Assembly (NCBI GenBank): GCA_902779165.1
Contig: CACZAN010000002.1
Span: 56,221 to 120,220, forward strand
Source: an uncultured Bacteroidales bacterium
Lineage (GTDB): Bacteria; Bacteroidota; Bacteroidia; Bacteroidales; Bacteroidaceae
Reading direction: 5' to 3'
Length of the DNA: 64,000 nucleotides
In this document: one piece after another, positions 1-64,000 of the stretch
Numbering within the stretch: the stretch's first letter is position 1
How the letters are laid out: every line of letters begins with the position of its first letter
Program-made: the position numbers and the translations under genes
The notes under the pieces: generated by a model
The model's database searches: none
What the model was told of the DNA's origin: nothing
The model's input: the letters and a program-made list of their open reading frames with translations, nothing else

Positions 1-280
1 TCCGATAGTCGGTGTAAGTCTTGGCGGAGGGCACGGTCTTCAGTGCCTCGTCCAGTGAGGGCTGGTAGATGTCGGCGAAGGCCACCACCTCGCACTTCGG
101 GTTCTCTGCCAGGAAACTGAGGAGGAACCGGCCGCGAGAGCCTGGCCCTATCATCCCCAACCGGCAGCGTTCCTTGGCACTTTCCTCAACGGTGGCGAAG
201 GTCCTCAACCAGGGACTGGTGGCGGCGAGGGTTGTGGCTCCCATCAGCCCCAGATTCTTCAGAAAATCTCTTCTGTCCAT
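1..280 (-). CDS. Gfo/Idh/MocA-family oxidoreductase (N-terminal part, cut by window edge)
   Basis: Only the first 93 codons are present. The start MDRRDFLKNLGLMG has a Tat-like or lipoprotein-like leader (paired Arg, then a hydrophobic stretch) as seen in secreted Bacteroidetes Gfo/Idh/MocA proteins. It is followed by RLGMIGPGSRGR, a Rossmann NAD(P)-binding glycine motif, and by VVAFADIYQPSL, the beta2 strand whose acidic end normally binds the cofactor ribose. Family members oxidise or epimerise sugars or cyclitols. The substrate cannot be told from this fragment. The gene reads out of the window to the left, and recG lies upstream of it on the same strand, 71 bp away. Confidence 0.8.
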   Translation of the reverse strand, partial: MDRRDFLKNLGLMGATTLAATSPWLRTFATVEESAKERCRLGMIGPGSRGRFLLSFLAENPKCEVVAFADIYQPSLDEALKTVPSAKTYTDYR

Positions 281-305
281 TATCTATAGATTACGATATT
301 ACGAT

Positions 306-352
306 TTCATATTTCAACCTTTCAATGTTTCAACCTTTCAACCTTTCAACCT
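306..352. repeat. Short tandem AT-rich repeat between recG and the oxidoreductase gene
   Basis: Units close to TTTCAACCT recur about five times. Similar low-complexity intergenic runs (TTCAACC, TTTAAGG, ATATTGAAA, CTTCCATC types) are found in several gaps of this window and, in frame, inside some genes. Confidence 0.75.
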
Positions 353-2478
353 TATGATATACCGCTCCAGTCAACATCATTCTTGTTCAGTTCTCGCAGA
401 TGTGCCCACATCCGGGCATTCTCCGGACGATTCTGGTCGGGGTCTTCGTCCAGTATCTCGTTCGCTGTGTCGCGTGCCAACTGCACGAGCTGTCCGTCTC
501 GCGCCAGGTTGGCGATATGCAGGTCGAAAGCCACGCCGCTCTGCTGCGTTCCTTCCAGGTCGCCGGGACCGCGGAACTTCAGGTCAGCCTCGGCAATCTC
601 GAAGCCGTCGTTCGTCTCACACATGATATCGATGCGGCGTTTGGTGTCCTGCGAGAGTTCGTACTTCGTCACGAGAATGCAGTAGCTCTGGTCTGCACCG
701 CGACCTACCCGGCCCCGCAGCTGGTGCAGCTGTGCCAGTCCGAATCGTTCGGCATTCTGAATCACCATCACCGAGGCATTCGGCACATTCACGCCCACCT
801 CAATGACAGTCGTGGCCACGAGGATATTTATCTCTCCACCCACGAAACGCTCCATCACGGCATCTTTCTCCGCAGGTTTCATCTGGCCGTGCACCTTGGC
901 AATCTGCAGGTCTGGGAAGACTTCGCAGAGCTGCGTGTAGCCGTTCTCGAGGTCTTGCATATCTATCTTCTCGCTCTCTTTGATGAGTGGATAGACCACA
1001 TACACCTGCCTTCCCTTCTGGATTTCAGAACGGATACCTCGGTACAGCGTCTCCGGCTTCTCGGTCCAGAAGTGCCGTGTCTCTATGGGCTTGCGGCCGG
1101 GCGGCAACTCGTCGATAATGCTGACGTCGAGGTCGCCGTAGAGCGTCATCGCTAACGTTCGGGGAATGGGCGTCGCCGTCATCACGAGTACGTGTGGCGG
1201 CACCTCGCTCTTCTTCCACAGACGGGCTCGCTGTGCTACACCGAAGCGGTGTTGCTCGTCGATGATGACCAGCCCCAGGCGCGAGAACTCCACCGTATCT
1301 TCCAGCACGGCGTGGGTGCCAATGAGGAGTTGCACATCGCCCGCACGCGTACCTTCTATAATAGGTTCGCGTTTCTTCTTGCCCTTGACGTTGCCCGTCA
1401 GCAGTTCCACGCGAACAGGCATATCCTTCAGCAACTCCCGGAATGTCGTCAGATGCTGCTCCGCCAGAATCTCCGTTGGTGCCATCAGACAAGCCTGGTA
1501 GCCGTTGCCTACGGCGATGAGCATCAGCAGCAGCGCCACCAGCGTCTTGCCGCTTCCCACGTCGCCCTGCAGCAGACGGTTCATCTGTTTGCCGGACTTC
1601 ATGTCGTTCCACATCTCGCGGATGACCCTCTTCTGCGCACCCGTCAGCTCAAACGGGAGGTAGTTTTCATAGAATGAGTTGAAATGTGCGCCGACGGTGT
1701 AGAAGATGTGACCGCGAACCTGCTGCTGGCGCAGACGTGTGTAGCGCAACAGGTTCAGCTGGATGAAGAACAGCTCCTCGAACTTCTGACGGTAGGTGGC
1801 GCGGCGCAGCGCCTCGGCGCTCTCCGGAAAGTGCAGGTCGCGGATGGACTGCGCCCGCGATACCAGACAGAGGCGCTGGATGAGGCTGTCGGGCAGCGTC
1901 TCATACAGGCGGTCGGTGGGCCGCTTGTCGAACAGCGTCTTCATCAGACGTTCGATGCATCGGCTGTTCATGCCTGCCTTCTTCATCTTGTCCGTCGTGT
2001 TGTAGTAAGGCTGCAGACCCATAGCATCCAGCTGCAGCGTGTCGGCAGGATCCAGGTCGGGGTGAGGAATGTTGATGCGCCCGTTGAAGACTCCGGGACG
2101 GCCGAAGGCAACATATTTCTTGCCTATCAGATAGTTCTTCTTAATCCACTTGAAAGCCCCCGACTGGAACCACACAAGATCCACGATCCCGTGGCCGTCG
2201 GTGAAATGGGCTATCAGATGACGCTTGCGGCCATGCCCCTCCTCTTCGAAGCTTAGGATCTCGCCCAGCACCTGCACAAACGGCATATCAGCCGTCAGCT
2301 CGTGGACGTAGAAAAGCCGTGTGCGGTCGATGTGCTTGTAGGGGAAATAGTACAGCATATCACGGAACGTCGTGATGCCGAGTTCCGATTCCAGTACTTT
2401 TGCCCGTTGTGGACCGACGCCTGGTAAGTAGGTTATAGAAGTCGTTAGGTCGATAGGCGAGGGTGTTTCCGCCTGCAA
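352..2478 (-). CDS. recG: ATP-dependent DNA helicase RecG
   Basis: The product is a 708-residue RecG, the branch-migrating helicase that regresses stalled forks and processes recombination intermediates. The N-terminal wedge/OB part begins with YLPGVGPQRAKVLE. The helicase core has Walker A GDVGSGKT at about residue 305, the Walker B/DExH box DEQH near 408 and motif III TATPIPRT. The C-terminal helicase half ends with QLRGRVGRG and the RecG-specific wedge. Length is normal for the family. The start is uncertain: the only suitable NTG is the TTG at 2478, which lies inside a promoter-like TATATTTG. No ATG precedes the conserved N-terminus. Confidence 0.95.
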   Translation of the reverse strand: MQAETPSPIDLTTSITYLPGVGPQRAKVLESELGITTFRDMLYYFPYKHIDRTRLFYVHELTADMPFVQVLGEILSFEEEGHGRKRHLIAHFTDGHGIVDLVWFQSGAFKWIKKNYLIGKKYVAFGRPGVFNGRINIPHPDLDPADTLQLDAMGLQPYYNTTDKMKKAGMNSRCIERLMKTLFDKRPTDRLYETLPDSLIQRLCLVSRAQSIRDLHFPESAEALRRATYRQKFEELFFIQLNLLRYTRLRQQQVRGHIFYTVGAHFNSFYENYLPFELTGAQKRVIREMWNDMKSGKQMNRLLQGDVGSGKTLVALLLMLIAVGNGYQACLMAPTEILAEQHLTTFRELLKDMPVRVELLTGNVKGKKKREPIIEGTRAGDVQLLIGTHAVLEDTVEFSRLGLVIIDEQHRFGVAQRARLWKKSEVPPHVLVMTATPIPRTLAMTLYGDLDVSIIDELPPGRKPIETRHFWTEKPETLYRGIRSEIQKGRQVYVVYPLIKESEKIDMQDLENGYTQLCEVFPDLQIAKVHGQMKPAEKDAVMERFVGGEINILVATTVIEVGVNVPNASVMVIQNAERFGLAQLHQLRGRVGRGADQSYCILVTKYELSQDTKRRIDIMCETNDGFEIAEADLKFRGPGDLEGTQQSGVAFDLHIANLARDGQLVQLARDTANEILDEDPDQNRPENARMWAHLRELNKNDVDWSGIS

Positions 2479-2483
2479 ATATA
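2476..2483 (-). promoter_or_regulatory. Candidate -7 promoter element of recG (TATATTTG)
   Basis: On the minus strand TATATTTG matches the Bacteroidetes TAnnTTTG -7 consensus. It overlaps the TTG proposed as the recG start codon, so either the promoter or the start call is wrong, or recG is translated from an unusual codon on a nearly leaderless mRNA. Confidence 0.4.
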
Positions 2484-2570
2484 CGATAAAAAAATAAAGG
2501 TTCGGCGTTCGGGCGGGCGTAATTAACGATGATTAACAGAAAGGGAGCCCGAAAGTACGGAAATAATGCT

Positions 2571-2578
2571 TACCTTTG
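2571..2578 (+). promoter_or_regulatory. -7 promoter element (TACCTTTG) of the fucosidase gene
   Basis: TACCTTTG matches the Bacteroidetes TAnnTTTG consensus and lies 23 bp before the fucosidase ATG, leaving a short leader. Confidence 0.65.
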
Positions 2579-2601
2579 CCCTGTAAACCTCCCGTTCTCG
2601 T

Positions 2602-4083
2602 ATGAAACTACGTCATTTTACCCTTCTGATGACTCTGGCCGTCAGTCTCTTCACCCGCGGTCAGGGCAACGTCCACGAACGTTCATCCGAATACGAATGG
2701 CCCGCCGACTCCGCCGTGATGAATAAACTCCGTCTGTGGCAGGACCAGAAGTTCGGAGTCCTCCTCCACTGGGGATTGTATGCCGTACCCGGAATCGTCG
2801 AGTCGTGGTCCATCTGTGATGAAGATTGGATCACGCGCGACACCACGATGACCTACCAGCAGTACAAGGACTGGTACTGGGGCCTGGCCGACGTCTTCCG
2901 TCCCGTGGACTTCGATCCTGAGCAGTGGGCGAGGGTAGCGCAGGAGGCCGGCATGAAATACATGATATTCACCACTAAGCACCACGACGGCTTCTGCCTC
3001 TGGGACAGCCGACAGACCGACTTCACCATCGCCCGCCACGCCTTCGCCTCCGACCCGCGCCGCGATGTGCTGCGCCACGTCCTCGATGCCTTCCGCAGCC
3101 GCGGTTTCATGACTGGCACCTATTTCTCCAAACCCGACTGGCACTCCCAGTACTACTGGTGGGACGTCTATCCCACCAAGGGCCGTAACGTCAACTACGA
3201 CGTCAGCCGCAATCCCTGGCGCTGGCAGCAGTTCCGTGACTACACCTTCCGTCAGCTCGAGGAAATCCTCTCTGGCTACGGCGCCGTAGACCTCCTCTGG
3301 TTAGACGGCGGCTGGGTGTGGCCCGGCAATCGGGGACAGGATATCGACATGCCGCACATCGCCCGGATGGCCCGGCAGCATCAGCCCGGACTCCTCATCG
3401 TCGACCGCACCATCCACGGACCCTATGAGAACTACCAGACACCCGAGCGCACCGTGCCCGACGTCCAGCTGGCATACCCCTGGGAGAGCTGCATACCACT
3501 CAGCGACGACTGGGGCTGGGTGCCCCGACCCCGGTGGAAGACTCCGCAGCACGTCATCAACACCCTCATCGAAGTCGTCGCCAAGGGCGGAAACCTCGTG
3601 CTGGGCGTAGGGCCCACGGCAGAAGGTGTGCTGCAACCCGAAGTCGTAGAACGGCTGCAGACCATAGGTCGCTGGCTCCGCACCTATGGTGCTGCCATCT
3701 ACAACACCGTCCCCGTCCCCGACTACCACACCCCCCTCCTCCCTCCCTCTTCTCCCTCTTCTCCCTCTTCCCCCTCTTCAAACTTCCCTCTTCCATCTTC
3801 CATCTTACATGGTCCATCTTCCATCCCTCAGCCCTCTTCCCTCTGGTTCACCGGCTCCAAGGACGGCCGCACCCGCTACGCCCTCCTCGCCCTTCCGGAC
3901 GGTGAATCCCTTCCCACCGAACTCCGTTGGCAGGGCAACACCCCCCGTCGCGGCTCTGCCATCCGTCTTCTCGGCAGCGGTCGCAAGCTGAAGTGGAAAC
4001 AACAAACCGACGGCATCGTTGTCGTCCGTCTCCCGAAAGACCTGCCCCAGGAGCCTCTGGCCTTGGAATTCACGCCACAATAA
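2602..4083 (+). CDS. Secreted alpha-L-fucosidase, GH29
   Basis: A 493-residue GH29 enzyme that removes alpha-linked L-fucose. It has a signal peptide (about residues 1-21, hydrophobic FTLLMTLAVSLFT). The GH29 core starts at KFGVLLHWGLYAVPG, has YMIFTTKHHDGFCLWDS, and places the catalytic nucleophile Asp235 in LLWLDGGW. Residues about 378-413, between the catalytic domain and the C-terminal beta-sandwich, are a Pro/Ser run encoded by CTTCC/TCTTC simple repeats, which looks like an intergenic repeat that entered the gene in frame. No SusC/SusD-like genes are adjacent. The ATG at 2602 is preceded by a good -7 element. Confidence 0.93.
   Translation: MKLRHFTLLMTLAVSLFTRGQGNVHERSSEYEWPADSAVMNKLRLWQDQKFGVLLHWGLYAVPGIVESWSICDEDWITRDTTMTYQQYKDWYWGLADVFRPVDFDPEQWARVAQEAGMKYMIFTTKHHDGFCLWDSRQTDFTIARHAFASDPRRDVLRHVLDAFRSRGFMTGTYFSKPDWHSQYYWWDVYPTKGRNVNYDVSRNPWRWQQFRDYTFRQLEEILSGYGAVDLLWLDGGWVWPGNRGQDIDMPHIARMARQHQPGLLIVDRTIHGPYENYQTPERTVPDVQLAYPWESCIPLSDDWGWVPRPRWKTPQHVINTLIEVVAKGGNLVLGVGPTAEGVLQPEVVERLQTIGRWLRTYGAAIYNTVPVPDYHTPLLPPSSPSSPSSPSSNFPLPSSILHGPSSIPQPSSLWFTGSKDGRTRYALLALPDGESLPTELRWQGNTPRRGSAIRLLGSGRKLKWKQQTDGIVVVRLPKDLPQEPLALEFTPQ
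3733..3840 (+). repeat. CT-rich simple repeat inside the fucosidase gene
   Basis: Pyrimidine-rich units such as CCCTCTTCT and CTTCCATCT are repeated within codons 378-413. The run keeps the reading frame and encodes a Ser/Pro linker with no typical GH29 sequence. Confidence 0.8.
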
Positions 4084-4096
4084 AAGGCCTGTATCA

Positions 4097-4630
4097 CACG
4101 CGCGCGTAATAAAAATTTGAAAAAATGAACTGAATCTACTGCAAAGCGCCATATCTTATTGTGTAGTAATAGGTTGCTTTGCAGTAGATTTTTTGAAAAA
4201 GGGGAATTTTGCAGTAGATTTTTCCATGATTGGGAATAATTGCTGTTCATCTTCCATCCATTTTGTGCTTGGGCTCGAGCCGTACTACTCCTCAGCAAGA
4301 GCCGTCAACAAAGAACCATCGATTAGGAGTTCCAGGAAATTCCAAGGCTGGAACTCGCGAGTTCCAGCAGTGGAATTCATGAGTTCCAGCAGTGGAACTC
4401 GACAGTTCCAGCGGTGGAACTCGACAGCACGCCCTATCTGCAGTCGGAGAATAATATGCGCTGAAGTGGTAGTCTTCCTACATCTTTTGCCACGATTCAG
4501 CAGAAAATCTACTGCAAAAGGCCTCTTTTTTAAAAAATCTACTGCAATATATCTCATTATAGCTCAATATATTGCAGAGCTGTGCAGTAGATTCAGTTCA
4601 TTTTTTTTATGTTTTTATCACGCGCGCGTG
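4097..4630. repeat. Near-palindromic non-coding element with about 46-bp terminal inverted repeats
   Basis: Both ends begin with CACGCGCGCGT. The left end 4097-4142 and the reverse complement of 4583-4630 match over about 46 bp (ATAAAAA, then A-rich, then TGAACTGAATCTACTGCA). The symmetry continues inward. Two copies of TTGCAGTAGATTTT at about 4175-4225 are mirrored by two copies of AATCTACTGCAA at about 4505-4547. The core contains three tandem 22-bp palindromic units. No convincing protein is encoded: the reading frames only traverse the repeats. It resembles a MITE or a large REP/BIME-like structured element. No clear target-site duplication is visible. It separates the fucosidase gene from a histidine-kinase remnant. 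Confidence 0.8.
4359..4424. repeat. Three tandem 22-bp units, each an inverted repeat (GAGTTCCA-n4-TGGAACTC)
   Basis: Units lie at 4359-4380, 4381-4402 and 4403-4424, with a more diverged unit at about 4326-4357. Each can fold as an 8-bp stem with a GCAG or GCGG loop. The perfect 14-bp palindrome GAACTCGCGAGTTC (4351-4364) joins the diverged unit to the first one. The series forms the centre of the larger palindromic element. Confidence 0.85.
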
Positions 4631-4665
4631 TTCGTGTAGATTATTAAACCATCGATTTGTGTTAA

Positions 4666-4815
4666 AGCATCCCCTTCTTCACCACCAAGCACGAGGGCAC
4701 TGGCATCGGCCTCGCCCTCTCCCGCCAGATTATGATGCGCCAAGGCGGCGACCTCGAACTCATGGAGCAACCAGAGACTGGCTACACGGTGACCTTCAAG
4801 CTGACACTTTCATGA
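4666..4815 (+). pseudogene. C-terminal remnant of a sensor histidine kinase (ATPase G2 box)
   Basis: An in-frame 49-codon tail reads IPFFTTKHEGTGIGLALSRQ and continues through LELMEQPETGY to a TGA stop. It has no start, no H box and no N box. A stop codon directly precedes it, so nothing upstream can be part of it. By hand, 33 of 43 residues match the end of the intact kinase at 29191-30039. The remnant lies directly downstream of the palindromic element, which may have been involved in the deletion. It is convergent with the ABC transporter operon. Confidence 0.85.
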
Positions 4816-4868
4816 TTGTTTTACAACCCACTCCCGCCACATTCAGATACTCCTTCGACTATATAACT

Positions 4869-4900
4869 CTGGGCGGCTATCCTCACGGACTGCCGCCCAG
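4869..4900. terminator. Stem-loop between the kinase remnant and the ABC ATPase
   Basis: Perfect 9-bp arms CTGGGCGGC and GCCGCCCAG enclose a 14-nt loop. The stem lies downstream of the minus-strand ATPase gene (stop at 4946) and of the plus-strand remnant. The T-tract is weak, so termination is plausible but not certain. Confidence 0.45.
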
Positions 4901-4945
4901 TACTTCATCAAGGAATGATGAAGCAGGTAATATGTTTTATAAAGG

Positions 4946-5620
4946 TTACAGCTGTGTCTTCTCCACCACCATACCATCGAGCAGGTTGATGGTTCGTGTG
5001 GCGTAGGCGGCATCGCGCTGAGAGTGGGTGACCATGACGACGGTGGTGCCCTCGGCGTTGAGCTGGCTGAGCAGTTCCATCACCTCGCGACCGTTCTTGG
5101 TGTCGAGGTTTCCCGTGGGTTCATCGGCGAGGACGAGCTTCGGCTTGACGACCACGGCGCGGGCGATGGCCACGCGTTGCTGCTGACCGCCCGAGAGCTG
5201 TTGGGGATAGTGCTGGGCGCGATGGCTGATGGCCATGCGGCGCATGATCTCCTCCACACGTTCCTTGCGTTCGGCAGCAGGCACACCGAGGTACTTCAGC
5301 GGCAGCTCGATGTTCTGCTCCACGGTGAGTTCGTCGATGAGGTTGAACGACTGGAAGACGAAACCGATCTGTCCGCGGCGCGTCAGCGTGCGCTGGCGTT
5401 CCTTCAACTTACCGACCTCGACATTATCCAGCCAGTACTCGCCCTCCGTGGGGTTGTCCAGCAGACCTAAGATGTTCAGCAGCGTCGATTTGCCGCAGCC
5501 CGAAGGACCCATGATGGCGACGAACTCGCCGTCCTTCACTTCCATGTTGATGCCCCCGAGGGCAGTGGTCTCCACCATATCCGTGCGGAAGACCTTCTTG
5601 ATGTTCTTGAGTTTAATCAT
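4946..5620 (-). CDS. ABC transporter ATP-binding protein, MacB/LolD type
   Basis: A 224-residue ATPase with Walker A GPSGCGKST, Q-loop region FQSFNL, signature LSGGQQQR, Walker B LVLADEPTGNLD and switch His in MVTHS. The LDNxxVGKLKERQR region and the size fit the MacB/LolD/FtsE group, which works with FtsX-type permeases in mechanotransmission or lipoprotein/peptide export rather than classical uptake. It is the last gene of a minus-strand series with the three permeases at 5811-14354, separated from the nearest one by 190 bp that contain a repeat pair. Confidence 0.93.
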   Translation of the reverse strand: MIKLKNIKKVFRTDMVETTALGGINMEVKDGEFVAIMGPSGCGKSTLLNILGLLDNPTEGEYWLDNVEVGKLKERQRTLTRRGQIGFVFQSFNLIDELTVEQNIELPLKYLGVPAAERKERVEEIMRRMAISHRAQHYPQQLSGGQQQRVAIARAVVVKPKLVLADEPTGNLDTKNGREVMELLSQLNAEGTTVVMVTHSQRDAAYATRTINLLDGMVVEKTQL

Positions 5621-5630
5621 AATAACGGAC

Positions 5631-5786
5631 CCCCTCCCCGCTCCCCCTGTAGGGGGAGAGTAGAATGTATTCGAGCGGCAGAGGCAATAGGGTCATTGTT
5701 TATGGGGTTAAAGTGATAATAATTTATTGGATTGCAATTCTTGAAAGGTGACCACTCTCCCCCTAAAGGGGGAGCGGGGAGGGGGG
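5631..5786. repeat. Pair of 30-bp inverted repeats between ATPase and permease genes
   Basis: 5631-5660 and the reverse complement of about 5755-5784 differ at about two positions. Each copy is itself palindromic (CTCTCCCCCT-n3-GGGGGAG followed by CGGGGAG). About 95 bp of ordinary sequence lies between them. A third copy of this family lies inside tex at 44156-44186. Confidence 0.85.
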
Positions 5787-5810
5787 GCTTTGAGGGGTCA
5801 GGGGGTGGGT

Positions 5811-8165
5811 CTATTCCTTCTTCAAATACTCCACCGGATTATCATTGGCCACGCGCCTTGTCTGGATGAAGACGACGGCGGCAATGATGAGGATGACAGC
5901 GAGGGCGTCGGCGGCGAAGACGTACCACAGAAGCGGCACCTTGTAGGCGAACTGCTGCATCAGCAGCGTGCTGAGGTACCATCCCAAGGCTACGCCAATG
6001 ACGATGGACGGCAGGGCGATGACGGCGATGCTGCGGGCAAACAGCAACTGCACCTCACCTTCAGTAGCGCCTACCACCTTGCGGATAGCCAGCTCGCGGG
6101 AGCGGCGCTGCACCTCGTCGCGGACATAGCCGATGAGTCCGATGAGGGTGATGAGCAGAGAGGCCAGGCAACCTATCAAGACGAGGTCGCGCGTGCGTTG
6201 TGTCTCCTGATACTGATCGGCCATCTCGTTGGAATAGAGTTTCACGTTCAACTCGGCATCGGGGTAGAGGTGGTCGCAGAGTTGCTGCACGGTCGTGAGG
6301 TTTTCGGGCGTGATGCGTTGAAGCTTCAGCATGATGTAGTGCGTGAAGACATTGCCGTTGACAACCATGATGGGACGCTCTTCACGAGACACCAACGACC
6401 CGAGCGTGAAGTCTTTCACCACGCCCACGACGGTCAAGGGGTACTTGTTGCCCAACGAGGAATTGATGAATTGCTGGCCTACGACATCGTCTATGCCAGC
6501 CACTTCTTTCATCTTCCGGGCGAATTTTTCGTCCACCAGCATCTCCTGTTGCCAACCTTGATGGTTCACTCGTTCGAAGTCGCGGCCTCGTACAATCTGA
6601 AGCCCCATCGTTTCCACCAACCCGCCCTCGGCAAAGAACATATTGGCACAGTTGAACAGCTCCTGCGGGTTGCCCGGCACGAGTACGTTGTCGCCGCTCT
6701 GTCGTTCGCAGAAGAGCGAGTAGGCAGCAGCGGTCTTCGCTACGCAGGGCAGGTTCTCTATCTCGCGGGCCAGCGAATAGATGGAGTCGCCGTGGAGGGC
6801 TGACACATTGACGTAGGCCACCTTATCATATTGATAGCCCATATCTGTATTGAGCATGAAGTGGTACTGCCGATAGATGGTAGTGAGCACGCAGCACAGC
6901 ATCGTGGTGAGCACGAACTGAAAGGCCAGCAGCGACAGCTTCCACATGCGCTTGCTCTCGCTGTAGAGGCGGTAGGCGTAGGCCAGCGGGATACGCGAAA
7001 GGATGAAACCCGGCAAGATGCCGCAGCTGAGCAACACGATGAGGCAGACCGCGAGCAGCACCGCAAAGGTCTGCCGTGAAAAGAGCGTCGTGACACTGAC
7101 GCCCAACAGGTCGCGCGTCAGGTCCTGACCGACATAGAGCAGCAGTGCCATCAAGACGAGGGCTGCCAGCAGATGAAGGGCAGCTTCGCTGATAGAACCG
7201 AGGAAGAACTCCCGATTGGGGGCACCGAGCACCTTGCGTACGGCCACCTGTCGGGCACGCCCCACCAGCGAACTGATGACGACGAGGATATAGTTCATCA
7301 CCGCCGTGAAGAGCATCACCAGCGCCACCACGGCAAGGATGATGCAGGTGGTGCGCACCGTAGCGTCCTTCATGCGGCTGCCTTCAACACTTACCAGTAC
7401 GCAGCCGGCATCCGTATAGCCGCTTTGCTTGAGGTCTTCCCACGGAAGAATGCGCTGCAGCAGCTGCTTCACCTCGCCGCGCACCTTCTCCATGTCGGCA
7501 TCGGGACGCAGGCGTACATACGAATGGTAGCGGTCGTTGCCAATCAGATTCTCTGTGCCGTCCCACGCGTAAGTGCCGACAGAGGGCATCGACATCAGAA
7601 TGTCGAAACGCGCAAAGGTGGAGTTCTCAGGATAGTTCTCATAGATGCCGCAGATGGTCATCGGTTTCTGCGGGGCCGAGGCGAAGCAGAACGTATGGCC
7701 AACCACCTCGCCGCCCATCTTCTCGCTCAGCCGACGGCTGATCATGCATTGTCCGGCTGTCGAGAGTATCTGCTTGGCATCGCCCACCAGCCTCCTTGTG
7801 GCGAAGATGTCGAAGAAGCAGGAATCAACGAACACAGCCTGTTCAAAGTAGTGTCGGCTGCCGTCCTCCAGCGTTAGTTTCTCTTCACCAAACTGTGCGG
7901 TATAGCGTGTGGCCGTAACCACCTCGGGTATCTCCCGAGCCAGCACGGGTGCGATGCCGCCCGACGTGCAGCCGTGCTGCTCCAACTCTTCGCCTGCACG
8001 CTGCATCGTCTCTTGCAGTTCATACACGTGCTCCTTGTCCACGATACAGCGGTCGTAGTTGCGTTCCAGCTGCACCTTGGCCAGCAGCACCAGTCCCACG
8101 GTCAGTCCTACCGTCAGCGATGTGATTTTGATGAAGGCCCCTTGGCCTTTGGCAAATGGATTCAT
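5811..8165 (-). CDS. FtsX-like ABC transporter permease (first of three)
   Basis: A 784-residue permease with the double architecture common in Bacteroidetes: an N-terminal TM (ITSLTVGLTVGLVLL), a MacB-type periplasmic domain, a three-TM FtsX domain near residues 270-400, a fourth anchoring TM (LSLLAFQFVLTTMLCC), a second periplasmic domain and a last FtsX domain. The FtsX hallmarks VAVRKVLGAPNREF and LAIRKVVGATEGEV are present. It starts 29 bp after the stop of the next permease gene, so the two are co-transcribed. Such proteins usually work with a MacB/LolD ATPase, here at 4946-5620. The substrate is unknown. Confidence 0.9.
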   Translation of the reverse strand: MNPFAKGQGAFIKITSLTVGLTVGLVLLAKVQLERNYDRCIVDKEHVYELQETMQRAGEELEQHGCTSGGIAPVLAREIPEVVTATRYTAQFGEEKLTLEDGSRHYFEQAVFVDSCFFDIFATRRLVGDAKQILSTAGQCMISRRLSEKMGGEVVGHTFCFASAPQKPMTICGIYENYPENSTFARFDILMSMPSVGTYAWDGTENLIGNDRYHSYVRLRPDADMEKVRGEVKQLLQRILPWEDLKQSGYTDAGCVLVSVEGSRMKDATVRTTCIILAVVALVMLFTAVMNYILVVISSLVGRARQVAVRKVLGAPNREFFLGSISEAALHLLAALVLMALLLYVGQDLTRDLLGVSVTTLFSRQTFAVLLAVCLIVLLSCGILPGFILSRIPLAYAYRLYSESKRMWKLSLLAFQFVLTTMLCCVLTTIYRQYHFMLNTDMGYQYDKVAYVNVSALHGDSIYSLAREIENLPCVAKTAAAYSLFCERQSGDNVLVPGNPQELFNCANMFFAEGGLVETMGLQIVRGRDFERVNHQGWQQEMLVDEKFARKMKEVAGIDDVVGQQFINSSLGNKYPLTVVGVVKDFTLGSLVSREERPIMVVNGNVFTHYIMLKLQRITPENLTTVQQLCDHLYPDAELNVKLYSNEMADQYQETQRTRDLVLIGCLASLLITLIGLIGYVRDEVQRRSRELAIRKVVGATEGEVQLLFARSIAVIALPSIVIGVALGWYLSTLLMQQFAYKVPLLWYVFAADALAVILIIAAVVFIQTRRVANDNPVEYLKKE

Positions 8166-8194
8166 GATGTAACTATGATATGAAGTAGATTCTG

Positions 8195-10591
8195 TTATTC
8201 CGTCTTGATACTATTCACCGGATTCTCTGTGGCAGCCCGCCAGCCTTGGATGCAGACGGTGGCGAGGGTAATGAATGAGACGGCGGCGAGGGCTACGGGG
8301 AAGAGCCACCAGTGGATGGAAGTGCGCTCGGCGAACGACTGGAGCCATTGATGCCCGATGTACCAGGCAATAGGCGCGGCAAGGACGAAGCAGCCGAGGA
8401 TGATGGCGACGTAGCGGCGGGAGAGTAACAGGAGGATTTCCTCCTCTGTGGAGCCGAAGACCTTGCGGATGCCGATTTCCTTGCGGCGGTACTCCGTTTC
8501 GAAAAGCGTGAGACAGAAGACACCGATGAGGGTGATGATGAGGCAGATGACCGAGAAGAGCAGCACCTGATGGATGAAGCGGAACTCCTCTTGATAGAGG
8601 TTCTCGAGTTGTTGGTCGAGGAAGCGAACGCCGACTTCGCTACCATCACCCATCTCGCGCAGCTTGTCTTCGATTTGGTGCCGCAGTTCCACCTTATTAC
8701 TATTACGCGCGAGGCGGACATTCAGGATATCAAGGCGGTCGCCCCAGTCTTTGTAGCGTTCGCCAAGGATGACGAAGGCCACTGGGTCGGCGGCGCGGTC
8801 CTGATGTACGCTGCCATAGCGCATGTTCTCGCAGACACCCACGACTGGCAGATCACCGTTCGTCAGTTCCTTGTCCATCTCCACCCAGCTCCAACGTTCG
8901 CGGGCGGCACGGTTGATGATGTAGCAGTCGCTGTCGTGCTCGTTGAAGTCACGGCCTTCGATAATCTTGATGCCCATCGTGCGCAGGTAGCGCCAGTCAA
9001 CCGGGAAGCAGGTGAAGGAAACAGCCTTGTCGCCATCGCCGCGGCCCCAGCCCATGTACTTGGGTTGCGAGCCCAACACCACATTGGAGTAGGCCACGTC
9101 CTCTACACCGCCCATTTGCATCAGCTCTGCCCGCACAGCATCCTTCTTGCCTTTCAGCTCGTCGGACAGCTGGCTGTAGAGCAGCTCGTCCTTGTCGAAG
9201 CCGTAGTCAGAGTGGTAGATAAAATGGCTCTGGAGATAGAGTATGCCGATGTAGATAACGAGGATGAGACTGATAAAGACCTGTAGGGCAACGAGGGCTG
9301 TGCGCAGCTGGCGGCCCTTGGGTGTGAGACCGAAGGAGCCTTTCAGCGCCAATGCGGGCTGGAAGGAAGTAACGAAGAAGGCGGGATAGGTGCCGGCGGT
9401 GATGCCGATGAGAACCGCGATGGCGGCAGTCCATCCCACCAGCGGCAGGTGATTAACAAGGGAGATATCGCTGGAGAAGAGTTCTGCGATGGCGGGCCAC
9501 TGTGAAAGCAGATAGATAACTCCTAAACTAAGGATGAAGGCAGAGAGAGCGGTGGCCACAGTCTCGGCAATGAGGTTCAGGCGCAGTGTGCTGGCTTGCT
9601 CGCCAAGGACACGCCGCGTGTTCACACCCCGCACCCGCATTGGGCTCTCGGCCAACGTGAAGTTGAGGAAGTTGATGGCGGCCACGAGCAAGATTACCAC
9701 GCACGCCCATATAAGAATAAGGTGTACGGTGCGGTTGCCCGTGTCGCTGGGATTGACGCCGGAGAAATAGGTCTCCGTGAGCGGCGTGAGGCGGAAGTCC
9801 AGCCTCCCGAAGTAGTCTTCAATCTGCTGGTCCCACTCGGCACGTTCTTCAGCATTGAGTTTGTCGTATTCATCGGCTTGCTCAGCCATGACAACCTTAC
9901 GGAAGGTGGCCTTCACTCGCTCCTTAAATTCGGCGCGGAAGGCCTCGGCATCCACGGCGGCGTGAAGGAGCAGGTAGCCATTGTAGCTCCATTCGCTATA
10001 GTTGTTGTGGTTTTCCTCGCCCATGGAGCTATAGATGGCGTTCATCAGGAAGCAGTTCTCGGGGAAGTCGCGATAGACGCCCATCACGCGAACGCTGTCC
10101 TCGCCGACGCGGAGGTAGCGTCCTGCGGCCATCGTGGTGTCGAAGAAGCGTTTGGCTAATGAGGAGGGGATGATGACGCCCTCAGCAGGTGCCTCCCACG
10201 TCAGCTTGCCGTCCAAACACTCGGCACCGAAGGGCAGCAGCGACGATTCGCCGTGAATCTTTGCTGCCGCACACTCCACCGGTGTCTCGCCCTGATAGAC
10301 CTCTTGCATCCATCCCCACCTGGGCACGATGGTGCCAGCCTCTACTTCAGGCAGTTGCATCATCATTTCCAGTACGGGGCGGTTGCAATTTACGTCCCAG
10401 GGTGCATCGAGGTTCATCTTCGCCTCTACGCGGAAGAGGCGTTCGGCATCGGGTATGCCACGATTATAACCCGCGTTGTACAGCACCTGCGTCATGAACA
10501 GGTAGAAGGCAGCGAAGGCCACGGTCAAGCCAAAGAGATTCAGAGCGGTGGCGGTCTTGAAGCGGCGCGCCAGGTAGAAGAGAGAAGACAT
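8195..10591 (-). CDS. FtsX-like ABC transporter permease (second of three)
   Basis: A 798-residue permease beginning MSSLFYLARRFKTATALN and ending GWRAATENPVNSIKTE. The two FtsX domains carry MRVRGVNTRRVLGEQ and KEIGIRKVFGSTEEEI. It is a close paralog of the protein at 11976-14354 over its whole length, with the same first 18 and last 15 or so residues. Upstream DNA of about 110 bp, including the CAAAGGTA promoter element, is almost identical in the two copies, which points to recent duplication or gene conversion. It heads a permease-permease-ATPase transcription unit. Confidence 0.9.
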   Translation of the reverse strand: MSSLFYLARRFKTATALNLFGLTVAFAAFYLFMTQVLYNAGYNRGIPDAERLFRVEAKMNLDAPWDVNCNRPVLEMMMQLPEVEAGTIVPRWGWMQEVYQGETPVECAAAKIHGESSLLPFGAECLDGKLTWEAPAEGVIIPSSLAKRFFDTTMAAGRYLRVGEDSVRVMGVYRDFPENCFLMNAIYSSMGEENHNNYSEWSYNGYLLLHAAVDAEAFRAEFKERVKATFRKVVMAEQADEYDKLNAEERAEWDQQIEDYFGRLDFRLTPLTETYFSGVNPSDTGNRTVHLILIWACVVILLVAAINFLNFTLAESPMRVRGVNTRRVLGEQASTLRLNLIAETVATALSAFILSLGVIYLLSQWPAIAELFSSDISLVNHLPLVGWTAAIAVLIGITAGTYPAFFVTSFQPALALKGSFGLTPKGRQLRTALVALQVFISLILVIYIGILYLQSHFIYHSDYGFDKDELLYSQLSDELKGKKDAVRAELMQMGGVEDVAYSNVVLGSQPKYMGWGRGDGDKAVSFTCFPVDWRYLRTMGIKIIEGRDFNEHDSDCYIINRAARERWSWVEMDKELTNGDLPVVGVCENMRYGSVHQDRAADPVAFVILGERYKDWGDRLDILNVRLARNSNKVELRHQIEDKLREMGDGSEVGVRFLDQQLENLYQEEFRFIHQVLLFSVICLIITLIGVFCLTLFETEYRRKEIGIRKVFGSTEEEILLLLSRRYVAIILGCFVLAAPIAWYIGHQWLQSFAERTSIHWWLFPVALAAVSFITLATVCIQGWRAATENPVNSIKTE

Positions 10592-10655
10592 GATGATTTA
10601 CGATTTGACGAATTACGAATTTGCGATTGCTTAGGCTAATGCCCGTTTGCGAGTG

Positions 10656-10663
10656 CAAAGGTA
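10656..10663 (-). promoter_or_regulatory. -7 promoter element (TACCTTTG) of the second permease gene
   Basis: CAAAGGTA on the plus strand is TACCTTTG on the minus strand, 65 bp before the ATG at 10591. The same element and its surroundings recur at 14419-14426. Confidence 0.6.
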
Positions 10664-10792
10664 CATACAAATTCCCTTTACCTGCAAGACCTCCGTCCCA
10701 CTTTCTGCCCCTTCTTCACAAAAAACGTCTAAAAATTGGACACTCTTTGCAGAACTCTTGGGCTTTAGCGCTGTTCTTATATAGAAAAGGTG

Positions 10793-10800
10793 TATCTTTG
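10793..10800 (+). promoter_or_regulatory. -7 promoter element (TATCTTTG) of the RAYT gene
   Basis: TATCTTTG matches TAnnTTTG and lies 28 bp before the GTG proposed as start of the transposase-like gene. This argues against a translation start further upstream. Confidence 0.55.
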
Positions 10801-10827
10801 TGCCATCGAAACGTAACTTCTATTATT

Positions 10828-11913
10828 GTGACAGAGGAAGAGTTCAGGAAACATAAAGCCTTTGCGGGAGAGAAGATACCTTCCATGCTTCGCCGACGGG
10901 TAGGGCATGACTACCATTCCCGGAGAATCTATCTTGTCACCCTGACCGTGGAGGCGAGACGTCCACTGCTGGGGCAGCTGGTGGGCAATGCCGAGGCACC
11001 AGACGATTCGGCAGAAGCACCCCGTGTTGAGCTGTCGGAGTTGGGAAAGCGTGTGGAAGCCTGCTGGAAATACATCTCACGCGAACACCCGGAAGTGGAG
11101 GTGCTGGCAACCATGATCATGCCCGATCACTTGCATGGCATCCTCTTCGTAGAACGCCAGATGGAACAGCATCTGGGTATGATCATCAAGGGCTTCAAGG
11201 TGGGTTGCAATAAGGCCTACCGTGCACTGCTACCCTCCCTGGCCTCCAGGTCTGCCTTGCTACAGCAGCAACAGTCTTCTTTGCTGCAACACTGTTGCAG
11301 CATAGGGGACCAGGGGGACAGGAAAGGGGACAACAAAAAGGAAGGCCTCCTTCCCTGCGGATATCTCTTTGCCCGCGGCTACAACGACCATATCCTTGAG
11401 GGAGCGGGGGAACTCGAACGCTGGTTTGCCTATCTGCGTGACAACCCTCGTCGTCTGGCTCTCAAGCGGGCTTATCCGGACTTCTTCCGTGTGCGCTTCG
11501 GCATTACCATCGGCTCCCAGACTTACGCCGCCATAGGCAACCGGTTTCTCCTCTCTTATCCTCAGAAGTTGCAGGTTCAGTGTTCCCGTCGACTGACTGA
11601 CGAGGAGATACAAGCCACCACTGCGACCTTCCTTCAACGGGCAAGGCAAGGGGCAGTCCTTGTCTCGCCTGCAATATCTAAAGGAGAGCAGGCTGTGATG
11701 CGCGCGGCCCTCGATGCGCGTCTGCCGCTTATCTTCCTCACTCCATGGGGCTTCAACTCCTTCTCCAAGCCCGGTCATCAGTATTTCGAGGCCTGCTCCG
11801 AGGGCCTTTTCCTCATCCTTGCACCTTGGCCTCACGAGAACCAGCGGATTCCCCTGACAAGGCAGATGTGCCTGCAGCTGAACACGATGACGGCGGTGAT
11901 TTGCGGGGTTTAG
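10828..11913 (+). CDS. REP-associated tyrosine transposase (RAYT, Y1/HUH) with C-terminal Rossmann-like domain
   Basis: A protein of about 361 residues from GTG 10828 (the ATG at 10885 is an alternative). The Y1-transposase part has TVEARRPLLGQL, the HUH motif HLH in MIMPDHLHGILF (H101, H103), and the candidate catalytic Tyr202 in FAYLRDNPRR, in the usual RAYT order. Between HUH and Tyr, at about residues 143-175, an insertion rich in Gln/Leu is encoded by a REP-like palindrome. After residue 225 an extra domain follows: GAVLVSPAISKGEQAVMRAA then LPLIFLTPWGFNSFSKPG and FLILAPWP. This pattern recalls the DprA/SLOG nucleotide-binding fold. RAYTs are single-copy domesticated relatives of IS200 transposases that act on REP palindromes. 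A second palindrome lies just after the stop. The gene sits between two duplicated permease genes. Confidence 0.8.
   Translation: MTEEEFRKHKAFAGEKIPSMLRRRVGHDYHSRRIYLVTLTVEARRPLLGQLVGNAEAPDDSAEAPRVELSELGKRVEACWKYISREHPEVEVLATMIMPDHLHGILFVERQMEQHLGMIIKGFKVGCNKAYRALLPSLASRSALLQQQQSSLLQHCCSIGDQGDRKGDNKKEGLLPCGYLFARGYNDHILEGAGELERWFAYLRDNPRRLALKRAYPDFFRVRFGITIGSQTYAAIGNRFLLSYPQKLQVQCSRRLTDEEIQATTATFLQRARQGAVLVSPAISKGEQAVMRAALDARLPLIFLTPWGFNSFSKPGHQYFEACSEGLFLILAPWPHENQRIPLTRQMCLQLNTMTAVICGV
11281..11304. repeat. REP-like palindrome inside the RAYT gene
   Basis: GCTGCAACA and TGTTGCAGC form a perfect 9-bp stem around one base, and the match with the palindrome at 11940-11964 extends to TTGCTGCAACA...TGTTGCAGCATA. 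It is translated in frame as part of a Gln/Leu/Cys insertion. Confidence 0.8.
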
Positions 11914-11939
11914 AGTCTGCTTCCTTTGCTGATGTTTCC

Positions 11940-11964
11940 TATGCTGCAACAATGTTGCAGCATA
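11940..11964. repeat. REP-like palindrome directly downstream of the RAYT gene
   Basis: TATGCTGCAACA and its exact reverse complement flank a single A. It lies between the RAYT stop (11913) and the stop of the minus-strand permease gene (11976). It may be a RAYT substrate and could also act as a terminator for either gene. Confidence 0.8.
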
Positions 11965-11975
11965 GAAGGACAGGG

Positions 11976-14354
11976 TCACTCTGTCTTGATGCTATTCACC
12001 GGATTCTCCGTAGCAGCCCGCCAGCCTTGGATGCAGACGGTGGCGAGGGTAATGAGGCTGACGGCTGCGAGGGCGAGGGGGAAGAGCCACCAGTAGATGG
12101 GGGTGCGCTCGGCGAAGGATTGGAGCCACTGGGTGCCGAGGTAGTAGGCAGCGGGAGCGGCGAGGATGAAACTGATGAGGATGATGGCGACGTAGCGGCG
12201 GGAGAGCAACAGGAGGATGGCTTCCTCGGTGGAGCCGAAAACCTTACGGATGCCGATTTCCTTGCGGCGGTACTCCGTCTCGAAGAGCGTCAGGCAGAAG
12301 ACACCGATGAGGGTGATGATGAGGCAGATGACCGAGAAGAGCAGCACCTGACGGATGAAGCGCAGTTCCTCCTGATAGGTGATTTCCAAGTCTTGGTCGA
12401 TGAAGCGCACTTCGGGCTGCTCTTCAAGGCCAAGTCCTGTCAGGCTCTCAGTAATCATGCGGCGCAGTTGCACCTTATCGGTGCCTGCGGTGGTGCGAAT
12501 AAACATATAATTATATGCCCCGAAATCCTGATCATTCTCGTCATAGGCGATGAAGGCCATGGGCTTCTGCGTGCGGTCGGCACGGGCGGTGCTGAAACGG
12601 AGGTCGGCGCACACACCCACGACATTACCCATGTCGCTGAGTAACGGCTTGTCCATCTCCACCCAGTTCCAGGCGCGGCGGCCCGCTTCGTTGATGATGA
12701 ACACTTGGTGGTCATGCTGGTTGAAGTCGCGTCCCTCGACAATACGGATGCCCATTGTACGCAGAAACTGCCACGAAACGGGGAAGACTGCCATGGTCTC
12801 TATCTGGTGATCGTCGTCGCCGCGGCCCCAACTCATGAAGCCGTTGCCCACGCCGAGGAGGAACTGCGAGTAGGCCACGTCCTCCACGCCCGACAACCTG
12901 AGCAGCTCGCCTTGCGCGGCATCTTTCTTCGCCCGGAGCTCATTGTTCATCCTCACATAGAGCACCTCGTCCTTGTCGAAGCCGTAGTCGGAGGTGAAGA
13001 GGTAGTGGCTTTGCAGGTAGAGGATGGCGATATAAACGACCATGATGCAGGAGATGAAGAGCTGCAAGGCAATGAGTGCGGTGCGCAGCTGGCGGCCACG
13101 GGGCGTGAGGCCTGCGCTGCCTTTCAGTGCCAAGGCGGGCTGGAACGAGGTGACGTAGAAAGCGGGATAGATGCCGGCCACGATGCCCACGGCCATGGCC
13201 AGTAGGGCCGTCCACGCCAGCAGCGTGAGGTGGTTGCCTAGGTTGATGTTGCCTACCGTGAGCTCGCTCATCAGTGGCCATTGTGTCAACAGATATGCGG
13301 CACCGACGGCGAGGACGTAAGCGGCAAGTGCCGTCGTCAACGTCTCGGCGATGAGAGCGACTCGGATGCTTCCCAGCGTACTGCCGAGGACGCGCCGTGT
13401 GTTCACACCCTTGACGCGCATCGGTGCCTCGGCCAGGGTGAAGTTCAGGAAGTTGATGGCAGCCACGATGAGCAGTATCATGCAGGCTACGATGAGCACG
13501 CCATCGACTAACCGGTTCCCTTTGTCCACGCGGTCATCCACGCCGGAGAAGTAGGTCTCCGTCACAGGTGTGAGGCGGAACTGCATGGCGCCGTAGGAGT
13601 CGCTGATTTTGTTCCAACTGTCCGCTCCCCACTGCGAGGTCATAGCATCGCGGAGCTTGCTGAAGTACGCCTTGCGAAACGCAGCAAGCACGGCTGCCGT
13701 GTCGGCCTCGGCGGTCAGGCGGACGTAGCAGTCGAAATTATAGTTGTTGAATGCCCCCAGGTCCCTGTCGCCAAAGTTCTCCACCACGGCGTTCTTGAAG
13801 CCGCAGGCCTCGGGGAAGTCGGCATAGACGCCGCGTACCGTGATGCTGTCCTGCCCGTCCCATAGGGCGCGGCCTGCCACCTGCGTCTCATTATTAAAAT
13901 AGGTACGCGCGATGGACTCGGCGATGAGCACGCCACCCGTGTCGCCCTCGTCCCAATCCAATCGGCCGTCGAGGCAGCGGGGGTGCAAGGTGGTGAGGCC
14001 GTGGCTGTCCGTGGTGAGGAAGTCGAAGTGGAACTCCGAATCGCCACGCAGATAGCGGCGCTCATACCAGCCCGACTGCGCCAGCATCACGCTCTCCACT
14101 TGCGGTACCGTGGCCAACTCTTCGCCAGCGAAGCGCGATGTATTGCTGCTCCAGCGGCCTTCGTTGTCCCCCCATAAAGAGGTGAGCTCAAAGCGGTACA
14201 GTCGGTCGGCATCAGTAAGCTCGCGGTTGAAGCTGTGGTTGTACAGCACCTGCGTCATGAACAGGTAGAAGGCGGCGAAAGCTACGACGAGGCCGATGAA
14301 GTTCAGGGCGGTGGCCGTCTTGAAGCGGCGCGCCAGGTAAAAGAGAGAAGACAT
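11976..14354 (-). CDS. FtsX-like ABC transporter permease (third of three)
   Basis: A 792-residue paralog of the protein at 8195-10591, with the same first 18 residues and C-terminal end GWRAATENPVNSIKTE. FtsX signatures are MRVKGVNTRRVLGSTLGS and KEIGIRKVFGSTEEAI. The periplasmic parts (for example residues 40-270) differ most, which suggests that the two copies have diverged in the sensing or substrate-contact domains while keeping the membrane parts. It has its own promoter copy. The RAYT gene on the opposite strand separates it from its sister, so co-transcription through that region is possible but not shown. Confidence 0.9.
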   Translation of the reverse strand: MSSLFYLARRFKTATALNFIGLVVAFAAFYLFMTQVLYNHSFNRELTDADRLYRFELTSLWGDNEGRWSSNTSRFAGEELATVPQVESVMLAQSGWYERRYLRGDSEFHFDFLTTDSHGLTTLHPRCLDGRLDWDEGDTGGVLIAESIARTYFNNETQVAGRALWDGQDSITVRGVYADFPEACGFKNAVVENFGDRDLGAFNNYNFDCYVRLTAEADTAAVLAAFRKAYFSKLRDAMTSQWGADSWNKISDSYGAMQFRLTPVTETYFSGVDDRVDKGNRLVDGVLIVACMILLIVAAINFLNFTLAEAPMRVKGVNTRRVLGSTLGSIRVALIAETLTTALAAYVLAVGAAYLLTQWPLMSELTVGNINLGNHLTLLAWTALLAMAVGIVAGIYPAFYVTSFQPALALKGSAGLTPRGRQLRTALIALQLFISCIMVVYIAILYLQSHYLFTSDYGFDKDEVLYVRMNNELRAKKDAAQGELLRLSGVEDVAYSQFLLGVGNGFMSWGRGDDDHQIETMAVFPVSWQFLRTMGIRIVEGRDFNQHDHQVFIINEAGRRAWNWVEMDKPLLSDMGNVVGVCADLRFSTARADRTQKPMAFIAYDENDQDFGAYNYMFIRTTAGTDKVQLRRMITESLTGLGLEEQPEVRFIDQDLEITYQEELRFIRQVLLFSVICLIITLIGVFCLTLFETEYRRKEIGIRKVFGSTEEAILLLLSRRYVAIILISFILAAPAAYYLGTQWLQSFAERTPIYWWLFPLALAAVSLITLATVCIQGWRAATENPVNSIKTE

Positions 14355-14418
14355 GATGATTTACGATTTGACGAATTACGAATTTGCGATTGCTTAGGCT
14401 AATGCCCGTTTGCGAGTG

Positions 14419-14426
14419 CAAAGGTA
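14419..14426 (-). promoter_or_regulatory. -7 promoter element (TACCTTTG) of the third permease gene
   Basis: CAAAGGTA on the plus strand, in an about 110-bp block almost identical to the one upstream of the second permease gene (compare 10590-10700 with 14353-14465). Confidence 0.6.
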
Positions 14427-14552
14427 CGTACAAATTCCCTTTACCTGCAAGCCCTCCGTCCCACTTTTTGCTTCCGCAGACATAAAAACGTCAAAAAAAT
14501 GGACACTCCTCCCTACGCGCCTCTCATCAAAAAACATTTTTTAACTTGAAAA

Positions 14553-14590
14553 AGAGCGCACCTGTCACCAATCCGTGACGGGTGCGCTCT
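14553..14590 (-). terminator. Rho-independent terminator of the GH51-GH43-GH53 operon
   Basis: Ten-base arms AGAGCGCACC and GGTGCGCTCT, with an inner GTCAC/GTGAC pair, are followed on the minus strand by TTTTTC. It lies 21 bp after the stop of the GH53-esterase gene. Confidence 0.85.
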
Positions 14591-14610
14591 TGCAGATTCT
14601 GGAGCCCTGA

Positions 14611-17250
14611 TTACTTGAAGTTTTTGTGCTTGATGGTCCACTGGTCATAGCCCGTCAGGTCACTTTGGAGGAAGAGAGCCTCAGGCTCGCTCTTGCCCTT
14701 CAGCTGCCAGTCCAGCCAAGCGCGTACCATGCGTGCATTGGATCCGCCGAGGGGTTGCTCATAGGTACCGCCATGACCGCTCTGGGTGTTGTCGGCCAGA
14801 ACCACAGGCACCTTCTTGATGGCCTCGTAGTCCATCTGTGCGTTCTGCCAAGCTACGTCCGTGGTGCCTCCGACGAGGTAGAGGATGGGACCGTGAAGTT
14901 GCTTCAGGGACAGGGCGCTCGCATCCGCCATCGTCATCTTGCCCATGCCGGCGTTGAGGATGAGGTAGGTCTTCAGACGCGGGTCAGCGGCATTGGCCAG
15001 CACCTGTGCACCGCCGCATGAATGACCCGCAGCGGCCATACGCGTCGTGTCCACCTTATTATAATATGGTGAGGCGGGGTCGGCAGCACGCTGGCAGATC
15101 CAGTCGAGCGCCTTCTGCACCATCGACGACGGCGTGTGCTGATCCTTCTCATGTTGTGCCATCATCTGCAGTTCGCCGATGGCGACCACCACGTAGCCGT
15201 AGGATGCCACTTCGGTGAGCATATTCTCATAACCGATACTGGTGTCCATGCAGCCGCCGTTGCAGAAGATGAGCACGGGCAGTTGTTCCCGCTTCACCTC
15301 GCCGCGTCCAAACAGACCTCGCTGGCCCACATTCATGGCGGCATCCAGGTTCATAGGCCTGTAGACCACGAAGTCCGGCAGCGTTTTCTCGCGCACGGCC
15401 ACGGCCTTGAAGGGTCCGCTGCCGCCATACTCAGGCACCTTCATCTGCTCGAAGCTGACGCTGGGGTCGTCGTGCCGGAGGTGGCGTGCGAAGAAGGCAT
15501 CCAGTGCCGGACGGGTGAACTCCAGTTGCTGGTCGAAGGCCACGCCGTGCTGGCCGTGGACCTTCACATAGTCCACCCGTGCGCCAGCTCGCTGCATCTT
15601 CGTGACCCAGTCTTCGGTCAGGTCAGGTCGCACGACGGGATCCTCGCCTCCTTGCAGCACGAGGAAGGGTGTCTCTGATGCTCCGATGTAGCCTATGGGC
15701 CACCACTCGGTGTGGTCGGCCCACTCGCCGGCACGTCCGATCTCCGTGGGAGGTGCGCCGCCGGCAGCGCAAGCCACCGAGCAGTCGTAGTCCTTCCACG
15801 GGTCGGCATTGTCGTTGAAAGCCGTGCTGCCGGCTGCCACGCCCGCCATGAGCGAGAGGTGTCCGCCGGCCGAGTGGCCGTAGGTGCCGATGCGGTTGGG
15901 GTCGATGCCCAGCTGCTCGGCATGAGCCTTCATCCAGCGGATGGCGCAGCGCACGTCCTCGATGCAGGCGGGCAGGGGCGCTTCCTGCACGAGGCGGTAG
16001 TTCATGTTGCAGACGACATAGCCCTTCAGGGCATAGTCCACCATGAGGGTGCGATAGACCATGTCGTTCTTCGAGCCTGCGCTCCATCCCCCACCGTGGA
16101 TGATGAGGATGGCAGGGCGGCTCTTCTGCGGACCGAAGAGGGGCTGAGCCAGGTCGAGGACGCAGGACGGCTCCTGTTTATAATGGATATTCTCCGTGAT
16201 GGTGATCTGCTGCTGGCTGGCATCCACGAAGCCCTCCATGATGGCCGTGGGTGCGGCGTTGTGGTCGAAAGCTCCCAGCTTGTAGCCTCCGGGCAGGCAT
16301 TGCGGTTCCCAGTAGAAGACGCCGCGGCAGTGACCGTTGGTGGCCGTGCGAGCCTCACGGATGACGCGTGCCAACTGGCGGCGTCCCTCCTCCATCTTTT
16401 CCGGGTGCTGCTCGTCGACCTCAAAGCCAGTCTCCACGATCATCACGTCGCACCCATATTTCTCGCTGCAGTGGCGGATGTTAGCCATACAGTCGGTGAT
16501 GATCTTGTTGTCTTGTTCGGGTGTGCCTCCCTTGGTGGCCCAGTAGGGATAGAGCGACATGCCTATCATATCCCACTTGCCACCGTACTTCTTGATGATG
16601 TCGAGGTTCCAGTCGTAGAGGCTCTGCTTGTGGCCCCGGTCCAGGTGTACAAGGACGGTAGCCTGCGGAAACACCTCTTTCACGGCATCGTAGCCGGCAC
16701 GTATGAACCCCGCATACTGCTTGGGGTTCTTCTCAATATGTCCCATGGGCCACAGCAGTCCGTTGGCCGTCTCGTTGCCCACCTGCACCCAGCGCGGCTC
16801 GATGTCGTTCTGCTTTAGGAGCGAGAGGACGTCGATTGTGTGCTCGCGGACATCCTGCTGCATCTGTTTATACGAGTGTCCCTGCCAGGCAGCAGGGATG
16901 GGCTGTTTGGCGGGGTCGGCCCACGAGTCGGCATAGTGGAAGTCCACCATGAGGTCCATGTCCAGCGCCTTCACGCGGCGTGCCATGGCCAGCAGTATGT
17001 TCTTGTCGCAGTCTCCGCCTCGGGGATTGACCCAGACGCGCATGCGAATGGCGGACATCTGGTAGTCGTTCTTCAAGAGCTCCAGGCACTCCCGTTCCTG
17101 TCCGTTGCGGTCGTGGAACTTCACCCCACGACGTTCCTGCCCCGTGAGGAATCCCACGTCGGCTCCCTTAACAAAATCTTTTGTGGCGCTCTGTGCGTCC
17201 GCCAACAGCGGCAGCACCAGCAGCAAGAGGGAAATCCATGTCTTTTTCAT
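14611..17250 (-). CDS. Three-domain enzyme: GH53 endo-beta-1,4-galactanase fused to two alpha/beta-hydrolase esterases
   Basis: An 879-residue secreted protein (signal peptide 1-20, ending ADAQ). Residues 25-345 are a GH53 galactanase with acid/base Glu160 in VQVGNET and nucleophile Glu273 in IVETGF. Residues 355-595 are an esterase/lipase domain with oxyanion motif IIHGGGW and nucleophile Ser460 in GHSAGG, as in acetyl-xylan or feruloyl esterases. Residues 605-865 are a second alpha/beta hydrolase with nucleophile Ser744 in GHSCGG and the NGGC oxyanion region. GH53 cleaves beta-1,4-galactan side chains of pectin, and the esterases would remove acetyl or feruloyl groups from the same chains. 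It is the last gene of the operon after GH51 and GH43 (32-bp gap). The two esterase specificities are inferred, not proven. Confidence 0.9.
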   Translation of the reverse strand: MKKTWISLLLLVLPLLADAQSATKDFVKGADVGFLTGQERRGVKFHDRNGQERECLELLKNDYQMSAIRMRVWVNPRGGDCDKNILLAMARRVKALDMDLMVDFHYADSWADPAKQPIPAAWQGHSYKQMQQDVREHTIDVLSLLKQNDIEPRWVQVGNETANGLLWPMGHIEKNPKQYAGFIRAGYDAVKEVFPQATVLVHLDRGHKQSLYDWNLDIIKKYGGKWDMIGMSLYPYWATKGGTPEQDNKIITDCMANIRHCSEKYGCDVMIVETGFEVDEQHPEKMEEGRRQLARVIREARTATNGHCRGVFYWEPQCLPGGYKLGAFDHNAAPTAIMEGFVDASQQQITITENIHYKQEPSCVLDLAQPLFGPQKSRPAILIIHGGGWSAGSKNDMVYRTLMVDYALKGYVVCNMNYRLVQEAPLPACIEDVRCAIRWMKAHAEQLGIDPNRIGTYGHSAGGHLSLMAGVAAGSTAFNDNADPWKDYDCSVACAAGGAPPTEIGRAGEWADHTEWWPIGYIGASETPFLVLQGGEDPVVRPDLTEDWVTKMQRAGARVDYVKVHGQHGVAFDQQLEFTRPALDAFFARHLRHDDPSVSFEQMKVPEYGGSGPFKAVAVREKTLPDFVVYRPMNLDAAMNVGQRGLFGRGEVKREQLPVLIFCNGGCMDTSIGYENMLTEVASYGYVVVAIGELQMMAQHEKDQHTPSSMVQKALDWICQRAADPASPYYNKVDTTRMAAAGHSCGGAQVLANAADPRLKTYLILNAGMGKMTMADASALSLKQLHGPILYLVGGTTDVAWQNAQMDYEAIKKVPVVLADNTQSGHGGTYEQPLGGSNARMVRAWLDWQLKGKSEPEALFLQSDLTGYDQWTIKHKNFK

Positions 17251-17282
17251 ACTTTCAGAGAGATTTTTTTATGTGATATATG

Positions 17283-19052
17283 TTAGTTTTTGATGAGATA
17301 GCGGCGGCCGTTCCTAATATAGACGCCTCCTTTCAGTGGCATCTTCACAGGCATACCTCTTAGGTCGTACCACTGTTCGTCGGCGGTTGGTGCTACAACG
17401 GCACTGCTGACGGCATCTGGTACCGGTAGGTTCGCTTTCTTATAGCCCCATGCGGTTATGCCGTTGGCGGCCAGTACGGTGAACGCCGGCGTCCTGGTAG
17501 TCCTAGGTTCCAAGGTCTGTTCGACCATGACGCCCCTGTAGGCCAGTCCTCCGCAATTGACCGTGATGTAGGAGGTACCTTCCTCTATGATCCATCTCCC
17601 AGAAAGGTCGCCGGAGATAGTGCCGTCGTAATTGAGGTTGATTTCCACGGGTGTAGAAACCTCCTTCTTACGGTGGTCAAGGCCATAGCTGTGTTTGAGG
17701 AATTGATAGACGCCCGGAATCTTGTCGGTGGCTATCAACTGCTTGGCTGGTATGTCTGCGGTCTCCACCTTCTCGCCGGAATACTCGAATGGCGCCGCCA
17801 CGAGCCATTTTTCTTTGTTGAGGTAGCACTGATGGACCCGGTTCTCGAATCCTCCACCCGTCTGGAATCGGGTGTGGTATACGAGATAGATACGCCCGTC
17901 CTGTGCGGCAATGATGGAGTTGTGCCCCTGCGAGCGTTCGCCTCTGTCGCCCACGGTCTGGTAGCCCCAGTCACTGTAAGCTCCGAAAATGTTGACTCCG
18001 AGCTGGCTGCTGTTGGGTCCGAAGTTGAGCTCGTAGTTGCTGAGAACTGCGCTCTGACCTCGTCGGTCCTTATAGGGTCCGTCGGGTTTGGAGGATCGGA
18101 AGACGCGCATTTGGTATCCTCCATGGTTGTAGTCGTCCTGCTTGCCGCCTTCGGCGAGTCCGCCGTTGCTGACAAAGAGGAAGTAGAACCCACCGATGTA
18201 CTCGACGTATGACCCTTCGCCCGAGGCATAGAATCCGCCAGCGATGCGCTTGCCGAAGTAGGGGTCGCTGGTCACGTTGTCGCCAGAGCCGGTAATGGAG
18301 TATTTTACATTATAGTCGCGCAGTCCCGTCTCTGCATTCAGTCTGAGGATCCAGATGCCTCCGCTCCAGGAGCCATAGGTCATCCATAGGAGTCCTTCTT
18401 CATCATAGAAGACGCAGGGGTCGATGGCATGCGGCCAGCGCCGCCCCCAGTAGGCATTGTAGCGCGAGGGCAGCGACTTCTGCGGACCGATGGCCAGCTC
18501 GAGGTCAGTCTTCTTATAATCTACGTTGGCGTTGCCATTGACATTGAAGCCTGTGACCACGACGGGTCCCTGATAGCGGTATGGACCTGTGATACTGCTG
18601 GCGGTGAGCAGGACGATGCTGGAGTTCCACGTGGGCCCATTGACGCTCATGTACATGCACCACTTCTTCATTGCGGTGTTGTAGATGACATCTGGTGCCC
18701 AGAGGTTCCCGTCGATGTTGTAGTTGCCGAGTGCTCCCGACCATCCCGTGGCATCGAAGTTGGGGAATTCCACTTCCTCGCCGTTCTTCACCACGGTCGT
18801 TGCCTGCTGGGTCCTGAAGGTGTTGGCATTGCTGGCATTACCGTACCAGGAGAAGTTGCTCCACTTCCAGTTAATCATATCGCGGCTGGTGGCAGAGGCG
18901 CGATGTGAGCCAAAAATATAATAGGTCTTATTGGAGGGGTTCCAGACAATGCTGGGGTCGTGAACGCTGACGCGTGTGCCTGTGGCGGTGTGGCCTACGT
19001 ACGGAACGAGGGCCATCGCCGCCGCAAGGAATAAGGTGAAAGGATTTTTCAT
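17283..19052 (-). CDS. Secreted GH43 enzyme (arabinanase / arabinosidase type)
   Basis: A 589-residue protein with signal peptide (MKNPFTLFLAAAMALVPYVG). The five-bladed GH43 propeller begins VSVHDPSIVWNP, whose Asp is the general base of the family. NLWAPDVIYN and HAIDPCVFYDEEG are further family motifs, and GEGSYVEYIGGFYFL carries the expected acid Glu. A C-terminal beta-sandwich of about 150 residues, as in endo-1,5-alpha-L-arabinanases, follows. The protein ends WYDLRGMPVKMPLKGGVYIR with a basic tail, shared with other secreted proteins here and probably a surface-sorting tail. It is the middle gene of the GH51-GH43-GH53 operon. Confidence 0.9.
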   Translation of the reverse strand: MKNPFTLFLAAAMALVPYVGHTATGTRVSVHDPSIVWNPSNKTYYIFGSHRASATSRDMINWKWSNFSWYGNASNANTFRTQQATTVVKNGEEVEFPNFDATGWSGALGNYNIDGNLWAPDVIYNTAMKKWCMYMSVNGPTWNSSIVLLTASSITGPYRYQGPVVVTGFNVNGNANVDYKKTDLELAIGPQKSLPSRYNAYWGRRWPHAIDPCVFYDEEGLLWMTYGSWSGGIWILRLNAETGLRDYNVKYSITGSGDNVTSDPYFGKRIAGGFYASGEGSYVEYIGGFYFLFVSNGGLAEGGKQDDYNHGGYQMRVFRSSKPDGPYKDRRGQSAVLSNYELNFGPNSSQLGVNIFGAYSDWGYQTVGDRGERSQGHNSIIAAQDGRIYLVYHTRFQTGGGFENRVHQCYLNKEKWLVAAPFEYSGEKVETADIPAKQLIATDKIPGVYQFLKHSYGLDHRKKEVSTPVEINLNYDGTISGDLSGRWIIEEGTSYITVNCGGLAYRGVMVEQTLEPRTTRTPAFTVLAANGITAWGYKKANLPVPDAVSSAVVAPTADEQWYDLRGMPVKMPLKGGVYIRNGRRYLIKN

Positions 19053-19102
19053 GTCGACTTATTTTCATAAATAGATAAAAAGTTCGAATGTTACCAAGTA
19101 CC

Positions 19103-21634
19103 TCAGCTCTCCACCTTCACGCGGATGATGGTGAACGAGGAGGGGGCGAACTCATAGGTGAACTGCTTGCCGAACTTACCAAAGAGGGTGGTCTGTGGTG
19201 ACAGTTTCGTGGGCTCCTCGAAGGTGTTCTCGTCCTGTGCGTTGCCGCTGAGGGTGATGACGCGCCCCGTGGGCATGACGTTCCTGGCACCGTCGATGCA
19301 GAAGGAGCGGCTGTAGGGGTGGTCGGAGCCATTGACAACCTTGATGACGAGCTCACCCGTCTGTTCGTCGTAGCCGGTCTGGCAGAAGTAGCGCGTAGGT
19401 TCTGCCGGCTTGGCTACGGTGATTTCCTTGCCATCGACAAAGAGCGACGCAGCCATCGGAGTAACTACGAGCTTGATGTCATACCATTTCCCAGTCTCCA
19501 TACTTTGGCGGACACGGGGGCTGACGACATCCGTAAGACGCCCGCCGCGCATGGGCTGCACTGCTGTGATCTGATTGTTCCATCCGCCGATGTTGACACC
19601 ATAGCCGCTGCGTCCTCTCTCATCGAGGGAATAAAAGATGAAGAAACCCTCCATGCCACCCGTCTTGCGCGCTTTCAGGGTGATGGTGTAGTTGTTGCTG
19701 TTGATGGCCGGCAGCATAGCCAGCGATGTGCGAGCATCGGAGGTCTGGCGTAGCACTTCGCCTTCCACCTGCCATTGTCCGCGCTCGGTGGTGAGTTGGG
19801 AGGGTTGGTAGCGAGTCGTCTGACCGTCGGCCGTGACAACGCAGATGTCTTTGTACTCGCACTGTGTGGCATAGCTGCCCAGTCCTACGCCCCCAGCGGC
19901 AAATGGTTCTGCCGGGGTTGCCGTGGTGGGTTCGCTCACATAGACATTATAGGTGGGGCGGTTCTCGGCAGCCATCTGCTGAACGTAGTACGAGGCGCGA
20001 CCGTAGACCTCGGAACTGTTGATGTGGATGAGGTTGCATGGCCAGTCACGGCGGTTCTCGTTCTCGAACAGGGGTGCGTATGATGACATCTTCACCACGT
20101 CGCTGTTGCGCTCCATGCCCAGGATGAAGGCAGCTTCACTCAAGGCCGCAAGCAGGTTGCCGGCACCGACGCCGCCGTTGCAAGCGTACTCGCCAACATA
20201 GATGTCATGGGTGCGCGGCGCATCGTCGAAGAGATGGTTGTTGGCAAAGAAGAAGTCGGGATTGCGGTACCAGTGGGGATCCACCATGTAGTCGCCAGGA
20301 ATCCGCTCCAGCAGCGGGTCGGTGTGGCCGAGTGTGTTGATGAAGATGATCTGGGGATACTCGGCTTTCAGTTTCTGGAAGATATAATTGAAGTGGGTGA
20401 CATACTCTGGTCCCACGTTCTCGTTTCCGATTTCCACGTACTTCAGGGGGAAAGGCGTCGGGTGGCCGGCATCGGCACGCATTTTAGCCCACTTGTTGGC
20501 AGCAGGATCTGCGAGGGCGTAGTCTATGGCATCGCGGAAGTCCTGGACCACGGCTTCCATGGCGGCATCGCTGCTGACGAAATCACCATTGCGCACCGAG
20601 CAGGACATACCGGCATTGTTCACAAACATAGCGTCCATACCCAGATCCTCGCAGAACTGCAGGAACTCATGGTATCCCATGCCCCAGGTGGCACGATACC
20701 CCCAGAGATCCCACTCGCCACGTCGCGTCATCGGGTCCCCCAGCGTCTCCTTCCACCTCACGCGGTTCTCGTACGTTGCGCCCTCGACGATGCAGCCTCC
20801 GGGCCATCGCATGAACTTCGGGTGCAGGTCCACCAGCATCTGAGCCACGTCGGCACGCTGGCCATTCTTCCGACCTTTAAAGGTGGCCTGAGGGAAGAGC
20901 GATACGTAGTCAACGAACAACGTACCCTTTTGGTCGAATTCCAATGCCAGCGCGCCCTTGGCTGTTGTGCCGTCGGCCGTCAGCGTAGCCGTGAGCTCCG
21001 TCCACTCCTTCAGCTGTCTATCTTTAAATTCTGCCTTTCCAAGTGATGTTCCACTCTCCGTGTCCACCAGGCGGGCAGTGATGCAGCCCCTGTAGTTGCT
21101 GCTCTTGACATAGAATCGCAGGTCATACTTCTCTCCCTGTTTCAATCCTATGCCCCAGTAACCAGTGTTGGTGAGTAACGCCTTTCCGCCCTGCTGCACC
21201 TTCTTGATGGTGAGTTGCATGGCATGGGGCGTATTCGGGTGCAGCGGTTGTGGCACTTCCACGACCTCGCCCTTTACGTAGGCCTGCTCGCCCCTCACCG
21301 TCCAGCCGGTCATTTTCTTCTCCTCCACGTTCCAGGGAATACTCCAATGGCGGTTGTTCCGGTGTTCGTAATTCATGGCATCAGGAGCCACAGCGCGCCC
21401 CTCCTTCAGCGTCATGCCAGAGGGTAGCACTTGCTCCTCGAAGCCACGGTTCTGAACCAGTTCAGCATAGAGACCACCGTCCCCGGCATGATTAATCTCC
21501 TCGAAGAAGATACCATAGAGGTTAGGTGACACAACTGCACCTTTTTGATGAAGGTCAATGCGGATAGGCTCCGTCTGGGCGCTGGCACAAAAGATGCTCA
21601 TCAGTGTGCCGAAGAATACAAACGTTTTTCTCAT
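19103..21634 (-). CDS. Alpha-L-arabinofuranosidase, GH51
   Basis: A protein of 843 residues from the ATG at 21634 (signal peptide MRKTFVFFGTLMSIFCASAQ). A reading-frame extension to 21769 adds an implausible cysteine-rich leader. It contains a carbohydrate-binding-like insertion after YAELVQNRGFE, then the GH51 barrel: RWPGGCIVEGATYENRVRWK, acid/base Glu in VEIGNENVG, nucleophile Glu in IYVGEYACNGG. The C-terminal part holds a beta-sandwich with a lamin-G or concanavalin-like section. It releases terminal arabinofuranose from arabinan and arabinogalactan. First gene of a three-gene operon (50 bp to GH43), divergent from the sensor/AraC regulator. Confidence 0.93.
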   Translation of the reverse strand: MRKTFVFFGTLMSIFCASAQTEPIRIDLHQKGAVVSPNLYGIFFEEINHAGDGGLYAELVQNRGFEEQVLPSGMTLKEGRAVAPDAMNYEHRNNRHWSIPWNVEEKKMTGWTVRGEQAYVKGEVVEVPQPLHPNTPHAMQLTIKKVQQGGKALLTNTGYWGIGLKQGEKYDLRFYVKSSNYRGCITARLVDTESGTSLGKAEFKDRQLKEWTELTATLTADGTTAKGALALEFDQKGTLFVDYVSLFPQATFKGRKNGQRADVAQMLVDLHPKFMRWPGGCIVEGATYENRVRWKETLGDPMTRRGEWDLWGYRATWGMGYHEFLQFCEDLGMDAMFVNNAGMSCSVRNGDFVSSDAAMEAVVQDFRDAIDYALADPAANKWAKMRADAGHPTPFPLKYVEIGNENVGPEYVTHFNYIFQKLKAEYPQIIFINTLGHTDPLLERIPGDYMVDPHWYRNPDFFFANNHLFDDAPRTHDIYVGEYACNGGVGAGNLLAALSEAAFILGMERNSDVVKMSSYAPLFENENRRDWPCNLIHINSSEVYGRASYYVQQMAAENRPTYNVYVSEPTTATPAEPFAAGGVGLGSYATQCEYKDICVVTADGQTTRYQPSQLTTERGQWQVEGEVLRQTSDARTSLAMLPAINSNNYTITLKARKTGGMEGFFIFYSLDERGRSGYGVNIGGWNNQITAVQPMRGGRLTDVVSPRVRQSMETGKWYDIKLVVTPMAASLFVDGKEITVAKPAEPTRYFCQTGYDEQTGELVIKVVNGSDHPYSRSFCIDGARNVMPTGRVITLSGNAQDENTFEEPTKLSPQTTLFGKFGKQFTYEFAPSSFTIIRVKVES

Positions 21635-21797
21635 AATGATAGAATAAATGGGTTTGATGAGTTTTCGTGCTGCAAAGGTCGCAATAATTAACCGATAAGG
21701 GTTGCAATATCTTAACAATTCATTGCAAAAATGTAACAAAATACACCATATTCTTTCTTTTTTGGACAATTCATGCCGCTCCCAAGTTTTTTTTTAC

Positions 21798-21805
21798 TAC
21801 TTTTG
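21798..21805 (+). promoter_or_regulatory. -7 promoter element (TACTTTTG) of the regulator gene
   Basis: TACTTTTG fits TAnnTTTG and lies 31 bp before the ATG at 21836. The divergent gap of about 200 bp to the GH51 start is AT-rich and probably holds the operator. On the GH51 side only a poor match (GACCTTTG, 21673-21680) is seen, which would suit an activator-dependent promoter. Confidence 0.5.
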
Positions 21806-21835
21806 TCCACACATTCACACTATAAGCATCCCTTA

Positions 21836-23755
21836 ATGAAACAAAAATACTGCTTCATCCTGCTCTGCACCATCGTTCTCTTGCATCCATCCATCAGCGC
21901 ACAAATCTCTCAACGATTACAATTGCCCAACTTGGAGCAGTTGCCATCACCGCGAGTGAACTGCATCGTCCAGGACGAGGAGGGATTCATTTGGTATGCC
22001 ACAGAGGGAGGAGGCGTCTGTTGCGACGACGGGCGCCAGATGACAGTCTTTCGCAATGATGCACGGCACCCCGACCTCCTCGGCAGCAACAATATCGCCA
22101 GCTTGGCAGCGGCAGGAAGTCACATCATTATCGGAACCTTCCACGGAGCCTACGTCCTCGACAAGAGTGATTACAACATTCGCCAGCTCACAGAGGTAGA
22201 CGACAAACGAGTCGATGATGTCATGGTCACGAAGGATGGACATTGGTGGATCACGGCCAATAAGAAAGTCTTTGAGTTCTCCTCCGACGGACATCTTCTC
22301 AACACCTATCCCGCCGGTGACAAATACATCTTCCGGCTCCACCAAGACACCAACGGACGTATTTGGGCCTCCCAGTGGCAAGGCGGGCTGCTGCAACTCA
22401 TCGACGGACGCCTGCAGCCTGCCCCTTGGCCCCTCGAGGTCGCACCTACGAACATTGCCGACAATCCTTCTGGAGAAGGACTGCTCATCAGTACATTCGG
22501 CATGGGCACAGTTATCTATCAACCCAATCTGACCTCCGAATCTGTCTTCACTCCAGTCTCCATGCCTTTCCACCAGTCTTTCTCCTTGAGCCACGAACGT
22601 TTCGACAACAACGGGCGTCTGCTCGTGGCCAGCGGCACGGGGGACTGCTTTGTCATTACAACCGCACCCCAGCAGCTCTGGTACCAGACACACCCCTCAT
22701 CCCCCTTTCTCGCGGATTCCCTGCGAGATGCCAGAGGACTCTCTCAGCGTCCCGCCGCATATACCTTCGATTCCACGGGACGGTTCTGGTTCAGCACAGG
22801 ACAAGATATACGCCGTCAGCAGCAACCCTTTGCGACCGAAGAAGTTGTACTTCCAGATCTTGCCGACATCGCTGCCATGACCTTTGCGGCAGACGGTACG
22901 CTCTGGCTTGGAAGCATCTACGGAGTCATACATACCTTCAAGGAAGGCATCCTCAGCACTGACGATTACGCCTCGAACGAATACGGCGACGCCCTCCTCG
23001 CCCTCCAGACCGACAGCCTCCAGCGAATGCTTCTCGTCTTCGAACGCTACGTCCGACTCTACGACCCCCAGCGCCACACCCTGCGCCAGCAGAGTCAAGA
23101 GGCTTCAGGAACCTACGCCATAGAGCTCGCAGAGACCCAACCATATCAGCGATGGAGCCACCCCGAGAGGAACATGGTCGTCGAGCGGCTGCCACGATGG
23201 CTCACGGCCTGGTGGATGTGGCTCATCTACCTGATCATCGTCGCATTGTTGCTGGCGCTGATGATACATTATTATATATTAAGGAAACAGCGCCGCAGGT
23301 TCCTCGACTCCATTCGGGAGGCTGTCAGGGAGGCACCACCATCGTCACAAGAGTCTGCCCCTTCGCCGCAAGACGAAGCCTCTCCTCTGCTCAACCCCGA
23401 AGAGCTGTGGCTACAGAAGGCCATCGCCCTTGTCATGAGTCATATCGACAAAGATGAATACGGAGTGGAACAACTCAGCAAAGACCTAGCCATGAGCCGA
23501 ATGACCTTCTATCGCAAAATTCAGTCGGCCACAGGACAAAAGCCCTCGGAGTTTATACGTACCATACGCCTGCGCCGAGCAGCGGAGCTCCTGCGCGAAG
23601 GACGCCGATCTGTCACCGAAGTCAGCTACGACACGGGTTTCTCCTCCGTCAGCTATTTCAGCCGGTGTTTCCGAACGATGTATGGCGTGCCGCCCACACA
23701 GTTTGGCAAAACGACCACTGCCGACGACCGTTGTCCCAAAGATATTCCTAACTGA
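21836..23755 (+). CDS. Membrane-spanning sensor/AraC-family regulator without kinase domain
   Basis: A 639-residue protein from the ATG at 21836 (signal peptide MKQKYCFILLCTIVLLHP). Residues about 25-400 form a periplasmic propeller of two-component-regulator type (VNCIVQDEEGFIWYATEGGG, INGRIWASQWQGGLLQL-like blades). A shortened Y_Y_Y-like part, one TM at about 459-482 (WLIYLIIVALLLALMIHYYI), a Ser/Pro linker, and an AraC HTH with MSRMTFYRKIQSATGQKPSE and SVSYFSRCFRTMYGVPP follow. Hybrid two-component systems of Bacteroidales have a kinase and receiver between these parts. Here they are absent, as in SusR. It lies divergent to the GH51 operon and convergent with GH53, and probably activates both. 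Its 3' end overlaps the GH53 gene by 103 bp. Confidence 0.88.
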   Translation: MKQKYCFILLCTIVLLHPSISAQISQRLQLPNLEQLPSPRVNCIVQDEEGFIWYATEGGGVCCDDGRQMTVFRNDARHPDLLGSNNIASLAAAGSHIIIGTFHGAYVLDKSDYNIRQLTEVDDKRVDDVMVTKDGHWWITANKKVFEFSSDGHLLNTYPAGDKYIFRLHQDTNGRIWASQWQGGLLQLIDGRLQPAPWPLEVAPTNIADNPSGEGLLISTFGMGTVIYQPNLTSESVFTPVSMPFHQSFSLSHERFDNNGRLLVASGTGDCFVITTAPQQLWYQTHPSSPFLADSLRDARGLSQRPAAYTFDSTGRFWFSTGQDIRRQQQPFATEEVVLPDLADIAAMTFAADGTLWLGSIYGVIHTFKEGILSTDDYASNEYGDALLALQTDSLQRMLLVFERYVRLYDPQRHTLRQQSQEASGTYAIELAETQPYQRWSHPERNMVVERLPRWLTAWWMWLIYLIIVALLLALMIHYYILRKQRRRFLDSIREAVREAPPSSQESAPSPQDEASPLLNPEELWLQKAIALVMSHIDKDEYGVEQLSKDLAMSRMTFYRKIQSATGQKPSEFIRTIRLRRAAELLREGRRSVTEVSYDTGFSSVSYFSRCFRTMYGVPPTQFGKTTTADDRCPKDIPN

Positions 23756-25530
23756 GACAGAGGAACCTGCCTCACGAACACACCTCCCAACGTGTAGACA
23801 TCAATCATCACATCCTTGTCTTCTCCGAACCGTGTACCTACACCCGTCACGTCGGCAGTTGTGGGGAGAGCCTGACCTTCCAATGGAAAGACGCGTAACG
23901 AGGATATTACCGGCAGACCGTTTGAGCTCGTGGCAACAAGTTCCAGCAAATGAGTACCGGGTTCTGGGATTACGATGTCCAGAGACTGGTGAGCATCAGT
24001 ATTCTTCAGGAAAAAGGCCTTGGAGATGCTGTCGCCGTCCAATCTCAACTCACCACCTCGCAGAGCCGGACAGCCATATTGGAATACCAGACGATAGGCG
24101 CCAGCCTCTGCCACGGCCAAGCCCCAACGTTCTATTCCACCCTTCTGGTCCCCGTTTCCCACGAAACCTTCGTCCAGCAGCGCTGAACGCCCCACAAAGA
24201 ACGTCACCGTGTCACTCACCTGGGTGTACTTTGAGGTGTCTGTGGCTTTCGCCCAAGCCGTGTGAACGCCTATTGGAACGTCCGTCAGGACAAAAGGAAT
24301 GGTGGCCGTGTTGCCTATAGCACTCATATCTTCCGCCTTAAACGTTCCGGCAGTCTTCTTGTCCAGATGGAATTCCACTGACAGAATACGGTTCTTACGC
24401 TGATGCTGCACCCGCGTCTGGAGTTCCACGTCTCCCTCATCCACACTCTGCCCCTTCGTCGGCGAGAGCATACGTACCTTCATCATCCAACTTACTTCCG
24501 TGTGTTTCACACCCAAGAACGCATCCATCATCACTGTGGGTCGCCTCGTCGCCTCGTCCCAGGCACCCATATCGTAACCGCCCATGGATTCTGGTTCCCA
24601 GTAGAAGCATCCCAGGTCGCCATTCTTGATCATCCTGTCCATCACACCCGCTAAATACTGATTCCCCACCACAGCCTCCTTCGGATAGTGCCCAGTCTCC
24701 ACGACCATACATGGGGTATTGTAGCGTGACTTCAGGTCATTGATGTTTGCCATCACCTTCGTGATCATCGTAGGTCCGTCCAGGTGTGACCATCGAGGGT
24801 AGGCAGAGAGTCCTATGATGTCCCACTTGGCACCATTCTTCTTCAACCCGTCGAAGATGCCACGATAGAGCGAATTATCATGGCCATCCGGCAAATGGAC
24901 GATTACCTGCATCGTGGAATCCACAGCCTTCACGGCATCATAGCCCGCCTGAACGAACTTCGCAAAAGCCACCGAGCCTCCCTTGTTCGTCTGTCCTACG
25001 GGGTACAGCATTCCCCGCTTCGTCTCGTTGCCTACCTGCACCCACTTGGGCACTACTCCGGCAGCTTTGATGGCAGAGAGCACGTCCTTCGTGTGGTCGT
25101 AAACATGCTGCGCCAGCGCCTCCACGGAATGGTCTGTCCATGCCGACGGGATGGTCTGATTCCCTGGGTCTGCCCACGTGTCGCTGTAGTGGAAGTCAAT
25201 CATCACGCTCATCCCTTTCGCCTTCGCACGCTTGCACATGCCGACGACCTCTGCCTTGCTGCTGGCGCCGCTGCCCACCGTCCACACGCGCAATCGCACA
25301 CTATTGATGCCCTGTTCTTTCAGTATCTGAAGGATGTCTTTCTGCCGACCATTCTTGTCCAGCCACTTCGTGCCCCAGCCTTCCATCTGCGGAACGAAAC
25401 TAATGTCTGCACCAAAGGCGAAGTCCAGCTCATGTGCCGAGCGGTTGAATAGCGTGTCTGTCACTGTGATGGCACGTACACCGAACGTCATCGCCATCAG
25501 AAGAATTAAAAGAGTAGCTCTTTTTGCCAT
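23653..25530 (-). CDS. Secreted GH53 endo-beta-1,4-galactanase (second copy)
   Basis: A 625-residue protein from the ATG at 25530 (signal peptide MAKRATLLILLMAMTFGVRA). The GH53 domain spans residues 30-350: RLRVWTVGSG, IDFHYSDTWADPG, acid/base Glu169 in VQVGNET, nucleophile Glu278 in VVETGHYP and GCFYWEPES. A second part of about 270 residues has an Ig-like section and a beta-sandwich that resembles a CBM (RLVFQYGCPALRGGELRLDG). The end has VYTLGGVFVRQ and a basic tail, a variant of the common sorting tail. Its last 103 bp overlap the opposite-strand regulator gene tail to tail. Start choice rests on the signal peptide and a promoter element 40 bp upstream. Confidence 0.92.
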   Translation of the reverse strand: MAKRATLLILLMAMTFGVRAITVTDTLFNRSAHELDFAFGADISFVPQMEGWGTKWLDKNGRQKDILQILKEQGINSVRLRVWTVGSGASSKAEVVGMCKRAKAKGMSVMIDFHYSDTWADPGNQTIPSAWTDHSVEALAQHVYDHTKDVLSAIKAAGVVPKWVQVGNETKRGMLYPVGQTNKGGSVAFAKFVQAGYDAVKAVDSTMQVIVHLPDGHDNSLYRGIFDGLKKNGAKWDIIGLSAYPRWSHLDGPTMITKVMANINDLKSRYNTPCMVVETGHYPKEAVVGNQYLAGVMDRMIKNGDLGCFYWEPESMGGYDMGAWDEATRRPTVMMDAFLGVKHTEVSWMMKVRMLSPTKGQSVDEGDVELQTRVQHQRKNRILSVEFHLDKKTAGTFKAEDMSAIGNTATIPFVLTDVPIGVHTAWAKATDTSKYTQVSDTVTFFVGRSALLDEGFVGNGDQKGGIERWGLAVAEAGAYRLVFQYGCPALRGGELRLDGDSISKAFFLKNTDAHQSLDIVIPEPGTHLLELVATSSNGLPVISSLRVFPLEGQALPTTADVTGVGTRFGEDKDVMIDVYTLGGVFVRQVPLSQLGISLGQRSSAVVVLPNCVGGTPYIVRKHRLK

Positions 25531-25569
25531 ACTTTCATGTCTTTTTGTTGGGTTATATAAAATCTGCGG

Positions 25570-25577
25570 CAAAGGTA
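25570..25577 (-). promoter_or_regulatory. -7 promoter element (TACCTTTG) of the second GH53 gene
   Basis: CAAAGGTA on the plus strand, 39 bp before the ATG at 25530. It supports the internal start rather than the reading-frame start at 25572. Confidence 0.6.
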
Positions 25578-25718
25578 CGTCTTTTCTTGCTTCTGTCCTT
25601 TCACAAACATAACAAACTTATGTCCTTATGTAACATTTGGCTATTATGCAGCTTCATTCCAGTACCTTCCTTCGCGATAACCGGGTGATGTGACTCCGTT
25701 TGTATACTTAAAGAATAG

Positions 25719-25746
25719 CCCTGCCACATCTCACGACGGAGCAGGG
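25719..25746 (-). terminator. Possible terminator after the HlyD/TolC operon
   Basis: CCCTGC and GCAGGG arms with a 16-nt loop lie 44 bp after the adaptor stop. The following T-run is weak, so this is a moderate candidate. Confidence 0.4.
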
Positions 25747-25789
25747 TTGATGTTAGAATTTACTAACTTATGTTGATGAAGTAGGTTGC

Positions 25790-27040
25790 TTATTTTATCT
25801 CTAATCGCTCGTTGTCGCCGAAGGCTTCGTAGCCGCTGGTGATGACGCGTTCGCCGGGTTCCAGACCTTCGGTGACTTCGTAGTACTGCGGATTCTGGCG
25901 GCCGATGCGGATGGTGCGTCGGAAGGCGGTGTGTCCGTCTCTGCTGAGGACGTAAATCCAGGTGCCGCCGGTCTTCTGGAAGAAAGCGCCGCGAGGGATG
26001 AGCACTGCTTGTTCGGGCTGACCCAGTTCGAGGTTGAGGTAATAGGTCTGACCGCTGCGGATATTCGCGGGCCGCTCGTCTCGGAAGATGAAATCGGTGC
26101 GGAACTTGCCTTGTCGCACTTCGGGATAAACCTTGCGTACTGTCAATGAGAAGTTGGCGTCGCCACGAACGAAGTTAGCAGAGAGCCCTGCTCGCACTCG
26201 GTCTATGTAATGCTCATCGACTTGGGCTTCTATCTTATAATCGCTCAGGTCGTTGACCTGCCCGATCTTCTGTCCGGAGGTGACGCTCTGTCCGAGTTCC
26301 ACTTCTAAGAGTCCCAGTTCGCCGTCGATAGGCGCGCGTACCTCTAATTTATTCTTGCGCTCGCGCACGAGAACCACATTCGTCCGCATATTGGCGAGGT
26401 TGTCCTCCATCTGGTCCATCTGTACACTGCGGTAGATGCTGTCCTGCTGCAGGCGCTGAACGATAAGTCCCTGCTTGCGCTGCGCTAAGCGGTAGTCTTC
26501 TTCGCTCTGGAGATACACTTCGCGGCTGATAAGTCGCTCGTTGTAGAGTCGCTCGTTCTGGCGGAAGGTACGCAGCTTGCGCTCGGTGTCCATGGCGAGC
26601 TGTGCCTGTTCGAGCTGGTTGTTGAGGCGGTCCTGCTGCATGGATACCTGGGTGTTGCGCAGCAGGTTCTGCTTCTCGGCCAGTTCTGCCTCTGCGTTGA
26701 GGATTTGCAGGTCGAGACCGCTGTTGCGCAGTCGGATGATGACATCACCCTTGCGCACCATAGTTCCTTCTTCGGCTACGCGCTCTGTGACGATGCCGCC
26801 TTCCTCGGGCGAGAGCTGCACCACCTGAATCGGCACCACTTGTCCGCTCAGCCTCACGTAGTCTTTGAACTCTGCGAGGCGGACGTCACTAATAGTGATG
26901 TCTTCGGCGCTGACGCGAAGGGTGGATGCATGGTTGCCAAGGATCAGCCAGGCGATGATGAGAATTATTACCATGCCAGCGGCGAGGTAGGGGATGTGCT
27001 TGCGCTGCAAGCCTTTCGGGGGTGTGATGGGTTTATCCAT
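25790..27040 (-). CDS. HlyD/MacA-type periplasmic adaptor of an efflux system
   Basis: A 416-residue membrane-fusion protein. It has one N-terminal TM (residues about 18-37, YLAAGMVIILIIAWLIL), a biotinyl-lipoyl-like half (VQLSPEEGGIVTERVAEEGT), a long coiled-coil hairpin at about 110-240 with many Gln/Glu/Leu, the second lipoyl half (VRAPIDGELGLLEVELGQSV) and a beta-barrel/proximal domain ending GLEPGERVITSGYEAFG. It bridges an inner-membrane pump and TolC. It is the second gene after TolC (52-bp gap). No pump gene is adjacent. The MacB-like ATPase and permeases at 5-14 kb are candidates. Confidence 0.92.
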   Translation of the reverse strand: MDKPITPPKGLQRKHIPYLAAGMVIILIIAWLILGNHASTLRVSAEDITISDVRLAEFKDYVRLSGQVVPIQVVQLSPEEGGIVTERVAEEGTMVRKGDVIIRLRNSGLDLQILNAEAELAEKQNLLRNTQVSMQQDRLNNQLEQAQLAMDTERKLRTFRQNERLYNERLISREVYLQSEEDYRLAQRKQGLIVQRLQQDSIYRSVQMDQMEDNLANMRTNVVLVRERKNKLEVRAPIDGELGLLEVELGQSVTSGQKIGQVNDLSDYKIEAQVDEHYIDRVRAGLSANFVRGDANFSLTVRKVYPEVRQGKFRTDFIFRDERPANIRSGQTYYLNLELGQPEQAVLIPRGAFFQKTGGTWIYVLSRDGHTAFRRTIRIGRQNPQYYEVTEGLEPGERVITSGYEAFGDNERLEIK

Positions 27041-27065
27041 AGGGGAAACGGCTGGAGCCGTAGTT

Positions 27066-27108
27066 TAAAGATTAATGTTTAAGGTTTAAAGTTTAAGGTT
27101 TAAGTCCG
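27066..27108. repeat. TTTAAGG-type tandem repeat between adaptor and TolC genes
   Basis: GTTTAAGG/TTTAAAG units recur about four times in the short gap within the operon. The same motif appears in frame in the GH3 gene near 32955. Confidence 0.7.
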
Positions 27109-28460
27109 ATCTCCACCAGGGGATGTCCGTTGTAATAGCGGCGCTGCATCTCCTTGATGCCTACCATCAGGCGGGATTGGAGCAGAGTGGCTCGACTTTG
27201 TAGTAGGGTGGCTGATGATGTTTGCAGGTCTATGGGGGAGGCCAATCCTTCGGTATATTGCTGCCGCACGAGTTCGTAGGCAAGGCTGTCGGCAGCCACC
27301 TTCTGCTCGCCTTGTTCACTTTCCTTGCAATAGGCAGCAACGTCAAGCCGTGCCTGACGGCGCAGGACATCGAGTTCTGTCTGTTTGGCAGCATATTGCT
27401 CTTCGGCAATGAGCAGGTTGTTCTTTGCTCGCCGTAGGCTCATCATTGTGCCAAGACGATTGAAGAGCGGAATGGAAAGGTTGATGGAGACATATTCACC
27501 CAAGTTGTTTTTTAGCTGTTGACCGAACGAGGTTGCACTCGGATTGTTGAGGTTGCGGTAGTAAGAGGAATTGATGCCGGCAGAGAGGGAGAGGGTGGGG
27601 AAGAGTGAGGCCCGGGTGGCATGCAAGTTGTGACGGGCTGACTGTAGGGAGTAGAATGATTGTAAAAGGAGTGCTGATGAACTGGCCTCCCCGTCTGGCT
27701 CTGTTCTCAAGGTAATAGGATGGAGTGTTGGCATAGGATTATCCATCGGCCAATTCATGACCTCCTTCAACTTCAACATACAGCTTTCCAATTGGTTCTC
27801 CTGTTTTGTCAGCATCAGTTCATCGGCTGCCTGTTGTGCCATTATCAGTGCTACGTCGGCAGGGCTTTTCAGCCCTTCTTCTTCCATGACCTTTGTTCGA
27901 TGAAGTATCATCTCACTCTCACGTAGTTTCTCTGTGGCGAGGTGCACGGATTCCTGGGCATAGATGACATCGATGAAAGCCTGATAGGTCTGTAGGGCCA
28001 CTTGGTCGCGATTGGCTTGCAGTGCATTTTTTTGCAACAGGACGTCGGCTCGTGCGGCACGCAGGGCGTGGACACGATAGAGGCCATCGAAGACGGGTAG
28101 TGATGCCGACAGGCCGTAACCATTATTAAAGGTACTCACGCTCGTGTACGTGTTTGTTTCTGGGTCGATGGCGCGTCCGAAATTCCATTGTATGCTTGTT
28201 GAGGCGTTGAGGCTGGGCAGGAAAGCCCCCACGGCTTGCAAATGTGTAGCCTTGGAGTTATCTAATCTGAGTTCCTGTTGTCTCAGGCTATGGCTGTGTA
28301 CTACCGCATATCGCATACAGTCTTCCACCGTCATGGCGAGTGCTGTTGTGTCGCTGGTAGCTTGACCTTGTATTCTAATACATAGTAATATACACTGCAA
28401 AAAGACAACCATGCGTCCGAAGAGGCCGGAATAAGCGTGTGACATAATGTAATTATACAT
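27093..28460 (-). CDS. TolC-family outer-membrane efflux protein
   Basis: A 455-residue protein (450 if the sixth-codon ATG is used). It has a signal-like N-terminus (MVVFLQCILLCIRIQGQA) and two OEP repeats rich in long amphipathic helices. Conserved pieces are the first repeat LPSLNASTSIQWNFGRAID and the second SLSAGINSSYYRN followed by ISLNLSIPLFNRLG-like sequence (here VSINLSIPLFNRLG). It forms the outer-membrane channel of a tripartite exporter and is the first gene of the TolC-HlyD operon, divergent from the response regulator gene. Confidence 0.9.
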   Translation of the reverse strand: MYNYIMSHAYSGLFGRMVVFLQCILLCIRIQGQATSDTTALAMTVEDCMRYAVVHSHSLRQQELRLDNSKATHLQAVGAFLPSLNASTSIQWNFGRAIDPETNTYTSVSTFNNGYGLSASLPVFDGLYRVHALRAARADVLLQKNALQANRDQVALQTYQAFIDVIYAQESVHLATEKLRESEMILHRTKVMEEEGLKSPADVALIMAQQAADELMLTKQENQLESCMLKLKEVMNWPMDNPMPTLHPITLRTEPDGEASSSALLLQSFYSLQSARHNLHATRASLFPTLSLSAGINSSYYRNLNNPSATSFGQQLKNNLGEYVSINLSIPLFNRLGTMMSLRRAKNNLLIAEEQYAAKQTELDVLRRQARLDVAAYCKESEQGEQKVAADSLAYELVRQQYTEGLASPIDLQTSSATLLQSRATLLQSRLMVGIKEMQRRYYNGHPLVEIGLKP

Positions 28461-28500
28461 ATTGGGATATCAGTTTAGTGTGTCGTTCTGAATCGCGGTG

Positions 28501-28508
28501 CAAAGTTA
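28501..28508 (-). promoter_or_regulatory. -7 promoter element (TAACTTTG) of the TolC-HlyD operon
   Basis: CAAAGTTA on the plus strand lies 41 bp before the TolC start at 28460. About 140 bp separate it from the opposite promoter of the regulator genes. An AT-rich stretch between them contains TAAAA and GTCTAAAAATTAGAC (a 15-bp palindrome at about 28571-28585) that may be an operator. Confidence 0.55.
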
Positions 28509-28570
28509 GGGCATTTCTCAAGATCCTGCAAGCTGTAGATTTAATAAAAGTAGACTTGCAGATGTAAAAT

Positions 28571-28585
28571 GTCTAAAAATTAGAC
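28571..28585. promoter_or_regulatory. Palindrome GTCTAAAAATTAGAC between divergent TolC and regulator promoters
   Basis: GTCTAA and TTAGAC arms are exact, with a 3-nt centre. Its place between two divergent promoters beside a Fis-type response regulator makes it a candidate operator. Confidence 0.4.
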
Positions 28586-28646
28586 ACTTTATTTGTCCGC
28601 ATAGCACTTTCATGTGCCGAAATTTGGCCATAAGTGTCGTTTTGCC

Positions 28647-28654
28647 TACCTTTG
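28647..28654 (+). promoter_or_regulatory. -7 promoter element (TACCTTTG) of the two-component operon
   Basis: TACCTTTG matches the phylum consensus and lies 18 bp before the ATG at 28673, fixing that start rather than one at 28634. Confidence 0.65.
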
Positions 28655-28672
28655 CGACAAAAAAGAAAAGAT

Positions 28673-29194
28673 ATGCACTACGGCACCATTATCATCTGCG
28701 ACGACAACACCAATATTCTGACCGCGCTTGGTTATGCATTAGAAGGCACGTTCGAGCGAATCATCAAGCTCTCGCGGCCTGATCAACTGCTTCCCACGAT
28801 GGCGGCAGAGGCCGTGGATATTGTGTTGTTAGATATGAATTTCTCAATGGGAATGAACAATGGTCTGGAAGGACTACAGTGGTTGAAGACGCTGCATGAG
28901 TGGCATCCGGATGTGCCCGTCGTGATGCTCACGGCTTACGGCGACGTGCCGCTGGCTGTGCGTGCGCTGAAGAGTGGCGCTGCCGACTTCATCACAAAGC
29001 CGTGGGACAATGATGAACTTATCAGTAAGCTTTCTGACGTACTGACAGCACAACATGAAGTGGCATCGTTAGACGAAGTGGAACAAGCACATATCCGACG
29101 AGCAGTGGATCGGGCTGATGGCAACCTGACCGTGGCGGCACGAATGTTGGGGGTCACACGCCAGACGCTATACAACAAACTTAACCGTAAATGA
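28673..29194 (+). CDS. Response regulator: receiver plus Fis-type HTH, no AAA+ domain
   Basis: A 173-residue regulator. The receiver has acidic pair Asp10-Asp11, phospho-acceptor Asp54 in VLLDMNF, Thr87 and Lys109 in TKP. The C-terminus (about 133-173) is a Fis-like HTH: AARMLGVTRQTLYNKL. NtrC-type regulators carry a sigma-54-activating ATPase between these parts. It is missing here, as in the ActR/RegA/PrrA group, so it probably acts without sigma-54. The stop overlaps the kinase start (ATGA). It probably controls the divergent TolC-HlyD operon. Confidence 0.92.
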   Translation: MHYGTIIICDDNTNILTALGYALEGTFERIIKLSRPDQLLPTMAAEAVDIVLLDMNFSMGMNNGLEGLQWLKTLHEWHPDVPVVMLTAYGDVPLAVRALKSGAADFITKPWDNDELISKLSDVLTAQHEVASLDEVEQAHIRRAVDRADGNLTVAARMLGVTRQTLYNKLNRK

Positions 29195-30039
29195 AAATCA
29201 TCCTCATCATATTAATAGCTTTACTTCTGGCATTAGCGGTGATGCTCTTTGTGCGCCATCAGCACAATCTGCGTCAACGGGCGTGGCTGATGCGTGAGGC
29301 CATCCGCAATCATGACTGGACATTCAGACTCAACACGAAAGGACTGACAAGTGGGGAACGGGCCATGCAGGAAACACTCAACGAATTGGGCGAAGCTATC
29401 CGGCAGCAGGTCAGTCAAGGTGAAGTGGAATCATGGGAGCGCCTGATGCGGGTGCTGACCCATGAAATCATGAATTCCACGGCACCTATTGCCAGTATTA
29501 GTCAGAGTCTGCTTCGACGCGACGATGTGAAGGGAACGGCACTGGAAGCGGGCATACAAAGCATCCATTCCACAGCCTCACGCCTGACGACTTTCGTGGA
29601 GAGTTACCGTCGGCTCTCTCAGTTGCAGAAGCCCGAGTTGCAGGACGTGAACCTCACGGTTTTCTTTAAGGAGATAGAACGTTTGTTCTCAAAGATAGAA
29701 TGGGACATTCTGCCATTCTGCGATGCCACGGTTCACGCCGATCCTGTACTTTTACAGCAGGTGGTGATGAATTTGGCGAAAAACGCCGTTGAAGCGGGAG
29801 CGAGGAAAATACAAGTGAAAAGAGAAAATGCTTCGCTTCTCATTTCAAATGATGGAGCCCCCATTCCTCCAGAAGTGCGTGAAAGCATCTTTGTCCCCTT
29901 CTTCACTACTAAACATGATGGCACGGGAATCGGCCTGTCTCTGAGTCGTCAGATCTTGGTGTGTCAAGGTGGACGGTTGGAATTGATGGAACACCCTCAA
30001 ACAGGCTACACCACCACCTTCTGCCTCATCATGCGGTAA
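29191..30039 (+). CDS. Small sensor histidine kinase
   Basis: A 282-residue kinase with a single N-terminal TM (residues 3-22) and almost no periplasmic part, so it may sense a membrane or cytoplasmic signal. The H box VLTHEIMNS has phospho-acceptor His91. The N box QQVVMNLAKNAVEAG, and the G boxes ISNDGAPIP and GTGIGLSLSRQ, are intact. Its C-terminus is very similar to the kinase remnant at 4666-4815. It forms a cognate pair with the overlapping response regulator. Confidence 0.93.
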   Translation: MKIILIILIALLLALAVMLFVRHQHNLRQRAWLMREAIRNHDWTFRLNTKGLTSGERAMQETLNELGEAIRQQVSQGEVESWERLMRVLTHEIMNSTAPIASISQSLLRRDDVKGTALEAGIQSIHSTASRLTTFVESYRRLSQLQKPELQDVNLTVFFKEIERLFSKIEWDILPFCDATVHADPVLLQQVVMNLAKNAVEAGARKIQVKRENASLLISNDGAPIPPEVRESIFVPFFTTKHDGTGIGLSLSRQILVCQGGRLELMEHPQTGYTTTFCLIMR

Positions 30040-30049
30040 GAAATAAAAA

Positions 30050-30077
30050 CCCCGCTGCATCGGTAATGCAGCAGGGT
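30050..30077 (-). terminator. Terminator of the DUF2807 gene, convergent with the kinase gene
   Basis: CCCGCTGCAT and ATGCAGCAGGG form a stem with one bulge. On the minus strand it is followed by GGTTTTTATTT. It lies between the stops at 30039 and 30110 and may serve both strands. Confidence 0.75.
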
Positions 30078-30109
30078 GGGAGGGGATGAGGGGGTGTTTG
30101 TGGATGGTG

Positions 30110-31072
30110 TCAGAACTGGTTGAGGTGAGTGGTGTCGATGTTTACAGCCACGCCGCTGCGGTCGATCTCCACCTGATCGGCAGTGCCGCTGAAGTTGGCC
30201 TTCGAGGCGCCGTCGCAGTTGGCATGGAGTTTCTTGCAGTTGACATCGGCATTGAGCTTCGAGGCTCCTGTACACACCGTGCGCAGGATGCCGCCCTTGA
30301 AGGTGAGTTCGCCCTTGCTGGCTCCGGCGAGTCCTATGTTCATGTCACCAGATACCTCTGCCGAGAGGGTGAGTTTCGAAGCACCGTTGACGCCAAAGGT
30401 GGCGCGCTCACCTTGAGTGAATTGTGGCAGGTGAACCTTGCTGGCACCGCTGATGTTGAAGCCTACGGTCTTGGCACTTAGGATGTCAATGTCTGTCTTG
30501 CTGGAACCCTGCACATCGACGTCGAGATGCTCGCAGGTGATTTTGTCGGCATCCACCTCAGAGACACCCATGACATGCAGATTCAGCGAGGTGCAGTCGA
30601 TCTCCTTTACCTCCATCTTCGACACCCCGCCGAGGCGCACGCTGAGTCTGTCGGAGTAGAGGCGTTTGCCCTTGAATTCGGATACGCCACCGAGGATGAT
30701 ATTCTGCAGGCAGGGCGCGGTAAGGTGAAGGATGAAGTTGTGCTCGCCGTCGGGCTGGTCTTTTTTCTTCACGTTGTTGAACTTCCTGCTGCTCTTGGCC
30801 TGTACCTTCAGGGTTCCGCCCTTGGAGGTCACTTCCATCAGGTCGAGCCAGTCGGTGCGGCCTGTCAGTTGAACTTTGTAGCTGTCGCCCTGCGTGTAGA
30901 TGACTTTCACGGCGTTACTCACATCGAGGTCGGTGAAGTCGCTGAGCGGGTAGGTGCGGGTGGAGAACTTAGACCCATCCCCATCCCTCCCTGCGAGGGA
31001 GGGAACTGTTACTTTTGCCAGTAGTATACCAGTTGCTGCGATTACAAGAAATAAAGCAAAAATTCTTTTCAT
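30110..31072 (-). CDS. DUF2807 / head-GIN-domain secreted protein
   Basis: A 320-residue secreted or membrane-anchored protein. After a leader (MKRIFALFLVIAATGILLA) it begins with VSNAVKVIYTQGDSYKVQL, the usual start of the GIN domain, and continues as a right-handed beta-helix with recurring G-[AV]-S-[KE] steps about every 20 residues (GGVSEFKG, GVSKMEVKE, GASKVHLPQ, GASKLTL, GASKGEL, GASKLNAD, GASKANF). The function is unknown. Such proteins often sit near ECF sigma/anti-sigma genes, as here. Residues about 20-34 (TVPSLAGRDGDG) are encoded by a CCTCCCT-AGGGAGG palindrome and look like a repeat insertion. Confidence 0.88.
   Translation of the reverse strand: MKRIFALFLVIAATGILLAKVTVPSLAGRDGDGSKFSTRTYPLSDFTDLDVSNAVKVIYTQGDSYKVQLTGRTDWLDLMEVTSKGGTLKVQAKSSRKFNNVKKKDQPDGEHNFILHLTAPCLQNIILGGVSEFKGKRLYSDRLSVRLGGVSKMEVKEIDCTSLNLHVMGVSEVDADKITCEHLDVDVQGSSKTDIDILSAKTVGFNISGASKVHLPQFTQGERATFGVNGASKLTLSAEVSGDMNIGLAGASKGELTFKGGILRTVCTGASKLNADVNCKKLHANCDGASKANFSGTADQVEIDRSGVAVNIDTTHLNQF
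30973..31010. repeat. Palindromic repeat inside the start of the DUF2807 gene
   Basis: CATCCCTCCCT and AGGGAGGGA arms with a short GCG loop are translated in frame directly after the signal peptide. The sequence resembles intergenic CTCCC/GGGAG repeats elsewhere in the window. Confidence 0.6.
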
Positions 31073-31126
31073 ACGTGGTTATTAGAATATTGAAATATTG
31101 ATAATTGAATATTGAAAAAATGAAAT

Positions 31127-31528
31127 TTACTTTTTCATTTTTATCACTACTGTCACCTTGCCGTCATGCCCCTGCATAGGTTGTTTGCCTGTGTATTGGA
31201 GCATGTAGATGCGGTCTTGTTTCTTGCCTTCCACTGCGAGGAGCAGGGTGTGATGGTCGTTGGCGTCGATGTTATGGGAGAAGCGTCCCGTAGTGCTCTC
31301 ATCCTCGAAGATGCCCTGACAGGCGTTGATGTCGATGCCGCGGGTGAGCTCGCGCACCTTGACGACGCGCACGACCTCATGGCTATTGGGGTCACGTTCT
31401 ACAACGCTGGTGAATTTACTTCGCCCGATGGTACTCTCGTTGTCCACGAATCGGTCGATGCGGTTCTGCGCCGAGGCGCTCACTGCGGCTGTCAGGCTGA
31501 TGAGCCAAAGAAGGATGTATCGTTTCAT
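31127..31528 (-). CDS. Small secreted protein (possibly DUF5024-like)
   Basis: A 133-residue protein from the ATG at 31528 with a clear signal peptide (MKRYILLWLISLTAAVSASA). The body is charged, without Cys, and ends in alternating hydrophobic residues with a lysine tail (KVTVVIKMKK). I do not recognise catalytic residues, and the family assignment is a guess. It follows the membrane protein gene by 21 bp in the sigma-factor operon. Confidence 0.7.
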   Translation of the reverse strand: MKRYILLWLISLTAAVSASAQNRIDRFVDNESTIGRSKFTSVVERDPNSHEVVRVVKVRELTRGIDINACQGIFEDESTTGRFSHNIDANDHHTLLLAVEGKKQDRIYMLQYTGKQPMQGHDGKVTVVIKMKK

Positions 31529-31549
31529 AGTAGTAAGTATTTTCAATTC

Positions 31550-31984
31550 TCAATTTTCACTAAGAATTCGTTGTACAATGGCCTGCATCTCCGGGTCGTC
31601 GGTGGCTTGGAGTATGGCGCGTTCTGTCTGTGAGGCGAAGTCGTCTGCCGGCACATTGGCTTCTGCCATCTGGGCCATTGCCAGTGCTTCGTTGATGTCT
31701 GCCTTTATTTGTCCGAGGTCGTCTATTCGCTGACCGTTGATAAACGTATAACTTCCTTCATAGAGCGCCAGCTCCTGCCTCTCTCTGACCTGCGGAGCGA
31801 TGAGGAGGAAGGCAATGGCCACGAAGGCAGCGGCGATGGCGAGAGAGATGAAAAGGAATTTGCTTTTCTCGTTTTTCATTCCCTGCTCTTTCTCCTCAGC
31901 TTCTAACCTGTCCACCAACGCACTCAGGCGTTGTTCCAGACCTTCGGGTATGGGTATCTCCTGGTTATTGTGTATTTCTTTCAT
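31550..31984 (-). CDS. Single-TM protein paired with the ECF sigma factor (possible anti-sigma factor)
   Basis: A 144-residue protein starting MKEIHNNQEIPIPEGLEQRL, whose ATG overlaps the sigma-factor stop (ATGA), implying translational coupling. Residues 1-40 are a cytoplasmic amphipathic helix, 43-63 a TM (FLFISLAIAAAFVAIAFLLI), the rest periplasmic and helical with acidic ends. Position and topology suggest an anti-sigma role, but no zinc-binding anti-sigma motif or FecR domain is seen. Confidence 0.75.
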   Translation of the reverse strand: MKEIHNNQEIPIPEGLEQRLSALVDRLEAEEKEQGMKNEKSKFLFISLAIAAAFVAIAFLLIAPQVRERQELALYEGSYTFINGQRIDDLGQIKADINEALAMAQMAEANVPADDFASQTERAILQATDDPEMQAIVQRILSEN

Positions 31985-32472
31985 CGTCGTAACAGTTGTT
32001 GAAGTTTCTTTTTTCCGCGACTCCACAGCACGCGCACGTTCACGGCGCTGAAGCCAGTCTCTTGTTCTATCTCACTGAGCGAACGGTCGTGCATGAGATG
32101 CAGTTCTGCCACTCGCTGCTGGTTTTCCGGAAGGTCGTGGATGGCTTGTTCCACCTGCTCCACGGCTTCTTTGGTTTCCAAAGCCGACGAGGCTGATGTT
32201 TCGCCTGCCACCCATAGGCTTTCTGCCGTTGTGTCGTCCTCTGCCAGTCTGCCGCGTCGCAGGCTGTCGATGCAAAGATTTCGCACCAGCGTCTGACAGT
32301 AAGCCCTCATGTCCTCATCCACCGGAAGGCGGTCGCGTTTCTGCCAAAGCTGGATGAAAGCTTCCTGTACTGCGTCCTCTGCGTCCTGCGGATTTCCGAG
32401 GAGGCCATAGGCCGTGCGATACATCGTTGCGCTCAGTGGCAGGAAGGTAGACTTGAATGTGGCAGCTGTCAT
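31981..32472 (-). CDS. ECF RNA polymerase sigma factor
   Basis: A 163-residue sigma-70-family factor. Region 2 has YGLLGNPQDAEDAVQEAFIQLW (the core-binding and -10-binding part) and region 4 has LPENQQRVAELHLMHDRSLSEIEQETG followed by NVRVLWSRGKKKL, the -35-binding HTH. It heads an operon with the TM protein and the two secreted proteins. No TAnnTTTG element is seen just upstream, consistent with control by another promoter type or self-regulation. Confidence 0.93.
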   Translation of the reverse strand: MTAATFKSTFLPLSATMYRTAYGLLGNPQDAEDAVQEAFIQLWQKRDRLPVDEDMRAYCQTLVRNLCIDSLRRGRLAEDDTTAESLWVAGETSASSALETKEAVEQVEQAIHDLPENQQRVAELHLMHDRSLSEIEQETGFSAVNVRVLWSRGKKKLQQLLRR

Positions 32473-32529
32473 CTTTTGGGGTCTTACATCTATATAAACG
32501 AGAAAAGGATGCGATTTGTTACATGAGAT

Positions 32530-32656
32530 ATTGAAAAAATTAAATATTGAAAATTGAAATATTGAAAATGAAAAGTTTAAAGGTTTAAGGGTCGAGCGTA
32601 AGAGATTTAAGGGTGGATGGCTAATTGATGATAGATAATAGTTAATAGATGATAGT
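32530..32656. repeat. AT-rich tandem micro-repeats between GH3 and sigma-factor genes
   Basis: ATATTGAAA/AAATTGAAA units (about 32526-32570), a TTTAAGG series and GATAGATAATAG-like units follow one another. No gene or stable stem is seen. Confidence 0.65.
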
Positions 32657-34864
32657 TTATTCGGGTATTTTGATTTTGTCTGTCAGCCGGATGTCGTCGG
32701 AGGAGGAGCCAAGGAGAAGGGTGAAGGTGCCTGGCTCGACGACACTGTGGAGGTCGCGGTCGATGAGGGCGAAGTCATCAGCAGTGAGGGTGAAGGTGAT
32801 GCGACGGGACTCGCCGCTACGCAGGAAGATGCGGGCGAAACGACGCAGCTGACGGTCGGGGAGAACCACGGAGCTGACATCATCGCGCACGTAGAGCTGC
32901 ACCACTTCTTCGCCATCGTAGTTGCCTGTGTTGGTGAGGGAGAAGGAAAGGGTTAGGGGTTTAAAGTTTAAGGGCTGAGATTGGGGAGTGACGGTGAGGT
33001 CGCTGTATTCGAAGGTGGTGTAGCTGAGGCCGTAGCCGAAGGGGTATAGGGGCGCAGCGGGGGAATCGATGTAGTCGTGGGGCTGAGGCAGGGGGCGGTT
33101 GTAGCAGACAGGCAGTTGTCCTACATGGCGTGGCTGGCTGATGGGCAGTCGTCCGGCGGGGTTGTAGTCTCCGAAGAGCACCTCGGCGATGGCCGTGCCG
33201 CCCTGTTCGCCGGGATAGAAGGCTGTGAGGAGGGCTGCGGCATGTGTCGCTGCCCAGTTCTTCAGCAGGGGACGTCCTTCGATATAGATGACGATGAGCG
33301 GTTTGCCGGTCTGCTTCATGGAATCCAGCAGCACCTGTTGTTCCTCAGGCAGGTCGAGGGTGGCACGATCGAGGCCCTCGCCGCTGTCAGCTTTTCCGCT
33401 GATGGCGGCTCCCGTCTCCTTGTACTCTGCTCCTGCATAGCGGCTGCTGCTGCCTCCGACGACGGCGACGATGACATCTGCCTCCTGAACCTCCGTCGTC
33501 AGGCAATGACGCTGTTCGAGGGCGCGGCGGACGGTGATGACCTTCGCGTCGGGCTGGGGGGCCGTGTAGTCGCCGAGTTGGGCATAGCGGTTGTCGGCGT
33601 TGGGACCACAGACATATACGCGCGTACCTTTATTTAATGGTAGGATGTTTTCGTTCTTCAGCAGGACTACAGAAGCGCGAGCCACATCGCGGGCCAGGGT
33701 GACGTGGTCGGCGTTGTGTACCTCGCACTCAGCCTGTTGCGGGTTGACATAAGGCTGGTCGAAGAGTCCCATCTCGAACTTCAGACGAAGGATGTGCGCC
33801 ACGGCAGAGTCCAGCCGGGCAGGGGCGGGGGAGGAGCCGGCGAGGAACGGGAAAGCCAGGCCGCCGAGGTCCATATCGACTCCGGCTTCGAGGGCCTGCA
33901 TGGCAGCCTCCTGCAGGGAAACAGCGGTGTGGAGCGTGTTGTGGAGCACATTGATGCTGTAGAGGTCCGAGACAACGAATCCCGTGAAGCCCCAGTCGCG
34001 GCGTAGCACGTCGGTCAGCAGCCAGCGGTCGGACGTACAGGGCTGTCCGTCGACAGCGTTATAGGCGGTCATTACAGACTGTGCTCCCGCACGAATGGCT
34101 TCGCGAAAAGGTGGCAGGAACGTTTGCAGCAGGCTGCGACGTCCAATGGTGGAGGCACCGCCGTTCTGTCCGCCCTCGCTGGTGCCGTAGGCGATGAAGT
34201 GCTTCAGGGTCGGAAGCACGGTGGGCGCTGCAGCCTCGTCCCCGCCTCTCATTCCTCGCACGATGGCGGCTCCCAGTCGTCCGGCCAGCACGGGGTCCTC
34301 GCCCAGTGTCTCTTCGGTTCGGCTCCAGCGTGGGTCGCGAGCCAGGTCCAGTACGGGACCGTAGGCGATGTGTGCTCCCTGTGCCCTGATTTCGCGGGCG
34401 ATGGCAGCGCCGGTGCGTTGCATCAGTTCCTCGGAGAAGGTGGCAGCGAGGCCGAGGCCTGTGGGGAAGACCGTAGTTCCTATGGCCATATGGCCGTGGG
34501 GCGCTTCCTCAGCCAGGAAGGGCGGGATGCCCAGTCGCGTTTCCGCCAAGGCACGACGTTGCAGGGCGTTGGCTTTCTCGGCAGCACGACGGGGAACGAG
34601 ACCGTTCTCCAGGGTGCGGCCCGTCCAGGGGTCGGCGCGGAAAGTGCCCCAAAGCGCCCCAGCCTGGATGTCTTCGTCCTGCCAGCCGAGCACACAGCGC
34701 AACTGGTCAGTCTTCTCCTGATTTGTCATGCGCGACAGCAGGTCCTGCACGCGAACCTCCACTGGTAAGGCGGCGTCGCGATATGGGGGAAGCTCGGTCT
34801 GCGCGTGGGCGGTAGCCTGCAGGGCCGTCGCTGCGAAAAAGGATATAAAAAGTCTCCGAAGCAT
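32657..34864 (-). CDS. Secreted GH3 beta-glycosidase
   Basis: A 735-residue GH3 enzyme (beta-glucosidase/xylosidase type) with signal peptide MLRRLFISFFAATALQATAHAQ. The N-terminal barrel has GIPPFLAEEAPHG, RDPRWSRTEETLGEDP, KHFIAYG and nucleophile Asp300 in FVVSDLYS. The second alpha/beta domain has LKNENILPLNKG and the C-terminal fibronectin-III-like domain YPFGYGLSYTTFEYSD. Residues near 632-642 (PLNFKPL) are encoded by the intergenic TTTAAAGTTTAAGG repeat and lie in the loop before the FnIII strands. It probably trims oligosaccharides in the periplasm. Confidence 0.93.
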   Translation of the reverse strand: MLRRLFISFFAATALQATAHAQTELPPYRDAALPVEVRVQDLLSRMTNQEKTDQLRCVLGWQDEDIQAGALWGTFRADPWTGRTLENGLVPRRAAEKANALQRRALAETRLGIPPFLAEEAPHGHMAIGTTVFPTGLGLAATFSEELMQRTGAAIAREIRAQGAHIAYGPVLDLARDPRWSRTEETLGEDPVLAGRLGAAIVRGMRGGDEAAAPTVLPTLKHFIAYGTSEGGQNGGASTIGRRSLLQTFLPPFREAIRAGAQSVMTAYNAVDGQPCTSDRWLLTDVLRRDWGFTGFVVSDLYSINVLHNTLHTAVSLQEAAMQALEAGVDMDLGGLAFPFLAGSSPAPARLDSAVAHILRLKFEMGLFDQPYVNPQQAECEVHNADHVTLARDVARASVVLLKNENILPLNKGTRVYVCGPNADNRYAQLGDYTAPQPDAKVITVRRALEQRHCLTTEVQEADVIVAVVGGSSSRYAGAEYKETGAAISGKADSGEGLDRATLDLPEEQQVLLDSMKQTGKPLIVIYIEGRPLLKNWAATHAAALLTAFYPGEQGGTAIAEVLFGDYNPAGRLPISQPRHVGQLPVCYNRPLPQPHDYIDSPAAPLYPFGYGLSYTTFEYSDLTVTPQSQPLNFKPLTLSFSLTNTGNYDGEEVVQLYVRDDVSSVVLPDRQLRRFARIFLRSGESRRITFTLTADDFALIDRDLHSVVEPGTFTLLLGSSSDDIRLTDKIKIPE

Positions 34865-34887
34865 CGTATCTTGCCGTTATTTTGCTG

Positions 34888-34895
34888 CAAAGGTA
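34888..34895 (-). promoter_or_regulatory. -7 promoter element (TACCTTTG) of the GH3 gene
   Basis: CAAAGGTA on the plus strand, 23 bp before the GH3 ATG at 34864. Confidence 0.65.
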
Positions 34896-34934
34896 CGAAA
34901 ACTTCGGAGACTAAACGAATAATTATCTGTTTTT

Positions 34935-37586
34935 TTAATGTCCGAACGTCAAATGCTCACCCTTCGGGTCTGCATCCACTCGGATTTCGTGGTCGCGGCT
35001 GACGGTGCCGGCGAGGATAGCCTTCGAGAGGTCGTTGAGGAGCAGACGCTGGATGGCCCGTTTCACGGGGCGTGCGCCGAACTCGGGGTCGTAGCCCTCG
35101 CGCGTCAGGAGATCGAGGGCTTTCTCGCTCAGGCTGAGGGTGATGCCGTTCTGGTCGAGCATCTTCTGGACGGCGGCCAGCTGCAGCTGCACGACTTCGC
35201 GTATCTCGCTCTGTGTCAGCGGCTCAAACATGATGGTCTCGTCAATTCGGTTGAGGAACTCAGGACGTATGGTGCGCTTGAGCTGTTCCATCACCGTGCG
35301 CTTCGTCTCTTCAATGACGGCCTCGCGGTTGACGGCGGGAAGGCCGCCCTCCACACTGCCGTTAGCGGGACTGTCGAGCTTTGCGAACTGCTCGCGGATG
35401 TACTCCGAGCCGAGGTTCGAAGTGAGTATGATGATGGTGTTCTTGAAGTTGACGGTGCGGCCTTTGTTGTCGGTAAGGCGGCCGTCGTCCAGCACCTGCA
35501 GCAACGTGTTGAAGACGTCGGGGTGGGCTTTCTCGATCTCGTCGAAGAGTACCACGCTGTAAGGCTTGCGGCGCACGGCCTCGGTGAGCTGTCCGCCCTC
35601 GTCGTAGCCCACGTATCCCGGAGGGGCACCGATGAGTCGGCTGACGCTGTGCTTCTCCTGATATTCAGACATATCGATTCGCGTCATCATCGTCTCGTCG
35701 TCAAAGAGGTATTCGGCCAGCGCTTTGGCCAGTTCGGTCTTACCAACGCCGGTGGTTCCGAGGAAGATGAACGATCCGATAGGGCGCTTCGGGTCCTGCA
35801 GGCCGGCACGGCTGCGGCGAACGGCGTCGCTGACGGCACGGATGGCTTCGTTCTGTCCGATGACGCGGCGGTGCAGTTCCTCCTCGAGGTGCAGCAGCTT
35901 CTCGCGTTCGGACTGTTGCATTTTCGAAACGGGAATGCCCGTCCAGCGGCTGACGACCTCTGCGATGTCGTCGGCTGTCACCTCTTCCTTCACCATAGCT
36001 TCGCCTTCCTGAGCCGAGCGTAGCTGTTCCTGAATCTTTTGGATTTCAGCCTCCAAGGCCTGCAGGCTGCCATAGCGTATCTCAGCCACGCGGCCGTAAT
36101 TGCCTTCGCGTTCAGCGCGGTCGGCTTCGAATTTCAGTTGCTCAATCTGCTGCTTGTTGGCCTGTATCTTACTGAGCAGTGCCTTCTCGCCTTCCCACTT
36201 GGCCCGCATGGATTGCTCCTGCTCTTGCAGGTCGGCGATGTCCTTGTTCAGTTGGTCGAGTTTGACGGCGACGGAATCGCCGCCTGCACCTTCTGCTTCG
36301 CGGCGTATGGCTTCGCGCTCGATTTCGAGCTGCTTCAGGCGGCGGGTAATCTCATCCAGTTCCTCGGGCACGCTGTCGCGCTCCATACGAAGTTTGGCGG
36401 CTGCCTCGTCCATCAGGTCGATGGCCTTATCAGGCAGAAAACGGTCGGTGATGTAGCGGTTGGAGAGCTCCACGGCGGCGATGATGGCATCGTCCTGAAT
36501 ACGTACGCGGTGGTGGTTCTCATAGCGCTCCTTCAGTCCGCGGAGGATGGAGATACTGGAGAGGGTGTCAGGTTCGTTGACCATCACGCTCTGGAAGCGG
36601 CGCTCCAGCGCCTTGTCCTTCTCGAAGTACTTCTGGTATTCGTCGAGCGTGGTGGCTCCGATAGCCCGCAGCTCGCCTCGCGCCAGTGCCGGCTTCAGGA
36701 TATTGGCGGCGTCCATGGCGCCTTCGCTCTTGCCGGCACCCACCAGCGTGTGGATCTCATCGATGAAGAGAATGATGCGTCCTTCGCTCTTCGTCACCTC
36801 GTTGATGACGGACTTCAGGCGTTCCTCGAATTCGCCCTTGTACTTGGCGCCTGCAATCAATGCACCCATATCCAGGGAGAACAGCTGCTTCTCGCGCAGG
36901 TTCTCAGGCACATCGCCCCGAAGAATACGATGGGCCAGGCCTTCGACGATGGCCGTCTTACCCGTTCCCGGTTCACCGATGAGGATGGGGTTGTTCTTGG
37001 TTCGGCGGCTGAGGATCTGCAACACGCGGCGTATCTCTTCGTCACGTCCGATCACGGGGTCGAGTTTTCCTGCGCGCGCTTCCTCAATAAGGTTACGTGC
37101 ATACTTCGAGAGACTCTGGTAAGTGTCCTCGCTGGACTGGGACTTCACTTGCTGTCCGCCTCGCAGCTCGCGGATGGCGGCTGTGAGTTCTTTCTCGCTG
37201 ATGCCGGCGTCCTTGAGGATTTTCGCAGCAACACTGTTACTGCCAACAATGGAAAGGAGGAGGAGTTCGATAGTGACGAACTCGTCGCCCTGCTTGCCTG
37301 CAAGTTCTTCGGCACGGGTGAAGATGTTATTGGTTTCGCGTGCGAGGTACGGCTCACCGCCCTCTACGCGTGGCAGGCTCTGCAACTGAGCCTCCAAGGC
37401 TTGGCTGACGGCCTGTTCGTTGACCGACAGCTTACGCAGCAGGAACTGAGTCACTTGATGTCCCGTCTTCAATATGGCGGCCAACAGGTGCTCTGGCTCG
37501 ATGGCCTGCTGACGGCGGGCCTCGGCGATGCGCACGGCTTCCTGCACAGCCTCTTGCGCTTTGATAGTAAACTTGTCGAGTGTCAT
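34935..37586 (-). CDS. clpB: ATP-dependent disaggregase ClpB
   Basis: An 883-residue Hsp100 chaperone that works with DnaK to dissolve aggregates. It has Clp-N repeats (KFTIKAQEAVQEAVRIAEAR, EPEHLLAAIL), NBD1 Walker A GEPGTGKT (about residue 204) and Walker B IILFIDEIHTL. The coiled-coil M domain (about 400-530, REAIRREAEG ... LRSAQEGE) distinguishes ClpB from ClpA/C. NBD2 Walker A is GTTGVGKT, with VVLFDEIEKAHPDVF and the sensor-2 GYDPEFGARPVKR. No ClpP-binding IGF loop is seen. Length is usual for Bacteroidetes ClpB. Confidence 0.96.
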   Translation of the reverse strand: MTLDKFTIKAQEAVQEAVRIAEARRQQAIEPEHLLAAILKTGHQVTQFLLRKLSVNEQAVSQALEAQLQSLPRVEGGEPYLARETNNIFTRAEELAGKQGDEFVTIELLLLSIVGSNSVAAKILKDAGISEKELTAAIRELRGGQQVKSQSSEDTYQSLSKYARNLIEEARAGKLDPVIGRDEEIRRVLQILSRRTKNNPILIGEPGTGKTAIVEGLAHRILRGDVPENLREKQLFSLDMGALIAGAKYKGEFEERLKSVINEVTKSEGRIILFIDEIHTLVGAGKSEGAMDAANILKPALARGELRAIGATTLDEYQKYFEKDKALERRFQSVMVNEPDTLSSISILRGLKERYENHHRVRIQDDAIIAAVELSNRYITDRFLPDKAIDLMDEAAAKLRMERDSVPEELDEITRRLKQLEIEREAIRREAEGAGGDSVAVKLDQLNKDIADLQEQEQSMRAKWEGEKALLSKIQANKQQIEQLKFEADRAEREGNYGRVAEIRYGSLQALEAEIQKIQEQLRSAQEGEAMVKEEVTADDIAEVVSRWTGIPVSKMQQSEREKLLHLEEELHRRVIGQNEAIRAVSDAVRRSRAGLQDPKRPIGSFIFLGTTGVGKTELAKALAEYLFDDETMMTRIDMSEYQEKHSVSRLIGAPPGYVGYDEGGQLTEAVRRKPYSVVLFDEIEKAHPDVFNTLLQVLDDGRLTDNKGRTVNFKNTIIILTSNLGSEYIREQFAKLDSPANGSVEGGLPAVNREAVIEETKRTVMEQLKRTIRPEFLNRIDETIMFEPLTQSEIREVVQLQLAAVQKMLDQNGITLSLSEKALDLLTREGYDPEFGARPVKRAIQRLLLNDLSKAILAGTVSRDHEIRVDADPKGEHLTFGH

Positions 37587-38062
37587 AGTTGGATTTTTAC
37601 GATTATATGATTATACGATTTTACGATTTACGGATTTCATAATTTCACGATCTTACGGATTATATGAATTACGATTCATCTTGGACGCGGCAAAAGGTGT
37701 GCAAGGGAGAAAGAAGCAGTCAAAAAGTCACATTCTAGGACTTTTTGGCTTGTTAGCAGCCGCCTTTGTCTCATAAAACGGCAGAAAATGTCTCATCAAA
37801 GTAGAAAAAATAAGGTACAGGCGTACGCGTAAGGAAGATTTTTACTATCTTTGCAGCCGAAATAAAGAAAACTGAAAGATTGAATGTTTTAAGAAGTTTA
37901 AGGGCTCAAGAGTTTAAGCGTCGCAAGGTGCCGAGCCTAAGAAGTTCTTCAAGGATGAAGCAATCAAAGGCTGAGCGTAAGAGCTCCAGGATAAATCGTG
38001 AAATCGTCAAATCATGAAATCGTCAAATAAAGATGATCGTCAAATAAATATATTTTTTTATC
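37587..38062. other. 476-bp intergenic region with micro-repeats and the xylE promoter and leader
   Basis: Next to clpB are ACGATT/TTACGATT repeats (37600-37680). A promoter element TATCTTTG lies at 37846-37853. The remaining about 200 bp before xylE form a long leader with three GAAATCGTCAAAT-like direct repeats (about 37995-38047) and a TTTAAGGGCTC run. No protein-coding gene or known riboswitch is recognised. Confidence 0.6.
37846..37853 (+). promoter_or_regulatory. -7 promoter element (TATCTTTG) upstream of xylE
   Basis: TATCTTTG matches the consensus, 209 bp before the ATG, predicting an unusually long 5' leader. Confidence 0.55.
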
Positions 38063-39538
38063 ATGTCCTCAACACAGCAAACAGGTAGCAAGGCCTACCT
38101 CTTTTCCATTGTTCTCGTCGCCGTACTCGGTGGCCTTCTTTTCGGCTACGATACGGCCGTCATCTCAGGTGCAGAGAAGGGTCTGCAGGCTTTCTTCATG
38201 GAAGCAAAAGACTTTGCCTACACCGACAGCTGGCACGGTTTTACTTCTGCCTCGGCCCTCATAGGCTGTATCATTGGCTCTGCCCTCTCGGGTTTCCTCG
38301 CCACGAACCTCGGCCGTAAGAAGTCGCTCATCATTGCCGGTATTCTCTTCTTCATCTCTGCTCTCGGCTCGATGTATCCTGAGTTCCTGTTCTTCAATTA
38401 TGGCGAACCCACCTACTCGCTGCTCATCACCTTCAATATCTACCGCGTCATCGGCGGCGTCGGCGTCGGTCTGGCTTCGGCCATCTGCCCGATGTACATT
38501 GGTGAGGTGGCTCCCTCGAACATCCGAGGAATGCTTGTGTCGTGGAACCAGTTTGCCATCATCTTCGGTCAGCTGGTGGTGTACTTCGTGAACTTCTTCA
38601 TCCTGGGCGACCACATCCAGCCGTTGGTGGAGGAAATGGGAAAGGGCATTGCCGCCATCAATCCCGCAGCTCAGTGGACGGTTACCACGGGCTGGCGCTA
38701 TATGTTTGGTAGTGAAGCCGTTCCTGCTGGACTTTTCGCCCTTTTGATCTGCTTCGTACCTGAAACCCCGCGTTACCTCGTCTCTATCGGTCAGGACCAG
38801 AAGGCCCTGGGCATCCTCTCGAAGATCAATGGCTCCAGCAAGGCTGCCCAGATTCTGCAGGACATCAAGGATACGATGGTGGTGAAGACCGAAAAGTTGC
38901 TGACCTACGGTGCGATGTGTATCTTCATCGGTATCATGCTCAGCGTGTTCCAGCAGGCTGTAGGTATCAACGCTGTGCTCTACTATGCTCCGCGCATCTT
39001 CGGCGATATGGGTATGAACGATCCGATGATGTTGACGGTCTTCATGGGTATCATCAACATCTCGTTCACCCTGGTGGCGGTGTTTACCGTCGAGAAGTGG
39101 GGCCGCAAGCCGCTGCTCGTCTGCGGTTCGCTGGGCATGGCTCTTGGAGCCTTCGGCGTTGCGCTCACTTTCGGTCATGCGGGTATGGAAATGATTACCG
39201 CAGCCTCGCTGCTCATCTACTCGGCTTCGTTCATGTTCTCATGGGGTCCCATCTGCTGGGTGCTCATTGCCGAGATTTTCCCCAACACGATTCGTGGCGG
39301 TGCCGTAGCCATTGCTGTTGCTTTCCAGTGGATTTCCAACTTCATCGTTTCGTCTACCTTCGTTCCGATGTTCAACATGCATCTGACGGAGGGCGATGAC
39401 TTCGGCCACTGGTTCACCTATGGCCTCTATGGCATCATCTGCGTCATCGCAGCCCTCTTCGTATGGCGTCTGGTGCCCGAGACAAAGGGCAAGACGCTGG
39501 AGGATATGACCGCTCTCTGGAAGAAGGCCAAAGCCTGA
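38063..39538 (+). CDS. xylE: Sugar:proton symporter, MFS sugar-porter family (XylE-like)
   Basis: A 491-residue, 12-TM transporter very close in pattern to E. coli XylE: VLGGLLFGYDTAVISG in TM1, SALIGCIIGSALSGF, IGGVGVGLASAICPMYIGE in TM4, NQFAIIFGQLVVYFVNFF in TM5, FQQAVGINAVLYYAPRIF in TM7, SWGPICWVLIAEIFPNTIRG in TM10 and VPETKGKTLEDM at the C-terminus. The QQ...NxxxYY residues of TM7 bind the hexose or xylose. It imports D-xylose or a related sugar across the inner membrane and may feed on products of the neighbouring hydrolases. The exact sugar is uncertain. Confidence 0.92.
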   Translation: MSSTQQTGSKAYLFSIVLVAVLGGLLFGYDTAVISGAEKGLQAFFMEAKDFAYTDSWHGFTSASALIGCIIGSALSGFLATNLGRKKSLIIAGILFFISALGSMYPEFLFFNYGEPTYSLLITFNIYRVIGGVGVGLASAICPMYIGEVAPSNIRGMLVSWNQFAIIFGQLVVYFVNFFILGDHIQPLVEEMGKGIAAINPAAQWTVTTGWRYMFGSEAVPAGLFALLICFVPETPRYLVSIGQDQKALGILSKINGSSKAAQILQDIKDTMVVKTEKLLTYGAMCIFIGIMLSVFQQAVGINAVLYYAPRIFGDMGMNDPMMLTVFMGIINISFTLVAVFTVEKWGRKPLLVCGSLGMALGAFGVALTFGHAGMEMITAASLLIYSASFMFSWGPICWVLIAEIFPNTIRGGAVAIAVAFQWISNFIVSSTFVPMFNMHLTEGDDFGHWFTYGLYGIICVIAALFVWRLVPETKGKTLEDMTALWKKAKA

Positions 39539-39560
39539 CGCGGAGACATATATATGTAAT

Positions 39561-39608
39561 CGTCCCCACGTATATACGTAAACGACTCGACGTATGTACG
39601 TGGGGACG
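39561..39608. repeat. Long inverted repeat between convergent xylE and M28 peptidase genes
   Basis: The 19-bp arms CGTCCCCACGTATATACGT and ACGTATGTACGTGGGGACG pair with one mismatch around a 10-nt loop. The left arm contains the 12-bp palindrome ACGTATATACGT. It may be a bidirectional terminator, although no T-tract follows on either side. Confidence 0.8.
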
Positions 39609-39635
39609 AATATGTATGGACGTCTCGGAGGAGAT

Positions 39636-39710
39636 GACCTGTCGGATTCGGCCTGATGAAAGGATGTCTCTGGCCAGACGGCCTGTCGGATTCGGCGGGA
39701 TGAATGGATG
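39636..39710. repeat. Imperfect direct repeat CTGTCGGATTCGGC, two copies
   Basis: CTGTCGGATTCGGC occurs twice about 40 bp apart, each followed by a GGATGA-type sequence. It lies just before the M28 stop on the opposite strand. Function unknown. Confidence 0.6.
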
Positions 39711-39725
39711 ACCTTGGCGGGATGA

Positions 39726-41000
39726 TTAGTCGTCCAGTTCGCCGACAAAGTCGGTGATGAGGTGGAAGAGGGGTTCCCAGGAGTCGAAACGAATGGTGTG
39801 GATGTTGTCCTGGGGGGTGTGGTACCACTGGAAGGCATCGCCCTCCTCGTTTTCGAAGAAGATGCAGGGCACGCCGCGCACGGCGAAGGGGTAGTGGTCG
39901 CTCTTCTCTTCCAGCGGTGCCAGCTTCAGACTGCGAAAGTAGCCGCCTTTGCCGTTCAGCTTTTGGAGTACGGGATAAGCCCAGGCGCCAGCATCGCTGG
40001 GTTCGCAGTGCAGTTCGGGATTGTTGTCGCCTATCATATCGATATTAAAGAGGTACTTGATGCGCGAGAGCGGTACGATGGGGTGATCCACATACCATCG
40101 GGAGCCGCGCAGGTAGGCATCCTCACCTGAGAACGCGATAAAATAGGTGTCGAAGGGCGGGCGGTTTTCCGCGTAGTGCCTGGCAAGGGTGATAATGGCT
40201 GCCGTGCCCGAGGCGTTGTCGTTGGCTCCGCCGTAGAAGACGTGCTTGCCGAGGTTGCCCAGGTGGTCGTAGTGAGCGGTGAAGATGAGGCAGCTGTCGT
40301 GGCGTTCGCCCTCGACTTTGGCGATGACGTTGTCGGTCGCATAATCCTTGAAGAACTGCTGGTCGATATCAGCGCGAATGGTTCTGGCGTCGCTGGGGAG
40401 CACAGAGGCCAGCGTCCATAATGTGGGGATGTCGGCCACCCGCTCGCCGTAGGCCTTGTAGAACTTCAGGGGCTCGTTCCAAGTGTAGATGAAGCCGCCA
40501 ACAGAGCTGCTGTCCTTGTTCTGTAGCAGGGCGAAGTCCTTACGGTGCTTGTAGGGAAACCAGAAGTCGCAGACGACGAAAACGCCTTGATTCTCAGTAC
40601 GCGACAGCTCCTCGCGGATGCGGGGGAAGTCGTAGTGGAGCGTATCGATATGATAAAGACGGAATGCGCCATGAACGCCCGGGCAGTACTCACGGACGGT
40701 GAAGTCGCGGCCTGCTTTCAATCTTTGTCCATCAACAGACAACTCCATGCGACTGGGAAAAGTGTTGATATCCAGCGTGAAGGGCTGGTACATGATTTCA
40801 TCCACGCCGGATTTCTGGAATTCCTTCACGATGTAGCGACTGGCCTTGCGCACCCCCTCGCGGGCATAGCCGCGCCCTTGATATTTAGAGGAGCTGAGCT
40901 GCCGTACGATGCGTTTGTAGCGGGGCAGGTCCTGAGCCGAAAGCGCGTTGCTGCCCAACAGCAGCATGCAGAGGACGATTCTGAAGAGGTTCTTTTGCAT
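39726..41000 (-). CDS. Secreted zinc peptidase, family M28
   Basis: A 424-residue aminopeptidase-like protein with signal peptide (MQKNLFRIVLCMLLLGSNALSAQ). A PA-domain-like region separates the leader from the catalytic domain. Metal ligands appear as His-Asp in TAHYDHLG, Asp in GGANDNASGTA, Glu of AFSGEDAY, Asp in FNIDMIGDN and His in YHTPQDN, the complete M28 set in order. It probably trims peptides in the periplasm or outside. It is a single gene with its own promoter. Confidence 0.92.
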   Translation of the reverse strand: MQKNLFRIVLCMLLLGSNALSAQDLPRYKRIVRQLSSSKYQGRGYAREGVRKASRYIVKEFQKSGVDEIMYQPFTLDINTFPSRMELSVDGQRLKAGRDFTVREYCPGVHGAFRLYHIDTLHYDFPRIREELSRTENQGVFVVCDFWFPYKHRKDFALLQNKDSSSVGGFIYTWNEPLKFYKAYGERVADIPTLWTLASVLPSDARTIRADIDQQFFKDYATDNVIAKVEGERHDSCLIFTAHYDHLGNLGKHVFYGGANDNASGTAAIITLARHYAENRPPFDTYFIAFSGEDAYLRGSRWYVDHPIVPLSRIKYLFNIDMIGDNNPELHCEPSDAGAWAYPVLQKLNGKGGYFRSLKLAPLEEKSDHYPFAVRGVPCIFFENEEGDAFQWYHTPQDNIHTIRFDSWEPLFHLITDFVGELDD

Positions 41001-41055
41001 AGTATAAATCAGTCTTTATTCGGTAATGAGCTCTTATGGGGCCCTTTTTCGAGGG

Positions 41056-41063
41056 CAAAAGTA
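41056..41063 (-). promoter_or_regulatory. -7 promoter element (TACTTTTG) of the M28 peptidase gene
   Basis: CAAAAGTA on the plus strand, 55 bp before the ATG at 41000. Confidence 0.5.
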
Positions 41064-41138
41064 GTGATTTTCTGCGAAACTGCGTCCTAAATGTTCAAGA
41101 AAAGTGTTTTTTTGATGGCGGTTTCAACTTTTATCGCT

Positions 41139-41146
41139 AATTTTGT
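41139..41146 (+). promoter_or_regulatory. -7 promoter element (TAATTTTG) of the third GH53 gene
   Basis: TAATTTTG fits TAnnTTTG and lies 31 bp before the ATG at 41177. Confidence 0.55.
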
Positions 41147-41176
41147 CGCGCAAATGGAGCCCTTTGAGGTGGAATA

Positions 41177-42382
41177 ATGAACAACAAACAGATATTAGGA
41201 AAGCAAATGAGAAGCATACTTTTAGGAGTCCTGTTGCTGGCTGCGGAGGCTGCGATGCAGCAGGTCGTGGCGCAGTCGGCGGACTTCGCCAGGGGCGCTG
41301 ACGTCAGCTGGTGTACGGAAATGGAAGCCAGCGGTAAGAAATTCTACGACGCACAGGGCCGGGAGACCGAACTGATGGAGCTGATGAAAGGTATTGGGAT
41401 GAATGCCATTCGGTTACGGGTCTGGGTGAATCCAGAAACGGCCTATGGAGCCTGGTCTGATAAGGCTGACGTGCTGCAGAAAGCTCGCCGCGCTCACGCT
41501 CAGGGCTTGCAGCTAATGATAGATTTCCACTACAGTGATTTCTTTGCAGACCCAAGCCGCCAGACGAAGCCTGCTGCATGGAAGGACTACTCGCTGACGC
41601 AGCTGAAACAGGCGGTGGCCGACCACACGAGCGATATTCTCTCGGCGCTGAAAGACGAGGGGATTGAGCCGCGGTGGGTGCAGGTGGGCAACGAGACGCG
41701 CAGTGGAATGATTTGGGACGACGGACGGCTGGATTGGAACAAGTCGGGCCGGGAACTGTGGGCAAACTATGTGGCCCTGAGCAACGCCGGCTACGATGCT
41801 GTGAAGAGCGTGCTGCCTCAGGCTCTGGTCATCGTGCATATCGACAAAGGACCTGATGACAATGCATGGTTCTTCAATTCTTTCAAGCAGTATGGCGGCA
41901 AGTTCGATATGATAGGGCTCTCGCACTACCCCAGTAGCTCCTGGCAAAGCGACAATAGCAAGACGGCTGCGAATGTGACCTCGCTGGCTGCGCAGTTCAA
42001 CGTGCCAGTGATGATAGCCGAGACGGGCTATTCCGCTTCCAACGAGACACTGGCCGCACAGGTGATGCAGGATTTCTTCGATAAACTGAAGAACGTCAGC
42101 GGCTGTGCGGGTGTCTTCTATTGGGAGCCGGAGGTCTACGGATGGTGGAAGCCTACCTACTACAGCACCTTGGGTTGGAACGGATATGGTATGGGAGCCT
42201 TCACTTCGCAGGGCCGTCCCTCGGCAGCCCTTGCTCCCTTTGCGGGCGATAATACAGGTATGCAAGAAATTTCCTACAACCACCCTCTGCAGTCCAAAGA
42301 CTTCTATGACCTCAATGGCCGCAAGGTAGGGGGGCCGCGGAAGGGCATCTATGTAGCAAAGGGAGAGAAGGTAGTCCGATGA
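41177..42382 (+). CDS. Secreted GH53 endo-beta-1,4-galactanase (third copy)
   Basis: A 401-residue protein with signal peptide (hydrophobic SILLGVLLLAAEAAM; the ATG at 41207 is an alternative start). It has RLRVWVNPETAYGAWSDKAD, IDFHYSDFFADPS, acid/base Glu173 in VQVGNET, nucleophile Glu282 in IAETGYS and GVFYWEPEVYG. It is the most compact of the three GH53 proteins: a single catalytic domain followed by a sorting-like tail (YDLNGRKVGG ... KGIYVAKGEKVVR). Lying 16 kb from the other two, it has its own promoter and no PUL partner genes nearby. Confidence 0.93.
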   Translation: MNNKQILGKQMRSILLGVLLLAAEAAMQQVVAQSADFARGADVSWCTEMEASGKKFYDAQGRETELMELMKGIGMNAIRLRVWVNPETAYGAWSDKADVLQKARRAHAQGLQLMIDFHYSDFFADPSRQTKPAAWKDYSLTQLKQAVADHTSDILSALKDEGIEPRWVQVGNETRSGMIWDDGRLDWNKSGRELWANYVALSNAGYDAVKSVLPQALVIVHIDKGPDDNAWFFNSFKQYGGKFDMIGLSHYPSSSWQSDNSKTAANVTSLAAQFNVPVMIAETGYSASNETLAAQVMQDFFDKLKNVSGCAGVFYWEPEVYGWWKPTYYSTLGWNGYGMGAFTSQGRPSAALAPFAGDNTGMQEISYNHPLQSKDFYDLNGRKVGGPRKGIYVAKGEKVVR

Positions 42383-42416
42383 CATCCAGCCGAAAAGGAC
42401 CTTTCTTCCATATCTT

Positions 42417-43169
42417 TCAGTCTATATCTACTTCTACGGGGCAGTGATCACTGCCGAAGATTTCTGTGTGGATGCGGGCGTCTGTGACCCGTGGGAACAA
42501 GCGGTTGGACACGAGCCAGTAATCAATGCGCCAGCCGGCATTCTTTTGGCGGGCCTGAAAACGGTAGCTCCACCATGAATAGACATCGCGCACCTCTGGA
42601 TTGCGAGTGCGCCAAGTATCTGTGAAACCGGCAGCAAGCAACGCGGTGAACTTCGCACGCTCCTCGTCTGTGAAGCCTGCATTCATGCGATTGCTCTTTG
42701 GATTCTTCAGGTCTATCTCTTCGTGGGCAACGTTCATGTCGCCGCAGACAAGCACCGGTTTCTTCGCATCCAGCGTTGTCAGATAGTCGCGGAAAGCATC
42801 GTCCCACGTCATGCGGTAGTCCAGTCGTTTCAATCCGTCCTGAGAGTTGGGAGTATAGACCGTTATGACATAGAAATCCTTGTATTCCAGGGTGATGACA
42901 CGTCCTTCGTGGTCGTGCTCCTCGATGCCCAATCCGTAGCTGACACTCAGGGGCTTGTGGCGGGTGAAAATTGCCGTGCCGCTGTAGCCTTTCTTTTCGG
43001 CGTAGTTCCAGTAGCTCTCATAGCCCTCGAAGGCTATATCCAACTGTCCCTCCTGCATCTTGGTCTCTTGCAGGCAGAAGAAGTCGGCATCCAACTCGCA
43101 AAAGGCTTCGCGAAAGCCTTTGCCATCGCAGGCGCGCAGCCCGTTAACGTTCCAGGAAATAAACTTCAT
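42417..43169 (-). CDS. xth: Exodeoxyribonuclease III
   Basis: A 250-residue AP endonuclease/3'-exonuclease of base-excision repair. It starts MKFISWNVNGLRA. Mg-binding Glu lies in FFCLQETKMQ, with catalytic NxN residues in VLVCGDMNVAHEE, IDYWLVSNRL, and the terminal GSDHCPVEVDI with the catalytic Asp-His pair. Length and all motifs are complete. It follows tex by 17 bp and is probably the last gene of the STAS-PPTase-tex-xth unit. Confidence 0.96.
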   Translation of the reverse strand: MKFISWNVNGLRACDGKGFREAFCELDADFFCLQETKMQEGQLDIAFEGYESYWNYAEKKGYSGTAIFTRHKPLSVSYGLGIEEHDHEGRVITLEYKDFYVITVYTPNSQDGLKRLDYRMTWDDAFRDYLTTLDAKKPVLVCGDMNVAHEEIDLKNPKSNRMNAGFTDEERAKFTALLAAGFTDTWRTRNPEVRDVYSWWSYRFQARQKNAGWRIDYWLVSNRLFPRVTDARIHTEIFGSDHCPVEVDID

Positions 43170-43186
43170 AGTATATCACGTTCTTT

Positions 43187-45370
43187 TTATAGTTTCATTG
43201 AAAGGGAAATGCGGTTGCGGCGCCTGTCGACTTCAAGGACGCGGACGAGAACGTGCTGATGCAGCTTCACGACATCTAAGGGATGATTGATTCGGCGGTT
43301 GGCCATTTGGGAGATATGCACCAGTCCGTCCTGATGCACACCGATATCGACAAAGGCTCCGAAATTGGTGATATTCGTCACAATTCCAGGCAGTTCCATA
43401 CCCTCCATGAGGTCGTCGATAGACGTCACGCGGCTGTCGAACTCAAATTCTTCCAATGCTTCGCGAGGATCGCGCCCCGGTTTCTCCAGTTCCTTCATGA
43501 TGTCGGTCAGCGTGGGCAGTCCCACCTCGCTGCTGACATACCTATTTATATCTACGCGCGCACGAAGGTCCTTGTTCGCAATGAGGTCTGCAACCTGGCA
43601 GCCCTGATCCTTCGCCATCTGTTCCACCAGAGCGTAGCGCTCAGGGTGTACGGCGCTGTTGTCCAGAGGGTTCTTAGCCCCGCTGATGCGCAGGAAACCG
43701 GCGCACTGTTCAAAGGCTGACGGTCCCAGCCGCGGCACTTTCTTCAGTTGTGCCCGAGAGGTGAAAGCACCGTTCTCGCGTCGGTAGTCCACGATATTCT
43801 TTGCCAGTGCGGGTCCCAGTCCACTGACGTAGGTCAGCAGGTGGATGGAAGCGGTGTTCAGGTTTACGCCCACGGAGTTCACGCAACTCTCGACGGTCTG
43901 GTCCAGACTTCTCTTCAGCTTGCCCTGATCCACATCGTGCTGATATTGCCCTACGCCGATACTCTTGGGGTCTATCTTCACCAGCTCTGCCAACGGATCC
44001 ATCAGCCGGCGTCCGATGGAGACCGCTCCGCGCACCGTCACATCTTCATTCGGGAATTCCTCGCGAGCCACCTTCGAGGCGGAGTAAACAGAGGCTCCGT
44101 CTTCCGAGACAACAAATAGACCCAAAGCTGTGCTGGGTGTCTGAACGGAGTGAGGCTCTCCCCCTCCACGGGGGAGCGGGGAGAGGTTCTTGATGACCAT
44201 CTCCACGAAACTCTTTGTCTCGCGGCTGGCGGTGCCGTTGCCAATAGCGATTGCTTCTACCTTGTATTTATGAATCATCTCAGCCAGCGCCTCTGCGGCC
44301 TCGGCGGGCTGGCGCACTGGCGGGTGGGGGAAGATGGCTTCGTGGTGCAACAGGTTCCCCTGTGCATCGAGGCAGACGACTTTGCAGCCCGTGCGAAATC
44401 CAGGGTCGATACCCATCACTCGCTTCTGTCCTAACGGAGCTCCCAGCAGCAGTTGTCGCAGGTTTTCAGCAAAGACGCGAATCGCCTCTTCGTCGGCTTT
44501 CTCCTTGCTGGACGCTGCAAATTCATTCTCTATGGAAGGACAAAGCAGTCGCTTGTAGCCGTCTTCCACGGCTTCGGCGACGAGTCGCGTTCCGGCACTA
44601 TTACCGCGAAGCCACTGTTTCTGCAGGCGTTCGTTGACTTCTTCGTTATCCACGGTGATGCAGACTCTCAGAATCCCTTCGGCTTCTCCTCTTCTCATAG
44701 CTAATAAGCGGTGACTGGAGCAACGCTTCAGGGGCTCGCTCCAATCGAAATAGTCTGAGAATTTTTGCGCTTCGTCGCTATCGGCTTTCGCCTTGACGAC
44801 CTTTGAAGAGATGATGGCGGTGCGGCGAAAAGAACCACGAACGGTTTGTCGCGACCGTTCGTCCTCACTCACCATTTCGGCAATAATGTCCTGTGCACCT
44901 TTCAGGCATTCCGAAGCAGATAAACCGTCGTGGACGAAACGCTGGGCTGCCTGCTCGGGGTTGTCCACCCGTTGCATCAGCAGTTGTATTGCCAAGGGTT
45001 CCAGTCCCTGCTCGCGTGCAACCTGAGCTCGCGTGCGTCGCTTGGGCTTGTAGGGTAAATAGATGTCTTCCAGTTCTGTAGCATCCCAGCATCCGGCGAT
45101 GCGGCGCTCCAACTCTGGTGTCATCTTCTCCAACTCCTCGATGGTCTTTATGACTGTTTCCTTGCGTTTCTGGATTTCCTTCAGACGATCGTTCTGTTCG
45201 CTGATGGCTGCAATCTGCACTTCGTCCAGCGTGCCCGTCTGTTCTTTTCTGTATCGGGCGATGAAGGGAATGGTGGCTCCATCGTCCAGGAGACTCAGGG
45301 TGCCTGCCACTTGCCGTTCGCGCAGTCCCAGCCGTTCGGCTATGAGTTTAGCAAATAGGTTCTGTTCCAT
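43187..45370 (-). CDS. tex: RNA-binding transcription accessory protein Tex
   Basis: A 727-residue Tex protein from the ATG at 45370. It has the N-terminal helical domain (IAERLGLRERQVAGTLSLLD), the YqgF-like part (GIDPGFRTGCKVVCLDAQGN), ASVYSASKVAREEFP, the HhH repeats (YVSGLGPALAKNIVDYR) and a C-terminal S1 domain (VTNITNFGAFVDIGVHQDGL). Residues about 395-411 (LSPLPRGGGEPHS) are an insertion coded by a 30-bp CTCTCCCCCT/GGGGGAG palindrome of the same family as the intergenic pair at 5631-5786, placed in a loop before VVSEDGASVYS. The start is 5 bp after the phosphopantetheinyl-transferase stop. Confidence 0.94.
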   Translation of the reverse strand: MEQNLFAKLIAERLGLRERQVAGTLSLLDDGATIPFIARYRKEQTGTLDEVQIAAISEQNDRLKEIQKRKETVIKTIEELEKMTPELERRIAGCWDATELEDIYLPYKPKRRTRAQVAREQGLEPLAIQLLMQRVDNPEQAAQRFVHDGLSASECLKGAQDIIAEMVSEDERSRQTVRGSFRRTAIISSKVVKAKADSDEAQKFSDYFDWSEPLKRCSSHRLLAMRRGEAEGILRVCITVDNEEVNERLQKQWLRGNSAGTRLVAEAVEDGYKRLLCPSIENEFAASSKEKADEEAIRVFAENLRQLLLGAPLGQKRVMGIDPGFRTGCKVVCLDAQGNLLHHEAIFPHPPVRQPAEAAEALAEMIHKYKVEAIAIGNGTASRETKSFVEMVIKNLSPLPRGGGEPHSVQTPSTALGLFVVSEDGASVYSASKVAREEFPNEDVTVRGAVSIGRRLMDPLAELVKIDPKSIGVGQYQHDVDQGKLKRSLDQTVESCVNSVGVNLNTASIHLLTYVSGLGPALAKNIVDYRRENGAFTSRAQLKKVPRLGPSAFEQCAGFLRISGAKNPLDNSAVHPERYALVEQMAKDQGCQVADLIANKDLRARVDINRYVSSEVGLPTLTDIMKELEKPGRDPREALEEFEFDSRVTSIDDLMEGMELPGIVTNITNFGAFVDIGVHQDGLVHISQMANRRINHPLDVVKLHQHVLVRVLEVDRRRNRISLSMKL
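44156..44186. repeat. Intergenic-type palindromic repeat inside tex
   Basis: CTCTCCCCCT, a short loop and GGGGGAGCGGGGAGAG match the repeats at 5631-5660 and 5755-5786 nearly base for base. It is translated in frame in tex. Confidence 0.85.
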
Positions 45371-45375
45371 AATTA

Positions 45376-45984
45376 TCAGAGCTTTTGACACACGCTGTAG
45401 ATGTAGCCCCGTGTGGCGTTTGTCTGGGTGGTGAAGCGTATGTTGTCTGTTTGTTCGAGAATGGTAGCGAGGTCATCTCTCAGCCCTTCGCCGCTGAGCT
45501 TCAGCAGACTTTCCTTCATCGTCCAAAGCCGGATGAAAGCGACTGCGGGCTCTGGTGATTGGGCAATGAGGTTTTGTTCTCTGACACTCATGGTGGAGAA
45601 GCAGAGTTCCGTGTCGTAGCGACTGATGCTCTCGATGTCCACTCCCACAGGTTGCCGGCTGACAACACACACGGCAGCCTCATCGCAGTGGCTGAGATTG
45701 AAGTGTATCGCAGGATGGCTGGTGATAAATGGTTTTCCGTTTGCCCCATAGCCAAACTGCGGCAGTTCGGTGACGCCGAACTCTTCTCTGAGTGCCACAC
45801 ATAACAGCATATAGGCGGCCGCCGATAGTTTTCTGTCGCGTTCCAGACGATAGTTTAATGCCTGATTGCGGCGTTGTGGGCTCACCGCTTTCAGCGCCTC
45901 TTCCAAGTGCAATTCCTCTATATGGTCGTTCAAATAGACCACCCCGGCGTTTTCAGGGAGCCTGATGGTTAGATGTGAGAACAT
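45376..45984 (-). CDS. 4'-phosphopantetheinyl transferase superfamily protein
   Basis: A 202-residue Sfp/AcpT-like enzyme that moves phosphopantetheine from CoA to a carrier-protein serine. Motifs are QPVGVDIESI (Mg-binding Asp/Glu) and FIRLWTMKESLLKLSGEGL (WxxKES), with HFNLSHCDEAAVCVVS. The ATG at 45984 is preferred over a TTG at 46005 that overlaps the STAS gene. Between the STAS gene (17-bp gap) and tex. The target may be the fatty-acid ACP or a secondary-metabolite carrier; no such carrier is in the window. Confidence 0.9.
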   Translation of the reverse strand: MFSHLTIRLPENAGVVYLNDHIEELHLEEALKAVSPQRRNQALNYRLERDRKLSAAAYMLLCVALREEFGVTELPQFGYGANGKPFITSHPAIHFNLSHCDEAAVCVVSRQPVGVDIESISRYDTELCFSTMSVREQNLIAQSPEPAVAFIRLWTMKESLLKLSGEGLRDDLATILEQTDNIRFTTQTNATRGYIYSVCQKL

Positions 45985-46001
45985 AGGGGAGGAGTGAGGG
46001 C

Positions 46002-46307
46002 TCAATCCTCGAAGGTGAAGATAGACAGGAAACCTGTTACTTGGAAGATGTTCTTGATTTCATCGTTTACATTCTTCAGCTTCAGTGTTTTTCCTTCTGC
46101 CTTGGTCTTCTTGAGAATACTCAGGAAAATACGCAGTCCGCTTGATGCGATGTACTCCAGACCAGAGCAATCAATGAGGAAATCGTGTCCACTGCTGCTA
46201 TAGAGGGGTTGCATGGACTGATCCAGTTCCATTGCTGCGGCAGTGTCGAGTTCGCCATTCAAAGTGATGATGATCTTCTCGTCCAGTTCTTGAATGTTTG
46301 TTACCAT
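46002..46307 (-). CDS. STAS-domain protein (anti-sigma-factor antagonist type)
   Basis: A 101-residue single STAS domain from the ATG at 46307: IQELDEKIIITLNGELDTAAA, FLIDCSGLEYIASSGLRIFL with the conserved phospho-acceptor Ser in SSGL, and VTGFLSIFTFED. In other bacteria such proteins are phosphorylated by an anti-sigma kinase and dephosphorylated by PP2C. No kinase or phosphatase partner is adjacent, so the role in this organism is unclear. First gene of a probable operon with PPTase, tex and xth. Confidence 0.88.
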   Translation of the reverse strand: MVTNIQELDEKIIITLNGELDTAAAMELDQSMQPLYSSSGHDFLIDCSGLEYIASSGLRIFLSILKKTKAEGKTLKLKNVNDEIKNIFQVTGFLSIFTFED

Positions 46308-46385
46308 ATTAATAGCTTTTGTATGCTTTATGAATTTTAAAATTAGTAATGGTGGTGATTTGAGCACAGATGCTTATTTTCGCTG

Positions 46386-46393
46386 CAAAGGTA
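46386..46393 (-). promoter_or_regulatory. -7 promoter element (TACCTTTG) of the STAS-tex operon
   Basis: CAAAGGTA on the plus strand, 79 bp before the ATG at 46307, back to back with the next promoter. Confidence 0.55.
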
Positions 46394-46489
46394 AGAAAAA
46401 GATGGAAGTTTTAGGTTTAAAAGATTAAAGTTTTTGTTTTCTCCGTACACTTTTTATGTGATTTTAGCTTGTTTTTGCATCAAATGTTG

Positions 46490-46497
46490 TATCTTTG
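46490..46497 (+). promoter_or_regulatory. -7 promoter element (TATCTTTG) of the DUF2027-Smr gene
   Basis: TATCTTTG lies 22 bp before the ATG at 46519, which fixes that start. Confidence 0.65.
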
Positions 46498-46518
46498 CAC
46501 CAAAATTTAGGAACAATT

Positions 46519-47757
46519 ATGCAAATAGGAGAAAAAGTAAGGTTTTTGAATGAAGTCGGTGGAGGAATCATCGCCGGCTTTCAGGGAAAAGACGTCGTTC
46601 TTGTTGAGGATGAAGATGGATTCAAGATTCCCATGCTTCGTTCTCAGGTTGTAGTGGTGGAGACAAATTCTAACAACTTTGTCCGGAAATCCTCCTTCGG
46701 CGCCCAGCCCTCAGCTCCCGCTTCCCAGCCTTCTGCGCCTGCTCCCCAGCCCTCTCGTCCCAAGGAACGTCAGGGCGGCGACCTCCTGAACGTCTGCCTG
46801 GCTTTCGTTCCCGAGGACTCCCGCGAGTTGAGCAATACGCGCTTTGAGGCATATCTCATCAATGACTCAAATTATTTTGTCAGCGCCGTTGTGGCTAACA
46901 ACGAGAATGCCGCTTGGCACACTCGATGGCAAGGAACGTTGGAGCCGAATACGAAACAGCTGCTGGAATCCTTCGACCGATCGATTCTCAACGACTTGCA
47001 GCGGCTGAGTGTGCAACTTATTGTATGGAAACAGGATAAGCCGTTCCTGTTGAAGTCTCCCGTAGGAGTGGAGCTGCGGCTTGACACGGTGAAGTTCTAT
47101 AAGCTTCACGTATTCCGCCCTTCACCCTTCTTCCGCGAGCCTGCACTCATCTATGATATTGTGCGGGGAGACAAGCCTGTTCGTCGGCTGTTGACGTCAG
47201 ATGAGAAGGATTCCCCGCGGACAGGACGAGGGCACGAACTGTTTGTTGAAGAAGAAGAGTCTTTGGACTTAGACCTGTTGGACGAAGGCGTCGATGAAGT
47301 CACTGCTGAAGTTGACGAGTCACCCGTTCCTGTGCGCACGCGGGAAGAGGAACGCGAGGCGCTGAAGGCGGCTAAACGGGCGTTGAAAGCCGAGCAGCAG
47401 GCACGTGCCGCCAAGCAGGCCAAACCCTCTAAGAACCCAAAGACTGCAGCAGCAGACGAAACCTCTTTTACCACTGCCGCTCCCATCGAAGTGGACCTTC
47501 ATATCGATGCATTGCTTGACAATACGGCCGGGTTCTCGCCCAATGTGCTGCTCAATACTCAGCTCACAGAGTTCCGCATCATTATGGACCGCAACATTAA
47601 GAAGAAGGGCCAGCGCCTGTATTTCCTTCACGGAAAGAGCGAGGTCGTCCTGCGCGAAGCCCTCATCAAGGAGTTGAACCGCCGCTACCGTACATGCACC
47701 TATGAGGACGCCTCCTCATCGCAGCGCGGAGGTGCTATGTTGGTGACAATCAATTGA
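46519..47757 (+). CDS. DUF2027 / Smr-domain protein
   Basis: A 412-residue protein in the arrangement typical of Bacteroidetes. It has the N-terminal DUF2027 part (KVRFLNEVGGGIIAGFQGKD, VLVEDEDGFKIP), a Pro/Ala/Gln/Ser linker near residues 60-90, a middle beta-rich region, a Lys/Ala-rich charged helix (about 280-320) and a C-terminal Smr domain (IEVDLHIDAL ... LYFLHGKSEVVLREALIKEL). Smr domains nick DNA or rescue stalled ribosomes. In this fused group the function is not established. It lies 10 bp before queA. Confidence 0.88.
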   Translation: MQIGEKVRFLNEVGGGIIAGFQGKDVVLVEDEDGFKIPMLRSQVVVVETNSNNFVRKSSFGAQPSAPASQPSAPAPQPSRPKERQGGDLLNVCLAFVPEDSRELSNTRFEAYLINDSNYFVSAVVANNENAAWHTRWQGTLEPNTKQLLESFDRSILNDLQRLSVQLIVWKQDKPFLLKSPVGVELRLDTVKFYKLHVFRPSPFFREPALIYDIVRGDKPVRRLLTSDEKDSPRTGRGHELFVEEEESLDLDLLDEGVDEVTAEVDESPVPVRTREEEREALKAAKRALKAEQQARAAKQAKPSKNPKTAAADETSFTTAAPIEVDLHIDALLDNTAGFSPNVLLNTQLTEFRIIMDRNIKKKGQRLYFLHGKSEVVLREALIKELNRRYRTCTYEDASSSQRGGAMLVTIN

Positions 47758-47767
47758 AAGATAAACG

Positions 47768-49009
47768 TTGAAATCGCCTAAGGACATACGCATCGCCGAC
47801 TTCTCCTATGAGTTGCCCGATGAACGCATCGCCAAGTATCCCTTAGCGGAGCGCGATGCTTCTAAACTCCTCATCTATAACCACGGCAGCATCAGCCACC
47901 GCCATTTTCGCGATGTGTCCGAGTTGCTGCCCGAGGGGTCGCTAATGGTTATGAACAACACCCGTGTGATTCAGGCTCGCATGCATTTTCGTAAGGAGAC
48001 AGGTGCCCTCATCGAAGTCTTTTGCCTCGAACCCGCCCGCCCCAACGATTATGTACTGATGTTTCAGCAGACTGCCGCCTGCACTTGGCATTGTCTGGTG
48101 GGTAACTCCAAGAAATGGAAGAGTGGTGTGCTGTCCCGTGCCATAACGGTAGATGGACGAGAAGTGGTGCTGACGGCAGAAAGAAGTCTGGATACGGACC
48201 TTTCTGCCAAAGCTGGCGAACAGCTGATCCGCTTCTCCTGGACAGATACTTCCATCACTTGGGCTCAAGTTATCGACGCCTGTGGAGAACTGCCCATTCC
48301 TCCTTATCTCAACCGCAAGACCGAGGAGAGCGACCTGCGCACCTACCAGACGGTCTATTCGAAGGTCAAGGGCAGTGTGGCGGCACCCACGGCAGGACTG
48401 CATTTCACTCCTGCCGTCCTCAATGCGATAGATCAGAGAGGTATAGAGCGCGCTGAGCTGACCTTGCACGTTGGCGCCGGCACCTTCAAGCCGGTGAAGA
48501 GCGAGCGCATAGAAGGGCACGAGATGCATAGCGAATGGATTTATGTACCGCGTACGGTCATCGAAGCGCTGTTGCGTCACCACTGTGAATGTACGGCCGT
48601 CGGCACCACCAGCGTGCGAACCCTCGAATCCCTTTATTATATAGGAAAGAAGATCCTCGCCAATCCAGACATCACGGAAGACCAGTTGCCAGTAGCGCAA
48701 TGGGAACCGTATGAAGGAGTGAGTGGTGAGGACGTGAAGAGCGAAGACTGTCTCTCTGCCATTCTGCAGTGGTTGGACCGCAATGGCATCTCTGCCCTCC
48801 ACACCGCCACCCAGATAATCATAGCCCCAGGTTACCGCTATCACATTGTCCGTCGGATGATTACCAACTTCCATCAGCCGCAGTCCACACTGTTGCTGCT
48901 CGTCTCGGCCTTCGTGGGCGATGACCACTGGCGCGATATCTACCGTTATGCTTTGGATCACGATTTCCGCTTCCTCAGCTATGGCGACAGCAGCCTTCTC
49001 ATCCCTTGA
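47768..49009 (+). CDS. queA: tRNA preQ1(34) S-adenosylmethionine ribosyltransferase-isomerase QueA
   Basis: A 413-residue enzyme of queuosine biosynthesis that transfers the ribosyl group of AdoMet to 7-aminomethyl-7-deazaguanine in tRNA. It has ADFSYELPDERIAKYPL, MVMNNTRVIQAR, the GSVAAPTAGLHFT motif, HVGAGTFKPV and NFHQPQSTLLLLVSAF. Longer than the about 350-residue proteobacterial form, as in other Bacteroidetes. The start is TTG at 47768, since no ATG lies before the conserved N-terminus. Confidence 0.95.
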   Translation: MKSPKDIRIADFSYELPDERIAKYPLAERDASKLLIYNHGSISHRHFRDVSELLPEGSLMVMNNTRVIQARMHFRKETGALIEVFCLEPARPNDYVLMFQQTAACTWHCLVGNSKKWKSGVLSRAITVDGREVVLTAERSLDTDLSAKAGEQLIRFSWTDTSITWAQVIDACGELPIPPYLNRKTEESDLRTYQTVYSKVKGSVAAPTAGLHFTPAVLNAIDQRGIERAELTLHVGAGTFKPVKSERIEGHEMHSEWIYVPRTVIEALLRHHCECTAVGTTSVRTLESLYYIGKKILANPDITEDQLPVAQWEPYEGVSGEDVKSEDCLSAILQWLDRNGISALHTATQIIIAPGYRYHIVRRMITNFHQPQSTLLLLVSAFVGDDHWRDIYRYALDHDFRFLSYGDSSLLIP

Positions 49010-49036
49010 CAGTATTCTTAAAAGTATATATGAATT

Positions 49037-50539
49037 ATGAGTAGAAATGTTTTTATCTTTATTCTGAGTTTCCTTCTCTGCTGGAATGTAGCCAGTGCCC
49101 AGGAGTCACAGAAAAGCAGCCTGCATGAGCGGGCAGAAGCAGCCAGCGCAAAGAACGATATCGCGCAGGCTCGTTCGTCCTATATCCGCGCCTTCGAGGA
49201 TTACTCGGGAAAGGGACAGATGAAATTAGCCGTAGAGTGCGGCGTCAAAGCCACTCAACTCTACTACAAGGAGAACTACTACAAGGAAGCTTTCGACCTG
49301 CTGCGACTCGTTGAGCAGAACATTGAGGCTCACGCGGGTGGAGCAGATAAGGCCGCCCTGCGTTACTACACTACGAAGGAACGCCTGCAGATGTATATGA
49401 AACTCCGCAAGAGCGCCAACGCTCAAGAGCAGCTCAACACGATGGAGCGCTATGCTTCAGCCACGTCGGACGAACAGGTGAAAAATGACCTTCTTTACAC
49501 CAAGGCCATATACTACTACACCTTCGGCATGAACGAGAAGGGCAACGCCGTCTTCCGCGAGATGGTCGGTAAGCTCACCACCACCAAGGACTATGACAAA
49601 GTGGACGAGGTCTATCAGACCCTTATAACCAGCGGACGCCGATCGGGCAGTGCCAGTATGGTGGCTCAGGCGTATAGTGGCTACATCGCATGGAAAGATT
49701 CCGTCACCGCCCTGAAGGTGGCCGATGAAATCAATGCCCTCAAGCAACAGATAGCCCAGGGCGAAGCCGACATTCAGGAACGCGATAGTTCGCTGAAAGC
49801 CCGTCAGCGTATCATCATCGGATTGATAGTCCTCGTCGTAGCCCTCGCCGCCGTCCTCGTTGTGGGAGCCTTGTTGCTGCTCAGATTCATCATTCTGACG
49901 CGCAAGCAGCGGAAGACTATTCGCCGCGCCAACGAGAACAATGCACTCAAGGCCCGATTCATCAGCAACATCTCCGCACAGTTGAGCCCCACTCTGCAGA
50001 GACTCAACACCGCCCAGCCCGAGGTGAGAGCCCTGCTCAACTTCTCAGAGCACATTCAGACCCTCTCCCAGCTTGATGCCACGATGGAAGAGCCCGTGGA
50101 ATTCGAAGATACCCAGCTGCCTCCCTTCTGCAAGGGGATCATGGAACAGGTGAAGGACAAGATGCGCAGCGGAGTGACCCTTACTGTAGACGCGCCGAAT
50201 ATGAGTGCCAAAATCAACAAGGAATACGTTACTCATATCCTTCTTCACCTCCTCGGCAATGCTGCCGTCTATACCCCTGCCGACGGTCACGTGTGGCTGG
50301 AGTACAAGAAACGCAGCGCCCACAAGCATCAGTTCCTGGTCACCAACACGGGCAGCCACATTCCAGCAGAGAAGCACGAGGATGTCTTCAAGCCCTTCCT
50401 CGAAATCCACGATCTCACAATTGGCGACGGGCTCGGACTGCCCATCTGCCAGCAAATGGCCGTGAAGATGGGCGGCGAACTCACCATAGACCCAGAGTTC
50501 ACCAAAGGCACCCGCTTCATCCTCACCCTGCACACATAA
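49037..50539 (+). CDS. TPR-type sensor protein with histidine-kinase ATPase fold but no phospho-acceptor His
   Basis: A 500-residue membrane protein. It has a signal peptide (about 1-21), TPR-like helices (about 25-235), a coiled segment (ALKQQIAQGEADIQERDSSL), TM 259-287 and a cytosolic part. In the expected H box, RFISNISAQLSPTLQRL (about 308-324), Ala314-Gln occupies the place of the conserved His-Glu. The ATP-binding domain keeps N-box-like LLHLLGNAAVYTPADG, NTGSHIP and GDGLGLPICQQMA. It is therefore either an inactive relative that serves as a signal receiver, or a kinase that phosphorylates something else. It is followed after 41 bp by the GLUG-repeat gene, so both may form one unit. 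Confidence 0.85.
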   Translation: MSRNVFIFILSFLLCWNVASAQESQKSSLHERAEAASAKNDIAQARSSYIRAFEDYSGKGQMKLAVECGVKATQLYYKENYYKEAFDLLRLVEQNIEAHAGGADKAALRYYTTKERLQMYMKLRKSANAQEQLNTMERYASATSDEQVKNDLLYTKAIYYYTFGMNEKGNAVFREMVGKLTTTKDYDKVDEVYQTLITSGRRSGSASMVAQAYSGYIAWKDSVTALKVADEINALKQQIAQGEADIQERDSSLKARQRIIIGLIVLVVALAAVLVVGALLLLRFIILTRKQRKTIRRANENNALKARFISNISAQLSPTLQRLNTAQPEVRALLNFSEHIQTLSQLDATMEEPVEFEDTQLPPFCKGIMEQVKDKMRSGVTLTVDAPNMSAKINKEYVTHILLHLLGNAAVYTPADGHVWLEYKKRSAHKHQFLVTNTGSHIPAEKHEDVFKPFLEIHDLTIGDGLGLPICQQMAVKMGGELTIDPEFTKGTRFILTLHT

Positions 50540-50580
50540 AAACAGCATTCGCACAAAACACACCCCAAAATAAAGAAACT

Positions 50581-52602
50581 ATGAGAACCGCAAAAATTAT
50601 TCTAAAAACATTCCTCGTCGTCGCAGCCCTCGGATGGGGGCAGACGGCGTGGGGAAATGAATCGAAAACGGTGACGTATACCATTACGGCAAGTGGTACC
50701 ACCCTCACTTTCACGCCAAAAGGCAATACGTTTGGCAGCGGGGTAGATCCCGCGGCCAAGACGGTTACTTTCAGTGCTGCTGGATTCACTCTCGAACTAT
50801 ATGACGGCATCACTTTTACCTGTAAGTCGGGCACGTTCGTTCAGGACGGTAACAACATCTATGGCTCTGGAGCAGTTACATACGAAATTAAAAGCACAGG
50901 CTACTTCTTTAGCAGCGAAGTTAGGGATTATGATGGCGTTACGGTTGCTTTCACTACAAACAGGGCCAAGTCCTCTTCCTCTACAATCAGCGAAGGGCAA
51001 CTGGTTGGCCAAATCAAGCTGACCCTCGATGACTACTGGGGAACGAAGGACGGTAAGAGCGAAGCCAAGGCTTTCGAGATTTCTGATGCCACAGGACTAA
51101 ACCTCCTCTCCAATCATGTAAGTAGAGGTGCAGATTTCAGTGGCTATTATTTTAAGCTCAACGGCAATGTTACCTACAGTCACACAACAGATTGGAACAA
51201 TGCCTCCAGTTACGAGCATAACTTTGAACCCATCGGCAATTATGCGGCAGAAAAATGCTTTGCAGGAACCTTCGATGGTCAGGGGCACACCATCAGTGGT
51301 ATCCGCATTTACGAGAATGATAATTTCGATACAGATGATAATATAGGTCTCTTTGGATATATTAGCGGTGGCACGATCAAGGATGTCATCCTCAGCGATG
51401 CGCGCATCACAGCACGTGATAACGTTGGCGGTATCGCAGGGTACATGACAGGTTCCAGTACGGTGCAGAACTGCAATGTCAGCAACACAGTAGCCATCCA
51501 TTCCGCTGTAACATCTAATTATCATGGTGGCATCGTGGGGAACCTCTTTGGCGGTACCGTCACCAATTGCACATCTGCTGTTACTTTTACCCTGGCAGGA
51601 AGTGGCAGTTACTATGGAGGCATCGCAGGTTATCAGCAAACGGCCTATCCAAGCAGCCTCACCAATTGTCTCGCTTTAGGTGTTACCATTCCCTCCGAAG
51701 CGAGCTTCAAGGGAGCAATTGCAGGAGCCCACGGCTCAGGTACTATTGAGAATAACTACTATTCGGCATGTTCTTTAGTTGGATTATCTCCGACTATTGG
51801 AACAAGCAGCGGGGACATCACCGACAATGATGGTGCAGTACCTGCCTTGCGCCACAATGCCGACAACACCAAGGCTATCAGCCTTCTTAACGATATTCAT
51901 GAGAACTACGGCAACTACAATGTCAGTATTGCTGATCGCACCCTCTACACAGATAACTACTGGAACACCTTGTGCCTGCCCTTCTCGCTTTCCGACTTCA
52001 CTGGCACCCCTCTTGAAGGGGCTGTGGTCAAGGAACTCGACATAGAGGGCGATTACAGCGGCCACAAGACAGGAGTCGAAGGCAATACACTTCATCTCTA
52101 CTTTAAGGAGGCCACAAGCATCACAGCAGGCAAGCCCTACTTCGTCAAGTATTCCAGTGGCGACAATATCATAGAACCTGTGTTCAGCGGCATCCGCGTC
52201 ACCAACACTACTCCTACAGGCATCACCAGCAAGGATACGAACGTTACGTTCATTGGTCGTTACACCTCCACCTCATACGCTGCTGCTGACCCCGGCGTCC
52301 TCTTAATGGGCGAGCAAAGTAAGCTCTACTATCCCCTTTCCGGCGCCTCCATTGGTGCCTTCCTCGCCTACTTCCAGCTCAACAACGGCATCACCGCTGG
52401 TGATCTTCCCTCCAGCATTAAATCCTTTGTCCACAACTTGGATGATGAGATCCTGGACGGTATCGTCCTCCCTCCCGCTCTTCATCCCCAATCTTCTGCC
52501 TCTGCAGCTCTTTGGTTCACCCTCGATGGCCGACGCCTCGACACGCAGCCAACGCAGCCTGGCCTTTATATCGTAGGTGGACGAAAGGTGGTGATAAAGT
52601 AA
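50581..52602 (+). CDS. Secreted GLUG-repeat surface protein
   Basis: A 673-residue protein from the ATG at 50581 (signal peptide MRTAKIILKTFLVVAALGWG). The reading frame extends upstream, but that extension lies in the kinase gene. The middle part (about 205-400) has several GLUG-type repeats: GFDGQGHTISGIRIY-like start, VGGIAGYMTGSSTVQNC, GGIVGNLFGGTVTNC, GGIAGYQ and NCLALG. These build beta-helical rods in adhesins and peptidase-like proteins. The C-terminus has an Ig-like part and the sorting-like tail WFTLDGRRLDTQPTQPGLYI. It may bind a surface ligand. No catalytic residues recognised. Confidence 0.85.
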   Translation: MRTAKIILKTFLVVAALGWGQTAWGNESKTVTYTITASGTTLTFTPKGNTFGSGVDPAAKTVTFSAAGFTLELYDGITFTCKSGTFVQDGNNIYGSGAVTYEIKSTGYFFSSEVRDYDGVTVAFTTNRAKSSSSTISEGQLVGQIKLTLDDYWGTKDGKSEAKAFEISDATGLNLLSNHVSRGADFSGYYFKLNGNVTYSHTTDWNNASSYEHNFEPIGNYAAEKCFAGTFDGQGHTISGIRIYENDNFDTDDNIGLFGYISGGTIKDVILSDARITARDNVGGIAGYMTGSSTVQNCNVSNTVAIHSAVTSNYHGGIVGNLFGGTVTNCTSAVTFTLAGSGSYYGGIAGYQQTAYPSSLTNCLALGVTIPSEASFKGAIAGAHGSGTIENNYYSACSLVGLSPTIGTSSGDITDNDGAVPALRHNADNTKAISLLNDIHENYGNYNVSIADRTLYTDNYWNTLCLPFSLSDFTGTPLEGAVVKELDIEGDYSGHKTGVEGNTLHLYFKEATSITAGKPYFVKYSSGDNIIEPVFSGIRVTNTTPTGITSKDTNVTFIGRYTSTSYAAADPGVLLMGEQSKLYYPLSGASIGAFLAYFQLNNGITAGDLPSSIKSFVHNLDDEILDGIVLPPALHPQSSASAALWFTLDGRRLDTQPTQPGLYIVGGRKVVIK

Positions 52603-52683
52603 GAGGAAATCGAGCATGTTAAGATAAGAAGAAAAACAAATGAAGATTGAATTCAGGAACCAATAGTAACACAAATGATAGTA

Positions 52684-55161
52684 ATGAAACCAAAGTTCTT
52701 ATGGATGCGGGCCACGGCGGTAGTGGCCCTGATCTGTTCTCAGATAACAGCTAATGCACAGACTAACACCTACTTCACGATGGGAAAGGTGTCGGATATC
52801 CATCCTTCTGGTTGGCTGCAAACGCTGATGCAACGGCAGCATGACGGCCTTACGGGTCACCCTGAAGCGCTGTCCTATCCTTACAATTCTTGTCTCTGGG
52901 CAGGCGAAATCTCGCGTGCCGACGAGACCTACGGCGACAACTGGTGGCGCTATGAGCAGACGGCTTACTACACCGATGGCCTGTTGCGATTAGGCTACGA
53001 GTTAGGTGCAGAGGAGATGGTCGCCAAGGCTATGGAGGGAATTGAATATACGTTGGCTCATCCTGATGAGGACGGTGTGCTGGGTAACTCCACACTAGTA
53101 GGCATCACATGGCCAATGTCTGTGTTCTTCCGTGTGTTGCAGGCAAAATATGAACACGACGGCGACGCACGAATCCCCGCTGCACTGGAGAAGCATTATC
53201 TGAACTTCACAGCCGACGAACTGGCTGGAGGCATCGTGGGCGGACGCAATATCATGTCCATCGAAGGCATTCTCTGGACTTACGGTAAGACGGGTAATCA
53301 GAAACTGTTGCAGCTGGCCGAAGAGTCGTGGGCTCGTCAGGATTGTTTTGCTGTCGATGAGACGGCCATCCTGAGCGCAGAGCCGTTCTACATGCACAGC
53401 GTGACCTTCTGCGAGATGCTGAAATTGCCGCTTCTGCTCTACGCCTACACGGGCAAACAACATTATTTGGATCTCGCGATGACGGCAATCCGCAAGTTGC
53501 AGCGCGAATCGATGCTGCCCGATGGAGTGCCCTCCAGCGCTGAGTTTCTTTTGGGTACTGATGTGGACATCAGTCACGAGACTTGCGATATCGTGGATTT
53601 CACTTGGACGCTGAGCCACTATCTGGCCGTCACGGGCGAAGTCGAGTGGGCTGACATGATAGAGCGTGCCATCTACAACGCTGGAATGGGTTGTATTACC
53701 AAGGACTTCAAGTCGTTGCAGTACTTCTCTTCTGTCAACCAGTTCATTGCTACAGGTACCTCGAACCACAACATCTACAAGCACGGCTCCACGTGGATGG
53801 CCTATCGCCCCACACACGAGACGGAGTGCTGCTCGGGCAATGTGAACCGTATGCTTCCGAACTTCCTCTGCCGCATGTGGATGACCGACAGCGAGGGTGG
53901 GGCAGTGGCAGCCCTCTATGGTCCCAGCAAGGCTACGTTCCCCACAGCGAAAGGCGACATTACCATTCAGTGCGAAACAAATTATCCGTTCTCCGAGACG
54001 TTGAAGTTCCAGGTCAGCGGAGTTGAAGGAGCCAGCATTCCTTTGACCCTGCGCATCCCAGCTTGGTGCAGTAATGCTTCCCTCGCAATCAACGGAACAC
54101 TCGTAAATCTGTTCATGCAATCTGGCTCGTTCGTTAAAGTGGCATCAGCCGTCAAAAACGGTGATGTCATCACGTTGACTCTGCCGATGCAAGCCGAGAA
54201 GAAGGTGGTTGAGGGGCAGGGCATCTATTTCCAGTATGGTCCGTTGCTCTATTCCTACGCCATTCCGCAGAAGATGACCGAAGACACCACTGACTACGCG
54301 AACATGCACGGCAAGAAACCTGAGAACCCAGATTTCAAGTGCTGGAACATCACTCCGACGGGCGACTTCAACTATGCCTACGCTGATGATGGCCAGCCTC
54401 TTAGTGTGAGTTATCCTGCTATTGAAGAAGTCGGCGGCACCATTCCATATGATGCTCAGTACACGCCCGTCAGGATTCGCATTCCCGTCAAGCAGATTGA
54501 ATGGGCGCTGGAGGAAGAACGCTACACGCCCGCGATGCCTGAACAGGGACACCTGAAACTGCTGAGCAACAAAACGAAGTATATCGAACTCGTGCCCTAC
54601 GGCAGCACAGAGTTGCGCCTCACCGTATTCCCTGACGCCGACGCAAAACCGCTGCTGGATCCGGAGAAGCCTGATTATACTCTCCCGGCTGATGCTCCTG
54701 ATTGTGTGGAAGTTATCGATGGCGTCTATTACGCCTACTTCGAGGAACCTCGCTTCTGCTGGGACGAACCCATCTACTGCAAGTGGCGCACAGCCGACGA
54801 CAGCACCACAGATTTGCATAGCCCCCTGAATGGCGACGACTGCGAGATCATTGGAAAGACGGCTAATGGTCGCAACATCTGGCGCTGGACGGGACCTGCC
54901 GTCAGCGAGAAGGCTCCCAAGGAGCTCATCTTCACCAACCACGACCTGCTGACCGACATCCTTCCCTTCGAGAACGGAGGCTACTACAAGTACGACCGCC
55001 TGCTCTACATCTCCAGTCAGACCACCGGCATCAGCACTCATGCCTCAAAGGAGAGCGTCGCCGAAAGACTGTTGCATGACCTCAGCGGACGTCCCATCGA
55101 AAAGGGGCGACTGCCGAAGGGCGTATATATTCGCGGCAATAAGAAGATGGTGGTAAAGTAG
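52684..55161 (+). CDS. Beta-L-arabinofuranosidase-type enzyme, GH127 (DUF1680)
   Basis: An 825-residue secreted protein (signal peptide MKPKFLWMRATAVVALICSQ). The (alpha/alpha)6 barrel starts MGKVSDIHPSGWLQTLMQRQ. LSHYLAVTGEVEWADMIERA is typical of the family. The Cys pair in HETECCSGNVNRMLPNF corresponds to the zinc-binding and nucleophilic cysteines of GH127/GH146. Two C-terminal beta-sandwiches follow, and the protein ends LLHDLSGRPIEKGRLPKGVY with a basic tail. It probably releases beta-L-arabinofuranose from arabinan or extensin side chains. Assignment to GH127 or GH146 is left open. Confidence 0.87.
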   Translation: MKPKFLWMRATAVVALICSQITANAQTNTYFTMGKVSDIHPSGWLQTLMQRQHDGLTGHPEALSYPYNSCLWAGEISRADETYGDNWWRYEQTAYYTDGLLRLGYELGAEEMVAKAMEGIEYTLAHPDEDGVLGNSTLVGITWPMSVFFRVLQAKYEHDGDARIPAALEKHYLNFTADELAGGIVGGRNIMSIEGILWTYGKTGNQKLLQLAEESWARQDCFAVDETAILSAEPFYMHSVTFCEMLKLPLLLYAYTGKQHYLDLAMTAIRKLQRESMLPDGVPSSAEFLLGTDVDISHETCDIVDFTWTLSHYLAVTGEVEWADMIERAIYNAGMGCITKDFKSLQYFSSVNQFIATGTSNHNIYKHGSTWMAYRPTHETECCSGNVNRMLPNFLCRMWMTDSEGGAVAALYGPSKATFPTAKGDITIQCETNYPFSETLKFQVSGVEGASIPLTLRIPAWCSNASLAINGTLVNLFMQSGSFVKVASAVKNGDVITLTLPMQAEKKVVEGQGIYFQYGPLLYSYAIPQKMTEDTTDYANMHGKKPENPDFKCWNITPTGDFNYAYADDGQPLSVSYPAIEEVGGTIPYDAQYTPVRIRIPVKQIEWALEEERYTPAMPEQGHLKLLSNKTKYIELVPYGSTELRLTVFPDADAKPLLDPEKPDYTLPADAPDCVEVIDGVYYAYFEEPRFCWDEPIYCKWRTADDSTTDLHSPLNGDDCEIIGKTANGRNIWRWTGPAVSEKAPKELIFTNHDLLTDILPFENGGYYKYDRLLYISSQTTGISTHASKESVAERLLHDLSGRPIEKGRLPKGVYIRGNKKMVVK

Positions 55162-55216
55162 GTGAACGAAATCAGTTAAGCGAAAGTTTTCACCAATCAG
55201 ATTCAGATTCAAAAGT

Positions 55217-55246
55217 AAAGGAGCACCCACTGGCGGATGCTCCTTT
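55217..55246 (+). terminator. Rho-independent terminator after the GH127 gene
   Basis: AAAGGAGCA and TGCTCCTTT arms with a 12-nt loop, followed by TTCTTGCTTCTTG. It lies 56 bp after the GH127 stop and just before the stop of the opposite-strand guaA. Confidence 0.7.
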
Positions 55247-55283
55247 TCTTGCTTCTTGCTCTTTGGTTGACAGCGGCGGAAAG

Positions 55284-56267
55284 TCACTCCCACTCAATCG
55301 TTCCGGTGGGTTTCGGCGTGAGGTCATAGAGCACGCGGTTCACTCCAGGCACCTCAGTGATAATACGCTGGGTGATGTGGTGGAGTAGGGGATAGGGAAT
55401 CTCCTCGATGGTGGCTGTCATGGCGTCGCGCGTGTTCACCGCACGGATGATGACGGGCCAGTCCCAGCTGCGCTTGTTGTCTTTCACACCTGTCGATTTG
55501 TAGTCCGGGACGACGGTGAAGTACTGCCAGACCTTGCCTTCGAGTCCGTTCTTGGCAAACTCTTCGCGCAGAATGGCATCGCTCTCGCGCAGGGCTTCCA
55601 GACGGTCGCGGGTGATGGCACCAGTGCAGCGAACGCCCAGTCCGGGGCCGGGGAAGGGCTGACGGAACACCATGTTGTCGGGCAGGCCGAGTTCCTTGCC
55701 TACCACGCGCACCTCGTCCTTGAACAGCAGTTTGATGGGCTCCACCAGTTCAAACTGCATGTCCTCGGGCAGACCGCCCACGTTGTGGTGCGACTTCACG
55801 GGACCGGACTCCACAATGTCGGGGTAGATGGTGCCCTGTGCAAGGAAGCTGATGCCTTCGAGCTTGCGGGCTTCCTCCTCAAACACACGGATGAACTCTG
55901 CGCCAATGATCTTGCGCTTCTGTTCGGGGTCGGCAACGCCAGCCAGCTTGTCGAGGAAGCGGTCAACGGCATCTACGTAGATGAGGTTTGCGTTCATCTC
56001 GTCGCGGAACACCCGCACCACTTGCTCAGGTTCGCCTTTGCGAAGCAGGCCGTGGTTCACATGAACGGATACCAGTTGCTGGCCAATGGCCTTAATCAGC
56101 AGTGCGGCCACTACGGATGAATCCACGCCTCCGGAGAGTGCCAGCAGCACCTTCTTGTCGCCAATCTGAGCGCGCAGCTCCTGAACCTGTTCTTCGATGA
56201 ATTTCTGTGCCAGTGCGGGAGTCGTGATTCTTTCCATCGACTCGGGTCTCACATTACCTGTACTCAT
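55284..56267 (-). CDS. guaA: GMP synthase, ATP-pyrophosphatase (synthetase) subunit only
   Basis: A 327-residue protein with the N-type ATP-PPase P-loop [15 protein letters not shown], the GMP-synthase loops [20 protein letters not shown] and [14 protein letters not shown], and the dimerisation domain ending [10 protein letters not shown]. It converts XMP to GMP in purine synthesis. The N-terminal glutamine amidotransferase domain (about 190 residues) found in most bacterial GuaA is absent. The gene starts with MSTGNV and no amidotransferase gene lies next to it. The ammonia could come from a separate subunit elsewhere, or this could be a second, NH3-using paralog. Confidence 0.9.
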
Positions 56268-56296
56268 AAATGATTCAAATATTAACGTTTAAATGA

Positions 56297-57472
56297 TTAT
56301 TTCCGATTCATATAATACTTCTTCACCGTTCCGTCAGCCCCCTTGCGGATAAAGATTCCATTAGAAGTTGGGCGGCCTGTTATTGTTTGTCCGTCAACAG
56401 AATACCACTCAGCACTCTGACCGCTGCCGAGTGCCCTTTCTTGTATACCCGTCTCTTCGCTGGTTAGCGGAATGATGGATTTGAATTCTTGCCATCCGTC
56501 GCTGCAAGTCTTATAGGCCTCGACAGAAGCTGCGGGCACGTGCAGGGTTGCGGGGAAGACGAATTGGCCGTCGATTTCCTCATAGGGTTGGATGGTGATG
56601 GTGTATCCCCACGTACTTCTTGGAGGAACGGCGGCAAAGCAGTAAATGTCCTTCACATTGCCGGGGAAGGGGCCGTTCTCAACAGTGGTGGCAGTGCTGG
56701 GAATTGTCACAGATTCCAGCGACTCGCTGTACATGCAGAGGTATTCCTCTATGACTTTCACGCCCTCGGGAATCTGCAGTTGCTTCAAGCTTTGGCAGTA
56801 TTCAAAGGCGTGGCCTCCAATCTGTTCCACCCCATTCGGAATGCTTATGGATTCCAGTTTCACGCACGTGCCGAATGCGGCTCGCCCGATACGCTTCACG
56901 CTGCTGGGAATCGTTATATTTTTCAGCAGTACACATCCTTCAAAGGCATTGTCGGCCAGAGAGGTGACGGTGCCAGGAATAATCGTATTCACACAACCCG
57001 TAATCAGTGTGTTGGTCGCCGTCTTGATCAAGGCATTGCACCGGTTGCGGGAATCGTAAACGGGGTTTCGCTCATCCACAACAATGGACGTCAGCGCTCC
57101 TTCGAAGCAGAAGGCCAAATCGCCGATGTTAATCACGCTTGCGGGAATCTTCAGGGAGGTGAGTTTTGTGCAGGCCAGGAATGCCGACGGGCCAATGCTT
57201 TCCAGTCCTGCGGGCAGGACAATTGAAGTGAGGCCGCCACAATCCCAAAAGGCACTTTCGGCCACGGCCGTCACACGGTAGGTTGTTCCCTGATAAGAAA
57301 TCTCAGCAGGAATGGTAATATCGCCTTCGTATTTGTCCTCTTGGAAAGGAGCCACTTCAGCAGTTCTGTTGCTGGCCTCAAGATTGTAGTACAAACTTCC
57401 AATCTTGACGCTGGCGCCGCTCTCCAGAACGGGCAGGAGAGCCAGCACGAAAGAAATAAGAACTTTTTTCAT
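56297..57472 (-). CDS. BspA-type leucine-rich repeat surface protein
   Basis: A 391-residue secreted protein with signal peptide (MKKVLISFVLALLPVLESG). About ten LRR_5 repeats of roughly 23 residues follow the pattern AFxxCxxLxxIxIPxxVxxIG, for example SAFLACTKLTSLKIPASVI and AAFGTCVKLESISIPNGVEQ. Such proteins bind host or plant matrix in oral and gut Bacteroidales. The C-terminus carries the sorting-like tail EWYSVDGQTITGRP ... NGIFIRKG. It is 8 bp after the lipoprotein gene in the same direction. Confidence 0.93.
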   Translation of the reverse strand: MKKVLISFVLALLPVLESGASVKIGSLYYNLEASNRTAEVAPFQEDKYEGDITIPAEISYQGTTYRVTAVAESAFWDCGGLTSIVLPAGLESIGPSAFLACTKLTSLKIPASVINIGDLAFCFEGALTSIVVDERNPVYDSRNRCNALIKTATNTLITGCVNTIIPGTVTSLADNAFEGCVLLKNITIPSSVKRIGRAAFGTCVKLESISIPNGVEQIGGHAFEYCQSLKQLQIPEGVKVIEEYLCMYSESLESVTIPSTATTVENGPFPGNVKDIYCFAAVPPRSTWGYTITIQPYEEIDGQFVFPATLHVPAASVEAYKTCSDGWQEFKSIIPLTSEETGIQERALGSGQSAEWYSVDGQTITGRPTSNGIFIRKGADGTVKKYYMNRK

Positions 57473-57480
57473 AGCGGGTG

Positions 57481-58032
57481 TTATTTTAATATCTTTTTCA
57501 AGATATCATCATAAGAGCCGTCGTAGGGCAGCACGGGCAGACGCTTCAGCCCTATCGTAGCCGTACCGTCGGTGCTCTTCAGCTCGATGTCGCCGTCCGC
57601 TAGAATGCCTTTCCACGTGCGGCCTTGCATGTCGAACTGGATCACGGTCTTACCTTCTGAGAGCGTAGTCTCGTAGGTGTGGGAATCATATCGGCCGTCG
57701 TAGTACCAGTCGCCATTGTCCAGCTTCTCGGTCCACCAGGTTGGGCCGAACTTCTCTGGGAACCATCTGTAGTGAGACATGAGGATTCGAGGACCCTTAG
57801 AGGATTGATCGCCTCTATAGTTCCAAGTCTCAAAGATGGAAGCATAATAGCCGTTCCACCTCGCCTCGCCCATAGGCGCGCCAGAAGTCGTTACCTGATA
57901 TTCATGTTGTGTCCATTCGATATCACTTGGTGATTGGGGATCTCCCAACGGATCATCGTCGCCACAACCCGTCAGCACAAACGTCCCCAGGATGAGTCCT
58001 GCAAGTAGGCTGAAAAATTTAGAACAATTCAT
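57481..58032 (-). CDS. Lipoprotein of unknown function
   Basis: A 183-residue protein with lipobox FVLTGCGDDD, whose acidic residues after Cys suit export to the cell surface in Bacteroidetes. The body is rich in Trp and Tyr (HYRWFPEKFGPTWWTEKL, WYYDGRYDSH). It resembles no family I can name. It precedes the LRR gene by 8 bp, so they are co-transcribed from a promoter near 58100 (TATTTTTG on the minus strand). Confidence 0.75.
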   Translation of the reverse strand: MNCSKFFSLLAGLILGTFVLTGCGDDDPLGDPQSPSDIEWTQHEYQVTTSGAPMGEARWNGYYASIFETWNYRGDQSSKGPRILMSHYRWFPEKFGPTWWTEKLDNGDWYYDGRYDSHTYETTLSEGKTVIQFDMQGRTWKGILADGDIELKSTDGTATIGLKRLPVLPYDGSYDDILKKILK

Positions 58033-58094
58033 AATTCTGCTATTAATTAGAAAGAAAACAAGTTACATCATCCCTTTTTTCATCATATCGAGGG

Positions 58095-58102
58095 CAAAAA
58101 TA
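58095..58102 (-). promoter_or_regulatory. -7 promoter element (TATTTTTG) of the lipoprotein-LRR operon
   Basis: CAAAAATA on the plus strand, 62 bp before the ATG at 58032. The promoter for the opposite HIRAN gene lies about 110 bp away. Confidence 0.45.
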
Positions 58103-58208
58103 CGGAATAGCTTGCAATGTGCGAAAGGTTTTTAAGAAGATTAACATATTTTGCACGTCTTGCCTCACTTTTTAGGTCGAAACGAACGATAATTCAAAAA
58201 AAAACTAC

Positions 58209-58216
58209 TACCTTTG
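58209..58216 (+). promoter_or_regulatory. -7 promoter element (TACCTTTG) of the HIRAN gene
   Basis: TACCTTTG matches the consensus, 28 bp before the ATG at 58245. Confidence 0.6.
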
Positions 58217-58244
58217 CAGACGTATCTACTTCATTTAACCGGTT

Positions 58245-59120
58245 ATGGAACGATTCTGGGTGGACATTGTGGGGCTGACACACAGCGATGTGGAGTCTTA
58301 TTATAAGGAATATGCGCAGGAGAGCGTGGGCAAGCAACTGATGCTGATGCGCGATGAGGTCAATCCTTCCGACCCCTTTGCCGTGAAGGCGAAGGAGCGT
58401 GATTGTTTTGTGGGTTATGTCGCCTCCGCGGATTTGGACATCGCGCTGCAAGCGATGCATGGCTCAAACGTCAAGCGACTGAAAGCCACGGTGGTGAACG
58501 CCTCCTCCGACCCACCCCTGCTGCACGCCCAGGTGGAATGTGCCGCTGTGGATAGGTCGTTCGACCCCTATGCCTCGCTGCCCTACGACGAGTGGGAGTG
58601 GCCCGCCCTGATGTTGTTGCCCAAATCGCTGGTGAGCGTCAGTGAGCGTGCCGATGATTTGGTGGAGCTGTTGGAGAACGAGAAGCCCGACTGGAACAGC
58701 GTGCGGGCGTTGTTTCTGGAATTCCTGACAGACAGCCCCTCCGACACCAGCCGCGAGATGAACGCCACGCGCCAGCACATCCTGCAACTGCTGGAGCAGC
58801 ATTCGCAGCAGGCAGCGACCGAAGAGGAGAGCAAACGTTGGACAGCGCTGGCCACACAGTTGCGCATCCTAAAAGGTCAGCTGATGAACCACGACACGCG
58901 CAACGGCACCGCCCGCTCGCTCTTCATCCGATGGCCCCAGCAGCTGAAGCGTCAGCGTTTCGAGCAGGGCACACAGACCACTCTGCACCGCCTTATGTTA
59001 TCACTAAGGTACGCGCGCGTGGACAGCGTTAGAAAAACCATGAAAATCAGCCCCTGCATCCCTTCCCGGTCAGCGCGGTCACCGCGGTCACCCCTTTTTC
59101 GCCTCCCTAATACCGAATAA
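58245..59120 (+). CDS. HIRAN-domain protein with repeat-derived C-terminus
   Basis: A 291-residue protein. The first about 75 residues resemble a HIRAN domain: FWVDIVGLTHSDVESYY, LMLMRDEVNPSDPFAVKA, FVGYVASADLDIALQAM. HIRAN domains bind DNA 3' ends in helicases such as HLTF or occur alone in phage or repair-linked proteins. The middle is helical (about 105-245). After residue 247, near LMLSLRYARVD, the sequence changes to basic, low-complexity residues that include RSARSPRSP from a 9-bp CGGTCANCG repeat, suggesting that the original C-terminus was lost and replaced by repeat DNA. A short GCGCGCGT motif lies at the change. Confidence 0.7.
   Translation: MERFWVDIVGLTHSDVESYYKEYAQESVGKQLMLMRDEVNPSDPFAVKAKERDCFVGYVASADLDIALQAMHGSNVKRLKATVVNASSDPPLLHAQVECAAVDRSFDPYASLPYDEWEWPALMLLPKSLVSVSERADDLVELLENEKPDWNSVRALFLEFLTDSPSDTSREMNATRQHILQLLEQHSQQAATEEESKRWTALATQLRILKGQLMNHDTRNGTARSLFIRWPQQLKRQRFEQGTQTTLHRLMLSLRYARVDSVRKTMKISPCIPSRSARSPRSPLFRLPNTE
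59067..59093. repeat. Three 9-bp units (CGGTCAGCG / CGGTCACCG / CGGTCACCC) at the end of the HIRAN gene
   Basis: Tandem units run across the last codons of the gene and encode a repeated Arg-Ser-Ala/Pro tripeptide. Confidence 0.8.
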
Positions 59121-59186
59121 TGCGGCAAAATCAGCGCTCGTTCCCACTTTTTAGCGCCTCAAAGCATAAAAATTCGGAAAAAGCAG

Positions 59187-59194
59187 TACCTTTG
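59187..59194 (+). promoter_or_regulatory. -7 promoter element (TACCTTTG) of the arylsulfotransferase-like gene
   Basis: TACCTTTG lies 98 bp before the preferred ATG at 59292 and 29 bp before the upstream ATG at 59223. Confidence 0.6.
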
Positions 59195-59291
59195 CACTCG
59201 AAAACAAGAAAACATTCCTATTATGAGCACCGCAACACTGTCAAGCCTGTTTGTATATCTCTACGGCAACCAACAGGGAAGGAAGAGAAAA

Positions 59292-60740
59292 ATGAATCGC
59301 GTTTTATGGTTGGCCGTTGCGTTTATGGCCTTTTGCATTATGGCATGTGATGACAGTAAAGATGCACCTGCTGCACAACCTGTGACCACTATGTCGCTGA
59401 CAGTGAATGGCGAAAGTTATGTGATAGACCTGACACGGACGGATACGGTAAACCTCAGGACGTTAACCGTGGAATTCCCCACTCAGTTCAAGATTGAAAA
59501 TCCCAGTCAGTTCACCAAACTGACCATCGGAGGCAAGGAAGTGCAGGACGGAGAGTGCTCCCTTCAGATAGACACGATCTCATCCAGACATCAGATAGAG
59601 ATCTGTTTCATGCTGGAGGGAATGCAGCATAAGATACTGCTAAACACACTCCATAAGAGCATTCCTGGAATCAAAACCAGCGGAACGGCGACGTCACCGG
59701 GAGATTTCTATCTCTCTTACGTGTATATTCCCCTTATCGAGAAGGTTGATAACAAGGGGCGGCTGCTGTTCTACCGTTGTGAACCGCTAAAGGGGTTAGG
59801 CAGCGGTAGCAGTGGCTTGTGGGATTTCAAAAAGCATCGTGCCGCAGACGGCAAGATATATTACAGCTATCATGAGCCCGATGACAACTACGCCTCATGG
59901 CGCTTCAACGGTTTTAATCCGGGAAAGCGCATCATAATGGATGCATCATACCACAGAATCAAGGAGATTCAGCTCGAGGCCTCAAAGGGCATTAAGAAAG
60001 GCTTCCCAGCGGACGGACATGACTTCTACATGTTCACGCCTGACCATTATATCGTTATGAGCTACATCGACCGGGATACCGTTATAAACGACTGCAACAC
60101 GGTTCTGAAATCAGCGTATTTCCAGGAGGTGCAGGACGGAGATGTCAAGTTTGACTGGTGGAGCATTGGTCATGGAGAGCTGGCAGAGATGACAGACCCC
60201 TGTTTCGCCACCACTGCCGGGAAGGACTACGTGCACATGAATTCCATCGATGTGCTGCCCGACGGAAACCTGCTCTGCTCCTTCCGTCATATCAGTTCAG
60301 TTCTGGCCGTTGATCGCAAAGGGAAAACGGGCAAGATCCTCTGGTGCCTGAAAGGGGCCGATAATGATGGCTCATATTCATTCCATGGACAACATAGTGT
60401 CCGCTATCACGAAAAAGACAATACCATTACCTTATTTAATAATGGGAACGGCACAGGTCATACCCAGATGCTTCGCCTCCACGTTGACATCAACACAGGA
60501 CAAGTGACGGAATCCAACATCCTGCTGGACGACGGCTATTACAGTCAAGCCTGCGGAGCACTCTCCTTTAGCGGGGATAACATGATTGCAGGTTGGGGAA
60601 TTCCCGGCGACAGCATCGACAACAGTCGGGTGCTTACGGAGTATGATGCTTCGGGCAACCCCGTCTTCAGTATCAGCAGAACATCTAACAGCACTATGAA
60701 CAGCGCACTCAGTACGTACCGAAGCGTAAAGTGTGAATGA
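59292..60740 (+). CDS. Arylsulfotransferase (ASST)-family lipoprotein
   Basis: A 482-residue protein from the ATG at 59292, which gives a lipoprotein signal (MNRVLWLAVAFMAFCIMAC, then DDSKD). An ATG at 59223 would put 23 extra residues before the signal. The body fits the arylsulfotransferase propeller: GHGELAEMTDP, MNSIDVLPDGNLLCSFRHIS, VLAVDRKGKTGKILWCLKG, FHGQHSVRYHEKDNTITLFNN. The His in these blades would carry the sulfate in PAPS-independent ASST. Whether this member is catalytically active is uncertain. It is followed after 72 bp by the phosphatase gene. Confidence 0.78.
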   Translation: MNRVLWLAVAFMAFCIMACDDSKDAPAAQPVTTMSLTVNGESYVIDLTRTDTVNLRTLTVEFPTQFKIENPSQFTKLTIGGKEVQDGECSLQIDTISSRHQIEICFMLEGMQHKILLNTLHKSIPGIKTSGTATSPGDFYLSYVYIPLIEKVDNKGRLLFYRCEPLKGLGSGSSGLWDFKKHRAADGKIYYSYHEPDDNYASWRFNGFNPGKRIIMDASYHRIKEIQLEASKGIKKGFPADGHDFYMFTPDHYIVMSYIDRDTVINDCNTVLKSAYFQEVQDGDVKFDWWSIGHGELAEMTDPCFATTAGKDYVHMNSIDVLPDGNLLCSFRHISSVLAVDRKGKTGKILWCLKGADNDGSYSFHGQHSVRYHEKDNTITLFNNGNGTGHTQMLRLHVDINTGQVTESNILLDDGYYSQACGALSFSGDNMIAGWGIPGDSIDNSRVLTEYDASGNPVFSISRTSNSTMNSALSTYRSVKCE

Positions 60741-60812
60741 ATCAACATGCTGGATGAGGGTGAATAAGAATAAAACAAGTCAGACGACGTAATCATAAAA
60801 AAACAGGAAAGA

Positions 60813-62219
60813 ATGAAACAACAAATAACAGCGTTGCTGATTGCACTCTGTGCAATGGGACTGCAGGCGCAGACGAAGCGCTCCGAGGCGTTTCACGAGA
60901 AATACACACTGAAAGAGGTGGTGGTCATGAGTCGCCACAACATCCGATCGCCGCTGTCCTCGGGAGGCGCAGCATACATGCGCGTCACGCCGCACCAGTG
61001 GTTCCGCTGGTCGTCGCCAGGCAGTCAGCTCTCCCTGCGCGGTGGCGTGCTGGAGACCGAGATGGGACAGTTCTTCCGGAAATGGGTCGTCGAAGAGGGC
61101 TTGCTCCCCGACAACTACCGCCCCACGGGCGACGATGTCCTGTTCTACGCCAACTCGCGCCAGCGCACCTTTGCCACTGCCAAGTATTTCTCGGCGGGAT
61201 TCCTGCCCTTTGCCAATGTGGAGATTACCCACAAATTCGAGGAGGACAAGATGGACCCCATGTTCACGCCGCAGTTCACCAAGATGAACGACACCTACCG
61301 CCAGCAGGTGCTCAACGAGATGCAGACGTTGCATGGAGGGCCGAAGGCGTGGATGGAGTCGGCGCAGCCCACAATCGCCATGATGGAGCAGGTGCTCGAC
61401 ATGAGCCAGTCGCCGGCAGCGCTGCAGGGCGATACGCTCCACTTCTGGTTTGACGACACACAGCTGACGCTCGAGAAGGGCGACGAGCCGCGCATGAAAG
61501 GAGGCTTCACACTCATCAACAGCGTGGCCGATGCTCTGGTGCTGCAGTGCTACGAATCGGAGAGCCTCTCGGCCTTCGGGCATGAGCTCACCCTGGAACA
61601 GTGGCGTGCCATCTGTGGCCTCAAGGAGATTTACGACCGGCTGCTCTTCACCACTCACAGTGCGGCCGTCAACCTCGCCAATCCGCTGGTGACACGCATA
61701 CGGGAGGAACTGCACAACGAAGGGCGTAAGTTCATGTTCCTCTGCGGCCACGATAGCAACCTCGCCAGTATCAGCGCAGCCCTCGGGCTGGACCTCCCCG
61801 AGACGGAGAACGCCATAGAACTGCATACGCCCATCGGCTCTAAAATCGTGTTCGAGAAATGGAGCGACGGCACGGAAGACTACGTGGCCATCAACCTCGT
61901 CTATCAGGCGCTCAGCCAACTGCAGGGGCGCACGCTGCTCTCCACAGACGTTCCTCCGATGGTGCGGCCCATCAGCGTGGAAGGCCTCACACCCAATGCC
62001 GACGGCCTCTACCCGCTCTCCGTCCTCGACGCCCGCTTCGCCGCGGCCATTGCGGAGTACGATGCCATCGTAGATGCTCCCACGGCCATCAGCGCGCCTC
62101 ATCAGTCCGCCTCCTCACCGCACACGATCACCCTCTACAACCTCCAAGGCCAGCGCCTCAGCACTCCCCAACGCGGTGTGAACGTCGTTGGCGGAGGCAA
62201 GAAATACTTGCACCCATAG
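60813..62219 (+). CDS. Secreted histidine acid phosphatase (phytase / glucose-1-phosphatase type)
   Basis: A 468-residue protein with signal peptide (MKQQITALLIALCAMGLQAQ). The phosphohistidine motif is VVMSRHNIRSPLS (RHxxRxP), and the C-terminal catalytic HD pair lies in FLCGHDSNLASISAAL. It hydrolyses phosphate monoesters such as phytate or sugar phosphates in the periplasm. The protein ends LYNLQGQRLSTPQRGVNVVG with a basic tail, similar to the sorting-like tails of other secreted proteins here. Confidence 0.92.
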   Translation: MKQQITALLIALCAMGLQAQTKRSEAFHEKYTLKEVVVMSRHNIRSPLSSGGAAYMRVTPHQWFRWSSPGSQLSLRGGVLETEMGQFFRKWVVEEGLLPDNYRPTGDDVLFYANSRQRTFATAKYFSAGFLPFANVEITHKFEEDKMDPMFTPQFTKMNDTYRQQVLNEMQTLHGGPKAWMESAQPTIAMMEQVLDMSQSPAALQGDTLHFWFDDTQLTLEKGDEPRMKGGFTLINSVADALVLQCYESESLSAFGHELTLEQWRAICGLKEIYDRLLFTTHSAAVNLANPLVTRIREELHNEGRKFMFLCGHDSNLASISAALGLDLPETENAIELHTPIGSKIVFEKWSDGTEDYVAINLVYQALSQLQGRTLLSTDVPPMVRPISVEGLTPNADGLYPLSVLDARFAAAIAEYDAIVDAPTAISAPHQSASSPHTITLYNLQGQRLSTPQRGVNVVGGGKKYLHP

Positions 62220-62560
62220 CAGTCACGACAGAAGAACAAGAGGATAAGGGAACGGCTGGTTCGGGAGGAATAACCTTTAACACTCTCATGATTCCATGGC
62301 CATGGAACAACAAGTACTACTGAAAGGTCTTTGTCGAACAACTGCACGACTATCTTCTTGCCATTCATTAATGATGTGGAATACCTATGGGCTACTACCA
62401 AACAAGCGGCGCATCCGATGTGGGTGCGCCGCTTGCGTTGTTAGGAAGGTGTGTCAGGAGCGGAACTCCTGACCACACGTGAGCTTAGTCCTCCCAGGTG
62501 ATGAAGAATAAATAGCTGCAAATAAAGAGGGAGTGTGAAAAAGCATTCCGTATTTCAGTC
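62220..62560. other. Intergenic region with palindrome and terminator
   Basis: About 340 bp without a recognised gene. It contains the 16-bp palindrome TTCCATGGCCATGGAA (62292-62307) and the stem-loop at about 62404-62437. The rest is unremarkable. Confidence 0.6.
62404..62437. terminator. Terminator between convergent phosphatase and DUF3037 genes
   Basis: CAAGCGGCGCA and TGCGCCGCTTG arms with an 11-nt loop. It lies between stops at 62219 and 62561 and may act in both directions. T-tracts are short. Confidence 0.6.
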
Positions 62561-62902
62561 TTACGCAGCCTCGTAGATGTAGTTCTTGAACAGGATGGCC
62601 TTGCTTTGTTCTGAGGCGGCGACATCAATGCTTTGTAGCGGCGAGACGGCTATCAGGTTGTTGGAGTAGCGTGAGAGGTAGTTGATGGCTTCCACGCTGT
62701 TGACGCTACCGTCAGTAGGCATAGATGTGATTACCTGTGACAGAAACTCATACTCTTTCGGCGGGAAGAGGTCGCGCACGGCGGCAAGTTTCTGGGGCGA
62801 GTAGCGCACGTCCACTTTGTCGCCGTCGACGAATATCAATCCGAGGCTGACGCGCTCGGAAATCTCTGGGCGTATGACCGCGTAGATGATGCTGTATTTC
62901 AT
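62561..62902 (-). CDS. DUF3037-like protein
   Basis: A 113-residue protein from the ATG at 62902, beginning MKYSIIYAVIRPEISERVSL, with GLIFVDGDKVDVRYSPQKL. This resembles DUF3037, whose genes often follow a HipA-like kinase gene. The start lies 1 bp after the end of the kinase gene, which implies translational coupling. No catalytic residues are recognised. Confidence 0.75.
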   Translation of the reverse strand: MKYSIIYAVIRPEISERVSLGLIFVDGDKVDVRYSPQKLAAVRDLFPPKEYEFLSQVITSMPTDGSVNSVEAINYLSRYSNNLIAVSPLQSIDVAASEQSKAILFKNYIYEAA

Positions 62903-62903
62903 A

Positions 62904-63701
62904 TTATCTGATGTTTTCTGTGAGACACTCCATGTAGTTATCCCAGACATCGGTTTCCCATCTGACGTCAAATAGTTGGCTCAACTTCTTGCAGACGGTT
63001 TCGGCGGGGACCTGCCACTCTTGTGGCATATCGTCCGTTAGTTCTGCAGCGACACTTCTGCTCTGCTGAAGACATACGTCATAGTCGGCTTTCAAGCGGT
63101 TGGTCAAGGAGAGGACGGCCTGCTTGTTTGTGCTCTGAAGGAGATGCTGGAAGAGGTCGGACCAGAGAATGGTGTCTGTTGACGTTAGTTGTGAGAGGGG
63201 ATAGTCGAAAGTGGCGGTGTTGAATATGCAGCCGTAATCAATTGATACCAATTGCTCACGTGACATGTCGAACATCAAGTTGGCATTGTTCGCGTTGCGG
63301 TCTTCGTTGGCCACCCAAAAGTCAAACAAGGCAATCTTCATCAGTTGGCTGAGTGTATCTGTCGTTGCGGGGACTTTGGAGTACGTTGAAGGGGTGATAT
63401 CAACAACCCCATCTAACCAACGGCTTCCTATTGAAGGGGCTGAGATGGAATGTGAGACGTTTACTTCCCCCCAATGCAATGGCTTAATATTGACGATTGC
63501 AATGTCAGGGGTTCTCAGCAGCCATGTCTTTGCCAACTTTGCTCCGATGAATTCACAAGCCAGTTTATATGCAGCTGACGAGGAACGCATGTATTTGCAT
63601 ACATAGGCATTCACGTCTGAGCAAACAACCATTACGGGCTCCTCACCTGTGTGGAACCGTTGCTCAATAAGCTTTGCACTATGTAGAATAGGTGTTGCCA
63701 T
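62904..63701 (-). CDS. HipA-like kinase-fold protein (HipA_2 group)
   Basis: A 265-residue protein with a shortened HipA kinase fold: PVMVVCSDVNAYVCKYM (N-lobe with Lys), LACEFIGAKLAKTW, ALFDFWVANEDRNANNANLM (catalytic Asp and Asn, HRD-like loop) and VSIDYGCIF (DFG-like Asp). There is no HipB-like antitoxin gene beside it, only the small DUF3037-like protein. HipA kinases phosphorylate tRNA synthetases or other targets and cause growth arrest. A role here as a toxin, defence factor or metabolic kinase is open. Confidence 0.8.
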   Translation of the reverse strand: MATPILHSAKLIEQRFHTGEEPVMVVCSDVNAYVCKYMRSSSAAYKLACEFIGAKLAKTWLLRTPDIAIVNIKPLHWGEVNVSHSISAPSIGSRWLDGVVDITPSTYSKVPATTDTLSQLMKIALFDFWVANEDRNANNANLMFDMSREQLVSIDYGCIFNTATFDYPLSQLTSTDTILWSDLFQHLLQSTNKQAVLSLTNRLKADYDVCLQQSRSVAAELTDDMPQEWQVPAETVCKKLSQLFDVRWETDVWDNYMECLTENIR

Positions 63702-63723
63702 GAGAGATGACTTAAATAGATAA

Positions 63724-63756
63724 AATCGGGGTATCCGTTAGCGGGATACCCCGATT
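63724..63756 (-). terminator. Rho-independent terminator of nifJ
   Basis: Perfect 13-bp arms AATCGGGGTATCC and GGATACCCCGATT with a 7-nt loop, followed by TTTATCTATTTAAG-like AT sequence on the minus strand, 25 bp after the nifJ stop. Confidence 0.9.
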
Positions 63757-63780
63757 CTTAATTATAAAGAGTCGAATGTC

Positions 63781-64000
63781 TTACTCGCTCCAGTCTTCCT
63801 GTGTCTTGCGGACGTAGGACTTGTAGCGGATCTGGGCCATCTTCTGGGCTTCGGCGAAGAGTTCCTCGGCCTCGTTGGGATAAGCCTTCTTGACGCTGAG
63901 ATAGCGTACCTCGCCGAGGAGGAAGTCGTGGAACTTGCTCCAGTCGGGCTCCTTGGAGTCGAGGCTGAAGGGGTTCTTGCCTTCTTCGATGAGGGCGGGG
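63781..64000 (-). CDS. nifJ: Pyruvate:ferredoxin (flavodoxin) oxidoreductase, C-terminal end (cut by window edge)
   Basis: The last 72 codons of a large enzyme. They read EEGKNPFSLDSKEPDWSKFH, then FLLGEVRYLSVKKAYPNEAE and a Glu/Lys-rich end, matching the C-terminus of single-chain pyruvate:ferredoxin oxidoreductase (about 1,180 residues in full), which makes acetyl-CoA, CO2 and reduced ferredoxin in anaerobes. The main body lies outside the window. A strong terminator follows. Confidence 0.88.
   Translation of the reverse strand, partial: PALIEEGKNPFSLDSKEPDWSKFHDFLLGEVRYLSVKKAYPNEAEELFAEAQKMAQIRYKSYVRKTQEDWSE

Follow-up and report, generated by a model that had tools for sequence, protein, structure and literature searches.

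The DNA analysed here is a stretch of 64,000 nucleotides, termed the window, from the genome of an uncultured Bacteroidales bacterium (G000; 75 contigs, 86% complete). Positions 4097 to 4630 contain a non-coding element of inverted repeats, with a CG run at either end, two arms of ~130 bp and a central array, and the symmetry of the ends extends to 4096 and 4631. The left end (4097-4131, plus strand) consists of the CG run CACGCGCGCGT followed by an A/T-rich spacer, and the right end (4596-4631, minus strand) of an A/T spacer and the CG run CACGCGCGCGTG. Complementarity was 87% between the terminal inverted repeats (4096-4125 and 4602-4631) and 77% over 112 nt between the arms (4111-4222 and 4504-4615). 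A TGCAGTAGATT-type site is present three times in each arm, with the outer site in one orientation and the two inner sites in the opposite one: subterminal site 1 (GAATCTACTGCAAA; 4132-4145, minus), site 2 (TTTGCAGTAGATT; 4178-4190, plus) and site 3 (TTTGCAGTAGATT; 4208-4220, plus), located 30 bp from site 2, are followed on the other side by mirrored site 3 (4505-4517, minus), mirrored site 2 (4535-4547, minus) and mirrored site 1 (4581-4594, plus). Between the arms are a left core flank (4221-4336; CCATTTTGTGCTTG...), an array (4337-4422) of four palindromic 20-mers with the core CA-NNNN-TG, and a right core flank (4423-4503). The cores of the array units, at 4343, 4365, 4387 and 4409, are spaced at 22 bp.

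The motif TTGCAGTAGATT, allowing up to one mismatch, was present six times within the element and once in the rest of the window; the total of seven compares with 0.17 expected by chance in the whole window and was reached in none of 100 shuffles. The CGCGCGCG word is not unusual by number (three in the window versus 2.28 expected), but its symmetric placement is. An open reading frame spanning the element (4193-4639) did not match any Pfam or NCBIfam family at E ≤ 0.001, and the predicted RNA fold of −240 kcal/mol was far more stable than that of 100 shuffled sequences (−134.7 ± 6.9 kcal/mol; z of −15.3). The original prediction of a near-palindromic element with nested inverted repeats and no real protein product was, therefore, borne out, and the element has the size and ends of a MITE (50 to 1,000 bp, terminal inverted repeats and no coding capacity). 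The same prediction allowed for a functional structured RNA, in favour of which the very stable fold can be cited. Inverted-repeat DNA gives a stable fold in any case, the symmetry reads alike on both strands, no Rfam family matched the window at the gathering score and the number of array units differs between the window copy and its counterpart in a related genome (G078), all of which make this explanation highly improbable.

Outside the element, positions 4669 to 4812 (plus strand) encode the end of a histidine-kinase HATPase_c domain, confirming that a truncated kinase gene lies beside the element. The stump sequence was detected in 8 of 11 loci of relatives, in all eight of which the frame stays open for at least 141 residues further upstream, and this longer kinase frame adjoins the same ABC gene. 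As relatives keep the longer frame, a rearrangement ended at about position 4668. The suggestion that the element is active in genome rearrangement is thus upheld as to its location at the junction of the kinase stump, while nothing indicates that the element caused the break.

A RAYT-like reading frame is present at 10621-11913, about 6 kb away, although its score against NF047646 was 33 bits versus a cut-off of 80. The array could in principle be a REP cluster mobilised by this RAYT, as had been proposed, and the dispersal of solo palindrome arrays in this genome (see below) would be in keeping with such an origin. The RAYT has its own palindrome (GCTGCAACA/TGTTGCAGC, 11274-11310), which differs in sequence from the element, as had been noted. 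The sole inverted repeat reported around the RAYT (at least 16 nt, arms within 400 bp) was TGCTGCAACA/TGTTGCAGCA, which is related neither to the arms nor to the array, and the gene is not flanked by GAGTTCCAnnnnTGGAACTC units. A RAYT would also leave the 130-bp arms unexplained, and array words differ between the VapE loci described below. Mobilisation by the RAYT accordingly retains only a very slight probability.

A BLAST search of G000 with the element returned 101 matching stretches, and scores were computed for 40 of the 53 candidates from the first look. At least 15 arm-bearing loci were found, of which 10 were two-armed (C2, which is the window copy, C27, C20, C12, C45a, C6, C19, C5b, C14 and C25A) and five one-armed (C44, C8 and C25B, plus C5a and C45b, both near contig ends). 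Most copies have similar CG-run ends, these being degenerate in C19, C44 and C5b. The array was present in all 10 two-armed copies, and arrays of one to seven units were detected without arms at 15 or more further places (L006, L010, L015, L017, L023, L028, L031 to L037, L039 and L049). The left core flank is common to several copies, including the arm-less C9 (L006), which has both core flanks; C15 has part of them. Other palindromic words, such as ACGTCTATACGT, are repeated beside known arrays (L169, L145, L039 and L036) and are possibly further array families. A AAGTAGGTG...CACCTACTT inverted repeat occurs in or beside arm-bearing loci (L046 at 1800-1875, L075, L045 and L047) and is a possible further small repeat family.

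Among other genomes of the genus, the whole-element query matched 3 of 61, with the matches in G038 and G040 confined to the array. An 18-base arm pattern with one mismatch matched 8 of 139 genus genomes, compared to a single match in total for the reversed pattern; the matches in G014, G001 and G112 look like chance occurrences in coding DNA. A scan of 84,980 species genomes with this pattern detected 11 stretches, all in the assemblies of G078, G108, G121 and G093, and no match was found in viral contigs. G078 has the same insertion as the window, downstream of the same fucosidase gene but with two array units fewer; the two copies, compared for a possible inversion switch, have identical orientations. 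G108 has another copy of the element. G121 and G093 contain a related family, several copies of which have arrays of another sequence, and which appears to be one-ended. The loci of this family (L101, L103 to L109, L111, L074, L078, L080, L083 and L087) exhibit a CG-rich end, a GAATCTACTGCA-TGCAGTAGATT hairpin and usually CAATCAGCTGATT, and several copies have GTAACACAGGTGATAC arrays. The element is thus neither single-copy nor without relatives; the original prediction had taken a single copy with no relatives as a sign of chance or decayed sequence.

One G000 copy (C25), of ~3.25 kb, contains genes. The same arms bracket, in order, a DUF6078 gene (145 aa), the array and a gene for a 703-aa protein with BT4734-like N-terminal, VapE and DUF3874 domains (the last below the cut-off). 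These were the only genes recognised between the arms. A transposase-bearing (DDE/IS) parent was considered and set aside, as no transposase was recognised there; similarly, none of the loci read had a transposase bracketed by arms. Remnants of the two genes were detected in other copies. In C25B, 84 C-terminal VapE residues (92% identical) precede another right arm 3 kb away; in C45b, the last 28 residues of DUF6078 (93% identical) lie between the left arm and the array; and in a contig of another genome (G138:C13, L159) a VapE C terminus (43% identical, E of 6e-7) lies between two arms. At L046 5280-7321, RhuM-family and KilA-N genes separate the C25 VapE element from the truncated VapE copy and the right arm that follows it. 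G000 has one other full-length VapE-like gene (L065; 32 to 33% identical), which showed no inverted repeat of this kind, which runs counter to the association of VapE with these ends. MITEs are expected to be products of internal deletion, and, given the gene remnants in other copies, the most fitting reading of the window element is as a MITE derived from a VapE element. From these sequences, together with the 15 or more arm-bearing loci of G000 and the genes held between the same arms in C25, the suggestion of a MITE is supported, and descent of the window element from a VapE element, as a MITE-like form without genes, is very probable.

A Bacteroidota MITE of similar plan is BrickBuilt of Porphyromonas gingivalis, which is described as a 23-nt tandem-repeat array between inverted-repeat ends with 19 intergenic copies in one genome (PMC4596501). 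BrickBuilt has 12-nt IS5-like ends (GAGACCTTTGCA) and some target duplications, and no gene-bearing parent is reported (PMC4596501). In contrast, the window element has arms of ~130 bp, 22-bp palindromic units and a VapE-bearing parent. Membership of BrickBuilt was rejected, as the ends here are CACGCGCGCGT rather than GAGACC... and the units are 22 bp rather than 23 nt.

VapE homologues at E ≤ 1e-100 were found in 33 of the 139 genus genomes. DUF6078 was located upstream in 21 of 29 loci (L112 to L140), and an inverted repeat spanned the VapE gene in 20 of these 29, being weak in one of the 20, several of the others being cut by contig ends. Flanks of 450 bp were then tested for 19 loci (L046 and 18 of L112 to L140), with 342 cross-pairs of flanks as a control. 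Inverted repeats of 41 to 104 bits were detected in 16 of the 19 loci, compared to a cross-pair median of 20.2 and 95th percentile of 46.4. However, three of the 16 positives (41 to 44 bits) fell under this percentile, and L119, L121 and L123 had no inverted repeat. The upper tail of the control consisted mostly of pairs among L120, L124, L125 and L127, which have end words in common, but also of pairs with different words (L112-L114, L112-L132 and L046-L132). The end words vary among VapE loci (CCTACACC, CTGCCACC, ATATCAT, CTGTCAC, ATGTCAC and CATCC..., among others), whereas the layout of the ends, judged by eye, is alike: one or more inward sites, a gap of ~35 to 40 bp and then outward sites.

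Should VapE elements give rise to MITEs, a second type of arm would be expected to exceed VapE genes in number in genomes with that type, and this was observed. A second arm word, AACTGCAAAACTGCCACC, was present in 8 of the 139 genus genomes, 6 of which have VapE at E ≤ 1e-100, with 12 matches in G138, 8 in G107 and 4 in G133. Two-armed copies of ~0.5 kb were found in these three genomes, all with a GTCCCAnnnnTGGGAC-type array, and one such copy in G138 retains the end of VapE. The plan of arms, array and VapE was shown by these sequence comparisons to recur with changing sequences.

Arrays were also examined in the 19 loci used for the repeat test. CANNNNTG cores in a 22-bp register were detected upstream of VapE in 15 of them, with core-to-core distances of 22 (36 times), 44 (21 times) and any other value no more than twice; in a control made up of 114 stretches of VapE coding sequence, the distance of 22 was outside the eight commonest. 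For the six outer positions of the stems, 70 of 90 cells paired in units picked without a pairing rule. When the 3′ halves were redealt among loci, the mean was 48.4 and the maximum 66, and none of 10,000 redeals reached 70, a figure that is not a probability since the loci are related. The two halves of the stem clearly change together. Among six more distant DUF6078-VapE loci (L133 to L136, L139 and L140), however, the strict register was found in L133 only, and most loci scanned outside the genus, in Bacteroides and elsewhere, were without the strict array core; among these, inspection by eye revealed one array with a comparable period, in L219.

Beyond the genus, inverted repeats of at least 44 bits were detected in 15 of 20 Bacteroides VapE loci, a set composed of the top matches to a single query, with several close relatives among them. 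Loci with repeats include Bacteroides finegoldii NZ_OY725909.1 and the fecal contigs MT836291 and MT838091. DUF6078 was outside the inverted repeat in 7 of the 20 (L231 to L236 and L243), contrary to expectation for a VapE element; the actual end of the element may be more distant in these loci, or DUF6078 may be no more than a neighbour. Also contrary to this expectation, no inverted repeat was found near VapE in L216, L217, L218, L220 and L282 to L284, some of which are cut by contig ends, and the DUF6078-VapE gene pair of Parabacteroides distasonis NZ_OY725757.1 had no clear repeat. An HU-HIG gene divergent from VapE takes the usual place of DUF6078 in L229, where it is within the repeat, and in L216, which has no clear repeat, and L228 has a candidate look-alike reading frame. 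DUF6078 was detected in 9 of 294 genomes of the order and 1 of 14 named controls. None of the 13 order-level DUF6078 loci outside G000 had a VapE match in the 1.5-kb flanks, indicating that DUF6078 also occurs apart from VapE. In viral collections, there were no confirmed relatives of VapE of the G000 type and none of the VapE of MT836291, while the Bacteroides type gave three and a mixed alignment eight, overlapping those three.

The constant gene of the family, as judged from domain matches, is that for the VapE protein, with a BT4734-like primase-type domain, a VapE helicase-type ATPase and DUF3874, often accompanied by a small accessory gene, either DUF6078 or, in some Bacteroides, an HU-type gene. 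VapE helicase-type proteins are found on integrase-bearing islands or phages, whereas here VapE is present in arm-bracketed units of ~3 kb. To our knowledge, the BT4734/VapE genes of gut and rumen Bacteroidales are annotated without a known role. PF08800 (BT4734-like) was detected in all 22 VapE proteins analysed, and the VapE region matched the helicase-type structure 7pds (E of 5.5e-8) and phage helicase/primase families (PHROGs 1313 and 15962). In a study of AEP primases, motif I is given as hhhDhD/E, BT4734-like proteins form an AEP family not attached to any clade, and VirE (PF05272) ATPases are predicted helicases of mobile elements (PMC5862659). With the motif placed by us, the first acid was kept in 21 of the 22 proteins but the second was missing in all 22, and hence no priming activity is claimed. 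The term "inverted repeat" was not found on searching that study, whereas the VapE elements described here have such ends. No cutting-and-joining domain was recognised in VapE or DUF6078, and for DUF6078 no relative in the PDB and no literature were found. An AlphaFold model of a VapE relative, built from three sequences, had a mean pLDDT of 37 and was not used.

Sites of insertion were searched for signs of movement. By eye, the ends of two-armed copies showed no target duplication of constant length; an 11-bp direct repeat is present at C20, displaced on one side by about 11 bp. Flanks of C27, C12, C45a (left flank shortened) and C6 and part of those of C19 had matches in 76 of 139 genomes, but none of the best two candidates per genome crossed the joint, and searches for an empty site with the flanks of the window element, the B. 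finegoldii locus and L230 gave no match joining both sides. As neither a target duplication nor a precise empty site was found, we infer movement rather than observe it. A HAD phosphatase gene adjoins the VapE element in two species, and the element was absent from this position in 10 other loci read. Flanks are common to three pairs of copies (window and C44, C14 and C8, C5a and G108), indicating that these are duplicates or old insertions rather than independent insertions, and the presence of the window copy in G078 indicates that it is not recent.

The shared flanks, the site in common with G078, the missing target duplications and the arrays that stand alone in G000 would all be expected of a fixed regulatory or structural repeat (an operator array, terminator or transcript stabiliser) spread by recombination and duplication rather than transposition. 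We consider this explanation improbable because genes and gene remnants are present within the arms, DUF6078 is sporadic in the order and copies of ~0.5 kb exist in a second arm family. The explanation that we favour, and hold to be probable, derives the element, as a form without genes, from a mobile-looking Bacteroidales VapE family, in which VapE would act on the ends and move both full and gene-less copies.

Several steps can be proposed for such a process. VapE would assemble at the two ends of the element, on their inverted and direct sites, and unwind or copy the element, so moving full-length and gene-less copies alike, and the 22-bp array, with about two helix turns per unit, could be an origin or operator that binds a VapE oligomer. 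Tn7-like transposon ends contain several oriented protein-binding sites each; the resemblance is one of layout only, as the C25 copy does not have Tn7-type genes. That VapE itself is the mover, copying from its end sites, is a tentative reading of these sequences to which we would give slightly less than an even chance.

Alternatively, the arms could be the ends on which a transposase or recombinase acts that is unlinked or belongs to the host, with VapE and DUF6078 being frequent cargo or regulators and all copies having moved in trans. The apparent lack of a cutting-and-joining domain in either protein is consistent with this alternative, as are the IS5-family-like ends of the BrickBuilt MITE of P. 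gingivalis (PMC4596501). Furthermore, arms are present in G078, G108, G121 and G093, which are outside the set of genomes with VapE at E ≤ 1e-100, an observation that also counts against the VapE-element reading. However, VapE recurs inside inverted repeats of many unrelated sequences, arms with the second word occur mainly where VapE is present and the loci read did not include a transposase between arms. Movement by an unlinked enzyme is, therefore, unlikely, and we judge VapE-driven copying to be the most likely mechanism, ahead of a host or unlinked recombinase.

Gene-less MITEs are a known kind of element, while the VapE parent type was not met in the literature searched: no VapE elements with inverted-repeat ends were described in the titles and starts of abstracts covered, most subscription journals and preprints being outside reach. 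A bolder proposal, to which we attach somewhat less weight than to VapE as the mover, is that VapE elements constitute a DNA-transposon class of their own, in which a primase-helicase-type protein without a transposase would copy its own element, recognise its own ends and 22-bp array and amplify gene-less MITEs. If so, many BT4734/VapE genes of gut Bacteroidales would belong to such transposons. VapE elements, if self-moving, would be a type of DNA transposon that relies on a replication protein in place of a transposase and whose end and internal sites co-evolve. This would account for a class of long palindromes and 22-bp palindromic arrays of gut and rumen Bacteroidales genomes, and such elements might serve as a delivery tool for Bacteroides. 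The element described here may point to an undescribed mode of DNA spread among gut and rumen bacteria.
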